This document shows, one piece after another, positions 1 through 64,000 of a DNA stretch of 64,000 nucleotides. Below the pieces are notes generated by a model. That model was not told the origin of the DNA, ran no database searches, and was given only the letters and a program-made list of their open reading frames with translations. The position numbers and the translations under genes are program-made. The stretch lies in assembly GCA_015143295.1 (NCBI GenBank), contig CM026568.1, forward strand, positions 16,684,607 through 16,748,606, written 5' to 3'. Position 1 is the first letter of the stretch; each line of letters opens with the position of its first letter. The DNA comes from Tetracentron sinense. Its lineage: Eukaryota > Streptophyta > Magnoliopsida > Trochodendrales > Trochodendraceae.

Positions 1-810
1 CTTATTCAGAATTCTAAAATAAAAATGAGGGTAAAATGAATTTTCTATTAGCAATAGAATTATTACTAATAACTCGAGACTTATTTCACACTGAGAAATC
101 TTCATTTGATTGAAATCGCCAACTAATAGAAGAATGAGAAAACTCTATTCGAGTAAGCTATTTTAGGATTTTGATTACATTCGATTGAATTGAGAGAAAA
201 AAGATAATTTTGCAAGCTGGTTAGTCGGTTGAATTTCCACTGAACTAAGAAAAAATAAAATTTGTGTTATTTATTCTGAGCTATTTCAATATTTTGCTAA
301 ATAACTATGTTATGCCAAATAAATACACTCATATATTGTTTTTCTGATTTTATCTATTTAGATTATTTTTCTCGTTTTTATATATTTTTTAATTGCTTAT
401 ATAATTTGATTTGCATATACAAACATGTAATCTAAATTATTCTTTTTTCTTAAATTACATAAAGCTTACTTAAGCCTTATGTAATTTTTTTCTTGAGTTT
501 GCGAATTTACATAATGCTTGTTTTTTAGAAATTGGAATAAATGTTAACATAATAAGAGATGTCAATACATATAGATTGGTAGATGGATTAGTTGGCATCA
601 CGTTCTTATTTTTTATAATTATTCATTTTTATTTTTTCGAACTTATCCCGAATTTGCCGATTTTTTCCCTTTTTTTTCGAACTTAACCCCTGCCGAATAA
701 TTCCCGAATCCGAACTTTGTTACTATGGTTACACCTACATATTTTTTTTTAAAAAAATGTATTTATTGTGATTTTTTTGATTTTTTAAGCCAAAAAAAAA
801 ACTCCGTAAA
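1..810. other. AT-rich non-coding DNA, no gene seen
   Basis: I see no coding stretch here. From about 640 to 750 there is a run of CCGAATTTGCCGA- and CCGAATCCGAA-type motifs typical of plant MITE ends, leading into the palindrome at 811. The whole block up to about 887, ending TTTTTTGAACCTTG, is probably a degraded non-autonomous DNA transposon that interrupts LINE-derived sequence to its right. The left boundary could not be fixed. Confidence 0.4.
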
Positions 811-853
811 GGCCGAAACCGTTACGTAACGGCGTTACGTAACGGTTTCGGCC
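811..853. repeat. Perfect short palindrome of a MITE-type repeat
   Basis: Two perfect 20-bp arms (811-830 and 834-853) flank a 3-bp loop. The core is GTTACGTAAC, followed by further CCGTTACGG motifs to about 880. Plant genomes carry abundant short DNA-transposon derivatives built from CCGTTACG repeats, so this is most likely the end of one. It can form a cruciform or hairpin. Confidence 0.6.
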
Positions 854-887
854 GTGTCCGTTACGGTGTCCGAAACCGTTTTTTTGA

Positions 888-1045
888 ACCTTGTGAGAGA
901 TACACAAGTGGTCATTACTTATCGATAAGCCATTAAACACAAGACCATCTACTCTGGACAACATCCTACTTAAAGCCTTTGAAACTATGACGAACAGAAA
1001 CAGAGAAAGGGGATCCCCTTACCTCAAATCCCGAGAGCTTTGAAA
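888..1045 (-). mobile_element. LINE (L1-type) reverse transcriptase fragment
   Basis: Read on the minus strand, the segment resembles the plant L1 reverse transcriptase region just before the catalytic YADD box: a GDPLSLFLFVIVSKALSRML stretch, then a segment ending DHLCIS. It is broken and short. A MITE-like repeat cuts it on the left. It lies in the presumed second intron of the zinc-finger gene at 3723-4127, on the same strand as that gene. The family was recognised by eye, so the exact ends are uncertain. Confidence 0.55.
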
Positions 1046-1544
1046 ATAACCCGGACAGCCATTAATCAGAAGGGAGAATGACACAAATGAAATACACATC
1101 CTCATTCATTGTCGTCACTTAAAACCGAAGTCCATTCTGCCAAACACATAATCCAAGCCCATTCTGGCCGAAATTGTGACAGTCCTTGTTGCTCAATGAT
1201 CCATCAAGTTGGTACTCTTTACAACAGCATGAAGTGAGTTTTGACAATTTGACGTGATTCTTGTCATTATCTCCTATGGACTCTGTAGACTGTGAGCTTC
1301 CCACCGACAAATCACAAATTAAGTAATTGCTTCTTGTAAATGATGTAGATCGATAAGAAGTTTTGAACTTTAAATTACTTGGGAGAAGTATGATTTGCAT
1401 CATGATATCAAATAGTGTTTGCATATAATTGGATTGAAGAAAAAATTTCATATATTTGTTCAAAAGGAACAAACTATTTAAATTGCTTGATGCATTACAA
1501 AGGTGCTATATGCAAATTACACTTGCAAGAGAAATCCAACCGAA
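1046..1544. other. Unassigned sequence
   Basis: A 117-codon open frame on the minus strand (1119-1472) has no feature I recognise. Its composition (a stretch rich in Cys, Asn and Ser) does not match the zinc-finger domain expected for the neighbouring gene. I treat the segment as presumed intron or intergenic DNA. Confidence 0.3.
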
Positions 1545-1884
1545 ACTAGATGCTAGGAAAATGCTTATCAAATCTGTCTACTAGTGTCTGGACTCTAAGC
1601 TCCCTTACCGCAAATATGGAAAGAGAGAAATAGTAGAGTATTTGAAGATAAAACGTCTTCAGTGCCCAGGATTTGTGACCGCATCCGCTCGACAGTTTTG
1701 GAGTGGGTTGGCTTACAATTTACTAGGGAGGAAATTCAGGAGATTTTGTAACAATGTGGGGAAAATGTTAGTTTTGGAAGGCTAGTCGGGGCTGAGTTTA
1801 CCTGCTTGTAAACTCCGAGGTCTTTTGTTTTTATGTCGTTTTTCTTTCATTTCTTAATAATATGAGTTTATTGATCCAAAAAAA
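1545..1884 (+). mobile_element. 5'-truncated LINE 3' end
   Basis: The segment resembles the last part of plant L1 ORF2: a broken frame with FEDK and CDRIRSTVLEWVG-like residues. A 3' untranslated region with TGCTTGTAAACTCCG and TTCTTAATAATATGAG follows, and it ends in ATTGATCC plus an A-run near 1876. This is the usual look of a 5'-truncated LINE insertion. The same tail type is seen at 3071 (minus strand), 56915 and 60220. Confidence 0.6.
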
Positions 1885-2815
1885 TATATCGATACGTATC
1901 GACCGATACGGACTGATACGTATCCTATTTGGAGCTACCCGATACACTGGTACGCTGGAAAAAAAAAACCCGATACACACAAGGATCCACAATACAAACC
2001 CGATACACACAACTTATTAACATAATATATTATTTAAGTAAATGATTTTAACTTGATTTTACTTTCATTTACCTTAGATATTAATATGTAAATAAGGTCA
2101 TCCCCCTGGTTATGATGCCCCAGCCCAACCCTACTTATCAGAAGCCACTTGTTATGATGCCCCAGCCCAACCCTATTTATCAGGAGCCACTGGTAATGAT
2201 GCTCAGTCTCAGTCTTCGACTGACAGTTATGGACAGATCACAACTCAGCAGCAGACATATGTACAAATGTAACTAGGCATGTACCACACGATGATGACTT
2301 TGACACAGTGGTGTCATCATGTCTGAACCACTTATAATGTATCACTCTACTCAATTCCTAATCTCACAATGATAGAGTATGAGCCGACACGAAGCTCAAT
2401 ATGGTATTGAACTTCTATCATGTATGTAACTTGATTTGTGAATACAAGGGTCTATGTATTTTCATATTTTTTATTTATGAATGCAATTGAGATTCTATTA
2501 CTTGATTAAGTAACTATGGTTTGTATTTTCATATATATTTATCAGTACACACGCCTTTTTTAACTTATAAATTTGTTAACTCTCATATGTATGATTATAA
2601 ATGTAGTTGGAGACCTTCATTTAGTTTATTTTTAGCTTATATTTGCATTAAAAGAGGTTTTATTCAAGGTATCCAAGTTTTTCCTTGCATATCCAAGCTT
2701 TTTTTAACATATCCTAAATTTTTTCGCCGTATCCAACCGATACGGTACCGATACGCTGATACGTATCCTATTTTGGACTTACCGATACAGCGATCGATAC
2801 CGATATTTTGAACCA
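1885..2815. mobile_element. Non-autonomous DNA transposon with GATACG-type inverted ends
   Basis: The two ends are built from GATACG and CGTATC motifs in opposite orientation (about 1885-1945 and 2735-2815), as in a terminal-inverted-repeat element. The right end finishes ATATTTTGAACC, like many plant hAT-related MITEs. Inside, 2116-2200 has two tandem copies of a 42-bp unit encoding a YDAPAQPY-type peptide, followed by a Gln/Ser-rich open stretch. This looks like the tail of a decayed transposase-associated gene. No full transposase is present, and the superfamily is an inference. Confidence 0.45.
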
Positions 2816-3070
2816 TGATCATATGTAAGCTTTCTAGCATACGCTACCTTGTTCCACTTGCAATAGCACTAGAGCTAGACTTTGGAATTAAGAAACTATT
2901 TATTGGCACCTCTCCGTCTCCTAGATAATATCAAAACCTCACATTATCCTCTGAACCAAAAGCTTAGAGACTTAGACTACAATTTCTGTTCACTAGCCCA
3001 AGATCACCTTAACTTTAATTTTAGAAGTCATTCACTTCTTGGGATTCCAAGATAACATCAGGTACTTTTT

Positions 3071-3405
3071 TTTTTTTTGATCAATAGCAGTCTTTATTCA
3101 ACAAAGAACAAAAGGAACAAGACAACAGAAAGAAACAGAAGAAAAAACACAAGAGGAGACCATCCAAACTGACACAGAGTTCACAAGTAAGTAAACTCAG
3201 CATCCACAAAACAAGCCTCCTACAAACCCCTCCCCACAAGGACTGCTCAATACTACATCTCGAAATGTTGAAAATCCTCCCTAGGGCACAGGGCCCCCAC
3301 CCACTCCAAAATATGTGAACGAATGCGACCACACCGACTGGGCACTGAAAACGTGACATCCTCAAACACTCTCCCGTTCCTCTCCTTCCAAAGCTATAAC
3401 ATTCG
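3071..3405 (-). mobile_element. 5'-truncated LINE 3' end
   Basis: On the minus strand, ORF2's extreme C-terminus can be read: [12 protein letters not shown], then SVPSRCGRIRSHILEWVG. A short 3' UTR follows, then GTTGAATAAAGAC and ATTGATC plus an A-run (the T-run at 3065-3078 on the plus strand). It shares the KERN-RVFED motif with the LINE tails at 56600 and 59950. It sits in the presumed intron 2 of the zinc-finger gene, in the sense direction, and brings its own AATAAA signal into that intron. Confidence 0.7.
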
Positions 3406-3722
3406 AAATGAAATACCTCTACCGCCTAGAGCTTCTGGGAAGAATACGAAAACCCAAGTAATCCAGTTCTAAAATATAATTTTTTCATTGGTGGGGGAAC
3501 CATTAATACATCGTATTGCTAAAATGAGGGATTGGAAAAACAACTCAATTTGGTCTGATAACATCCCACCGTGGAATGAATTGGTCCCAAACTAACCAAA
3601 CAGCAAGTTGGAGAAGGAATTTAAATTTTTTTTTAATATTCTTTGCTAAATAAACAAAAACAGACAACAAACCCAATTTTAAAAAAATGAAAATTGTGAT
3701 GAAGTGAATGCGAGAATAGAAC

Positions 3723-4127
3723 CTTGGGTTTTCCGAACCAGGTCATGGACTTGAACGTCGCTAACCTCTTCAATAGATCCCCTCGATCCCACGGTCTGCA
3801 CATCGGAGCCTGCGACGAGCCAACCGGAACAGTGTAACGCTTAAATCGTTCCACAATATCCCCTCTCGAGTTCGATTCAGCTATCGATCGCTTCTTGCCC
3901 CTTGAAGATTGAATTTCAGATGAACTATCAACCAAATGAATAAAACAGAGAAATGTAAATCTCTATATGTATCGAATTCGATGTAAATCAATATATATAT
4001 ATGTATATATGAACTCGATGAATAGGCATGATTTTAGAGAGAGAGACCTGGATGGATCTTTTGGTTTGGGAGCATAGAATAGCTTGTCCATGACCGATAG
4101 GAACCTCTTCTCTGAATCTTCCGTCAT
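3723..4127 (-). CDS. C3HC-type zinc-finger (NIPA/ILP1-like) protein, N-terminal exons
   Basis: Two exons are visible. Exon 1 (4127 to 4048) encodes MTEDSEKRFLSVMDKLFYAP and a few more residues. Exon 2 (3924 to 3723) starts at an AG acceptor and joins in phase (AG + T = Ser). It ends after GKPK at a GT donor. The key motif is CRPWDRGDLLKRLATF followed by TWFGKPK, which opens the zf-C3HC domain of the NIPA/ZC3HC1 family. The layout resembles Arabidopsis At1g48950, which I recall as MEM1 and linked to DNA demethylation; that name is from memory. The acidic and basic leader before the domain also fits. About 94 residues are present. The zinc-binding Cys/His exons were not found in the 3.7 kb to the left, so either intron 2 is long and the gene leaves the window, or the gene is cut short. 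The start is the first ATG of exon 1. Confidence 0.75.
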
Positions 4128-4326
4128 GGTTTCTTACCAATTTCAATGGTGATCTTCGTGGTCTTCTTAAACCCTTCGCACCGCACTTAGAACCAGCTCG
4201 ATAAAAGGGCTCTCTTGTTAGTCTTCTGGAATTGTTGCGTTTTTATGAGTTTTTTTTTTGTTTTTTGTTTTTTGAGAAATGTTGAGCTTACCGAGTCCAC
4301 ACCCCATTTTTAAACACCATGGTTAA
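4128..4326 (-). promoter_or_regulatory. Presumed 5' leader and promoter side of the zinc-finger gene
   Basis: This is the short stretch upstream of the minus-strand ATG at 4127. It contains a T-rich/A-rich tract at 4251-4275 and no TATA box I would defend. A MITE begins at 4327, only 200 bp from the start codon, so the proximal promoter lies partly inside that element. Confidence 0.3.
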
Positions 4327-4755
4327 TAGGGATAGCAAGGGTGGACCGGGAAGACTCCTACCCCACCCCGTTCCAACCCCGTGTCGGGGTCAGGTCGGGT
4401 GTCGCGTGGCGTGGCGGAGCGGAGCGGGGGCGGTTGACCCATCCTTGTTTATCAAAACCCTTCTTAGCCTCATCCCTGACCCGCCTCGTCCCGTTAAGCA
4501 CTAATTAGGGAGGGTCGGTTTAGTATTTCATATTATATATGTAAGATATTAAGGTAATTTTGGGATTAATATAACGGTAAAATAGGTATTTATATTATAA
4601 ACGAGATGGAACGACTTAAATCCATCCCCGACCTGAACCCAAGTCAAATTTACTCATCATTCTCATCCCCGCCCCTACCCCATTTATGAACCTATCCCAA
4701 ATCCCAATAGGGGAGGGTCGAGTTAATTGATTAACCCGGCTCATTGCCATCCCTA
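4327..4755. mobile_element. MITE of about 430 bp, probably hAT-type
   Basis: The ends form an imperfect terminal inverted repeat of about 21 bp, starting TAGGGATAGCAAGG on the left and TAGGGATGGCAATG on the right when read inward. The interior is rich in GGGGCGGG and CCCATCCCC motifs near both ends and AT-rich in the middle, with no coding capacity. A TAGGG start suits hAT-type MITEs, but the flanking 8 bp no longer match clearly, so the copy is old. It inserted about 200 bp upstream of the zinc-finger gene's start codon. Confidence 0.65.
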
Positions 4756-5712
4756 CTGTTACGGGATCATCCATCCACCCTTGATTTGTGTATTTTTTCT
4801 TCTTTAATAATCCTTCTTCTTTCTTCTTTGTTTCTAATCTATCAATCTATTCTCCCTACTACTATCTTCCTCTTGATGCCACATAAGACTCTTTTTCATA
4901 ATCTAGGGCCTCTCTAATTCTCTCTCTCTCATCAATAACTTTCCCTTTATGTTATCTTCTCCTAATTTATCTCCCTCCACTAACCTAATTTATCTCTCCC
5001 ACTTACCAATCTAAGGGAATCCCTTCAAAGCCATGTGGATAGGCACAAAGCATTACGTACCTTCCCTCATTCCTACCGTTTCCGAAAGAGAATTCAAGGG
5101 TATGAATTTCTAAAATTTAACCGACGCCTTAATTGGTATCCTTAAATTGATTGTTTTCCATAATTTATCATCACAGATCGTTGGTGACATCTCAGTTGCC
5201 TTTGCTAGTAAGGGTCTCTTGTGCACACTGGGTTTTGCATTGCTTCCTTGCTAGGCCAAGGTGGATCTGACAATTACCCTTCAAATGGCGCTGGCTGCGC
5301 TAGGCCAACAATGATAGGGATTGTAGGGATCTCATCACTTATGGGGCAGCCTATGGTGTCTACGCTGCTTTCTATAGCCTTGGGTGGCGTCCTATTTGCT
5401 CTAGAGGAGGTCGCAACTTGGTGGTGGGGTTCCCTTCTTTGGAGAAAGTTCTTCATCGATCACTGTAGTGGTGGTGCTCAGAGCATTCATTGTGTTATGC
5501 AAATCTGGGAAATGCGGGTTGTTTGGAAAAGAAGGCCTTAATATATTGGAAAATAGTTAACGGACCCATGGATCTCATTTGCTAACCTAAGGCATCCGGC
5601 CCGCCTATCACTACTCTAATATATTTGATTTGAGCTCTATTATTATGAGTTACCATGCAATGGATCTTGTCCCTGTTTTGGAGTTATTGGTAGAGTTTAG
5701 GAAAGGTTATAT
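4756..5712. other. Intergenic, CT-rich then unassigned
   Basis: 4790-5010 is pyrimidine-rich (TCTTTCTTC and TCTCTCTC runs). A 106-codon open frame at 5221-5541 on the plus strand shows no known domain. An opposite-strand frame overlaps it, so I do not call it a gene. The sequence ends at the TATAT target duplication of the copia-type element. Confidence 0.35.
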
Positions 5713-6246
5713 TGTTGGGATTCAAGAATAATAATGTTAAAACAAAACAAGATTATTCAAATCCTGGATCTAGACCATGCAATCAACTTTTCTAGGATTC
5801 ATAATCAAAATGGGACACAGATTAAAAGAGATGATCTCATACCTTTCGCTGGAATTTCCCTATTCCCTTCACGGTGTGACACTGGGTTTCTCGGCGCTTG
5901 AGAGGGATGAGAGGAGTCTTCTCTTTTCTCCTTAGGTCTGATTCAATGGGGCTTCCAATTGACGTAAGAGAAAAGAGGGACCCCCTCTTTGCTTTATATA
6001 CCCTTGGAACCCTACCCATCATAAGATCCAATGGCTAAGAGGGATCACACCAAAGATCTAACGGTCGCCAACCCTGACCATGTTGTTAGCTTTAATAACA
6101 CTTAAAAAGTCCCTGTTTGATCACATCTCTTTAGTGGGACCCATTATCCTTAACATTCTCTATTGACAGCAATATAATCCGAGTTTTGAAAATTAAGGAT
6201 TGCGCCAGACCACATGAGTTTTTATTTAATAAGAAAAACCCTAACA
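5713..6246 (-). repeat. Left (3') LTR of the gag-only element
   Basis: The 534-bp repeat is almost identical to 10303-10836. In element orientation it is the 3' LTR, because the polypurine tract (6248-6257 on the plus strand) adjoins it. It starts TGTTAGGG and ends CCCAACA in that orientation. The TATA-like CTTTATATA (plus strand) is also present in this copy. Confidence 0.93.
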
Positions 6247-6257
6247 ATCTCCCACTT

Positions 6258-7583
6258 GGTCCAAGCAATCCTTAAATAAAATAAAATGACTCTTCGGATT
6301 GAACAACCTTAAAAACATGAGTGGCCACTCTTTTAATTTTGAAAAACATTGCTGTCGAGAATTAAGTGTTCTTTAACTGTCACTTTGATTCAAAAGCACC
6401 ACTAACGGTGATCATGGAAGCATTTAGCATCTACTAGTGTTCATTTACTATGATACAAGCCACTCCATGGTCAAACAGCTAGTAATACTAATGTTTCAGA
6501 GCGGTTCTTTATGGTGGCAAGGTATGGTGTGATATGGACTATACACAACCTTATGTGATCAAAATGTATACGTCCAAAAATTGTCCACGCTACATGCATT
6601 TAAGCATATGCATGTCATTCCGATACTTTACGGCAACCGCCATGTGAAGTCCATCACCTTGTATCCAGAATGAAGGCCTCAAACATGGTGCCCAACCATC
6701 AGCCCAAGCAACTTGAGAGCTTTGTGCAAGGCTCTCGGGTAAACCTGACATCAATGACATCCGTCATGTGAAATCCATCACTTGATGTCTTTACCTTTTG
6801 CACGTGCAGTTCAATTACATGACTATAATCAAATGATGCATCAATTATTTAATTTGCATAACCATAACATATCAATATCTGAGAGTGTAAAACAATGACA
6901 TGTATATCATATAAATGTCTGAAATATAAAACAATGAACAATATTCCCACTAAATAAAAGAATCAAACGATTCTAAAAGGTTCCATAATAATGACAAGTT
7001 CTTTAAAAAATTTCTGGTGGAGAGTTTTTTACTTAACGGGTTCACAATCCAAACATGTTTATAATTCAAATATTCAACAACACATAATCTGATGAAGATT
7101 TCAAACTATCTTGAAATCAAGCAAAAATCAGAGTCTGAATAACTTTTAAATTTCTAGTTCGATATATCTCTTGTAAACCAAACTGAAATCCTATGAGATA
7201 ACTCCAAACGTCTAGAAATATGATTTCTGGTAATCTTGATATCCAAATTATAACTTAAAAAACTTGCTCCCACTGACCTTAACATATGTCTGATGTTAAC
7301 AAACATACAACAAGAATGATATAAAATACGAGTCCAAGTTTAGCTAATAAAGATCATCTACTAATATATTACTACCAACTGTCTGAAAAATATGTCTGAT
7401 GGAGAGTGTACTCCCCTCAATGATAAAATTAAACTGTATCCAATCCAATAATATCTCGACTAAACAACGGCACAATGAAAATAACATCTAATAGTAAAAA
7501 CAGAAACAAAGTCTAATACTAATCAGCAAGTTCCAACAGCCTCTAATACTGTTGGTGTAGAGTTCTCAAAAATCAGCAGCTCA
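6258..7583 (-). other. Non-coding 3' part of the gag-only element
   Basis: This lies between the gag stop and the polypurine tract. It holds no frame of note and is AT-rich. Where an autonomous copia element would carry protease, integrase and reverse transcriptase there is only about 1.3 kb of non-coding DNA. Confidence 0.7.
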
Positions 7584-8516
7584 TCAGCCTTGGCGCTTCG
7601 CCGATGAATGAACTCCTTTGTTCTTCCTGCACCAATCCTTATATTTGAAACAGTTTCTTTTCATGTGACCTTTCCCCTTGCAGAAGAAACACTCAATCTC
7701 CTCTAGTTCCTCAGTATTATCATTTCCCTGAAATTGATATCCCGAACTCTGTCCTAAATTATGACCTGAACTCTGTCCTTGATTATATCCTGAATTTTGT
7801 CCTTGCCAGAAATTCTGTGAATTAGGTTTCTTGAACCTTTTATTCTTAAAATTCTTCTTACTACCAGAATTCACAGCCAAGTTCGCATACTCGGCTTTCC
7901 CACACTTCAAGCGCTCTTCCTCACTAACACACACAGCTATCAGTTCATGTAGATCCCACTTCCTATCCTGTGCACTGTAATTAACCTTAAAAGCATCAAA
8001 TGATTCAGGAAGTGAGGCTACAGCCAAATGCACCATGAGGTCATCCTCAATTGTCAACCCAAGCTCTCTAAGAGAGATAATTAACTTAGATATCTTCAAG
8101 ATGTGCTCCCGAACATTTTCAGCACCATCATACTTCAATGAAATCAGCTGAGTTAAACAACTGTACTGACGAGACCTAACAGATCCCATAAATTGTTTCT
8201 TGATAGTCTCAAGAAGAACCTTAGCAGTATCAGCAGCAGGAATACCACCTCTGATGGCTTCTTGAACAGAAGCCCTAATGATCATCATGGCCATCCTATT
8301 GGCCTTCTCCCATTTCGAATACAAAGACTTATTTGAATCTGAAGACTCAGCAGTGGGAGTAACCGACTTTTCCTCCAGTAGGACAAAGTCGTAATCAAGG
8401 CAACCCAGAACTATATCTAGCTGCATCTTCCAAGAACTATAGTTTGAACCATTCAGAGGCTCAATCCCAGTCAAATGTTTCTGAACAACAGACCCATCCA
8501 TATCTGAAAATGTCAA
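7584..8516 (-). CDS. Copia-type Gag polyprotein (UBN2 domain plus CCHC zinc knuckle)
   Basis: This 310-residue capsid protein packages element RNA in cytoplasmic particles. Residues about 10-60 carry the start typical of copia Gag (GSNYSSWKMQLDIVLGCLDY). Residues about 70-205 form the UBN2/retrotran-gag fold, with LISLKYDGAENVREHILKI and SLPESFDAFKVNY-like motifs. A Gln/Gly/Ser-rich linker of GQSSG-type repeats follows, then one zinc knuckle, CFFCKGKGHMKRNC (about 276-289), and a basic tail. The length matches a stand-alone Gag rather than a Gag-Pol fusion, and the frame closes shortly after the knuckle. It is the sole product of the surrounding LTR element and is presumably transcribed from the right LTR after a long leader. 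Confidence 0.92.
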   Translation of the reverse strand: MTFSDMDGSVVQKHLTGIEPLNGSNYSSWKMQLDIVLGCLDYDFVLLEEKSVTPTAESSDSNKSLYSKWEKANRMAMMIIRASVQEAIRGGIPAADTAKVLLETIKKQFMGSVRSRQYSCLTQLISLKYDGAENVREHILKISKLIISLRELGLTIEDDLMVHLAVASLPESFDAFKVNYSAQDRKWDLHELIAVCVSEEERLKCGKAEYANLAVNSGSKKNFKNKRFKKPNSQNFWQGQNSGYNQGQSSGHNLGQSSGYQFQGNDNTEELEEIECFFCKGKGHMKRNCFKYKDWCRKNKGVHSSAKRQG

Positions 8517-10288
8517 TGTTTTACTATGTTATGGTATGTCTAACAAATTATTGCACAAATTATAGTAATTTACTTTATACTTGTCCTTGCATGACTTTAT
8601 TTAAGCTTTATGATTCTAATCCGGTCTTGGGGTTAAGCCGGATAGCTAAAGTGGTTTACTTTAAGATTGCTTACTTCCACTTTACGGGACAGGTGGGCGC
8701 ATCATCTAATCACACCTTTGGGCAAGAGATTTCGACATGCAATTCACCCCCAAATTGGCAACAATAGTCGCTCACAGAACTGATCTATCACGTATTGGAT
8801 TGATTAGGACACTTCCACACCTTTGGGCAAGAGGGTTATCCTTCTCTCACCGCCACGCACAAATCATTCTGCCCCACTCAGTCTACAAGAAGTCCCTAGA
8901 CACCTTTGGGAAAGACTAGTTATTCAATGTAGGTGAGTGCAAACTTGCAGTCTAAATGAGATCAAAATCTCAAATTCGAAGGACCATAACCTCCTATAGG
9001 ACGGTCACCTTTGGGCAAGACAATCTAACCTACTTCAGTTATGCCCATTCGAATCACTGCCTTACAGATCAAACCTAAACCCCATAGGATGATCTAACTT
9101 TAATTCTTGATATTAATTTTGGGTAAAAGCATCAAGTTTTTCCTTTATTTAATGTCAAAACCATAGGAAAATAATATTCATGCACTAAAACAACTCTTTA
9201 CAGTGCTCAGAAGTCAAAATGGACCCCAAAAACGGAATCAGAACACCCAAAAACCTCAGAATAGGTCGGACACTCGTCCTGGACATGTCCTGGGGATGTG
9301 TCACGCGCAGGAGACACTCCCTGCAAGTGTCACGCGCGCCTCACGCGCAGGCAGTGCGCGCCACGCGCTGGTTGTGCGTTGCACGCGCGGAGAAACCGCT
9401 GCACGCGCACGGGATTGCGCTCACGCGCGGTCTGCGAATCACGCGCATACGGTTCGACGGTCTTACGCGGTCCGGTCTGGCATCGGGCCGGTTCTGGTTC
9501 GGTTCATTCAGCAATCCGGTTCGGCTTAGCTCCCAGTTCGGTCGAACCGGTTCGGTTCAGGCTTGGATCCGGTTGGGCCGGTCCGGTCTAGTGATCCGGT
9601 TCAAGGTTTATTCGGGTCGGGTGTATACTATCCGGGTCGGTCAAACCCATCCGGGTTCGGTTTATATCAACGGATCGGGTCGATATTGGATCGGCTTAAG
9701 GCATTCGGTTCGGTTTTTGGATCGGGTCACAGGGTCGGGTGACCCTCGTGACTCTATCTTCCTAACCCGCACAGTTTAAAATTTTATTTTAATTTTATTT
9801 TTTAAAAAACCTAACGCCGTATACTGTTAACCCTTTGGTAAGGGCTCTACCGGCCACCTCTCCGGCTGCCGCCGGTGCCAAACCGACGGCCTGACTCAGG
9901 CGACCAAAACCTCACCGCCGGCGGCGTCCTCCGGTGACGGACGGCGGCGGAATCGCCGTCCAACCAAAAACAGCCAAAAAACCCCTTTTTTTTTTTTTTT
10001 TTTTTGATTTCTGAAAATTTCTTTACTGTTAACCTTTAATCCGATTCACTCGGATCCTAGATACGATTATTAAAAATCCGAAAATTTATTTCAAAACCAA
10101 TAAAAATTAATTATCAAAAATCCGAAATCAATCTCTTTACCTTATTTACCTTTAAATTTATATGTCTCAATTTCCTTAAATCCGAATCACAAGATCAATA
10201 AATAAAAAAAATTGATTATTTAGATCCGAAAATAAAACTCCACTTAGATTTGATTATTAAGAAAAATTAATCACAAGGTCAACCCTGC
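8517..10288 (-). other. Long GC-contrasting leader between PBS and gag
   Basis: The leader is about 1.8 kb. The part at 9290-9770 is strikingly GC-rich in an AT-rich element. First comes a cluster of CACGCGC motifs (9300-9455), then a run of CGGTTCGG and CGGGTCGG motifs (9470-9740). A 20-base T-run lies near 9985-10004. Several overlapping open frames exist in the GC-rich part, but they look like composition artefacts. Its role could be packaging or transcription control; that is inference. Confidence 0.6.
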
Positions 10289-10300
10289 GCTCTGATACCA
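10289..10300 (-). other. Primer-binding site of the gag-only element
   Basis: The plus strand reads GCTCTGATACCA. The minus strand, TGGTATCAGAGC, is complementary to the 3' end of plant initiator methionine tRNA, the standard primer of copia elements. It lies 2 bp from the LTR and fixes the element's orientation. Confidence 0.93.
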
Positions 10301-10302
10301 AT

Positions 10303-10836
10303 TGTTGGGATTCAAGAATAATAATGTTAAAACAAAACAAGATTATTCAAATCCTGGATCTAGACCATGCAATCAACTTTTCTAGGATTCATAATCAAAA
10401 TGGGACACAGATTAAAAGAGATGATCTCATACCTTTCGCTGGAATTTCCCTATTCCCTTCACGGTGTGACACTGGGTTTCTCGGCGCTTGAGAGGGATGA
10501 GAGGAGTCTTCTCTTTTCTCCTTAGGTCTGATTCAATGGGGCTTCCAATTGACGTAAGAGAAAAGAGGGACCCCCTCTTTGCTTTATATACCCTTGGAAC
10601 CCTACCCATCATAAGATCCAATGGCTAAGAGGGATCACACCAAAGATCTAACGGTCGCCAACCCTGACCATGTTGTTAGCTTTAATAACACTTAAAGAGT
10701 CCCTGTTTGATCACATCTCTTTAGTGGGACCCATTATCCTTAACATTCTCTATTGACAGCAATATAATCCGAGTTTTGAAAATTAAGGATTGCGCCAGAC
10801 CACATGAGTTTTTATTTAATAAGAAAAACCCTAACA
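10303..10836 (-). repeat. Right (5') LTR with TATA box
   Basis: This 534-bp LTR acts as the promoter end. A TATATAAAG box (minus strand, 10590 to 10582) lies mid-LTR and would start transcription toward gag. It is flanked on the outside by the TATAT target duplication. Confidence 0.92.
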
Positions 10837-10841
10837 TATAT

Positions 10842-11640
10842 AACTACCTTCTCCACAAGGTCCTCAGACTCCACAATCTCATTAATGATGTGTAAGAAAG
10901 CTACTTTCAGACTCCACTATCTATTCAAGTTGTTCTTTCTTAATTACGTATCTGATTGTCTTCTTTCTTTATTTTCCACAAGAAGGGAAGAATAAAAGCT
11001 TGTGAAAACACAAGTATAGATTCTCACTCTTAACGTAAGAGATGAGGAAGAGGGCTATCATATATAAAAGATTACATTAGTTACAATCAAGAGAAGAGAA
11101 TCCTTGATTAAAGAAACTCTCCAAAACAATAATGCGATAAGAGGTAAGTACACAGAATTCTAGGTTAGACATATTTGAGGTTATGTTTTCTAACTAAATA
11201 AGATTTTGCTCGAGTTGTACATAGTAATGCATGAGGTGTGCACAACCGTGCATGAGTGGAATGCTCTTTGGCATCCTTGGTCGTTTGTTTAGAAACTGAG
11301 CCGGGAGAGACACAGAGGCCTAATTTGGTCTTCAATCCATCAAATAATTGGGTCGTGGTAAAGGTTTCGTAAGGCTATCGGCCAGCTGATTGGTGGAAGA
11401 AATAAACCCAATTGTGAGAGAACCGAGAGCCACTTTCTCACGGCCAGTTGATTGGTGGAAGCAATGCATGAGGTGTGGCTTACTGTGCATGAGTAGAATG
11501 CTCTTTCTCAACCTTGGTCGTTTGATCATTATGATTGTTATTAGGGAATACATAAGATCCTCCTCAGTCTCACTATCTCCCTTAATATTGTACATTCGTC
11601 TTCCTTTCATTCATTTAATTTTTAATGTGGGCCAAGTTTA
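10842..11640 (-). mobile_element. Old copia-type remnant
   Basis: On the minus strand, 11332-11440 reads like the C-terminal end of a copia RNase H domain (a SSTNQLADSLTKPLP motif). A block of about 65 bp is present twice in direct orientation (about 11225-11289 and 11461-11525), sharing GCATGAGGTGTG and the GGTCGTTTG end. No ends or target duplication could be recognised. It is a broken fossil. Confidence 0.55.
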
Positions 11641-12523
11641 ATTGTTCCTTAAAATTTATACAATTAGTTATCAGGTTTAATTGATTTTTTTTCCTAATAT
11701 TTTCAGAAATCATGAAATTAATTAAAAAACAAGTGATCCAATATGGGATATGCTGGGCCATTTTGTTATTTGGTTTACAAGGGATTACTGGGTTGGGAAT
11801 TTGGGATATGTGTATTCCCTTCTAATGGTCCATATGTTTGATCGTTAGCAAACTTTGAAGACTTTTACCAAAAAAAAAACTTTAAGGACATATACCTGTA
11901 ATTGTTTGTGGCCTGTTTGGATTACCCAATTGCCAAAAGTAAGGAACACTCATAAAAATTCATTTTGAGGTGCATATTAAAACTACTAAAACCACTGCAA
12001 AGTGCAAACCTCTTGGCAATAAGGGTGTCGTGAAATTACCTTCTTTGCATAATTGATTGTGTATGTTGTAGGCAGTTGCACCCCCTAACTTTTGGAAAGA
12101 AAATATTATTTACTAATTAAATAGATGACCCATGAACTCAATCGTCAAAAATTTTCCTGTATCCCCCTCACCACCTAACCCAAAATAATTTATACCCACA
12201 TAACCAATCTCCATAAAACCCATGTACTATGGATGATGCTCCTTACCCCCCCCCGGTTCATCAATTGGTCAGATAAAGCTGTGTAAAGAGAAGTTGGTTC
12301 ACTTCACTCTAGATACTAACAAATTATCCCTTACGAATATATTTCATGTGGTACGGAACTCCCCCCCCCCCCAAAAAAAAAAGGCTATGATGTAATTGTA
12401 AAAAAAAAAAAAAAAAAACCGTAGAAGAGTTATGGGAAATAAGAGAAGAATATTTAGGTACAAATAATTTCTCTATTATTTCTTTTTTACTTTCAATTAT
12501 TTCATTGTAATACAAGTGATTAT
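11641..12523. other. AT-rich non-coding DNA with homopolymer runs
   Basis: No gene is seen. C-runs at about 12247-12256 and 12361-12372 and an A-run at 12401-12418 are simple repeats. The segment may be the body of the Helitron whose 3' end lies at 12549, but no 5' TC end was found. Confidence 0.35.
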
Positions 12524-12549
12524 CCGTGCATCGTACGGCTTCTTACTAG
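12524..12549 (+). mobile_element. Helitron 3' terminus (first of a tandem trio)
   Basis: A short hairpin, CCGTGCATCGTACGG (12524-12538), is followed 11 nt later by CTAG and then T. This is the classic 3' end of plant Helitrons: a hairpin 10-12 nt before CTRR, with insertion at A/T. Only the terminus is recognised. Its 5' end lies somewhere to the left. Confidence 0.65.
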
Positions 12550-12558
12550 TATCTATCT

Positions 12559-13615
12559 ATCTATACTAATAATATATGCCAGTTGGTTCCACGTGGCATA
12601 TCTCATTGGCCTCTATTTTCTAATCTGGTTCATGCAACATATCTTTTAATTGATCCAATAAGAAAAAGTTACATCACTCTTTTAATTATTGTTCTTCCTT
12701 CCTAATTAAGTGATGGTTAATTGCTCACTTTCACCCACTCACATTCTTTTTTTTTTTTAATTACAATTAATTAAATTGTAACAATAAATATTTATTTTTT
12801 CTTCTATTTCTACTCTTTAATTACAACTAATTAAGTTGTAACATTTAAATTATTAAGAAGTCTAAGGGTCTCTTATTCCTTCCCTCCATATTCTCATTCT
12901 TCAATTGCAATTTATTAAATTGTAACATTTACCATCCTAAAATTTTCTAACTCTTGATCTACCTTCTCCTTAATCCCTTATAAATAGTAGACAAATCCAC
13001 AAGACATTTTTCATTCTCAAACATGTAAGGATTTGGCATGTTGTACATTTTAGTTAGTATGGTTCAGTAAGAAGGTTTTTCCTAAACATTGAAGCTTCTA
13101 GAGTGGAAATATTAAGAAGTTTGTTTTCACGGCAGCTATTAGGAAGTTCTTAAGTCTGGGTGCATTATGGCATGAGTGCATTTTCGGGTACTATATTTTG
13201 GGTAATTCGATGCTATTGGAAGCTGTCAGGTCCTGACATTAGTTATTTTTAAACTTATGAGTCTCTACATGGAGCTTTGGCAGAGTATTAGTGCATTTTA
13301 GACACTATTTTGGGTCTTCTATTTTTCTCTTGCAGTATCGATTTGAAATATCATAGATATTTCTCACTGAAATTAATGAGATTCACGCTATCATTGATAT
13401 AAAGAGTAAAAAATGAAATTCAAATTATTCTTAATATTCATTGGTGTTAAAGTATCAAGTGGTTTCATCTAAAGTTTTTCATCTCTCAATTAATTGTAAA
13501 AAAAAAAATTAACAATAATAAACGAAGAAAAGAGATCTTTCCTAAAATTATTGTCTACCCTAAATCTCTCGTTATATATAAATATATATAAATTATATTC
13601 ATTTACTTAGGTTAT
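12559..13615 (+). repeat. Left arm of 2.1-kb palindrome
   Basis: This 1057-bp arm matches 13638-14694 in reverse complement. I found only about five mismatches by eye, three of them close to the centre. Homopolymer runs have the same length in both arms. No protein-coding frame is seen. The motif CCACGTGGCA lies near its outer end. Confidence 0.93.
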
Positions 13616-13637
13616 AATTAATTATATTCACTCTCCA

Positions 13638-14694
13638 ATAACCTAAGTAAATCAATATAATTTATAAATATGTATATATAACGAGAGATTTAGGGTAGAC
13701 AATAATTTTAGGAAAGATCTCTTTTCTTCGTTTATTATTGTTAATTTTTTTTTTTACAATTAATTGAGAGATGAAAAACTTTAGATGAAACCACTTGATA
13801 CTTTAACACCAATGAATATTAAGAATAATTTGAATTTCATTTTTTACTCTTTATATCAATGATAGCGTGAATCTCATTAATTTCAGTGAGAAATATCTAT
13901 GATATTTCAAATCGATACTGCAAGAGAAAAATAGAAGACCCAAAATAGTGTCTAAAATGCACTAATACTCTGCCAAAGCTCCATGTAGAGACTCATAAGT
14001 TTAAAAATAACTAATGTCAGGACCTGACAGCTTCCAATAGCATCGAATTACCCAAAATATAGTACCCGAAAATGCATTCATGCCATAATGCACCCAGACT
14101 TAAGAACTTCCTAATAGCTGCCGTGAAAACAAACTTCTTAATATTTCCACTCTAGAAGCTTCAATGTTTAGGAAAAACCTTCTTACTGAACCATACTAAC
14201 TAAAATGTACAACATGCCAAATCCTTACATGTTTGAGAATGAAAAATGTCTTGTGGATTTGTCTACTATTTATAAGGGATTAGGGAGAAGGTAGATCAAG
14301 AGTTAGAAAATTTTAGGATGGTAAATGTTACAATTTAATAAATTGCAATTGAAGAATGAGAATATGGAGGGAAGGAATAAGAGACCCTTAGACTTCTTAA
14401 TAATTTAAATGTTACAACTTAATTAGTTGTAATTAAAGAGTAGAAATAGAAGAAAAAATAAATATTTATTGTTACAATTTAATTAATTGTAATTAAAAAA
14501 AAAAAAGAATGTGAGTGGGTGAAAGTGAGCAATTAACCATCACTTAATTAGGAAGGAAGAACAATAATTAAAAGAGTGATGTAACTTTTTCTTATTGGAT
14601 CAATTAAAAGATATGTTGCATGAACCAGATTAGAAAATAGAGGCCAATGAGATATGCCACGTGGAACCAACTGGCATATATTATTAGTATAGAT
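13638..14694 (-). repeat. Right arm of 2.1-kb palindrome
   Basis: This is the reverse complement of 12559-13615, with identical length (1057 bp) and a 22-bp AT-rich loop between the arms (13616-13637). Any transcript across it would fold into a long, nearly perfect double-stranded RNA. Confidence 0.93.
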
Positions 14695-15519
14695 GCTATA
14701 AGAAATTGAGTTTCTTGACATGGTATCTCTATTTGATTTTTATTTTATATTTTGTTATATTATGCAAATCAGTGGTAGTGTTAAAGTGAGTCCCACTAGA
14801 AAAAAATTTAATTACATGTTGTTTCGGGTTGAAGAATAGGAAGAGATTAACATTTTATCTTCTATGTAAACTTTTCTTTATAATAACTAATTATTTAAAG
14901 AAATTATTTATTTACAAGAAATATCATCATCTCTAAAACTTTTAAATAATTTGACAAATTAAATTTTTAGATTAAATGAGATAAAAAAATTTTATATAAT
15001 GATGCAAACTTACTCTCTTGAAGTTTTATAATAATAAGATAAAAATTTATATATAACAATAAAATTATGAATTTTTAAATGATTAAATTAGTTACTTTTA
15101 ATATGATACATATGAAAAATCTCACAAGAGATGACTAAACTATCATCATTTTTCTTATATTTTATTTTTATATTATTTTCTTACTATCTATTTTTAATTT
15201 TCTCATCATATTTTTTGATTATTCATTTTCTTTCAACTCCCCGTGCATTTGCTAGTCTACTATATACTAAAGAAATAAGATGCCTAGGTGGCACCCTTTT
15301 TTAGTCTTTATTTTCTCTTAATTTTGCCACATCATCCCACTCATTTATTAGATTGTATTTGATATTTTATTAGTCCCCACACGTAACTATTTTCAAAGCA
15401 TAGACCTCTTCCAATCAGGCTATTCATCTTCCAAGCATTTCCCAAGAAACCTCTTCCCAATAGGCTTTTCATCTCCTTGGTGTCCTAGAAGTACAGAGTT
15501 GATGCCTTGATTTGCATAG

Positions 15520-15672
15520 GCCACCATGTCTCTTAAGGAGATGGGGAGTCCTCTTCTGCTGGCAAAGCTTGACGCAGAGCACTACCCAAAATCTGCGTCT
15601 CTTCTTGGGATCAAAGGCTTCCCAACTCTGCTTCTCTTTGTCAATGGGAGTTCCCAAGTGTATAATGGATGA
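15520..15672 (+). pseudogene. Captured exon of a protein disulfide isomerase-like gene
   Basis: The frame from 15526 encodes 48 residues ending at a [23 protein letters not shown], then [20 protein letters not shown]. This matches the second half of a thioredoxin fold, with the cis-Pro loop [11 protein letters not shown]. It most resembles plant PDI-like 1-5/1-6 proteins, where AKIDGERY and [14 protein letters not shown] occur. The catalytic CxxC half is absent. Reading leftward in frame, GCCACC codes Ala-Thr and an AG lies just before it, so the piece probably starts at an exon edge. It is a fragment carried by the Helitron, not a working gene. Confidence 0.7.
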
Positions 15673-16512
15673 TTTTCTGTGTAAGATTTTTGGTTTGCCA
15701 AATTATATTATGTTATAATTGCCACAAGAGCTTGAAATTCAGCTTAAAACTCATTGATTAAGATGTTTTCCTTCAATAGAAAAATTGTTTGCCTATTTCC
15801 CCCTTTGATTTGCTTTTCGATGGTTGAACAACCAAGATCCCTTTGATGCATTTGATTTTTGATAGGTGAGTGAAGCTTTGTGTTAGATTTTTAGTGAAAG
15901 ATAGTTCTTCCAATAGAGATTTAATAGATGACATATATCCTTGATATTTTATTCGACAACAAATACAACTATCTCCATTTTAATAGGAGTAAATAGAATC
16001 ACACATTTTTTTTTTCTATTTAGAATGCATGCACATGGTTATTTCTTAATATGATCGTAATTAGTTTTTCTTAATCAAGGGAATATTAATGTTCATATCA
16101 TTAAACTTACATCCTTTTTCTTTATCTGTTACTATCATGGACATGTTTTTATTGATTTAGATGAATGTGTTTTACTTGGATAACATTGATCATTGTCACA
16201 GTTTTAGCGGCATGAAGAAGAGATGGTATCTCTTAAATTGCGTGTCCCATTTAGGCGCTTCTCTCACAACTTTGGGATTTTTTTTTTTCGAATATGTTTA
16301 TTTTTCCTAATTATCCTTTCTTCCTCACTTGAAGGAAGGCCCTCTGATTTAGCAAAATGGTGACAAGTGTTGCTTTAACTAGAGTTAACCAAGCCCAACT
16401 TGCTCAACAAACACCATCAGGACACTTATCAAGCTAATATGATGTATCTTAGGAGCAGCAGTGGCAACCGATCCAAAAAAATAAAGGAGCAGCAGTGGCA
16501 TAAACCTCAACT

Positions 16513-16884
16513 TTGATAGCTCCAGTAACAAACTTGTTGAGACCCCCTGATGAGTTTTCATGGAGGAAATATGGACAGAAGCCAATCAAGGGTTCTCCAC
16601 ATCTTAGGGGATACTATAATAAGTGTAGCAGCATGAGAGGTTGCCCAGCAAGGAAGCACGTTGAGAGGTGCTTGGAAGACCCTTCAATGCTTATTGTCAC
16701 TTACAAAGGTGAGCATAATCATTCCAGGCTACTATCACAATCTACACAGACTTTGTGGAAAGCTTCATCCAAATCACTTCAACGGCCACACTATTCATAT
16801 ACTTCTTCAACATGCAGTTTATGTTTGATTGTGAATTCAATTAAATTGTTAAATTTTTCCAGGACTTTCATTTTCATTATATAA
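16513..16884 (+). pseudogene. Captured WRKY group IId domain fragment
   Basis: The frame contains [20 protein letters not shown], then a zinc finger with CSSMRGC and the closing HNH (to 16722), followed by [30 protein letters not shown] and [15 protein letters not shown]-type residues mark group IId, nearest WRKY21/39/74. The DNA-contact heptapeptide WRKYGQK and the C-X5-C and H-X-H ligands are intact. Two oddities stand out. An extra Asn sits in GYYNKC (family GYYKC). Residues like SNKLVE that normally precede the domain are in another frame, so there is an upstream frameshift. The expected intron inside the domain is missing. The basic region and N-terminus are absent, so it is a Helitron-borne pseudogene. 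Confidence 0.85.
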
Positions 16885-17021
16885 TTCTACAATATTATAT
16901 AAAATAAATAATTTGATATAAAAAAATTCTTAGACAAATTGAGATTCTCACAGGAGTTAAAAAAAAATAAAAATAAATTAACTAGAGTTCATGCAGTTTG
17001 AGTTAACTTTATGAGAGCGAG

Positions 17022-17190
17022 GAGCAATAGTTCGCTCCTCGAACTATTGCTCATTATTGAATATGTAAATAAAAATACAACAAGTGGCATTCACTGTCAT
17101 TGGAGTATTGATGGTCTCCTTTTGACAACCTTTAACTGTGGTCAAGATTCACTCATCCCTAAGGTTCACCCACCTATCCTTAGTTTTTTT
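17022..17190. repeat. Repeat block shared with 45.9-46.4 kb
   Basis: A 13-bp perfect inverted repeat (GAGCAATAGTTCG, 5-bp loop) is followed by a CTGTGGTCAAGATTCACTCATCC-like stretch. The same order, GCGAGGAGC-AGTAGT and GGTTAAGATTCACTAATCC, occurs at 45955-46110 and 46240-46390. It is probably a small dispersed repeat that rode along in the Helitron. Confidence 0.5.
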
Positions 17191-18622
17191 TTTTTTTTTT
17201 TTTTTGCTGGAGTTATCATGTACCTATGTTATATTATGCAATGTTAAGAACCTAACATTCCAAACAAAAAAAAAAAGAACCTAACATTAATGTTAGGTGA
17301 GATACACACTATCCTAACTGAAGGAGGAAGCCAAATCGAGCTCATTGTGGTGGTGTGAAGATGTGCCCATTTACTACCCATCTTTCTCTCTGATGACCTC
17401 TGTCTCTCTAAATTAATATGATATTAAACTTTTATTTTCTCATTCTTATTTTTAGTTTTTTTTTTCGCTCCCGTGCATTGCACGGGGTCTTTGCTAGTAA
17501 ATATATTAAATGCATTAAAAGTTTCAAAACTCAAGAATTACAAAGAAAAGGTTTTCAAATGAACGGTTACCACCCCACTCCATTGTCTTTGAATTAAAAC
17601 CTCCTTGGGCTATGTGCCCATAAAGATCCAACTTCCACATGAATGAGATGCACCATAACAATTCTGAAGGACAAATCAAAGACCAATAAACAAAATTATA
17701 TTTCAATAAAATTGTTTAAAATGAAATCAAATCCAACAAACCCCCACTTGATTTAATTTTAAAAATTTATATACATATATGGGCTTTCATGAATATCTTG
17801 TGCATACATGAAAGTGTCTTTCGACTTGAACCTCCACTTAGTGCAAACAATTCAAAGTTAGCCAAGGAGTACAGTGGATAAAACCCTGAACTGTGAACCC
17901 GAGCTGACTAACCGGATTTGTCGTGCACACTCTCCTTTCAGAGGTTATTTGTACCAAAAAGCTCAACATTTTTACAATCATCCTTCAATCCCAACTTACT
18001 GAGAGCTTAAAAGATAAGTCTCAACTCATAGGAAGTGACGAGCTTCCAACTCTCAGAAAGGTGAGTCTATCAAGAGTACTCCTATCACAGTTCCACCATT
18101 TAAGGTGTATATATAACACTCATTAAGAGAATTCTTAATAATTCTCAACCTATAACCACAGGATCATCTGCAGGTTGACATCCTGCAAGCTATGCACTAT
18201 CCACTTCTTCTCAGGAAGGGACTCATTTCATAAGAGATACAAGAAATAAATTTCCTTGATGGTAGTGGTGTACAATTATTTTGACACACGCTTGTGTTGT
18301 CCCATTGAACCTGAGAGTCTCATTGGAGGTTGGGTTTCCACCCGAAATAACTAAATACAGACTTTAGTTCCATTCCTTTAGATGTCACCAAGACTTTGTG
18401 AGAGTACTTGGCTAAGGGTCTACCATTTCAAGACTTACCATACTGAGTGACCTTAGTACCATCAATCTCCCCTTAAAAGCTTACGACATTTTTGTCTTGC
18501 TTAACTTTCAGTCACATAAATGAAGTGAAAAGTATCTAGACATTTACCATAATGGCTCCCAATCGATTTACACATTTCTAATAGATTGATTAATGAATTC
18601 TTATGCATGAAATAATCTCTTA

Positions 18623-21600
18623 CTAGCAAGAACCCTGTGCGATGCACGGGTAAGAAGAAAAATAATAGTAAAAAATAGCTTATATGAAATACTAAGAGTA
18701 TGAAAATCAAACTCACAAGCTTCGAGAGGCCCTCAAAATTTCTAATTTATTGACATTAACAAAAATATCATTATTTCTTAAAACTTAACCGTATATGACT
18801 TATTTCGAATGAAGCACCAAATCATAGAGTAAATAAGCATACATACTTACCTGCAATGCCAATGCTTACCTGCAATGTTAATGAAGTAGTATTAAAATTT
18901 TTCAAATCCTAGTTATAAAATATTCATAAGTTAATATGACTTTCTTATTAAATCAATCTCAATATAAAATGATATATTAAAGAAAATAAATATAAAAATA
19001 TAGAATGAAGTTAAAAAATAATCCATTAAATGAGGTGGTAGATAGAGAGAGAGATGAGGTGTTAGTGGACCCATTATCTCCAAGAAGGGGGGGGGGGCAT
19101 GGCCATATCGAACCATCTTTTTCATGTTATTTAAAAAAAATATTAAAAATAGTTTTTTAATTGTAGTGAACCTTAGAATCCCCAACTATTAAATAAAACA
19201 TCAAAATTAAATAAAATGGCCAAAAGTCAAAGTATAGATAGATCATGGCTAAAATCCACCACAAAGAACGATTGCTCTCATAAAGTGGACTAATGAGGGT
19301 GCGCAAAGGTGTGAGAGAAGGGACTGAACCTGGGTATAGTGAGGAAAAACAGTAACTTTGGGGGTCATGATGGTGGAGGTTGTGGCAACATGCTCGCAAG
19401 AGGGGCACGTAGTGAGGATCGTGGCAAGGAGTTGCATGTAGAAAAGCAATGAAGTTGGACTCGATCGGGCAATGCATAACAGACTTACAACAACATTTCC
19501 TGTATCCCGAGCCCCATTGCATTTGTTCCAAATCAGTATTCCCTTGACATACATATAGACCATAAACACAGGAGCGCATGCACCCGGCACATATGACTAT
19601 GCACATGCATGAATGTCTATGCAAGAAATTGGAGAAAAACAAATCATTAAGGTCAAGCATAATGGATGGAAAAGAAATGAATCCCACATCAATCTTCCAA
19701 TATACATTAAAAATGGACAAGTAGATATACTAAAATCCAATACAATGACCATATATGGCATACACATGCACGTTCGCAAATGAGAAAAATGCATTATTTT
19801 CTCCTTTTATATATGGAGTTCAAGTGGGGAAGAAAATGTTTGGATGTAACCATTTGCATTCAAGAGATGGAAACATTACATTTCATTTAAGTCTAAAAAT
19901 TAGTGGTAATTAATGAAAATAAGTGGGAGACGTTGAATTCTTTGGGGGAGATGAAAACTTGATAGAGTATTATAGATAGGTGGCTATTAATTAGGAAGAA
20001 AAAAGTGGTTAATGATTTAATTAGTAGACACATGCCATTATTTTATTGATCAAATTTAATTAGGAGAGTAAAAATGGTTAGTGGGCTCATTATTGTACTT
20101 TATTTTTGCCTTTAATTATTAATCAGGAGAGAAAAAATAGTTAATGAGCCCAATAGGCATGACCCTACCAACGATAATAACCCATTTATTGAAGAGAGAT
20201 AATCTAGAACAGTGTATGTATTTAGGTGTTACTTTACCTCTTTAGCCAAAAAAAAGTTGTTACAAATATACCTTAGAATAACCTCATTTAACAAAGTAAT
20301 TCACCAAATATAATTTAGAAGAGTGAAGTTGTTACAAACCCGCCTTAGAATAATCTCATTTAACAAACAAAGTAATTTATCTTATCCTTGGTATAAAAAA
20401 TAGTTTTTTTGTTAAAGGTTTTGGGGGCACGGGCCATTTCCATGGCTATATCATTAAAAAATATAATTTTTCAAAAGTTCAAGGGGCACGTTCCCCCACA
20501 TGCCCTTACTTGGCTTCCCTCCTGATGAAATGTGTTCCTTTGAACCCATTAACCAAGTTTAAAAAGATTTAGCCCCTCTACTTAATTTTTTTTCCCTAAA
20601 ACCAAAGTTAGATTATTTAACCAAAAGGGTTAGAAAACTTTAACCACAATTAATGGAGTTAAAAGGGACATAGGGTCGGCTTTGGGTAGTGTGCACGTTT
20701 CATGGTCTGTAGCATATTATAGGTTGGACATGGGCCAAATAGCTTTGGCTTGCTTAACTCAAGATTAACAACCCAATAGTGGTATTATGGTTTTTCCAGA
20801 AGATACACCCTTTTACCCTATGTTTGGTTGTCGAGAAAATAAGTAAAAACATGGAAAGGAAAAGAAAATTAGACAAAACATAACTAAAAATTCTATTAAA
20901 AATCCAAATTTTCCTTCTCTTTTCTATGCTTTCATCAATTTTCTCGGCAACCAAACATAGCAAAGTAAATCTAGGTGGGTTTTGGGAAATCAGATGTTAG
21001 ATAGCAAGAAGCCCTCGTTCGTTCTTACTCTTTTGCCCACACTTACCTTTCCTGATTTTGTTCCTCTTTGAACTGGGTGCACCAGAGCAAGGAGCAACAA
21101 TGTTCAAAAAGGGCGCTAAGCTTCTTACCATCAAATTTGTTGCAGCTTAGTCCAAGGTTCGCTTTTCCCACTCACACCTTAATTCCCTGCACAACTCTGA
21201 AAATTTGATTAGAACCTTAACTTTAGTGAATAACATCTACATTGCCGCTGAAAGAACAGATTAACAGACAGAGCTTCATAGCACCAGAGAAAACCATAGT
21301 GGTTTTTAGCATAACCTGCAAACACTAGTTGACAGAACCTAAATGGGTCATATAGAGGAAATTAGAAATAGTTTTAGCAGAACCCCGATGGATTTTATGG
21401 AGGAAACTCGTGAGAGTTTCAGCAAAATCCAAATAATGTTTACACAAAACCCCCATCAAATTTATCTGGAGAAAAATTTACGCAGAAAATGTGTTTTGTA
21501 ACGTGTGAGAGAGGAGAGTTAATGAGAAAACGTGTGTGAGAGGAAGGTTAATGAGGGAATGTGTGTTAGGGAGAGGTTACAGATAGATAGACTTACACAT

Positions 21601-21779
21601 TCATTGCACTTTTGAAACGTGTGAGAGGTGAACTGTGCAAACGTTTGTAGAAGAAGAGGAATATGAAATTCTGCCAATGTGGCTTCACAGAATTAGAGTA
21701 GTCCTCTGTGGTGTGAAAAGGTGTACATACGCGGCATTCAAATGGACTGTTTAACTATGTTTTATAGTAGTATTATAGA
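18623..21779 (-). mobile_element. Helitron inserted in the copia-type element
   Basis: On the minus strand it starts TCTATAATACTACTATA (21779 downward) with A just outside, and ends at CTAG (18626-18623) followed by T. A hairpin, CCCGTGCATCGCACAGGG, spans 18650-18633. These are standard plant Helitron ends at an A/T site. The 3.16-kb body encodes no Rep/helicase. Open frames at 19157-19794 (minus) overlap in three frames and match no domain. A short plus-strand frame at 21099 (MFKKGAKLLTIKFVAA) is also unassigned. The copia-type DNA on either side reads as one piece if the Helitron is set aside. Confidence 0.65.
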
Positions 21780-22410
21780 TTTCTCCATGCAATTGCATTA
21801 ACTATTTTCTAGCTCATCTCTTCCATTACCATAAAAAATTCAACAAAAGTGTGATCTTTCCGGTTATAGTGAGTTACACCAATCTCTATTTGCCAATGTT
21901 TCTGCTATGTACAAGCCTTGTGAATGTGCAATATTCTCTCCTGTCAAAACATATACAACATGTTTCGGATATAGAACTAGCTAAACAACAAGAAGTCATT
22001 AGTTATTGCACACGACCAAAATAAAATAATTTGTCATGTAAATTGATCAAATTAAAACTACAAGGCACACAATCAATTACATTTATCAAATGTAAGTCAA
22101 TTCAATTGGAGTAGACTCTCTTCGAATTGTTGGTGCCAAACACCTAAAAGAATAATTATTTCTGCAAAATATGTTAATCCACAAACTTGCACATAAATGA
22201 CTATAGTAATATTTATAGAAAAATATACGTGAATCACCAAGCTAAGAGGTGCTTTATTAAAAGTCTTTCTTGAAGATAGTCGAAGCCTCCCATTGTGCAA
22301 GAGATATGACAGCTCTATCTATGGGATTCAACTTAGCTCAGATTCACTCTGGTCTATCCTACAAGCTTGCACTATTTGATGGAAGACGATGGTACCAAAC
22401 CTCCTTTAGA

Positions 22411-23330
22411 ATGCATAATTACTAATAATTTAAAAAAATATATTTAAATTAATTAGCCCTATAAAATCTAGAAATTTCAATTTCATAAGTTTAAAGAACA
22501 CCCACCAAACCAGAATTTAATTTGATAAACCTATCACAAAATTGACAAAGTCTCCCCTTATACTAATGGTATCCAGGTTGCAAGACTAGTCCATAATGGA
22601 CTGATCCAAGATGACTGTCCAGTCGGAACCTCTCAAAACCAAGTCAAGTTAGACGGGTCCAAAGACCAAACTAATTAGAGACGATACTATAGGACTGTCA
22701 AGTAGAATAACCTTGTAGGTTTGTCAAAGACAGTCCCATTGGTTTCTTCTACAGAGTCGGGATGATTAGTCCTAGCCAAATGCGTCCAGACATAGTCTAG
22801 TCGCAAGCAATTCTGAAGAGAGACTGGTTATTGATATGATTTTTCAACAGCATCAAAAACTGCCAACATCACAATCTCCTCTATGCTCGACCTGAGATGC
22901 GCTTTGCTCTCAATTTCAATTCCACAAAACTTTCAACTTATTTGTGAATTCCCAAGTGTGAGATACGATCTACTCTAACCCATTATATATAGGGTAAGGA
23001 CAAGACCCTCATCTAATGAGCACAACTCCAAAAGTCTCAAAGGTTACACGTTTTTGGTAATAAAAAGTAAAAAATATATTAAATGCATTAAGAGTTTTAA
23101 AACTCAAGAATTCCAAAGGAAAGGGTTTCAAAAGGAAAGATTTTCAAATGAATGGTTACCACCTCACTCCATTGTCTTTGAATTAAAGCCTCCTTGGGCT
23201 ATGTGCCCATAAAGATCCAACTTCCACATGAATCATGAGATGCATCTTAACAATTTTGAAGAACACATCAAAGACAAATAAACAAATTTATATTTCAATA
23301 AAATTGTTTAAAATGAAATCAAAACCAACA
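22411..23330 (-). repeat. Right LTR of the copia-type element
   Basis: Its last 260 bp (23070-23330) match 17498-17738 closely, and it holds a TATATATAGGG box near 22985. The left limit is a guess based on a PBS-like GATGGTACCA. Read on the minus strand it would be the 5' LTR. Confidence 0.5.
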
Positions 23331-24040
23331 GACCTTTTTATGTCGACAAGAAAGGTCATTATTGGGAAGTTTAAGGAGAAGATATGCTTAGAATATTCCT
23401 AAAACAATTAATGAACCAATTGGATACTATGAAGAGACTGTAAAATGCATGAGTGGTATTGTGTAGGCAAACCGGCATTGGACGGAACAATGTCACTCAC
23501 ACTCTCAAAATGGACACCGTGAGATGGAAAGACTATTTGAAGGAATAACATCAATTTATACTTTAAATTGTAAGCTTTTTGTTTTTTATTTTTAAAGTTC
23601 ATAAACTAATGATATTTGTTGCAGGCACAAAGATTGCCAAACCATTCATGACCAAATCTCTACCACGAAGAGATGGCGTTGCTATTTGATGGTATATCAG
23701 TGACAGGAGCCAACAAGAGGGCACCTACACTCGTTTCAAAATTCTGAAGATGATGCTTTCTTACCCATTCTCTGTACAAAGAAGTATAGGTGTTAACATT
23801 CAAATGTTATGTTGTAATATTCATGATTTTTTTTGGGTTAAAATACTTGAATTTATGTATATCATAGATTATGGTATAAAAATTTCAGCAACTCATGTGT
23901 TCATGTGGGAGTGGAATTGAGTACCCAACAAAAATCTATTTTATTAGAACTGACATAAACTGTCCCTACAATAAGATACAATAAGACGATGTTACCAAAC
24001 ATAATGTTACAAAAAAAAATTATCTATTACTATGCGCTGC
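23331..24040. other. Unassigned DNA between two LTR elements
   Basis: No gene is recognised. A few broken frames (for example around 23630-23760 on the plus strand) look like decayed coding DNA, but no family could be assigned. It ends with GCTGC, the target duplication of the next element. Confidence 0.35.
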
Positions 24041-24898
24041 TGTCGACACAAAATTTCGCCGACGAAATAATGGAGGATCAAATAACAATTTATTATTAAA
24101 AATGGTACACTCTCAATAAACCCTCTAATTAACAGTCAGAGTTTCAAAAAAATAAATTTGATGACAAGAACAAGGGGCCAATGGATGTGCTCCTCGCTCT
24201 TGAAAAAGTTGTGTAACTCTCTTCTCATTGGTAAGAACCGGGCTTTAGCTTTAACTTGATCTTCTTTGGAGATTGTAGTAGTTTTATTCTTCTTTCCGTG
24301 CTTAGTGCGTTACCGGCTAGGGAGGTGCTTTTTTCTTTGGAAGACTTGCTTTGAATTTGGATTGATTCCTCTTTGGAGAGCTTTGAGTCTCTTCTTTGAT
24401 CTTTTCTTCTCTTCCCGAATCTTTGTCTCTTCTTTGATTTCTCTCTTGAGGTCTTTTCTTGATTGTCAGTGAATGATCTTTTCTTTTGGCTTGAGAGGCT
24501 TATTTATAGACTCTTGATATGAAGATCTTGTGAGTCCTACCTTTTTTAAAGATTTTAAACTCATAAAGGCTTTGATTTTGGCGGGCCGACCCATGTGGTA
24601 GGTTTATGACTTCTTTATGGATGGACCCAGTTTGGTGGGGGTGTAAGGCCCATTTAACTCTGGCTTTGGATTTGCAGGCTTTCTTCTTCGTGCCTAAAAC
24701 CTGGGCCGTCGAAGACTTATTTGGACTTGATCTTGAATTTTGGGCTTTTTACTTCGTGCTCAAATTCGGGCCACTAGAAGCCCATCTCCTGTCATTGGGC
24801 CAAATTTAATTGTATAGAGCCTTTTTCATGGTCTTATGGATCTTTTTCCAACTTTATAGGCATGTAGGGCCCTTTTTGTAAAGTTAATTGCCCCTTCA
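24041..24898 (-). repeat. Left (3') LTR of the Tat element
   Basis: It matches 43969-44814 through most of its length, including CTTCGTGCCTAAAACC and the CATGTAGGGCCC end. The last about 15 bp near the inner edge differ, so the inner boundary is approximate. Confidence 0.85.
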
Positions 24899-26108
24899 AG
24901 AGTGTGTCGATACTTGGGATGATGTTAGTGCATCTCTTAAACCTACTTTTTCAGTTGGTAGGGAAGCTGCCTTTCTGCTTGGATCTACTTCCTCAATTAG
25001 AACCTGCTCTTTCTTATTGCTGAGGTTCTTTGTATATTGAAAAAAAGTAATTTCCATTGTCGTACTTATCTTCCCCTCGAAATAGAATTTGCCCCAATTT
25101 TAATATAAACAGAATTTTGTGAAGGATACTGTCTTCCGTCCTTTTTAAAGAGACTTTCCGTAAAGAAATTTTCCCGTAGAGAAACTTCTCCTGTAAATTA
25201 TCTCCTTGTTTCTGCCAATCTTTGGAGCAAAGAGATTGAAGAAGGTTTTAAAACCTTTAATTGTATAGATTGTAGCCGAAACCGGGAGGGACATTCTTCG
25301 CAAGACACTTTTTTTGTCAAAGCCAATTTTCCTCTTACCTTTACTAAAGTAACAATGGTTGTCCTTTGAAGCAAATATCAATTATCATCATCATGACATT
25401 GTACTTGTTTAAAGAATAAAGAAAACACAATGAACCAACTTTGTTTTCCTTTTACGAATTTCCTTACCACTTGTCTTTTTTTTTTTTAAATTCACTATAA
25501 CATCACTGTACTCTTTTACAAGAAAATCACTTTGTTTAAACCACTTTCTTGTTCTTCGAATTTGCTTTGTAGTTGATTTTTTTTTTTTCAAAAAGTGGAT
25601 GCAGTATGGCAGTTCTCAACAAGAGAGCCTGTTGTTTTGTAAGTCGTCTTCACCGTTCTTGATAAGGAGCTCTTTCTTCTTTCTTTTTTTTTTATAGGGA
25701 TTTTTTCTTCATTTACCAGGCTCGAGAGTTTAGACTTCAGAGTCTTCAAAACTTTATTCTGAAGATCACTATTTGATATGAAGTCAGATACGAAACGGAA
25801 ACTGCATGCTTGTTTATCACAAGGTAAAGCCAAGTTTTCTCATTAATTTTCAAAAGAAAAGATATTGATTGCATGGCTGTGTTCTTCATTCTTCATCGTT
25901 GATTGCAGTGGCTTAGTGACATCTTCATGACATCTATTTATAGTCAAATCTCGCTTTAACGTTCACAAGAGAGCCGAAAATTTTGTAAGTTGTCTTCACT
26001 GCCTTGATAACACATGTTTTTTTTTCTAGGCTTCCCAGCATTATAGTTTGGTGATCAAAATAAGAGAGAGAAAACATATTTCCAACAAAGAGTTGCTTCC
26101 TAGTCTCT
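24899..26108 (-). other. 3' untranslated region of the Tat element
   Basis: AT-rich, T-run-rich DNA between the 3' LTR and the tandem array. The open frames here (25145-25833, minus) show no domain. Confidence 0.5.
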
Positions 26109-27135
26109 GAGTTCTTCTCCTGTTATGATGACGGTTGCCAGCAAAGTCTGCGTGGCCTAGGGTGCCAGTGACCATGTCCTCTGGTAGCCTTCTGAAGCGC
26201 AGTCCAATACAGGTCAACTTCTAGATTCTGAGTTCTTCTCCCATCACGACGATGGTTTCCAGCAAAGTTTGTGCAGGCCAGGATGCTAGTGGCCATGTCC
26301 CCTGGTAGCCTTCCGAAGCACAGTCTAGTATTGGGTCAACATCCAGATCTCCCAGTCTCTGAGTTCTTCTCTTGTCATGATGACGGTTTCTAGCAAAGTC
26401 TGCGTGGGCCAGGTTGCCAGTGACTATGTCCCTTGGTAGCCTTCCGAAGCGCAATCTAGTATTGGTGCAACATCCAGATCTCCCAGTCTTTGAGTTTTTC
26501 TCCTGTCATGATAACAATTTCCAGCAAAGTCTGCGCGGGCCAGGATGCCAGTGCCCATGTCCTCTGGTATCCTTCCGAAGCACAGTCAAGTACCAGGTCG
26601 ACTTCCAAATCTCCCAGTTTATGAGTTCTTCTCCTGTCACGACAACGGTTGCCAGCATAGTCTACGCGGGCCAGGATGACAGTGGTCATGTCCTCTGGTA
26701 GCCTTCTGAAGTGCAGTCTAGTACCGGGTCAACATCCGGATCTCCCAGTCTCTGAGTTCTTCTCCTGTCACAATGATGGTTTCTAGCAAAGCCAGGATGC
26801 CATTGGCCATGTCCTCTGGTAGCCTTCCGAAGCGCAGTCTAGTACCAGGTCAACGTCCGGATCTCCTAGTCTTTGAGTTCTTCTTCCGTCATGACGACGA
26901 TTTCCAGCAAAGTCTGTGCGAGTTAGGGTGTGCTAATGGTCATGTCCTCTGGTAGGCTTCCGAAGCGCAGTCCAGTACCAAGTCAACCCAATCTCTGAGT
27001 TCTTCTCCTGTCATGACGACAATTACCGGAAAAGTTTGGGTGGGCTAAGATGTCAGTGGCCATGTCCTCTGGTAGCCTTCCTAAGCGCAGTCCAGTACCG
27101 GGTAAGCCCAGTTTCTGAGTTCTTCTCCCGTCATT
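26109..27135. repeat. Tandem array, 120-131 bp unit, about 8.5 copies
   Basis: The motif GAGTTCTTCTC starts a unit at 26109, 26230, 26361, 26492, 26623, 26754, 26875, 26997 and 27117. Each unit also holds GCCATGTCCTCTGGTAGCC and GCGCAGTC. Units are either 120-122 or 131 bp. The shorter ones lack about 10 bp around CATCCAGATCTCCCA. The array sits between the antisense ORF and the 3' LTR of the Tat element. Confidence 0.93.
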
Positions 27136-27311
27136 GACGTCGGACTGCTGTCTCTCTTGTATTAGTAGATCATATTCATTTCTTTAATTTTGGAGACTTT
27201 TGATATGCCATTTGTCTCTTATTCTCTTCTCTATAACTCATAATATTTCACCGATTGCCTTCTTTGTGAGTTATTTTCTAATGATTTTCTCTTTTTCTTT
27301 TTGAGAGAGAG

Positions 27312-29716
27312 ATGTCTCCTTCTGATGATTCTAGAGGTTCTGTCCAGAGGGTTGTTGGTGGACGCCTTCCACGGGAGAGGTGGGTAGCTGATGCCGATGA
27401 TCCCAACCAAAGTGGTACTTTGATCCGCTTTCCAGACACGAGGGTAAAATCTCATTCCCGAGATAATGTGCTAGAAGAGTTATAACTTTCTACATTCGAG
27501 CTGATGACTGGTCCATGGAAGACGCGAGAAATGACATGCGATAAGGGTTTAGATATGTCCATCTGGAGTATCTCTCACTTCATGCTATGGCTCCAAGGGA
27601 TTTGATGGTTTTTGATCGTCAACCTTCATTGTGTCTGGCTGTGCATCATATGGAAGACCTAAATCATCTAAAGCCAGTTTTGGCAAAAAAAATTGTGCAA
27701 CGTTTTACTCGTTGGGGACCAGATTTCACTCTGCGAGGTGACATCCAATACTTGAGTGGTTTATGAGATTGGAGCATTGTTGTATATGATAGGTTACGTA
27801 GTCATGCAGATGCTAGAGCACTTAGTCGGGCAATCCTTGCCGCTAATAAGGAATATAGTCGTCCGAATGGCATGTATCAAGCGCTATGTGAAGTTTGGTG
27901 TCCTAAGACCAACACTTTTGTTATGGGTCACAAAGAAGTAGGGATTTCACTTTAGGAGATGCAACAGATTTCCGGTCTCTCGATTTTGAGAGAGTATTAT
28001 GAGGAAATCATTCCCATGTTTGGTGAGTTGATGGGGTCCAGTGACATCGTTGGATTGCCAAAGTGTTTCCAATACTTGTTCAAAGATTATGCATCCATAG
28101 CCTCCCTGAAGTAGAGTGATAAAATAAAGCATAGCGACTAGCTTGAGTTCTGGTTTCAGAAGGCTTTGCGTATTCCCAATCCTCGATTGACTCAAGATTT
28201 CAAGTTAAGAAAAAAAGTTTCTTGTTTTAGTAAAAACAAGAAAGCACAACCTCAACAAAAGTTACGAAGACCGTTTCCTTGCATGCCAACAATAGTCTCG
28301 AGGAGTCGAAATGATGAAGAGAGTCCGTTTATTAGGCTCAATTTTCCAGCCGACTCAAAAGCGGAGGCCGAGGCTGAGATAGCTGCTTATTTGGCATTAT
28401 AGTTGTGCCAATTTGTTCTCCCTTGTAGTGATGGAGACATGCTTTGCCCTGGTACTTTCAAGGCAGCAGTATTGATGGCTCGAGAAACAACTTCTAGTTT
28501 GGTGCTACCTCTCTTATCATGTCTCTATCGAGGTCTGTCAAACACATATTGGGGCATACATTCCCAGAAAGATGTCAGTGCTTCCTTGGCATATAGTTCT
28601 CTACATTATCTCTTCGCATGGGCGGGACTTCATTTCCCTCGAGGTGTGTTTGGGCATTTAGATATTGAGGCTTCGGCTCCACTTCTGTTGCGTATAGCTG
28701 GTGTTAGTAATGCTTATTACTTTTGGAAGGAAGATGCTAAGGATGTTCGGGACTTAATCCGGGGTATAGATCCTCATGACTTTGATTGGCAGCCTGATGT
28801 CTTTCATCCATCACGTGGTGATGGTCAAGAGAGACTTGATGATGGAATGCATTCTCGGTCTACCCAAGAATTTATAGTTAACTATAGAACTAGGTTTCTA
28901 GTATTTCGGCGAGGGAATTGTTTTGAAGCGAAGATGTATAGCTTGCATCGATTTGCTTGACAAAATGGCTTTCGACAACGAATTTCTGGCACACCTGTTC
29001 CCTTTGTTGGCAGATTAGACGCTGCGCGGCTTTATTGTCTTTGGCTGTCTTTGACCCATGTTGCAAGTATGGCGACCTTCCACATTCCTCGTACCAAACG
29101 AGATATGAGTCGTCAATACGACCAGAGCTATAACATTTGGTGGAAAGAGACCACGGAGTCCTCTCTAGATGCAATTGATATTAAAGTTCTATCGAAGAGT
29201 GAGAATTTTGACTTTGATTATAACCCTCCCGAAGGGATAGATGAGCGAAAAACTCGTCGTTCAGGACCTATTGTTAGTAGACCTCTCAAAAAGCGTAGTC
29301 GTGAGCAAGGACCGCCAGAAGAGTCAATAGAGTTGGTGGAACCAGGCTTGAAGATCCGCTTCAAGATTTCAAAACAGAAGCCAATACAAGTTGTGGAAGA
29401 GAATGGTGATTCTTCTGTTGAAGTTATCCTTTTGGGGACTAAGAGGATGCATACACCTATTCATTGTTCAGATGCTAAAAAGGCGACATCTTGTGAAGTT
29501 CCTAAGGCAGTTGATGCATTGCCCTTTGGAGGTATATCTTCTATATCGTTTGTTATGCCCCCTTTTTTTTTATATGCGCCCTTTTACTTATGTACTTTGT
29601 ATTTGTTTGTAAAATCTCCGCCTATACTTGCTCCCGAGTATTTGAAGATTCTCCATAACGTCTCAGCTTATGTTTCCAACAACATTTTTGATAACTTGAT
29701 GGAGGGACATTTTTGA
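27312..29716 (+). pseudogene. Antisense plant-mobile-domain (PMD) ORF in the Tat element
   Basis: Plus-strand coding-like DNA, opposite to the retrotransposon's genes, starts at an ATG at 27312 (MSPSDDSRGSVQRVVGG). Longer pieces follow at 28166-28402, 28403-28960 and 29051-29716. GHKEVGISL near 27930, YYEEIIPMFGELMG near 28000, and LYRGLSNTYWGIHSQKDVSA fit the plant mobile domain found in MAIN-type proteins and in transposons. The part after about 29200 is charged and low in structure (basic KKRSREQ stretch). Tat elements are known to carry an extra antisense ORF between pol and the 3' LTR, and this fits. It is broken in several places. Confidence 0.65.
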
Positions 29717-29737
29717 TAACTTGTATATGCTCTGAAC

Positions 29738-31160
29738 CTTTTTATAATGCATATGTTAAGGGGGAGCTAACCTCAAATATTTATTAGAATATATATATTG
29801 AGAGGGAGCTCAACCCAAGTCATTCACATTATTATGTTATCATTAAAAATGGGGAAATTGTTAGCCTCAAGGTTACAACTCTAAGTACCCTTAATAGTTT
29901 CGATGATAACACAATAATTGAATGATCTTTATGGTACTAATATTTCCATTTAGAAAGTGTACTTTCAGAGAAAAAGATATTAAGATCATCACTCAAGATA
30001 TGAAGAAGTGAAAAGATCAACCACTCAAGGGAATAAAAGTCAAAAGTCCAAGCATAAGTCATGTCATGGAAAAAGCTTCAAGGACTCAAGCCAAATCATG
30101 AAGACTCATCAAGGATGAAGCTCCATAAATTCAGAAAGAAGATCAACACTCATAGTAATCTAGTGTTATCTTTAAGAGTGTCTACGACCTTGTAAAAGTC
30201 CTCAAGGTATTGGAACTTGATTGCTCAAAGTTACCTAGATAGACCCTCGGAGACTTAGAATAATTTGGATCATTCTAAGGGCCAAAAAATGATTAAAATG
30301 ATAATTTTATGAATGCCCATGGACCATAGAAAAATTCCCATCTCTTTGGTCTCAAAAAGATGAGTTCTCTATGAAATTTCAAAGAACTCGTCGATGAGTG
30401 GCAAAACAGTAAGCTCAGTTTGAGTTCTGTCATCCCACTCATCGACGACTCAGACTCACTCGTCAACGAGTGCTTGCGGGAACTGAGTGTAATGGCTAGT
30501 TTTCAACGGCTAGTTCGCAGTAAATGTTCCTCAATGGCCATATTTGATTGCTCAACTATAAATAGATCATATTTATAAACTAAATACAAGATTCTAACAC
30601 TATTCATTCATACATTGATTATTCAATATCCTCCAACAATCAATACTCTATTTTTCATTGAATACCTAGAATCTCAATTCCTCATTGTTTGAACATTCAA
30701 TTCCAATCATTCTTAAGTGATTATTAGTTCTGATTTCCATTCTTATCTAGCTCAGTAAGGAGCTTTCAATTTCAGATTTCAATATCCACCAACTCTTGGT
30801 AAAAGCTAAAGTCAAGAAGAGAAGAGATTCTTCTTGTATTCAAGAGAGGATTATCTTGAAGTGGTTTTATCCTGAGCCTGTGAAAATGATTATAAAGTCT
30901 TACTCTCTACCCATAAAGAAGAGTGCGATTAGTGGAATCATGGGAAAATCCTTAAAGCGAGAAGCTTAAAGGTGGGGATGTAGGCAAGTTGTTGAACCCC
31001 GATACCATATCCTGTGTGTGGTATTCTTTGTCTCTCTCTCTCTCTATATTTATCTTGTTATTTCTTGTAACATTAGTGATTAAATTTTTAATTCTGCATA
31101 AATCACGTAGTTAATTTTTTAAATTGCCATAAACCCTAATCATCCCCCTTCTAGGGTCCA
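29738..31160 (+). mobile_element. 3' end of a SIRE-like copia element (PPT and LTR)
   Basis: Plus-strand AAGGGGGAGCTAACC and GAGAGGGAGCTC motifs, then a purine-rich AAAAATGGGGAAAT, lead into an LTR starting TGTTAGCCTC at about 29861. The LTR holds CTCATCGACGACTC and CGTCAACGAGTG inverted motifs typical of SIRE LTRs, a TATAAATAGAT box near 30557, a (TC)n tract at 31032, and a CCCCCTTCTAGGG end near 31155. The Tat integrase region breaks off exactly here (31161-31170). No matching target duplication is seen, so this is a broken remnant rather than a clean insertion. Confidence 0.6.
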
Positions 31161-31164
31161 TTAG

Positions 31165-32639
31165 CTGGGCAATAGAGTTTCGGTCCAGACTGATGAGCAC
31201 CATATACACCAGAGTGAGCTTATTCTAAGGCTTCTCCATCCTCATCATTTCCAAGATATCTCATGAAAGCGTCGTTGAAAGAACATCGGTAAAGCTTGTT
31301 GTTGAAGTACAAGAACCGGGGCACACGATGCCGTATTTTAGTCATGTGCTTCGGGTCTTCTGGTAATTTTACAAACTGGAGATAGTCAATGAGGGAATGT
31401 TTCCAGTCTTCAACTTCAACCTCCAATACTTCAATGGCACTTGTTGCTTGTATTTCAATGTCAATGTTTGGTATCACCCATTGTCGGCAAACGGGAACCA
31501 TTATTGCTTCTTCCTCGGGTAAGGTCAATGTTGCAGCGAGGTTGGCCAGAGCGTTGGCTTGTTTGTTCTCATTCCTTGGTACATGTTTGATGGTAACATC
31601 CTCGATCTGGTTCATGAGATGAGTAGCATACATGTGATAGGGGATGAGATCTGACTTATGAACTTCATACTCCATCAAGAGTTGATTTACAACAAGCTTC
31701 GAGTCACCATACACGTCGAGTTGATGAAGTTGCGTACCGTGAACTAGCTCCAACCCAATGATGAGAGATTGGTACTCCACCACATTGTTTAAACATAGTT
31801 CTATAAATGTAAAGGCAAAAGACAAGACTGCATTGTGTGGAGTAATGAAGACAACTCCAGCTCCCGCTGCATTTCTTATAGCGGCACCATCGAAGAACAT
31901 TCTCCAAGCTGGTAAGATCTCAACATAGAATACCTCTTCATAATCTTCGGATAGTTCCCACTTTGCCGGAATTGGGTGATCTGTGAGAAACTCAGCTAGT
32001 GCTTGTCCTTTTACCGCTTTCTGAGGAATGTAGAAAATTTCAAATTCTGGCAAAAGAAGAGCCCATTTAGCGAGTCTCCTCGAGAGAACTGGTCTCGTCA
32101 TGATATACTTGATTGGATCGTCCCAGGAGATGAGTCGAATTGTATGTGACAGCATGTAATGCCACAATTTCTTTGTTCCGAAGATGAGAGCTAGACACAT
32201 CTTTTCGATGGGTGAGTAGTTTAACTCTGCCCCCACTAAAGTTCGACTCAAGTAGTAGAGCGCATTTTCCTTACCATCACTATTTTCTTGTGCGAGCAAT
32301 GCCCCCAATGACTATTCTTGTGCTCTGATGTTGAGGATCAGCGGTTTCTCTAGGATAGGTGCTGCTAAAACCGGTGGTTTGAGACGGTACTCTTTGATAC
32401 TCTTTAGAGCGTTCTTGCAAGCGTCATCCCAATGAAACATTGCATCTTTCTTCATCAACTTGTTAAAGGGGTGACACCGTCCTGCTAGATTTGAGATGAA
32501 CCTCCGGATATAAGCGAGACGAACTTGGAGACCTTTGAGCTCACAGATGTTCTTAGGTTGTGGCATATTCTGGATGGCATTGATCTTGGTTTGGTCAATC
32601 TCAATGCCGCGATGTCGAACAATGAATCCAAGAAACTTG
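31165..32639 (-). pseudogene. Tat pol: RT end, RNase H and archaeal-type RNase H
   Basis: On the minus strand, 32713-32312 encodes the RT thumb/connection (GKFLGFIVRHRGIE, then a Tat-typical IDQTKINAIQNMP). 32308-31220 encodes the gypsy RNase H (ENALYYLSRTLVGAELNYSP) followed by a second RNase H fold (MFFDGAA, GAGVVFITP, VVEYQSLIIGLELV, VYGDSKLVVNQLL, HVPRNENKQANALANLA). The double RNase H is diagnostic for the Tat lineage. The start of integrase (an AHSGVYGAHQSGPKL motif) follows, then the sequence leaves the element. Fossil copy. Confidence 0.88.
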
Positions 32640-32647
32640 CCTAAAGT
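32640..32647. repeat. Left target duplication of the hAT element
   Basis: CCTAAAGT here and CCTGAAGT at 37885-37892 form an 8-bp target duplication with one mismatch, the hallmark length of hAT insertions. They lie within the Tat RT coding sequence. Confidence 0.88.
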
Positions 32648-32664
32648 TAGGGGTATATTCAAAC

Positions 32665-32850
32665 CAAGCTGAGCCGAGCTGGGCCAAGCTTGGGCTCTGC
32701 TTGAAATAATCAAAGCTGGCTTGAGCTTGATTCAAACTCAATTATGTAGGCTCGAGCTCGACTCAAAGGTTAACAATTAAGCTCGAGCTCGGCTCGAGCT
32801 CAAATTGATTCGAGCTCGAGCCAAGCTCAAGCAAGCTCAAACTCGGCTTG
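32665..32850. repeat. Left subterminal motif array of the hAT element
   Basis: More than a dozen overlapping GAGCTCG, GCTCGAG, CAAGCTC and GAGCCGAGC motifs in both orientations. The same motifs recur at the right end, which supports a binding role for the transposase (known for Ac/Ds and relatives). Confidence 0.75.
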
Positions 32851-33228
32851 ATATCTTTTGAATTTTTTTTGATATATTTTGGATTTGATATGAATATTTT
32901 GAGATACCATGCCCGTTATTATCATCTTCACCAGCTTTAATTCACATATTTGGATATTTAGAGTGTTCAAAAGTGTTTTATCAACCCGGGAGAGGGGGAG
33001 GGGAGAGGGAGGGGGAGGGAAGGGATTAGCAATAAGATCATCCCCGTTTACATGACCAAATCATAAGTTAGGCTAGTAAGCCATAGTTTACAACAAATGT
33101 TGCAATTTTAATTTTAGATATAGCAAAAATACACTGGACTGGGAGATCCTTCATTCCAGCTATATAGAGTTCAGCTAATTGGTCCACAATCCATATAAAA
33201 GGGACCATCAATCTGCTTAGTGCTTACA

Positions 33229-33526
33229 AAACCTTGCCGTCCACTCATCAAGATAGCAATCCTAAAGAACATTCCCATTTTGGATCTACATGTTGCATCC
33301 TTTGACAACCTCACAAACCTACATCCCACCAAAATTAAATATATGTTGACATGTATTAAGATTATTAATCCATTTTGAAAATAAATAAACAAAGCTTGTG
33401 TTACCTGTTTGCAAGAAGGAAAAGTAGGATATTCTCATTCTCAAGTTGGAGCATTGAAGTATGATTGCTAGCACAAGTAGAGACCCTAGATGCTGAACTT
33501 GCAAAGAGTTTCACCAAGAATACCCA
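33229..33526 (-). pseudogene. Two exon-like pieces of unknown gene inside the hAT element
   Basis: On the minus strand, a piece at 33526-33405 follows a TTTTTCAG acceptor and encodes WVFLVKLFASSASRVSTCAS, then MLQLENENILLFLLAN. It ends at AG|GTAACA. A second piece, 33318-33229, follows GATGTAG and continues in phase with FVRLSKDATCRSKMGMFFRI and AILMSGRQGF up to GTAAGC. The consistent splice phases and lack of stops suggest exons taken from a host gene. I do not recognise the protein. They lie downstream of the transposase in the same direction. This rests on splice-site reading by eye only. Confidence 0.4.
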
Positions 33527-33549
33527 CTGAAAAAGTATTAAGGATTAAA

Positions 33550-34000
33550 AAATAGTTTCAAAACCCAATGAAATCATCAAATAAAGATTAAAATACATTA
33601 TGTAATACTCAACTATGGCTGCTCCAATTTTACGAAATTATAGTTTCTATAATCAAATTCAGATCAAAGGAACAAAAGTTTACCATGATTGAGCTAAGTT
33701 TATCCTGATTGAGCAATGGTTTGTAGCAACCCAACATGCAAGAACCCATTCCAAATACTAGAACCTTCAAATAGCATCTAGTTAGAACCCTCCAAAACCT
33801 AATGAAACCATCAAATAAATATTGAAATACAAAAAATAATACTCAACTATGGTTCCTCCACTTTTATAAAATTATAGAGGTTCTACAATCAAATTAGAAT
33901 TAAAAAAAAATCATCAAATGAAGATCAGAGAACAAAATCTTACATGGTTTAACAATGGCTACAGTAACCCAACATGAAAGAACCCATTCATTATCAAAAA
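33550..34000. repeat. Imperfect direct duplication of about 230 bp
   Basis: The block with ACTCAACTATGG, CCACTTTTA and AACCCAACATG-AAGAACCCATTC occurs twice (about 33550-33755 and 33790-33995) inside the hAT element. It is non-coding. Confidence 0.65.
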
Positions 34001-34212
34001 TGCCAACTGCTGTTGTGGGTAGTAGTGAATGAGAGTTGGGACAAAATATATATATAATTATATCAATATGACAACTATCATGTAACGACACGGCAAATCT
34101 ATCTTCTTCTTCACCTAATAAAAGAAAAAAAATATTGTATCAAGATGACAACTATCACGTAATGGCAGTAAAACATAATAAAATTAAATAAACAAATAAA
34201 AATTAGAAATTG

Positions 34213-34322
34213 GAATAGTTACCTCACCATCCAAAAAGAGCCTGGAACTTAGAATAGTTACCTCACCATCCAAAAAGATCCTAAAGCTTAGAATAGTTAC
34301 CTCACCATCCAAAAAGAGCCAA
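34213..34322. repeat. 39-bp tandem repeat, three copies
   Basis: GAATAGTTACCTCACC starts at 34213, 34252 and 34291, exactly 39 bp apart, each followed by ATCCAAAAAGA. It lies between the transposase end and the left part of the hAT element. Confidence 0.85.
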
Positions 34323-34434
34323 AAAGCGATAAACTCTACATGTCAACAAATTGTAAAACCATATTAGATATAATAAATTGTGTTGCATAGTAAAACAATT
34401 TAATAAAAAATGAATACATATAAAAAAAAATTAC

Positions 34435-36494
34435 CTAAGAAGATCGATCGTCATCTGCATCACTATTCGACTCAAGGACATCGCCATACAATGCAAGAGA
34501 GAGACCTTCATCAAATGATGGACGCAACCAATCCTCTGTGCAAATCAATGCCTCTATAGTCTTCAGAAGTAAAGAGCTACGGTATTTGCTTATAACTCTA
34601 CCCCCAGTACCGAACGCTGACTCCGATGATACTGTTTTTATTGGAATAGATAAAACATCGTGAGCCATCCTAGAGAGTGTGTGAAACCTTGTATTGTTGG
34701 ACTTCCACCACTGCAAAATGTCAAAATCTGACCCTAGGCCACGAAGAAGGCCCTCATCCAAATAAACATCTAAATCAGATTTTAATGTTTCTAATGACAC
34801 TTTATTTAAAAGAAAGCTATCGAAGTCAGCATCATCATCATGGGCTGCATCACTGCACCCAACGGCCTGGGAAGTGCTCTCTTCCATACTTTCCGGCACA
34901 CTCAAATATAAATCATATAGTTCATATAAGGCATCACGGAATTTTTTCATCTCTTGCTCAACTCTGTAATTAGAATAGATCTTCGGGAAACAATATCGAA
35001 TAAGAGCCATCTTGTATCTAGGATCTAAAATTTCCCAAATGGCCATTAACAAACTACATTCACTCCAATATTTATCGAATTTTTCCTTCATTGGATAAAC
35101 CATCCCTTGCATAAATATAGGTCCATTGATTGCTTTTTTCAACAAAATATCTTTAATTTTCCAAATTTCTGGCAAAAAGACATTTGAGGTAGGATATTTG
35201 CTTCCAGAAAATAATTTTGTGCAATTGTAAAATACCTTTAAAAACTTGCACACCTCATCGGCATTTGACTAGTCTTCAGCCGATGGTAACCAATGGAATT
35301 TTGCATCCCATTCAGCAAAATGTGGAAAAGCGAGTCTTAACTCAAAAGCCGCATCCAACATCTCATATGTCGAATTCTAACGGGTACAAACATCTAATTT
35401 CAAGCCTCTTTTACATGATAAGCCTAAACATTTAACACATTCATTAAAACTGTGGTGTCAAGATTGAGAACCTCGAATGTACTTAATGCTCTCGCAAATG
35501 TTCTCAATGGTAGACTCAATCAATGCAAGCCCATCTCTAACAATAAGATTTAAAATATGAGCAGAACAATGCACCTGAAAGAAAGAAAAAAAATAGAATG
35601 TATCCTAAACATGTACAATGTTTAAAAATTATACAAAAATGAGTAGAATAACTATGTTTAAAAAATTATACCTGAAAAATTTTCCCACCAAAATAGAGTT
35701 TTCCGACTAACTCGAAAGTCGCTTTAATACTTCTTATGACAAGATCATATGCCGATGCATTGTCCAAAGTAATTGCAGAGATCTTATGTTCGATAACCCA
35801 CTCTACAAGACACTGATATATAACATCAACAATATCAAATCCAGTGTGGGGAGGAGGAACATGTCGAAAATTTAAAATCCTCTTATGTCGAACCCAATCG
35901 GCATCCAAATAATGTCCTGTCAAAGACATATAACCCATATTTTGACTACAAGATGTCCACATGTCCGAGGTTAAACTGATTCTCTCTATCATCATCAACT
36001 CATTCTTCAGATTTAGTTTTTTTGCTTTAAATATTTTCATACATTCGTTTTTAATCATCCCACGTGATATCTTTTCATGTAATGGGTTAAGATATTCACA
36101 CAATCCAGTAAATACCTTACTTTCCACAAATTTAAATGGCTTCTCTTCTAAAATTACCAACTTTACAACCCATTCTCTAGCCTTATAAGTTTCATATTTG
36201 TGGATTCCACCTTTGCTTCCATCTGTTTCAGATTCCCCAAATGCCAATACTTGTTGGCCTCTGCCTAAATTCACCCGTCTCGGACATTTACGCAAATGAC
36301 GATGTACATGAGTTGCTGCACCTTGCGCATTTGGTTTAAATTAAGAACTTCTTACAGTGTCTACAAATCAATTTTTTGGATCCATCAGTCATGAATTTTT
36401 CATTAAATTCACCCCAGACCTTAGATCATTTCTTGGCCCTTTTCGGAGATGCATCTTGGCTTTCATTTATGAGTTCTGGTTGATTGGATGACAT
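34435..36494 (-). pseudogene. hAT transposase (BED finger, RNase H-like core, dimerisation domain)
   Basis: An ATG at 36494 starts a BED-finger region (W-GEFNEKF, then CRHCKKFL, about 36415-36350). It is broken by a TGA just before the Trp, by a stop after FL, and by a frameshift near 36340. 36295-35666 encodes the DDE/RNase H-like part (MIERISLTSDMWTSCSQNMG, SAITLDNASAYD). A GT-AG intron probably lies at 35670-35577, and the frame resumes with VHCSAHILNLIV. Two further stops at 35379 and 35270 both replace Trp (TGG to TAG). 35253-34435 carries the C-terminal dimerisation domain (SFLLNKVSLETLKSDLDVYL, LSIPIKTVSSESAFGTGGRV, ALICTEDWLR). The family is RICESLEEPER-like hAT. It is inactive. Confidence 0.88.
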
Positions 36495-37659
36495 CTAAAC
36501 ACAATTAAAAAAAAATTGTATGAATAAATAAAGCATAAACAAAATGCAGGTCTCTTAACAAGAGATATGATTGCAAATGAGAGCACATGACAAAGTGGAG
36601 ATGCTAAATTAATTACTAGGATATCTTCCAGAAGCTATTTATTACCAACATACTTATAATCAAATTTTCTCCTACATAACAATTAAAAAACATTTTTCTA
36701 ATACCCTAATTAGAGAATATTAATTCAAAATTTTTTAGATAAAATACTTCTTCCTTTCAACAATTACAGTAACAACTAACAGTTGTGTTCTATAAGAATA
36801 ATAAAATATAAGAAACATTTACAACTCGGTACTCATACACAATTCTAGTATTTTCTATAGTTTGGGTCAGAAAGTGGAATCTATACACAATTCATTTTCT
36901 CCATCTATTAAAAACAACTTGCAGAACCCTAGTCGCTAACAATGCTTTCAATCTTTCTTTTATTGACATCAATAGGTACTAACAATTAGAAATTAAGAAA
37001 TGAGATATATGAATGGCAGCATAAGGGAGTCATGACACACCTGAGAAATCGGATGGGTAGCTCTACTCTAGCGTGGTGATGGCCGCAAAAGGGACAGAAG
37101 AGAGCTAAGCCGCTGATTTTCAGAATGGTCTATTACTCTCCAATGAGATCTATTGATGGTCACAAAAGGAGGCCAAGCTGTAAATGTAACTTGCAGATGA
37201 GAGGCGGAGAGGGTTAGGGTTCCTTCATAACTTTTATTTTATATACGAGAAAAAAAATAGAGTAAAGCCATAGAGGTGAAGAAGCTGAAAATGTAACCTA
37301 AGAGGCGAGGTTGAGCAAGGGGTTAGGGTTTCATAATGTTTGTTAGCTTTCTTTCATACAAGAGAAAGAAAACTACTGACTAGATGCATAGGAGAGATAA
37401 AGAAGATGAAGAGCTGTAGAGGTAACCAGCGAAAGCAATAAAGGGTTAGGGTTTCTTACCTTTCATTTTATTAAAGAAGAACAGGGAAAGTTGTGAAAAT
37501 GAAGAGTTAGGGGGAAAACCGAAAATGAAAACGGCAGGAAGAGGGAAAGTGTGTGGTGAAAATGAAAAGTTGGGGGGGGGGGGGGGAATTGAAAATGGAA
37601 TCGTGATTTTCAAGAAAGAGTAAAGGTAAACATATATATGATATTTATTAAAATCTATA

Positions 37660-37870
37660 TACTCAAGCCGAGCCGAGTTCAACTCGAATCAAGCCTTCAT
37701 CAAACCGAGCTTCGATCCGAGTTGAATCAAACATAGTTTAGCTCGAGCTCGGCTCGTTTCATTTTTCAAACTCAAAACTAATCTTGGCTCGACTCGATTG
37801 AGCTAAAAAATCCTGTTTGAGCTCGGCTTAATCGAGTCGAACTAAGACGAGCCGTCGAGCCGACTCGGTT
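37660..37870. repeat. Right subterminal motif array of the hAT element
   Basis: Dense GAGCTCGGCTCG, GACTCGATTGAGC and CGAGCCGACTCGG motifs, mirroring the left end at 32665-32850. A 15-G run lies further inside, near 37573-37587. Confidence 0.75.
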
Positions 37871-37892
37871 TGGATACAGCCCTACCTGAAGT

Positions 37893-38381
37893 GACTCTGA
37901 ATGCACATTTTAGTGGGTTCATTTTCAGTTGGTATCTCTGAAGCCTATCAAAGACGTCGTGAAGGTCTTGGAGATAATCTGTTCTACTTTTTGATTTCAC
38001 TACCAAATCATCGACGTTACATTCAACCTTCTTGTGTAGCATGTCATCGAAGATCTTCTGGATAGCGCGTTGGTTGGTGGCACCAGCATTAATGAGTCCA
38101 AATGACATTACTCTGTAATAGTAGATTTCCTTCGGTGTGCGAAAAGCTGTGAACTCCTCGTCCTTTGGCGCCATCCTGATTTGATTGTAGTCAGATGACC
38201 CATCCATGAAGGACAAGGCTTCATGCCTAAGTGTCGCATCCACCATGAGTTCGGTGATTGGCAACGAGAAATCGTCTTTAGGGCATGCATTGTTCAGGTC
38301 ACAAAAGTCAACGCACACTCGAATTTGCCCATTATTCTTCTTCCGGAGGTTCTTGAATAGTGATGTGGTTGACAGTGACAA
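37893..38381 (-). pseudogene. Tat reverse transcriptase, N-terminal part
   Basis: The minus-strand frame gives the RT fingers/palm: VCVDFCDLNNACPKDDFSLP, HEALSFMDGSSDYNQI-like, FRTPKEIYYYRVMSFGLINA, then the palm (DDLVVKSK) and KCAF at the hAT junction. The FCDLNNACPKDDFPLP-type motif is characteristic of Tat/Ogre RT. The other half lies beyond the hAT element at 32312-32639. Fossil copy. Confidence 0.88.
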
Positions 38382-38816
38382 TATCTTTTACTTCATCTGT
38401 TTCTTTTCTCCGTTCAGTGAAGATGATGGTATTTTGTTTTACTGTCAAAGTATCTTCAGCTGCCACTTCAAGAATTGTTTGTTGTTTTATTTCGGACGGG
38501 ATGATACTTTTTGGTTCATCGACGTTTTTACGACTAACGTCCTTCTTTCCTTGCCTACGTCACTTTCAAGTCTTCTTCTGAGGAGTAGACTCATCGATTT
38601 GTTCTCATGAGCCTAAGTGAGTAAGTACTGATTCACGTTGTTGAGAAGCTTGCAGATTCAAAGTCGTGTTGTCTCTTGCTCCTAATCGTTCGAACACTGA
38701 AGTGTTGTGTTGGCCGATGCGATCAAAGATGGAACCACGACGTGAAGTAGTATCTTCAGACTCATCATTAACTTGGATTGTAATGTTGAGTAGATATCAT
38801 ATTCTTTCCTGAGATC

Positions 38817-40670
38817 TTAATTGGCACATTTGGTGTAGATCCAACTCCAAGAAGACTGACAAAAACTCTCTCCACCTTTAACAAGTTTAGCTTGTGTTTT
38901 TGTTAGGTCATGAATTTGGTTAAGAGGAAGAACTTCGCCCAAACGTATGGGCTCCCCTTTCCCATAACCAGATTTTTTGAAGATTTTTGCCATCTTAGGT
39001 CTATACCATCCGTCAAAACTTACTTGAGTTGAATTATTTTCACATTCACTGAGAGTTGACGAAGATGTAGAAAATCTGACTATCGGTGGGTTTGTGATTT
39101 TTGACTTGATTAGCAGCACTACTAGAAAAATCAATCCATTTCAGAAGGTGTCTAAGTCGGCTTTGGAGAGAGTAGGCTAGCAAGAGCGAGCTTTGTCCTC
39201 TTTGGGATTGCTTCGAAAGAGGTTGTCCTGGCTTATGACATGATTGTGGAATGTATCGCAGTACTGGGACTGGCTTTGGGATGATTTCAGAAGCCGGTGT
39301 TGACTTGCTCCTCTCTCCTTGCTTTGACACTGATTTAACCTTCACTTCCTTCTTTTGGTACTTGATAGATGGAAGGGGCTCTGCTTGGGAGGTGAAGACC
39401 TTTTTTACTTTGTCAGTGAGAGACTTGTTGGAATATGACATCGAAATTGGAAGTGCTTCCGGAAGGGTATCACACTCCGTGTAAAACTTTGCATCAGCGA
39501 AGTATGTTTTAGCTTTTGTAAATGGATGGTCTTCGGCAACAACTCACTATTGTGCACCATCCTAGTAGTACTTGAAGCATTGGTGCAGCGTAAATGGTAC
39601 CACTTCTGTCTCTTGCAGCCATGGGCGTCCATGGAGTAAGTGGTATGAATTCTTGCAGTCGATAACATGAAAGAGTGTTGTTGACTCTAAGTCTCCAATT
39701 GTGAGTTTTAAGCGGATCATACCGATGGCCCTTTGCCCCCCTTGGTTGAAGCCTTGGATCACCAATCTGCTTCAAGCTAGTTGGTCTGTAGAGATGTCAA
39801 TTTGATGCATTATTCTAATCGGCATGACGTTGACAGCAGACCTGCAGTCGAGGAGAATCCGCTGGACTTTTTGTTCATTCACATAGCTCGTGACATACAG
39901 TGGTCTGTTGAGAGGATGGGAGCCAAGTTGTAAGTCATTGTCAGTGAAGCTGATGGTTGATATGCATGAGGCGTATGCCCCCGGTTGTTCTTGAATCATG
40001 GCCTTTCTCTTGTACTTTTCAGGATTGATTAAAACAGAAGCTAAAGTTAGCCGAGTTTTCTTTGACAAATGGAGGGCTTCAAGGAGGCTCAAATTAACTA
40101 TTGATTCTTCAACGTCAGAAATGTCATATTCTCCTCTACTAGAATGCTCTTCTTCATGACTTGTAGAAGAGTAATTTTCAGGTCCATCATTGACTTGTTC
40201 TTTAGATGAGTCTGCTTCAACCTGGTAGCACCCAACAATGTAAGTCGATTCTTGTTGTTGCTCTTGGAGGAACCACCTTGGTATATATGAAATCACCAAA
40301 AGTGATTGGTATTAGAAGAGGTTGTTGGAAGATCTCCTCGAGATCGGTAGGAGGCACTTTGAATGTCTACTTCTTTACTGCTTTCTTCTTCTTCTTCAAC
40401 CCAACTCCCAGTCGAGTCTTTCTTCTAGTCCGCTTCGGTCTTTGGGGAAGTGGAGAAGGTGACTGTTGCACGCATTGCCGCCACGTATCAGTGTCCAACC
40501 ATCATCGTCATCGAGGTTAGAGTTCTCAATTGACTCGGATTCAATTCCGATAGGAGAACGTTGTTGGTGACGTGGTTGAGGCAAAGCGGTTTGTTCCAGA
40601 TTTCACCCCAGGTTCTGTGGTAACGCCGTTGCCTTTGTTGTTTAAAGCGAAAGCGGCGATGTGAGCGCAA
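38817..40670 (-). pseudogene. Tat gag-protease region
   Basis: Minus-strand pieces include DDDDGWTLIRGG (about 40500), a motif common before the protease in Tat/Ogre elements. A long acidic linker (40299-39990) and a protease-like segment (YVNEQKVQRILLDCRSAVNV, about 39890-39830) follow, continuing into PLTPWTPMAARD-like residues near 39620. The rest links to RT. Several breaks; fossil copy. Confidence 0.65.
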
Positions 40671-40734
40671 AATTCATCTTCTTTGCTTTCAAATTTCCTC
40701 CATTGTTGTATGGAGTTTGTTGTTTGTTGTGGGG

Positions 40735-42080
40735 GACTATCATTCCAGTCTGAGTAAACTCAGACTGTTAAATTACCTTCCCTGTATCGGGGAAGAACCT
40801 CTGATTAAGATGAAGAATAAAAAAGAAGAACAAGATTTGAATAAACATATTTTTATTTATTCAATGGGGTTGCCCAAATCCTATGTAGGCGTTACAAGTG
40901 CCTCATTGAGGTCTTTTCAAATAAAGAAAAAGAATGGTGGCCATATTTAAGGCTCACCTTGTATTCCCCATATTGTGGAGTCTTTTTCTTCACCTGCTTG
41001 TTTGTGTTTTCTGCTGCTTGAAAAAGAGAGTTTTTTTTTTTCTTGTTCGTGTGTCTCTTCTGTGTGTGTTTCTTATGAGAAACACACCTTTTATGAGTTT
41101 AAGAGAGTCATTTTTTTGGACTCCCTCTTTGACTCCCTTATTTTAGGAAAGTCAAAAGGGGCTCTCCTCTTAGAGGATGTTAGCTTGTGGGTCTCCCTTA
41201 TCTCGAAGAGTCCTCAGGCTTCAGAGAATCCTCTTCTTTTGATGACTCTTATACCAGGTTTTTCCTTTTTGGGGGGAATCCAAGTACCTTTCCAAAAGGA
41301 GGATCTTTAATCACATCCTTTCCTAGGATAAGGACATAGTCCTAATCCTAAAATAATCATGGGGTGCCATGTGGCATCCCATGGGATTTTAAAAGAGGAG
41401 ATCCTTATCTTGGGATCCCCCCACAGCTTGACAGAAAATCATTTTTTTAAGGATTCTCTGCCCTATGACAGTCAAATACTGACTATTAGCTGGGACAGAT
41501 TGGCTTAGGCCAGTCCACGGACTAGGATGAGACCATAAGTCTCAACCACGGATTAAAGGATGAGACCAGAGGTCTCAACCACGGATCACAAGGTGAGACC
41601 ATAGGTCTTAACCATGGATCACCAGGTGAGACCATAGGTCTCAACCACGGATCACCAGGTGAGACTATAGGTCTCAACCACGGACCACAAGGTGATGCTT
41701 GTGGTATGGGTTAGATCCAGGACATGATATTTGATCCGTGAGGGTTTTATCTTTATGGATTTAACACGAGTCAGTATTTTGGAGGTTGACACTAAATATG
41801 GATCCGTGAGAGTTTTATCATCACGGATGAACACGTATCACCCTCATGAAGGCTGGCACCAAATATTGGATCCGTGAGGTTTATCCTCACGGATCAAATC
41901 TCACCCTGCTTAGCTAGGTAATTGATGCCAGCCATCAGCATCTAATGTTGACAACTAAAGGTATTACGCGTGCCACAGGCACGTGTGAACCTAAACCGTC
42001 TCTCCGAGAGTTTGTGATCAGGTATGTGTCATTGCACACACACCTGGGCGATGGACAATAAGATTTTCACTGCCCACAGG
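40735..42080. other. Non-coding spacer or nested repeat in the Tat element
   Basis: About 1.35 kb separates the gag and protease regions and has no Tat coding sequence. It starts GTGGGGGACTATCATTCC, has long T-runs, and holds a 33-bp tandem array (41515-41710) and three spaced GGATCCGTGAG repeats (about 41731-41885). It could be a solo LTR or an Ogre-type spacer. No matching target duplication was found at the edges. Confidence 0.4.
41515..41710. repeat. 33-bp tandem repeat, about six copies
   Basis: CCACGG (once CCATGG) starts units at 41515, 41546, 41579, 41612, 41645 and 41678, mostly 33 bp apart, each with GGTGAGACCATAGGTCTCAA. The inner GAGACC...GGTCTC gives each unit a small inverted repeat. 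Confidence 0.88.
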
Positions 42081-42103
42081 CGGCGTAGATGGTGGACTTT
42101 TCA

Positions 42104-43776
42104 TTAAAACGGGACCGAATGATCCAAAGACACACTTGTCATGTTTGAGGAAGCTACGTCGGTGACTGAGTCAAGATCAATCTTTCCTTGACGAGCTAGG
42201 CCCATTATCTTTTCTTTGAGAACGAAACATTTTTTAACCGAATGACTGATCACTTGGTGGAACCGACAATATCTTTGATCTTCATCACGCCCTACTTCTT
42301 CTGGACGTTTGGAGGGTGGCAAGTCAATCAACTTTAAACTTAATAGTTGATCAAGCATGCCAGAGACCTCAGAGTCTGGAAATGGGTATTCCTTCACTTC
42401 AAGCTCCTTCAGGGTCAATCTGGATTTTCCTTCTTCTTGAGATGTGACTGCCTTGGACGACTCCTGCTTTTGTTTGTCAAAAATTTTAGTCGGCTTATTG
42501 ATAGTGGTGATGGTCATGGCCTCCTTAGTTTGGAGGATCTCAATGCAGTCGATGGCCTTTTCTCATACTTATGGGAATCACTTAATAGTGGATCTCCATG
42601 TCGTGGGCCTGCATAACCAGTTCTTCGAAGGAGCAAGGCTTAATTCCTTTGAGGATGTAGAGAAGCCCCCAATGCATTCCTTGAATACACATCTCGATAG
42701 CGGAAGATTCAGAAAGTCGATCCCTACAGTTAAGTGCAAGGTTCCTCCACCGATCAATGTAGTCAACGACTGGTTCGTTCTTCCTCTGTTTGACAGCGGC
42801 AAGCTCCACCATGCTCATTGTCCTTCGAGTGCTATAGAAACGGTTAAGGAACTTCCGCTCCAATTGATCCCAACTATCGATGGAACCGGAATCAAGGTCG
42901 ATATACTAGTCGAATGCGTTTCCTTTGAGAGAACACACAAACTGCTTGATCATGAAATCGCCGTATGTGCCGACGTTGTTGCAAGTTTTAACAAAGTGAG
43001 CGACATACTGCTTTGGGTTGCCCTTGCCATCGAACTGTTGAAACTTTAGTGGTTGATATCCTGTCGGAAAGCGCATCTATTCAATGCATTGCGTGTATGG
43101 CTTGACATAAGCCAATGAAGAGTGTGGTACACCACCATATTAGGAGTGGATGGTGTCAGTGATCATTGCCTGCAGTTGTCGAACAAAGAGTGAGACAACT
43201 AATGTTTGATGAGTATCTCGACCTAGATCTGGTGAGTAGAATGTATTCCGGATTTTGTTCCTCCGTGTCACGGGGTCCTCGAAGAGTGAATCCCATATTT
43301 TGTTCATCCTCGTCGCGAGGTCCTTGGAGATGGAACTCGGGGGGATTTGTTGGTCCTTAACTAGATTCATCCATTTGATTGTTCTTTTCTAAGCGGTTAA
43401 TAAGGCTCGCAATTTGAACATCTTTGTCTTTGACCGCCTTTGTCAATCTTGCAATGAAGTTGGCCATTTGAGCGAGTTGTTCATCAACTGATGTCGCCTC
43501 CATCATCATTGCTGGTCTAAAAGAAGTATGTGTTGAAAAGTTGGGATAGATTTGATTTCGCGACCTGTCGGAGCCTTGTTGTTGAGATGGGGAGGTCATA
43601 TAATAAGATTCGGACGTCGATCCGGTACTAGACTGCACTTCGGAAGGACTACCATAGGATATAGCCACTGACATCCTGGCCAGCGCAGACTCATTATTTT
43701 GCATCGTTTTGTTAACGCGTGCTTTACGGTGCTGAGAAAGGGCCTCAACCAGATGAGAGGCACCGGAAAACGTCAT
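42104..43776 (-). pseudogene. Tat gag region
   Basis: Minus-strand pieces in order: 43776-43357 (N-terminal region ending in a coiled-coil-like VDEQLAQMANFIARL and QIASLINRLEKNNQ), 42863-42582 (retrotransposon gag domain, [20 protein letters not shown] and [18 protein letters not shown]), and 42517-42104 (SFGS-like tail with CRFHQVISHSVKKCFVLKEK, the Tat Gag C-terminal motif). Together they identify the capsid gene of a Tat element. Fossil copy. Confidence 0.82.
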
Positions 43777-43968
43777 ATGACAAGTCTCTCACTGATCATC
43801 ACCGGCAGTTTGTGCAGATCCAAATCCAAAAGAGGTTGTGTTCCTCTTTCCTTGAACGATATTGATTGCAACAACAATGGTATTCTTGGAAGCCATTGGT
43901 GTTGTTGAAGACGATTTGCAACTGAAAGATGAGAGGTTGAGAGTGTTCCACCGGGCGTGCGAGAAATT

Positions 43969-44814
43969 TGTCGACACAAAATTTCGTGGACGAAATAGTG
44001 GAGGATCAAATAACAATTTACTATTAAAAATGGTACACTCTCAATAAACCTTCTGATTAACAATCAGAGTTTCAAAAAAATAAATTTGATGACAAGAATA
44101 AGGGGCCGATGGACGTGTTCCTCGCTCTTGAAGAAGTTGTGTGACTCTCTTCTCTTTGGTAAGAACCGGACTTTAACTTTAACTTGATCTTCTTTGGAGA
44201 TTGTAGTAGCTTTATCCTTCCTTCCGTGCTTTGTGCGTTACCGGCTAGGAGATATTTTTCTCTTTGAAAGACTTGCTTTGGCTTGATTCCTCTTTGAAGA
44301 GCTTTGAGTCCCTTCTTTGATCTTGTCTTCTTTTCTCGAATCTTTGTCTTTTCTTTGATTTCTCTCTTAAGGTCTTGTCTTGATTGTCTGTGAATGATCT
44401 TTTCTTTTGACTTGAGACTTATTTATAGACTCTTGGTATGGGGATCTTGTGGGTCCCACTTCTTTTAATGATTTTAAACTCATAAAGTTGGCGGGCCGAC
44501 CCATGTGGTAGGTTTATGGCTTCTTTATGGACGGACCCAGTTTGGTAGGTGTAAGGCCCATTTAACTTTGACTTCAGATTTGCAGGCTTTCTTCTTCGTG
44601 CCTAAAACCCGGGCCATCGAAGGCCCATTTGGACTTGATCTTGGATTTTGGGTTTTCTACTTCGTGCTCAAATCCGGGCCACGGAAGACCCATTTCTTAT
44701 CATTGGGCTAAATTTAATTGTATAGAGCCTTTTTCATGGTCGTATGGATCTTTTTCCAACTTTACGGGCATGTAGGGCCCTTTTTGTAAAGTTGACAATT
44801 TTTAGGGTTCTACA
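43969..44814 (-). repeat. Right (5') LTR of the Tat element
   Basis: It starts TGTCGACAC on the plus strand and ends TTCTACA, next to GCTGC. In element orientation it begins TGTAGAACCC and drives transcription leftward. Confidence 0.86.
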
Positions 44815-44924
44815 GCTGCCAAATAGTTTTACTGTCTACAGATTTATTTCTTACAGATATTTTTGTCACATATCTATTTTGACTAGATCTGTCCAAAATA
44901 GACAAGATCAGGAAGATATACCAA

Positions 44925-45075
44925 ACGAACCCTTTGTATGGTTAGTGGTTAGTTTATGAATTAGAGCTTTTGTGGACTCATCACTCTGGGGGGTGGGGAT
45001 TGGATCCCAGACCTCCCTCAACAGAGAGAACACACCCCACCACTGAAGCAAGAGGCAGGTAACTTGAATAAAAAA
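44925..45075 (-). mobile_element. tRNA-derived SINE-like copy
   Basis: On the minus strand, TTGCTTCAGTGGTGGGG resembles an RNA polymerase III A box and GGGATCCAATCCC a B box, 30-40 bp apart, as in plant tRNA-derived SINEs. The 3' tail and target duplication were not resolved, so this is tentative. Confidence 0.4.
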
Positions 45076-45876
45076 CTTGACAAAGTGGAAGCAACGCTTG
45101 CTTGCATAACCCAGGATCAAAGTCAGACCACTAATCTTGAACCGATACTAACCTTGTTAACTGGGATAGTGTAATTACCGAAACACCCCTAACCTTGTCC
45201 CATATTTATGAAGGGGTTGTTTAACATCATTCCTGTAACTATTTTTCTTATCCTGGGAACAGAAACAGTATAAACGCATTTGGCAAGTCATATTTAGGAA
45301 ACGATTTTAAGAATCTTCCTGCTTTAGGAATAATTTTTAGGGAACAAAAAAAAGTCGCTTTTCAGAATCAATTCTAAGAAACACGTTTAATACGAACGAG
45401 ATAAGCATCAAAATTGATGAGATAGATGATACATAATAAAAAATTTGGTATTTTATTATACCTATACTCGTGGCCCGCACATGATTGTATAGTCTTAATG
45501 ATTGTAAGATAGTAGACCAAAATAGTATGATTTTAATGAATTTGACATTCAAATTTATATATTCACTCTAATGAAGAAAAGGAATTGAATTCTAGAACCG
45601 AATTAAGTACAAAACATACAACATTGATTATTTAACCGTGTGTTCGTTGCATTCGAAATGACAAAAAAGAAATTAGAAGAGTTTCAAATAAGAGACCAGT
45701 CGCATTTACTCCAATTTTTTTCACAGACGCAAGTTGGAGATAGCACGTCGAGATGTTTCAATATTAACAATTAAAATAAATAAAAATCTAACAATGGTTG
45801 ACATTTGTTTGGCCCCAGTTGCTTCTTTGGAAGATTTGCGACTAGAGCTAGCAAAATCCAAAAAAATATATAGTCA
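45076..45876. other. Intergenic, no gene supported
   Basis: AT-rich DNA. A 63-codon open frame (45734-45925) shows no recognisable domain, and its last part lies in a duplicated repeat, so I do not call it a gene. Confidence 0.35.
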
Positions 45877-46410
45877 GAGAGTGGCAGCAGGAGGTAAATT
45901 TAATAGATTAATGGAAGTAAGGTGATAATCACATGTTCCCTTTTAACTCATTAATTGTGGTTAAGATTCACTAATCCTTAGGTTAAAGCATATAACCTTG
46001 ATTTAAAAAAGCAAATTTTTTTTTTAACTACATGAGTTAAAACATATTAACCATAATTCAAGGACAGTTTAAAGGGATTGTCTAAGGGCGAGGAGCAGTA
46101 GTCCGATCTAGGGGCAGAGCCAAGATTTTCAGGTGTTTATATTAAAAAAAAAATAGTAAGAGAGTGGCAGCAGGAGGTAAATTAAAGAGATTAATGGAAG
46201 TAAGGTGATAATCACTTGTTCCCTTTTAACTCATTAATTCTGGTTAAGATTCACTAATCCTTAGGTTAAAGCATATAACCTTGATTTAAAAAAGCAATAT
46301 ATTTTTTTAACTGCATGAGTTAAAATGTATTAACCATAGTTCAAGGACAGTTTAAAGGGGGGTTGTCTAAGGGCGAGGAGTAGTAGTCCGATCTAGGGGC
46401 AGAGCCATGA
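45877..46410. repeat. Direct duplication of a repeat block of about 255 bp
   Basis: About 45877-46128 and 46155-46410 are near copies (GAGAGTGGCAGCAGGAGGTAAA at the start, GGGCGAGGAGCAGTAGTCCG at the end). The block shares a segment with the Helitron copy at 17022-17190. Confidence 0.82.
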
Positions 46411-46674
46411 TTTTCTTCTAGAGGGGGCTAATGGGTTTGGGGGCACAACCCTGATTTTTTTTCTTTTTTGAAGGCAAAGTTCATGGACCATCTCTTCTGT
46501 TTGTGTCTATTTTAAATATGTTTTTAAGTTAGGGTGCAATGTAGCTACTCTCTTTGCTCATGGTTATGTCATTTTAAATTAAATAATATATTATAAAATT
46601 TGAGTTTTTTTTTAAAAGTTTAGGGGGCAATTGCCTCCTTATCCCTTGCCTATGCCAATATAAGTTTAAAGTTA

Positions 46675-47350
46675 GTTTTTTTTTTCTCAAAAGTTATGGG
46701 AGCTAAAGCATCTCCCGTTCCTCGGGTCTGCCCATGCTTCCAGGTTACGACCCTATGAATACTATAATTTTTTTCCAAAATTTTAGGAGGGACTTTAGTC
46801 ACTCCTAGGTCCCATGTGACTCCACCACCAGTGGTCTGATCCTTGCTAGAGGAGAGGACTATTGCTGAAAAATAAAACGAATGAATATGAAATAGAAAAG
46901 ACCCCCCCAATATTCACTCGAGGAGAGGACTATTGCTGAAAAATAAAACAAATGATAACGAAAGAGAAAAGACCCCCCCCCCCCCCCAATTGCCTCCTTA
47001 CTCCTTGCCTATGCCCTCTAAAATTAAATAATATAAGTTTAAATTTAGGTTTTTTTTCTCAAAAGTTATGGGGACTAAAGCGTCTCCAGTTCCTTGGGTC
47101 TGCCCCTACTTCCAGGTTATGGCCCTATGAATATTATAATTTTTTCCCAAAATTTTAAGGGGGACTTTAATCACTCCTAGGTCCCATGTGGCTTCACCAG
47201 TGGTCTGATCCTCGCTCGAGGAGAGGACTATTGCTGAAAAATAAAACGAATGATAACAAAATAGAAAAGACCCCCCGATCTTCGCTGGAGGAGATGACTA
47301 TTGTTGAAAAATAAAACGAATGATAACGAAATAGAAAAAGACCACCCTCC
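46675..47350. repeat. Second set of duplicated repeat blocks
   Basis: A block of about 175 bp with CTCAAAAGTTATGGG, GGGTCTGCCC and CCCATGTGAC occurs at 46675-46850 and 47048-47220. A shorter motif, GGAGAGGACTATTGCTGAAA, occurs at about 46851, 46921, 47219 and 47289, each followed by a C-run. The order suggests unequal duplication of one dispersed repeat. Confidence 0.78.
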
Positions 47351-47492
47351 AAAAAAAAAAAAAACTTGATTTGAGGTTGCTTCACCATATTACCATAATA
47401 CCTTCCTCAAATTGGATGCCCAGTTTTTATCATGGAAGATAGAGAGACTCTAAAGCTTGGTTGTTTTAAGAGGGCAAACAGGTTATGAGGAA

Positions 47493-47650
47493 TGCTAGCC
47501 CTACTCTCAGTCAAACACTACTCTCAGTCTCCCCCAACCACTTGTCCATTCTTGACGAGAGAGAGTGTTTTAACCACCATAACTGATTTGATAATGGATA
47601 AGTGGTTGGTGGAGGCTGAGAGTAGAGTTTGACCAAGAGTAGGGCTAGCA
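47493..47650. mobile_element. Foldback MITE of 158 bp
   Basis: The ends TGCTAGCCCTACTCT and AGAGTAGGGCTAGCA form a terminal inverted repeat that continues for about 60 bp per arm with few mismatches (CCAACCACTT-TCCATT near the inner end). Only about 35 bp lie between the arms. The flanking target site is not clear, and the superfamily is undetermined (Mutator-like is possible). Confidence 0.8.
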
Positions 47651-48715
47651 CGCCTCAACAGGTTATTCAGAGGTTCGAGGTCATAATCGTAATTTTCATG
47701 CCAAAGCAAGGACATCTTGTTTTCCCCCCTAAATGTAGTGAGGCTTGATACAATTAATCATCAATCAAAGGTAATGGCTTGATTGATTGTTAAAAGAGTA
47801 GGAACTCCAAATGGAAATCCGCAATTAGTATCAGCAGTGAGGATCAAAACTCCATAATTAAAAGGAGGTCAATCAGGTTTCTCTTCGCATTTGATATCGA
47901 TAGAGGAGTGAATTTTGCTGAGTTGCAATGCTGGGAGCCATTGGACCATGATAAAAACATCAAACGAGATAGATGATAAATAATAAAAAATTTGATATTT
48001 TATTATACTTCTATATGTCAATGATATACCAATTTTTAATGTCTAAAATAATTTTGTTTATTTTTATATTTCATTTTTTCATCTAAACATAATTCTTTTA
48101 ATTAATTTTAACTATAATTATAAAAATGATTTATAATACAAAAATAATTATAAAAATCAAAATTTATAAGAATTAACCCATTTTCTTAAGAGAAAAATGC
48201 CAAAACGGCCTAACTGACCCGTACCAATCCAAAGCAGTCGTTCTCAAAGCACGACAAGAAAAAAAGAATGAAAAAACAGGGTACGTTCGTCATTCCGAAA
48301 AGACATCCGAAGGCGCCACGCAACACAAAGTTGTAAGCCAAAAACCAGAATTATGAAATGACATAAACACCCTCAACAACATTGATAAGAACAAAAAAAA
48401 TAGAAGGCTGTCGCTTAATTTCCTGTCGGACCACTAAATAAAAAGAAAGAAACGCGAGCGATCCGCGCAAAGCAGTGAAAAAAAGTATTTTATTTCACTC
48501 GCCGGAATTTGAAATTCCGATTAACGTCCGGCTAGGGTTTCTGATTCTTCTTCATTGATCTCAGTAACTGTTAAGATTAGGGTTTTCGAAAAAGTTGCAG
48601 ATTCCCTTCTCGATAGGGTTTATTTGTTATTCTTCTTCGATCTCCTGCTTATGAGGTTGTACCTGAGATCTGTAATTTCTTGTTTCGTGGAGGAATTGTT
48701 ACTGGGAAATCCGTA
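47651..48715 (+). promoter_or_regulatory. Upstream region and probable 5' leader of CRWN1
   Basis: AT-rich up to about 48180, then more mixed. 48430-48715 contains features of plant 5' leaders: CT-rich runs (TTCTTCTTCATT), GGCTAGGGTTT and TAGGGTTTT (telobox-like AGGGTTT) near 48530-48620, and no in-frame ATG close to the start. AGGGTTT motifs are common near transcription starts of housekeeping and cell-cycle genes. No TATA box is convincing. Confidence 0.45.
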
Positions 48716-51700
48716 ATGTTTACGCCGCAGAAGAAATCGTTGTCGGGTTGGCCGGTTACGCCGAGAAGTGAAGCACGCAAGAACAGTGTTGGGGTTTCAA
48801 ACTCTAGGAACGATGGAGGTAGAGATGGAAGTGCTGCGAAGGGGAAAAGAGTGGCTTTTGCTGAAAGGCCTCCGCCTCTGGGTTCATTAGATGAGAATGG
48901 GAGAAAGACGGTGGTTGGATTGGATGGTGGCGACACGGAAGTCTGGCAGCGGTTTAGGGAGGCGGGATTGTTGGATGAGGCATCGTTGGAGCGGAAGGAC
49001 CGTGAAGCGCTTTTCGAGAGGGTTTCGAAGCTCGAAAACGAGGTTGGAGGCCAATCTTGCTTTAATTCTTCGTGTTGGGTAGTTTTGATTCTTGAAATTC
49101 AGCAATTTATCTTGTTATTTTGGTGTTTTTTCTTTTCATCTTTTATGGGTTTGGAATGTATTAGATTTTTCTGACTGTTCTTTATGTTCTCCTTTCTCAA
49201 TAACTCGCTAAAAAGATTGGCCCCTTAGAATGAATCTTTTTTTTTTTTTTTCATTTATCGAAGGATCAGAAAAAAATGGGTCCGGATCGTTTTTGTACCT
49301 GTGTTCAGTGTTTCTTACTTTTTGAAACTCTATTGATTAAACAAATTTCGGAGAAGTATGATTTAAATGTAGAGTGGAATCAAGAAGGATGGAGAGGCAA
49401 TGGAATTTCTCATTCAGTTTTTCTTATTTTTTGAAACTATATTGATTAAACAATGACGGAGAAGTATGATTTAAATGTAGAGTAGATTCAAGAAGGGATG
49501 GAGAGGCAATGGAATTTCTCAAGGTCCGTATACTGAGTGTAGACATGTCAAACATAAATGGTTTAAATTTGGGTGGTACAAGCACCCTTATTCTCTTTGT
49601 CCAGTATAACAACAAATCTGGTTCAGAGTCCCAAACCAAATATCTTTCTAGTCAATCTATTTCATATACACAATCTGGTTATTCAGTTGTGTGATTTATG
49701 TACTTGGTCGAATATGCACACGGTCTGGAAAGTTTCTATTGTTACAACTGTTCATTAAGTGTGGTGTAAGAATTCAACATTTTAAATCTTGTACAGCTCT
49801 AAACATAGCCACCAAGTCGAAGTTCGGGACTTTTTCAGTTAGGGAAAATTTCAGAAAAGGAGGCAACATATGAAATAAAAAGCTGGGAAAATGCTAGGAC
49901 AGATAAAAAAATAAATAAAAAATACTAATTATAAAATTTTTAAATAAATATATTTAATGTAGTAAATATTTATTTGTGATTTTTTCAAAAAATATTGTGA
50001 ATAAATACTGTTTAATTTGTGAAATTCGGACTTTTTGAAAAGTTTTTTTCTCTCTCTATAAAAAGCTCGAATACTTCATGAATTAATGATATGACAAAAA
50101 GTTGTGAATTATTCCGGACTTTTTAAATAAGTGGGAGAACTTTGTTAATATGGCTGTAAACATTAGTGAGGAAGCTTATTGCTAGTTATTGCCCCCATTC
50201 CTTGATCTTATGAACACTTTAGGTCTCATGGTGATCTTCTTGCTAGGACTGGTACATTCAAATGAGTTAAACCCACAATTTTGTTCTTTCTAAATTGAAA
50301 ATGTGTTTATTTAACTTGCTCATTGCAACCTGGCAACTTGCCTTCTTGAGGTCTAAAAGAACTTTTGGATGGGGAATTGGCTTGGACTTGATGAGGCACC
50401 GAGTGTGTATTGGGCGAGAATTTGGTAATCGGTTATTTATTAATTTCTAAAAAAAGAGTAAAGAAGTACTGTAGCTACCAATGGAGTGAAGTTTTAAATT
50501 TTAATGTTTCATGCAGTTATTAGTTGATGTGAGTATGCTGCAAAGTTTAGGGTTAGCAACTTGGCTATGACAATGAAAAACTTTTTTTGGTGGACTTCTT
50601 TCAGTTCGCGAAGATTTTCAGATTTATATGAAGTTGAATTGTTGTCTTAATGTGGGGCGATTAGCTTTCGGATTGGAAATTTGGAAGGCAGTTCCTTCAA
50701 TTGGGATGTCTGGTGGGCCGGTGGCCTCTTAGTAGAATGGGATAGGGCAGCGATTAAGGTTCTCAATTTGGAATAAGAAGCCTGTTCGCTTTGTATTTTG
50801 TATTCGTCATTAGTGATGGGTTAATATGGTTGTTCACCAGGGTGTATGGTCCTTTGAGCTCTGCTGAGTCCTGAGACTTTTGGCAAGAGTTAGAAGATGT
50901 GAGTATTAGGTGGGAGGCTCCATGTTGTTTGGGACGAGATTTTAATTGTGTTAAGTACTAGGGTTGTCCAACATCCAAGTAGATGAGAGTATTTAAGGAC
51001 TTTATTTTCGCCATAATCTCATTGTCAGTTCATGGGGCCCAATTTACTTGTTCTAACTTTTTTAGAAACCAATGGTCAGTAAATTGGATAGTTTCCTTTT
51101 TTATGATTAATGAGAGCCCTCCCTTGTCTCATCTCCGATCATATTCCGATCGTGCTCAAAGCGGAAAGGTTTGTGGGTGGGCCTAAACCTATCAAATTTG
51201 AAAATATGTGTCCGATCCACCCTTACTTTAAGGAATTAGTGGAGTTTTAGAAGAGATCTAATTTCTGGAGACCACCTAGGACCGTCTTTGGTACGAAGTT
51301 AAAGCATTGAAACAAAGGATCAAAGTCTGGAATAAGGATGTCTTCGACATGCTGTTTGAAAATAAAAAAAGAATTTTAAGTGAGATTCAAAGTATTGATG
51401 CCGAAGGGGACGCAGGGACAATTCTTGACTATGGGGATGAGATGAAGAGATTCCTTGAAAAACAGTTTCATTCCCTTTTGAAATTGGAGATTAGTTAGAG
51501 ACAAAACCGTGGGTCAAGTGGCTTAAAGGAAGCCTCGATCGGGTGAGACCTTATACAAAGAATACCATGATATTAGACTGATTATGGATGTCCATACTTT
51601 TGATGTGATTTTAGACGAGCAAAGGGACAATATGGATAAGCCTTTTGAAGGGGATGGGGTTTTGAACGCCATTTTGGGAATGTAAGGTGTAAAGCACTGT

Positions 51701-54700
51701 GCCCTGATGGCGTTTCCGTAGAATTCCTTAAGAGGTGTTGGAATATTATTGGCCAGATCTAGTCAAGGTTAACAATGAGTTTCATACTTTCATGTGTTAG
51801 GGAAATTCGACCCCGTGCTCAATAGTACATTTATAGCCTTAATGCCTAAACATGAAGGTGCTCATAATGTCAAAATGCTTTTACCCAACAAGTTTGGTGG
51901 GAGCATGTACAAAATACGACTTGAGATCACCTCCAGAGTTAATGGCAGGGAGGCTGTCAACATTAATTCGGGAGCCGCCATGCACCCCTTTTCATTTATG
52001 CTAAAACGAATGGGACGCTAGCTTTCGTTTGAAAGGGGAATGCAAAGGGAGTACGTGGTGGCATAGTAACAAATTGGGGTTCGAGAATATTTCAGTAAGG
52101 GTCTAGTTCAGAAAAAAATTGGCAAAACTTTGAGAAAGAAAAGTCAATAGTTTTAAGTTTGGTGTATAACTAGTAAATATTGGTGTGCTCATAGCTTCAC
52201 CCTATTTTAAATAAAAAAAATAAGACTAACCTTTCAAAAAAAAAAAAACGGAAACAATAAAAAGATAAATTTAACAATTATAAAGAAAAAGTAACAGGAT
52301 ACTAACCATAGTTACAAAGTTGGAGTGTGAGAATTATTTGTCAGGCAAAAATTAAATTTTTTTGTGTGGAAAAAACCAGAAAATCTAAAAATAATTTGGT
52401 AGACATTGGGCAAGATACTAAATAAGATCACTAATTATTAAATTATGAACAAACACATTTCATATATTAGATATTTATTTGTGACTTTTCAAAAAAGAAA
52501 AGTGAATAATTCATGTTTAACTTCTAAAATTCCAGATTTTTTCAAAAAGTAATGAATAGTTCGGGAATTCATCGTTTGACGAAAAAATCGCGTATTACTT
52601 AGGACTTTTTGAAAAACTCAGAGAACTGTCACTATGCATAGTGGCTCTCAGTTAATGCTGGCAGGCTCCCCGCCTGTTAACACTAGAGGTGATCCCAAGT
52701 CAAAGATTGACAAAAATTTCATCTTCCAGAGTCAAGCTAGTTATGACTTCCATCATTTCCCCCCTTAGAGCACGCTTGTGAGCAGGATATGGATCCTTGA
52801 TGAAATTCTTATGGTCAATGAATGTGTGGATGAAAGAAAAAATTTAGGATCCCCAAGTGCTGTTCGCAAAATTGATAGGGAGAAGTATTACCATGTGAAT
52901 TGGGATTTCCTTGACTACATCATATAGAATGGGCTTTGGAATCACATGGAGAAATTGGATGAGAATGTGTTGTTCGCAAAATTGATAGGGAGAAAGCCTA
53001 TTAAGTATTACCATGTGAATTGGGATTTCCTTGACTACATCATATAGAATGGGCTTTGGAATCACATGGAGAAATTGGATGAGAATGTGTTGTTCTTTAG
53101 TGTCCATTATGATCAATGGTAGCCCAATGACTTATTTTAAAAGTTCTAGAGGTATACGTCAAGGTTAACCCTCATTCCTACCCTCACTCCCTTTTTTCTC
53201 TTCATCATGATTATTGAGGCTCCAAGAAAGATGATTCTAGCCCAGTTACTTAATTTAAAAGTTCTAGAAGTCTACGTCAAGGTTAACCCTCAATCCAGTT
53301 TTCTCTTCATCATGATTATCGAGGCTCCAAGTAAGATGATTCTGTTAATGCGGATAGGGAATATTAAGTACTTCCTTTTCAAGTTGCTAGTCTATATCAG
53401 CAGTTTTCAGACAAGAATTTGCTTGAGGGCTTTGTTAGTTTGTTTTTTTCATAATTGTTGGATATTGAACTAAATATTTTGCGCGAACTCTTCTGGATAA
53501 GTAATGTGTTCATGTCGACACTTGTCCGACTCCAACACGTATCGGTTTCTTGTTAGACACTTTTGGATTTTCTTTTCTTCTATTCGTTACTTTCACAACA
53601 TAAATTGATATACACCATAGACAAGTGTTCTACTTTATCCTTTAGAAGGTTTATAGGTAGTGACTACAACACTATTACATTCATCTATGCCCTTATTTGT
53701 AAGTATATAATATACATAATGAGATATCCCAATTAACAATGCACTAAAAAATTTAAACATCTCTAGAGTCCTCGAATCCTATTTTTTGGGGGTTGCTTAA
53801 TCCGAAGCATTTGTATCCGACTCAGACACTTGCGTTTGTGCAACTTTGGCACTAAGTGATATTATATTTGTGAGACACTAAAATTATAATATATTTTATG
53901 CAAATCCTCTGATTCTTTTCCTTTTTGGCATCATTTGAGGCCAATCTGCAGTTATATTATATCGTCTGGAATTTGGAGAAGTTGAGACTGTAAGATGGCT
54001 TTTGTACTTGGATCATGCTTTCCCTTAATAATATTGGAATAAAGAGGTCTTTGGTAATGTGTCGGAATTGAAGGCCCGATGGCTATTTGACATTCAGTCC
54101 CTTGACTCCATTGAGACTGCACGACCACTTTCCGATGCGGAGAGCCGCGCTCGGGAATCCTTGAAGTATGAGTACCTAAAGTCTATGCTTCTCGAGGAGA
54201 TCAGTTGGAAACAAAAGTCTAGGGTTCGTTGGTTGAAGGAGGGGGACCGTAATACTAAGTTTCTTCCATCGCATGGCCAATTTTCGTCATAAATCAAATC
54301 GTATCTCGAGCCTCTTAGTTGATGGTGAGTAGAAATCGGATCAGAAGTCCATTGAGGATAGCGTGGTCGGTTTCTATAAGGACTTGTATTTGGAGAAAGT
54401 TCCGTGGCGCCCAAAGTTAGATGGTTTTCCTTTCGACTCATTATCCCCAACTCAAAGTGAGGAGTTGGAGCGTCCATTTCGGGCTGATGAGGTGCTGAGT
54501 GCCATTTGGTCCGTGGCAGGTAATAAGGCACCTGGCCCTGATGGCTTTTCCATTGAATTTTATAAGGCGTGTTGGGACGTGGTGGGGAAGGATCTCTTAG
54601 CAGTTTTTCAGGAGCTTTATGATTCAGGGTCGTTTGATAGGGCAATTAACAATACATTTGTGACCCTGATTCCGAAGAGGGTTGGTGCCCAAGAAGGCAG

Positions 54701-57700
54701 GCCTAAAAGAATTTCCCCTCATTAGCTTGGTCAGTAGTGCATATAAAATTCTAGCGAAAGTGTTGGCCACCCGTGTTCGTAGTGTCCTAGATTCCATCAT
54801 CTCCCCTCATCAAGGCGCCTTTGTGAGGAGTAGACAAATCTTAGATGACATTCTTATTACCAATGAATGTGTGGATGAGCGCCTTAAATCTGTCATCCCA
54901 GGCTTGGTTTGTAAGATTGATATGGAAAAGGCCTATGATAATGTCAATTGGGAGTTTTTCCTTTATGTGTTGGGCTGTATGGGCTTTGGGCCTAAGTGGT
55001 GATCGTGGGTCCAAGCCTGTGTCTCCTCCGCTTCTTTCTCCATCCTCCTTAACGGTAGTTCAAAAAACTTTTGTAGTTCTAAGGGGCTTAGGCAGGGAGA
55101 TCCCTTGTCTCTAGCGCTTTTCATCATCGTTTCGGAAGCCCTGAGCCGGATGCTGGTCTGTGCGAATGGGCAGTTGTTTGAAGGGTTTTCCGTGGGGAGG
55201 GAGCAGTTCAGTATCTCGCATTTGCAGTTTGCGAATGATACGTTAGTGTTCTGTGGTGCCTCTTGTTTGCAACTCATCAATCTTAGGTGTATTCTGAGAT
55301 GTTTTGAGGAAGTGTAGGGTCTCCAAGTCAATTTGTGTAAGAGTGAAATTGTTCCTATTGGAGACATTCCCCATATTGATCTCTTGGCCACATGTCTAGG
55401 GTGTCAGAAAGGGGCCCTCCCATCCACTTATCTCGGGCTTCCGCTGGGGGCCCTATTCAAATCCAAAGTTGTCTGGGACCTAGTGATTGATAGATTCTAT
55501 ACGCGTCTTGCTAGGTGGAAGTCCTCCCTCCTTTCCAAAGGTGGTAAGCTGACCCTAATCAAGAGTACCCTTAGAAGTCTCCCCACTTATTATCTCTCCA
55601 CCCTATTTCTTCCTAAGTCCATTGCCTTGATTCTTGATCGTCTCTAGCGCAACTTCCTTTGGCAAGAGTGTGGTGATAAGCGGAAATACCACCTAGTTGA
55701 TTGGGCTCAAATCCGTAAGCCGCTCGAGGCAGGGGGCCTCAACCTTATTCCGCTCAATGCGGTGAATAGGGCTCTGTTGGGTAAGTGGGTTTGGCGGTTT
55801 GGCGAGGAGAGAGAGAGTCTTTGGCGAAGAGTAATAGTGGCTAAATATGAGCTTGTTTCTTCTTGGTTTCCTAGGGGAGTTAGAGGCCCACATGGGGCGG
55901 GTCTTTGGAAAGGTATTATGGGGTTGCCCTGTCTCTAGATCCGTTCATCAGGTTCAAGCTGGGTAATGGGGTTGACATCTAGTTTTGGTACGATGTTTGG
56001 AGTGCTCAGTCAAGGCTTAAGGGCGATTTTGGGTCTCTTTTCCTTTTGCCTCTCAACAAAGGGGCATCTATTGCTGAGTACGTTGAGCGTTTGGGTAGTG
56101 CCACAGTCTGGTGTCCTAGTTTTAGAAGGACTTTGAATGATTGAGAAGTTGAGGATATTAACAGACTTCTGGCTCAGTTGAGTTCCTCCTACCCTAGATC
56201 TCAGATTAGCGATTGTAGGGTGTGGTCTTGTAGCAACAACGAGCGATTTTCAGTGAGATCACTCTTGCAGTCCTTTGACCCTGCTTCACGTTTTTTTCCT
56301 CAGATGGCTGTGTGGGCTAACCAGGTCCCCACAAAGGTATCTTTCTTCATCTGGTCTGCGGCTCTTAATACAATTCTCACTACGGATCAATTGAAGAGGC
56401 GAGGGTGGAGTTTAGCTAATCGGTGTTATTTGTGCCTGAATGAGGAAGAGACTGTGAACCGTTTGTTCTTGCACTGCCCGGTTGTCTTCGGGCTCTGGGC
56501 TTGGTTCATGGCCTGCATGGGTGTGGAGTGAGTCTTCCCCTTCTCTTTTCTGAGCTTCTTATCGGGATGGCGCTTGATGTCGTGGGCGGGTGCCAAGGAA
56601 ACCATATGGACTTTTTTGCCTGGTGCTATTTCGTGGGCTGTTTGGAAGGAGAGGAACGGTCGAGTATTTGACAACTCTTCTTCTTCTCTCCTCCGGATCT
56701 GAGCCTAGGTGCGGCAATCAATTATGGATTGGAGCTCCACGAGTTCGGTGGGCCAATATGTGAGGGAGGTTCTCCTAATTTGATCGGCAGCCGCTTAGTT
56801 TTTGTGATTTTTTGGTTCTTTCATCTTTTTTTCTAGTGTGGTTCTCTATTTTAGTTTACGCCACTGTAAACTATTCATATTTCTTTTATATATATATATA
56901 TTTGCTTTACCGATAAAAAAAAAATAAGTATGGTATGAAATGTTTCATGGGAATAGTCTCTTTTGATTTCATAATGATAATTGCTATCTTTTGGCTTGAT
57001 CAATTGTTTGTATTTCCTGTGATCCGTTTATTTGCGTCATCTAAATAGATATCCCATTGTTTCCTTTTGCCTTGGATGGTCTTTAAATAATTGTATTTGT
57101 TATATGAAATGAGTTGATGATGGCTTAATTTTCAGTTTTTAATTGTCTTTCCTGGTTGAAGTTTATTGTTTGAGATTAGATTTATTGTTTTCCTCATATC
57201 TGATTTATTGATGTTACGAGCAGCTTTTCGAGTACCAATACAATATGGGGATTCTCCTCATAGAGAAAAAGGAGTGGACTTCTAAGCATGAAGAACTCAG
57301 GCAAGCATTAGCAGAAGCACATGAGATTATCAAGCGAGAACAAACATCACATGCAATGGCAGTATCCGAAGTTGAGAAGCGAGAGGAGAATTTGAGGAAG
57401 GCCTTGGGTGTTGAGAAGCAGTGTGTGGCTGATGTAGGTTATCTTTTTTGTATTTTACTTTTCTCTTTAGTTTTACTTCATTTCCTTTTGGAAAATATCA
57501 TGGCTGTTATATGATTTGTTTTTGGTTATTTCTTACCTCTTAATGACATGCTTGTTGCATTTTCTTTTTGTAAGCTTATTGCTAGGATGATGGTCATCGA
57601 GTTCTATTACTCTAATCTTGTATCTCATGTTTTTCTGGAACCGAACTTAATCGTTGGTAAGTAAACTGGATTGTATTTATTGGATTGTTTTCTTTCTGTT

Positions 57701-60700
57701 TTAGGAAGTTATTCAATCATTGCCGGGTTTCTAGGATTTCATTGACCTTCGAATCAAGTACAGGATGATTGAGCTCATGATTGGAGTTGTTGATGATACT
57801 ATTCTTGAGATTACATTGGTGAACATTGCTTTTCTTTGTTGCTGTTTGATCAGGGAAAAAATAGTGAGTAGAAGTTCTTAATGTTCTATTATATTTTGTC
57901 ATAGTATTTATCAATTTTCTTTTGAATGCATTTGATAAGCTTAGAACTCAGAAGAAAAGAAGATTCAATATTCTTTTAGTAAATCATTCTTACTATCTGT
58001 TTTGTCATGTAAGAGACCATGAGGGTCGGAGAGGTCCCAAACTTAGAGGAACTAGCAACTTGCTGGGGCTGTAAGGTGGGTTCCTATCTATTTGTGTATT
58101 TTGGGCTACCCCTTGGTTCCAAGTTCAAATCCAAGGAGGTGTGGTTACCGGTAGTTGAGAGATTTAACCGCCAGTTAGTAGGATGGAAATCCACATTCAT
58201 ATCTAAAGGAGGGAAAAGCACTCTCAGAAGTCTCCTAATATATTTTATGTCCTCTCTCATTATTCCATGTTCGATAGTTTCCAAACTAGATCGGTTGCAG
58301 AGAGAGTTCCCTTGGAACGAGAAATAGGACATTACTAAATATCATTTGGTAGCGCGTGAGATCAAGTTTCGTTGTCCGATAATGGATGGTGGTTTGAACT
58401 TGAAATCATTGTTTGATGTGAACAAGGTCTTACAAAGCAAATAAGTGTGGCATTTCGCCGGGAGGGGGGGGGGGGGGGGGGGGGGGGGGTTTTTTTGGCA
58501 TAAACGATAATGTCCAAATATGAGGAATCTTTTGGTTGGGTCTTGAGGGTGGTCAGGGGCCCTCATGGAATGGGGCTTTGGAAAAGGTATAATGATGGTA
58601 GCCTGTTTGTTGTCACGTTATATTGGGTTGAAGGTTGGCGATGGTTCTGAGTGGCAAGATGTGTGAATTGGGTTGATGAAATTAATGGAAGAGTTTGGAA
58701 ACACTTTCTTGCTTTCTAGGGATATGGATGCTTTTGTAGCGGACTGTTTTGAGATGAGTGGGATAGGAATAGTATAGTGTTCTATGTTGAGGCAAAATTT
58801 GAATTATTGAGAATTTGATTAATTTTTTCACCTTTTTGCACCACCTCAATTCAGTTGTCCCTTGTTCCTAGGTTAGGGATAGAAGGATATAGTCTAGAGA
58901 CAACCATTGTTTTAAAACTCGTCGAGTTACTCAAAACTCGGTCGAGTTGACTTGATAGTATTTCGGGTCGAGTCACTGCAAGACTCGGTCCTTTTTTGGA
59001 AGGTAAAAAACGGCCCGAGTTTTGCGGTGACTCGACTCGAAATACTATCAAGTCGACTCGATCGAGTTTCGAGTCAACTCGACGAGTCCTAACCAATATT
59101 AATGAGTTACTTAGCTGAGTCAGCTGAGTCGACCAAGTCTCTTAAAAGCAGATCAATTATTTGAAATATATAGGAGTAGAGGGATTGGGGCTCCCATTCA
59201 AAGGATGAAGAAGGAAGAAAAGGGACGAAGCTTCCTCTCTCTCCTCACCCAACAAGTACTCCCTCACTCTCTTAACCTCTCTACTTCTTATCAGTGAATT
59301 TCTCTCTCTTCACTTTGTTTATCTCTCTCTACTCCCTCTTACCGTCTCGCGCACTCTCTCTCTCTCTCTCTCTCTCTCCCATTTCTCTATATTCCGTGCA
59401 TCCCTCTTTATCTCTCTCTCTCAATAACTCCTCTCTTTTACATTTTAATTCATATATATACATGTATCATTTTAGGTATATCTTGTTATCAAATTTTAAT
59501 TTAACCATATATATAATAAATATAATTTTTTTTTTCGAGTTTTAGGTGGCGTTTGGTAACACTAATCTAAATAGGTAGAGCTTATTTGAAAATTGTGCTT
59601 ATTTGGACTTTAGATTGGATAACGCCTCCTAGGGAGTTGGGGGATATTAACACATGTTATTTTGTGTAGATGGAGTCAAATTGTTTTTGGTGACTCCTAA
59701 GTTTTTCTTTTTGTAAGCATGGATAGTGGAATAGCCTCATCCACTCCTTGTAAATCCTTCTCTTAATAAGATTCTTGGTGCACTGCCCAGTAGTCTCTGA
59801 GCTTTGGGCTCTTTACTTGGTGCGGTTGGGTGTGGAGTGGGTCTTTCCATTCTCCATTCTGAGCTTCTTATCTTGTTGGGGTTTGACAACTTTGGTGGGT
59901 GCAAAGGAAACAATCTGAACTTTTTTACCAGGCGCGATAGCATGGGCTATCTAGAAAGAGAGGAACAGGCGAGTATTTGACTCTTCCACCCCAGTCCTTC
60001 ATATCCTGTCTCTATTGCGACAGTCGATTGTGGATTGGAGTTCTTTTCTCCATTGTGATCAAGAAGTGAGGGATATCTTGCAGATCTGAGTAGTCAGTAG
60101 ATGACCCAAGATTGTCATTGTATTGTTATCCCTTTCTCCTTTAGATTTGCTCTCTTTTACTTTTCTTAGTTTACACATTTGTAAACTGCTTAGTTTCTTT
60201 TTAATATATTTGAATTACCGATAAAAAAAAATAAGATTCTTGTTATTCATTAAAAAAAAATTGAAAAAAATAAGATGCAGACATACACTCACCTTCCTAA
60301 GTGCATTGGATTGCAATTCCACAGGCTCTAGTTTTTCGTTCACATCTTAAACACAGAGAGTAATCTTTCCTGGTACATGGCCGTGCTTGTATTCATACCT
60401 AGGATTCAAGTTGTAAGATGAACCTGATTTGTAAAGTCAACTACCAAAAGTCACAATTTGAACTAAGTCAAAAATCTAAAATGAGTGGCTTGTTTCTTTG
60501 TTCCAAGGAAAAGGGAAGAAAAGAGAAGTGCACCAACTTCCTAAAATTAGTCCACTGTTGCGTAGAAGTCTTGATGCATCAAAGAACTCATCATACTTGT
60601 AATGTCAACTGTCAAAAGTCATAATTTAAACAAATAAAAAATGATTATAAGTCAACTACCAAAAGTCATAATTTAAACAAAATCGAAAATATAAAATGAG

Positions 60701-63700
60701 TGGCTTTTTTCTTTGTTCCAAGAAAAAAAGGAAGAAAAGAGAAGTGCACCAACTTCCTAAACTTAGTCCACTGTTGCTTAGAAGTCTTGATGCATCAAGG
60801 AACTCATCATACTTACATTATTAAGTGTGAACTAATGCAGAATATGGGCCAGAGACCTTTCTCACAAAGGGGTGAAATACACTGTTCTCTAAAAGGTTCT
60901 AAGTCCAGAAAGTTTCTATTGATTATTCTAATGTAAGGGTGGAACAGAAAATTTTATGGACCAAGATCTGTGAACGGTCATGGCCATGTGATGTTGATGT
61001 GGAAAATATGTGTTGTGAAATTATGAGGAAGAGGATTAATTACCTTAGAAAATTATCTCTCATGGTACTTATTCATAAAATGGAGCTTCTGTTGGTGCCC
61101 GAGAGATAAGAGGTGGAATAGGGATAGTACAGTACTGTTGAAGGCTGCAAGCTCATTGAAGTTACTGCTTATGCCCAAATTTTAATAGCGTGTAGGAGGC
61201 AATTTTTGCTCTTTTTTTCTAGCTTACATGCTCTGCCATGCTTACCCCCACAGTGGACCTGTTAATTCAAGGCCGCGGTTGTCATATTATATTTATCATT
61301 ATTCCGTTTTTATTAACTGTTATTTTGTTTCATTTAAGTGTTATTGTAATTTCCATTGTCATTGTCATCTTCATTGTGATTATTTGGGTTGAGTGGGTCT
61401 TAAAACTAAGAAAATGATATGGATTTCTGAAGGACAATGGCTGTTAAATAATTTTGACAACACAAGTCTTCCGTAATTAGCATGGTATTTATACATTCAG
61501 TCTTATTCAAAATCAATAGTAAGACAGAGCCAAAGTATTTTTCACTTCTCTGATCTCATGTAAGTTTTATTTACTTCTTCAAGCATCAAATCTTCTTTTT
61601 GTTTTAATATCTGATCCTCTAAATCCACTCATCATAGGATAATTGGCAATGTTACTAGTTCACGTTTCCAATTAGTTTTTTTTTTTATGGCCTGTCTTCT
61701 AAGTGCGTGGCTCTGGTTATCCACGGGATTGAATATTCTAGTTTTGTAGAAAGATAGGTCATGCACTTTGTTCATTTCAAGAGAATGTTGGTTGCTGCAG
61801 CTTGAGAAGGCTTTGCGTGAGATGCGTGGTGAACATGCAGAAATCAAGTTTTCATCTAAGACAAAGTTGGCTGAAGCAAATGCATTGGTCATCAACATTG
61901 AAGAGAGATCTTTGGAGGTAGAAGCAAAGCTGCGTGCTGCTGATGCCAAGCTTGCTGAGGCGAGTAGAAAGAGTTCAGAGATGGAGAGAAAATTGCAAGA
62001 GGTGGAGACTCGTGAAAGTGTACATCGAAAGGAACGCCTGTCCCTAAATGCAGAGTATTCTTTTAGCTTCTAACCTCTCTTCTCTTCATATCAATGTACT
62101 TGCTCTCAGTTGTTTGGAGCCTGTAACATACTGCAAACAGTTTTATCCTTTTTAACTTGCAAAATTTGTTCCATTTTAATCAGACGAGAAGTACATGAGA
62201 CAACTTTTTCTAAACAAAGAGAAGACTTGCGAGAGTGGGAGAGAAAACTACAGGAGGGAGAAGAGAGGCTATGTGAGGGTCGGCGAATCCTCAATCAGAG
62301 GGAGGATAGGGCAAATGAGAATGACAAGACTTTTAAGCAGAAAGAGTGGGACCTTGAAGAAGCACAAAAGAAGTTTGAGATAACTAACTCAACTTTGAAG
62401 AAGAAAGAAGATGATATAAACAATAGGCTTGCAAATCTAGCTGTTAGAGAGGAGGTAAGTTTCTCCTCTAGCTGAACCGTTTATATTTGTAATGCATTTA
62501 GAGTTCTATTTATTACTTTCTATTCTTTTCTTTCTTTTGGATGCAGGAAGCTGATGCTATGAAAAGGAACCTGGAGATGAAAGAGAAAAAAATACTTGCA
62601 TTAGAAGAAGAGCTCAATGTTAGAGAAAGGGTGACTCTCTACCCTTGATCTTGTCATAGGAAGTTCTGCTATACATTGCGGTTGATAAAGATACTGCCAT
62701 ACCTTCTTTCCTTAGTAAATTACGTTCTTGCCTTTTGGAGTTTCTATTATGGATTTCTCAAGATTCATGGGGTGCTTTTCATATTTCTGCTAATGAGTTG
62801 TGCAGCTAGTCAAACTTACGACTTGCATAAACCATGAAGTAGAATTTGGGAAAGAGAACATCCATTTAAAAAAAAAAAATCTTATAGCTTCAATAGGATG
62901 TAGATATAGTTGGTCAGTTCCTTTTTGATTTGCTTAGTTGCCAGAGGCTGTTGTTCGCCTCATAAGGAGACCAATAGTGGTATCAGTTATGGTAAAAAAG
63001 GGACTTGCATGGATGCTAGTTTTGTGATTATTTTAAAGCTATAACATCTCCTTACCAGAATTTGACACTTTTCTTCTGCATGAATTTTGTGCAGGTGGAG
63101 ATTCAGAAGCTTCTGGATGAGCATAATGCCTTCCTGGATATGAAGAAACATGAGTTTGAGTTGGAATTGGACCAAAAGAGGAAATCCCTGGATGAGGAAT
63201 TGAAAAGCAAGGAGGTTTCAGTGGAGCAGAAGGAAGTTGAAATAAACCACAAGGAGGAAAAAATCAAGAAACGTGAGCAAGCATTGGAAAAGAAGTTGGA
63301 GAAATTCAAGGAGAAAGAAAAGGACCTTGAGTCAAAGTCTAAAATGTTGAAGGAGAGGGAGAAATTTATCAAATCTGAGGAGAAGAACTTTGAGATGGAG
63401 AAGAAACAAATGCTTGCCGATAAAGAGAATTTGCAGATTTTCAAGGCTGAACTTGAGAAGATAAGGGTCGACATTGAAGAACAACAACTGAAGATACACG
63501 AAGAGAGGGAAAAGCTCAAAATAACTGCAGAAGAGAGGTCAGAACACCTCCGACTGCAATTGGAATTGAAACAGGAGATTGAGAAGTACAGACTTCAGAA
63601 GGAATTGCTTTTGAAGGAAGGAGAGGAGCTAAAACAGGAAAGAGAAAGTTTCGAGAGAGAGTGGGAAGTGCTTGATGAGAAAAGAGCTCAGATTGCAAAA

Positions 63701-64000
63701 GAGCTAAAAGAAGTCATTAAAGAGAAGGAAAAGTTAGACAAACTGAAACTATCTGAAGAGGATAGGTTGAAAAGCGAAAAACTGGGGACACAGGATTACA
63801 TTCAGAGGGAGTTGGAAGCTCTCAGACTGGAGAAAGAGTCATTTGCAGCCAGCATGGAGCATGAGCAGTCAGTGATATCTGAAAAATCTCGAAGCCAGCA
63901 TAGCCAAATGCTTCATGATTTTGATATTCGGAAAAGGGAACTTGAAACTGATATGCGGAATAGGCAGGAGGAAATGGAGAAACAGCTGTGTCAAAGAGAG
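48716..64000 (+). CDS. CRWN1: CROWDED NUCLEI 1 (NMCP1/LINC1-type nuclear lamina protein), 5' part
   Basis: Six GT-AG exons join in phase: 48716-49042, 57224-57433, 61801-62054, 62184-62454, 62547-62630 and 63095-64000 (open at the edge). They encode the first 684 residues; family members are about 1,100-1,200. The product is a long coiled-coil filament protein under the inner nuclear membrane that controls nuclear size, shape and chromatin layout. The head (residues 1-90) starts [17 protein letters not shown], with TP sites typical of NMCP1 heads. The rod begins [20 protein letters not shown], the most conserved family segment, then [17 protein letters not shown] and [20 protein letters not shown], and continues as Glu/Lys heptads. 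The ATG at 48716 gives the family's usual MFTPQ start. The tail with the nuclear localisation signal lies beyond the window. Confidence 0.95.
49320..49533. repeat. Tandem duplication of about 107 bp
   Basis: Two adjacent copies share TTTTTGAAACT-TATTGATTAAACAA, GGAGAAGTATGATTTAAATG and GATGGAGAGGCAATGGAATT. They lie in CRWN1 intron 1. Confidence 0.88.
50720..52080 (+). mobile_element. Decayed LINE ORF2: endonuclease to early RT
   Basis: Broken frames read GVWSFELC-type and [10 protein letters not shown] (endonuclease, about 50930), then a [10 protein letters not shown]-like segment. [20 protein letters not shown] (51183-51250) and [20 protein letters not shown] (51300-51360) lead to the RT start ([12 protein letters not shown], about 51820). 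It has several stops and frameshifts and is 3'-truncated. It is older than the LINE at 54029. Confidence 0.72.
52690..53350 (+). mobile_element. LINE RT fragment with internal tandem duplications
   Basis: [15 protein letters not shown] (about 52790-52835) and [11 protein letters not shown] (RT palm) are clear. The segment from GTTCGCAAAATTGATAGGG to GAATGTGTT occurs twice in tandem (52862-52972 and 52973-53095), so the palm is duplicated. A second duplicated piece (CGTCAAGGTTAACCCTC through CATGATTAT-GAGGCTCC) occurs at about 53150-53230 and 53270-53335. It has stops and frame changes and is dead. Confidence 0.72.
54029..56924 (+). mobile_element. 5'-truncated L1-type LINE with RT and zf-RVT
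   Basis: It begins inside ORF2 ([20 protein letters not shown]) and lacks ORF1 and the endonuclease. RT runs through [60 protein letters not shown] and [20 protein letters not shown]. The catalytic box reads FANDT (55228-55242) where plant L1 has FADDT, so one catalytic Asp is Asn. The zf-RVT domain lies at 56178-56530 ([32 protein letters not shown]). Stops are at 54291, 55001, 55315 and 55645, with frame changes near 54690, 55925 and 56530. The 3' end is TTTACCGAT plus an A-run. It is in CRWN1's sense direction. Confidence 0.93.
58015..58790 (+). mobile_element. LINE RT C-terminal fragment
   Basis: The frame at 58019-58327 reads [20 protein letters not shown] and [20 protein letters not shown], matching 55420-55590 in the larger LINE. 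The following DNA continues ([17 protein letters not shown], then DGSEWQDV) with stops. A 26-base G-run (58464-58489) interrupts it. Confidence 0.82.
58464..58489 (+). repeat. Uninterrupted run of 26 G
   Basis: It lies inside the LINE fragment and is followed by a T-run. On the CRWN1 pre-mRNA it would be a G-tract able to form quadruplexes. Its length may be uncertain because such runs are hard to sequence. Confidence 0.85.
58913..59088. mobile_element. Foldback MITE rich in GACTCG motifs
   Basis: The left arm (ACTCGTCGAGTTACTC, TTGATAGTATTTCGGGTCGAGTC) and right arm (GACTCGACTCGAAATACTATCAAG, GTCAACTCGACGAGT, given here in parts) pair over about 75 bp with few mismatches around a loop of about 30 bp. 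It is a typical small non-autonomous DNA transposon. Confidence 0.78.
59280..59440. repeat. CT-rich microsatellite region
   Basis: (TC)n tracts, the longest at about 59355-59378, within a pyrimidine-rich stretch. No gene. Confidence 0.88.
59750..60232 (+). mobile_element. 5'-truncated LINE 3' end
   Basis: It matches 56470-56924 of the larger LINE: CACTGCCCAGTAGTC, then [17 protein letters not shown]-type residues, GTTTACACATTTGTAAACTG and TTACCGAT plus an A-run ending at about 60232. It is a separate insertion of the same family. Confidence 0.85.
60425..60825. repeat. Tandem duplication of about 215 bp
   Basis: Two copies (about 60431-60615 and 60647-60825) share GTCAACTACCAAAAGTCA, GAGTGGCTT-TTTCTTTGTTCCAAG and AGTGCACCAACTTCCTAAA. 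Non-coding. Confidence 0.88.

Follow-up and report, generated by a model that had tools for sequence, protein, structure and literature searches.

A kilobase palindrome in an old Helitron copy and its possible origin by replication template switching in place

A non-autonomous Helitron copy that bears the first 1057 nt of its own family sequence a second time, in inverted orientation, forms a near-perfect palindrome at 12559-14694 of the window, i.e., the whole 64-kb stretch of DNA analysed here (C18:16684607-16748606 of a 1.16-Gb genome). The palindrome is confirmed as real, and chance cannot have produced an inverted repeat of 1 kb with 99.5% identity. On balance, it appears to have been made by a recent template switch during replication, in place, in a Helitron copy that was already old, and this origin is favoured over a snap-back in rolling-circle replication. 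Real and unusual as it is, it probably reflects slippage of replication within an old copy and not a new kind of transposition product. Most interesting is that the event seems to have recurred at one site.

The palindrome and its host element

The arms of the inverted repeat (12559-13615 and 13638-14694) measure 1057 nt each, are separated by a 22-nt spacer and differ at 5 of 1057 positions, namely at arm offsets 411, 617, 1022, 1027 and 1041, the first 410 nt being without mismatch. Using 14-nt seeds, this was the sole inverted repeat of at least 90 nt in the 64-kb window. An earlier note on this DNA had given the same arm length and spacer and about five differences, with which the computed alignment agrees. 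The span that it proposed, 12552-14700, holds for the palindrome as such and has to be corrected at its ends: the right arm ends at 14694, and a start at 12552 instead of 12559 takes in two extra TCTA units that precede arm 1 and have no mirror after arm 2. The outer end of both arms is A|TCTATACTAATAATA, which the note had rightly recognised as the Helitron 5′ terminus, as the same terminus is found in an alignment of 38 family copies.

According to this alignment of 38 full copies, the family is a non-autonomous Helitron of ~1.67 kb with the form A|TCTATACTAATA...hairpin-CTAGT. Helitron 3′ ends follow the rule CTRRT. The 5′ terminus is a TC after a host A, with homology starting at A|TCTATACTAATAC in most of the 38 copies, and the 3′ end consists of CCCCGTGCATTTGCACGGGG, TTTTTG and CTAGT, i.e., a canonical hairpin with a CTRRT-type end. 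Helitrons canonically insert at A|T without duplicating the target site; in the flanks of these 38 copies, the 5′ end is preceded by a host A, and CTAGT is followed by A, T or some other base. Copies L044, L050 and several others carry extra TCTA or TCTATA units before TCTATACTAATAC, as might be expected were any TC open to 5′ cleavage. Ordinary copies are composed of the arm, ~22 nt and a 3′ part of ~560 nt, without terminal inverted repeats; the window copy is such an element that has gained, at family position ~1087, an inverted duplicate of its first 1057 nt. Like canonical plant non-autonomous Helitrons, the window copy has a 5′ TC beside a host A and a 3′ CTAGT of the CTRRT type, whereas it differs from them in its second, inverted 5′ half and in the loss of 13 nt from its hairpin.

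The palindromic copy occupies 12560-15256 on the plus strand, both termini being taken from the alignment with the 38 family copies; its 5′ TC lies at 12560, unless the pair of additional TCTA units is counted as element, which would move it to 12552. Inverted-repeat and family comparison identify arm 1 (12559-13615, plus strand) as the ordinary 5′ part of the family together with one flanking A. The spacer (13616-13637, plus strand) is ordinary family sequence up to the putative backward switch, the equal stretch in ordinary copies being followed by ATTAGTAAATAC. Arm 2 (13638-14694, minus strand) is the inverted copy of arm 1, and ordinary copies have no arm 2 here. The return junction ATTAGTATAGATGCTATAAG (14683-14702, plus strand) stands in register with the ordinary ATTAGT......CTATAAG, and family alignment assigns 14695-15256 (plus strand) to the ordinary 3′ part, which matches the family to ~15252 and closes with CTAGT at 15252-15256. 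Its CTAGT is kept, and its terminal hairpin is broken by a 13-nt deletion of family sequence, which makes further jumps of this copy doubtful.

Age of the palindrome

Compared with the family consensus, arm 1 shows 50 departures and arm 2 shows 51, of which 48 are common to both; 14 of these 48 are also present in L032 or L033, and 34 in neither. Counting substitutions only, as in all consensus, shared-departure and pairwise copy distances here, the window arms lie 4.8% and the 3′ part 4.2% from the consensus, and the 38 copies 3.4-6.3%. The arms differ from each other by 0.47% (5/1057), equivalent to 0.24% per arm (95% interval 0.08-0.55%). The nearest other sampled copies are 5.8% and 6.2% from the window copy. 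L032 and L033 are only 1.2% apart, but their flanks are common at 98%, indicating a segmental duplication; with such duplications excluded, the closest sampled pair is L050/L017 at 3.8%. It is this gap between 0.47% and 3.8%, together with the ceiling of 96% among the best 40 genome matches to a 676-nt consensus piece, that speaks against the rolling-circle transposition proposed in the earlier note. Sampled loci were picked by likeness to the window, its parts or the consensus, and younger subfamilies may be unsampled. Judged by these sequence distances, the palindrome looks much younger than the jumps of the family.

Since Helitrons are commonly regarded as transposing by replication, any jump of the same young age as the arms would be expected to leave a near-identical donor. 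Such a donor was not found by BLAST: the best other match reached 92% for the arm (best 40 of 1081) and 93% for the 3′ part (best 40 of 503), values that likewise disagree with a rolling-circle origin. The 1081 and 503 matches are first-look candidates of whole-genome DNA searches in which the best 40 were scored, so that copy counts are lower bounds. The absence of a near-identical donor from these matches suggests that the event came after insertion, in place, although a donor could be lost or absent from the assembly. A right-flank query (15600-17900) detected no second haplotype, with no other match above 93% and none over most of the query among the 44 listed.

Junctions and proposed mechanism

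Ordinary copies read CTCTCTAATTAGTAAATACTCTATAAG across the insertion site, and the nearest relatives, L032 and L033, read CTCTCTAATTAGTTTATATTCTATAAG. In the window, CTCTCCAAT is followed by arm 2, which ends in ATTATTAGTATAGA and passes into TGCTATAAG; ATTAGTATAGATGCTATAAG aligns in register with ATTAGTTTATATTCTATAAG. Exit and return thus correspond to a single point of the ordinary element and the 3′ part continues in register, which fits a growing strand that leaves, copies backwards and rejoins the waiting template. The backward template switch of the earlier note is retained, as it fits both junctions, and only its setting in rolling-circle replication is replaced. An inverted local template, microhomology of ~2 nt at the exit and the in-register ATTAGT at the return are all present, as in MMBIR-like template switching. 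The return point falls within a ~4-nt interval containing the Helitron terminus, and may have been set either by the terminus or by the ATTAGT likeness. The inverted 5′ end has no strong match inside the element: the likeness is moderate, with 8/10 positions alike, and other sites in the element tie with it. The TCTA units that lack a mirror after arm 2 would argue mildly against run-off at the window copy's own 5′ end.

We infer the following course of events. An old non-autonomous Helitron copy would have been resident long after the last visible jumps of its family when DNA synthesis stalled inside the element, just after CTCTCCAAT at family position ~1087. With ~2 nt of microhomology, the growing strand may have switched backwards onto the 5′ part of the same element and copied 1057 nt towards its 5′ end. 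There, ATTAGTATAGA would have been made, which resembles the waiting template (ATTAGT then TTATA or AAATA), permitting a switch back and continuation into the 3′ part. The template switch itself, its occurrence in the resident copy and the reason for the stall are all deductions. Counting against the in-place switch are the only moderate likeness at the return (8/10, tied) and the short exit microhomology. Foldback and microhomology template-switch insertions (PMC11724301, PMC4352052) resemble the window copy in having an inverted nearby copy, a microhomology join and single-base changes near the junctions. The local cases in yeast are mostly ~5-34 bp, whereas here ~1 kb of a plant-like transposon is inverted, apparently on two occasions at one site.

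Mismatches between the arms are clustered near the spacer. Three of the five lie within 36 nt of the switch (8%), with a post hoc P of 0.0004 for that stretch and of 0.01, likewise post hoc, for any three mismatches within 19 nt anywhere in the arm. A hypervariable tip as the source of the cluster is not supported, as the inner tip shows 3.1% substitution in the family versus 4.8% family-wide. Single-base changes acquired together with template-switch rearrangements have been described at such junctions (PMC4352052). The cluster gives the same picture for error-prone synthesis at a template switch and for the unconverted tip of an old palindrome; being expected too if only the tip had escaped gene conversion, it is a point against the in-place switch.

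A second palindromic copy

A genome search for further Helitrons with a duplicated 5′ half, as the earlier note had envisaged, yielded one decayed case. A query across the return junction matched C2:14311626-14311849 with 86% identity over query positions 15-240 of 240. The 6-kb C2 region around this match holds an old copy, L072, that is 9-10% from the consensus in its longer pieces; its arm 1 is cut at the 5′ side, its arm 2 lacks family positions ~517-891, and the two arms are ~13% apart over an overlap of 67 nt. Its return junction GTATAGATAGATAAGAAATTGAG lies at the place used in the window copy, possibly with one TCTA unit more. The inner switch of L072 is near arm position 968, versus 1057 in the window copy, in an old and patchy sequence whose inner junction may have been changed by a later deletion.

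Searched genome-wide, the exact return-junction pattern has two matches, one in the window and one in L072. Allowing up to 3 mismatches, the junction patterns gave 9 and 14 places including these two, and none of the 21 others continues into the family 3′ part; they have only scattered AT-rich matches to it, a comparison from which strongly decayed palindromes could escape. Near-identical places such as L032/L033 being merged, the arm is present in both orientations in 3 of 56 sequence clusters (74 loci), namely the window copy, L072 and L009/L050. Other copies without the second arm had been named by the earlier note as evidence against its reading, and this is half borne out: most sampled copies lack the second arm, and L072 has a version of its own.

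In the phylogenetic tree, the window copy groups with the non-palindromic L032/L033 (support 100/99). One palindromic ancestor of the window copy and L072 is rejected, since a forced clade has a log-likelihood 45.8 lower (AU p 0.0003). This rejection makes it probable that one site underwent two or more separate rearrangements of this kind, with a reservation for the age and patchiness of L072.

Alternative explanations

The strand may instead have snapped back to the free 5′ end during Helitron transposition, in an old insertion whose arms were later homogenised by gene conversion except at the inner tip. We regard this as rather unlikely. The end of arm 2 at the Helitron terminus, within the ~4-nt interval, is predicted directly by transposition and so weighs against the in-place switch; the three differences in the inner 36 nt roughly match the expectation for arms of a ~4.8%-old copy that escaped conversion; and the return junction of L072 is identical in place. 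However, ~1,020 nt would have to be converted up to the outermost base, with no mismatch left in the first 410 nt, and arm 2 has no mirror of this copy's extra 5′ TCTA units. It is also conceivable, and unlikely, that rolling-circle replication yields snap-back copies at a fixed internal site, through pairing of the inverted 5′ terminus with a degenerate version of itself near 1087, so that some products carry a 5′-end palindrome; the window copy and L072, which share their return site and reach the 5′ terminus or its immediate neighbourhood, would be independent products, conversion keeping the window arms alike. A recent transposition whose donor is lost or unassembled would account for the young arms and for the end of arm 2 at the terminus, but is improbable given that no near-identical donor is found among the best 40 of 1081 and 503 matches, that no other sampled jump is below 3.8% pairwise and that no copy exceeds 96% of the consensus piece among the best 40. 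Relative to these readings, the in-place template switch is preferred.

Distinctly improbable is self-insertion, in which a daughter cut short at its 3′ side inserted inverted into its parent copy. Composite Helitrons by self-insertion have been proposed for Fusarium (PMC5148889). The base adjoining the inverted 5′ end is a T, as for an A|T target, and a complete inverted nested copy is known elsewhere in the family: in L009/L050, a whole element in reverse orientation, its hairpin and CTAGT included, lies inside another copy, host and guest being 88-94% alike over matching pieces (~6-12% apart). In contrast to this true nested case with both ends, the window copy has no second 3′ end, its inner copy keeping the 5′ terminus only; its arms are 99.5% identical, the break-off is only 22 nt from the insertion point, and the return point shows an in-register replacement. 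By arm identity and this contrast, insertion of another family member is rejected as well. The Fusarium composites share with the window copy more than one 5′ terminus combined with one 3′ terminus, whereas their duplicated 5′ sequences, ascribed to self-insertion, are typically <200 bp, and that of the window copy is 1057 nt long, inverted and nearly identical. A Helitron with an inverted 5′ half of ~1 kb was not reported in the literature searched, which does not establish its absence from print.

An assembly artefact is very improbable. Near-perfect palindromes are a classic artefact form, but in a fold-back read the left flank would be mirrored as well, and arm 2 stops at the element terminus; moreover, the 3′ part resumes in register, the arms have 5 mismatches, and L072, decayed but with its return junction at the same point, lies on another chromosome. 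The unmirrored left flank and the register of the 3′ part uphold the earlier view that this is no simple fold-back of the assembly. For Helitrons in general, a second inverted 5′ end alone is not evidence of a transposition mechanism, and dating against other copies decides.

Potential hairpin RNA and genomic surroundings

If transcribed, the palindrome would give a hairpin or double-stranded RNA of ~1 kb. Arm 1 contains the motif TATAAATAG at 12979-12987, directed towards the centre, and arm 2 contains its mirror image. Special conservation of this TATA box was rejected: 74% of the 38 copies have it unchanged, which puts it at the 69th percentile, and many other stretches are conserved equally well. 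No Rfam match was obtained at the gathering threshold within the window. An inverted duplication of part of a transposon can silence its family, as described for Mu killer in maize (PMC3440606). Mu killer is like the window copy in being a partial transposon inverted duplication with potential hairpin RNA; unlike it, Mu killer silences an active element, whereas the sampled copies of the family here show no recent jumps and any hairpin transcript would be a potential one only. A kilobase palindrome from the 5′ half of a transposon, apparently formed twice at one site, may serve as a test bed for backward template switching in plant-type DNA, and also for how a transposon past jumping could turn into a source of hairpin RNA.

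Immediately upstream of the palindromic Helitron lies another Helitron, whose terminal hairpin and CTAGT were read by eye at 12524-12550 on the plus strand, the two elements abutting within 12524-12560. As CTAGT occurs within ~45 nt upstream in 6 of 38 aligned copies, such head-to-tail placing is common. Downstream, at 15256-17498, the palindromic copy abuts a second Helitron-like element, which, by eye, begins with TCTACTATATACTAAAG and which ends with the hairpin CCCGTGCATTGCACGGG and CTAGT. This element carries gene fragments: Pfam identifies a WRKY domain (E 6.8e-25) near 16550-16725, and a thioredoxin/PDI-like match near 15540-15655 is weak (E 5e-5, just above the cut-off). Other transposon remains, all on the minus strand, include a copia-type gag (7584-8516), the reverse-transcriptase RNase H of an LTR element (31220-32308) and the C-terminal part of a hAT transposase (34435-35253).
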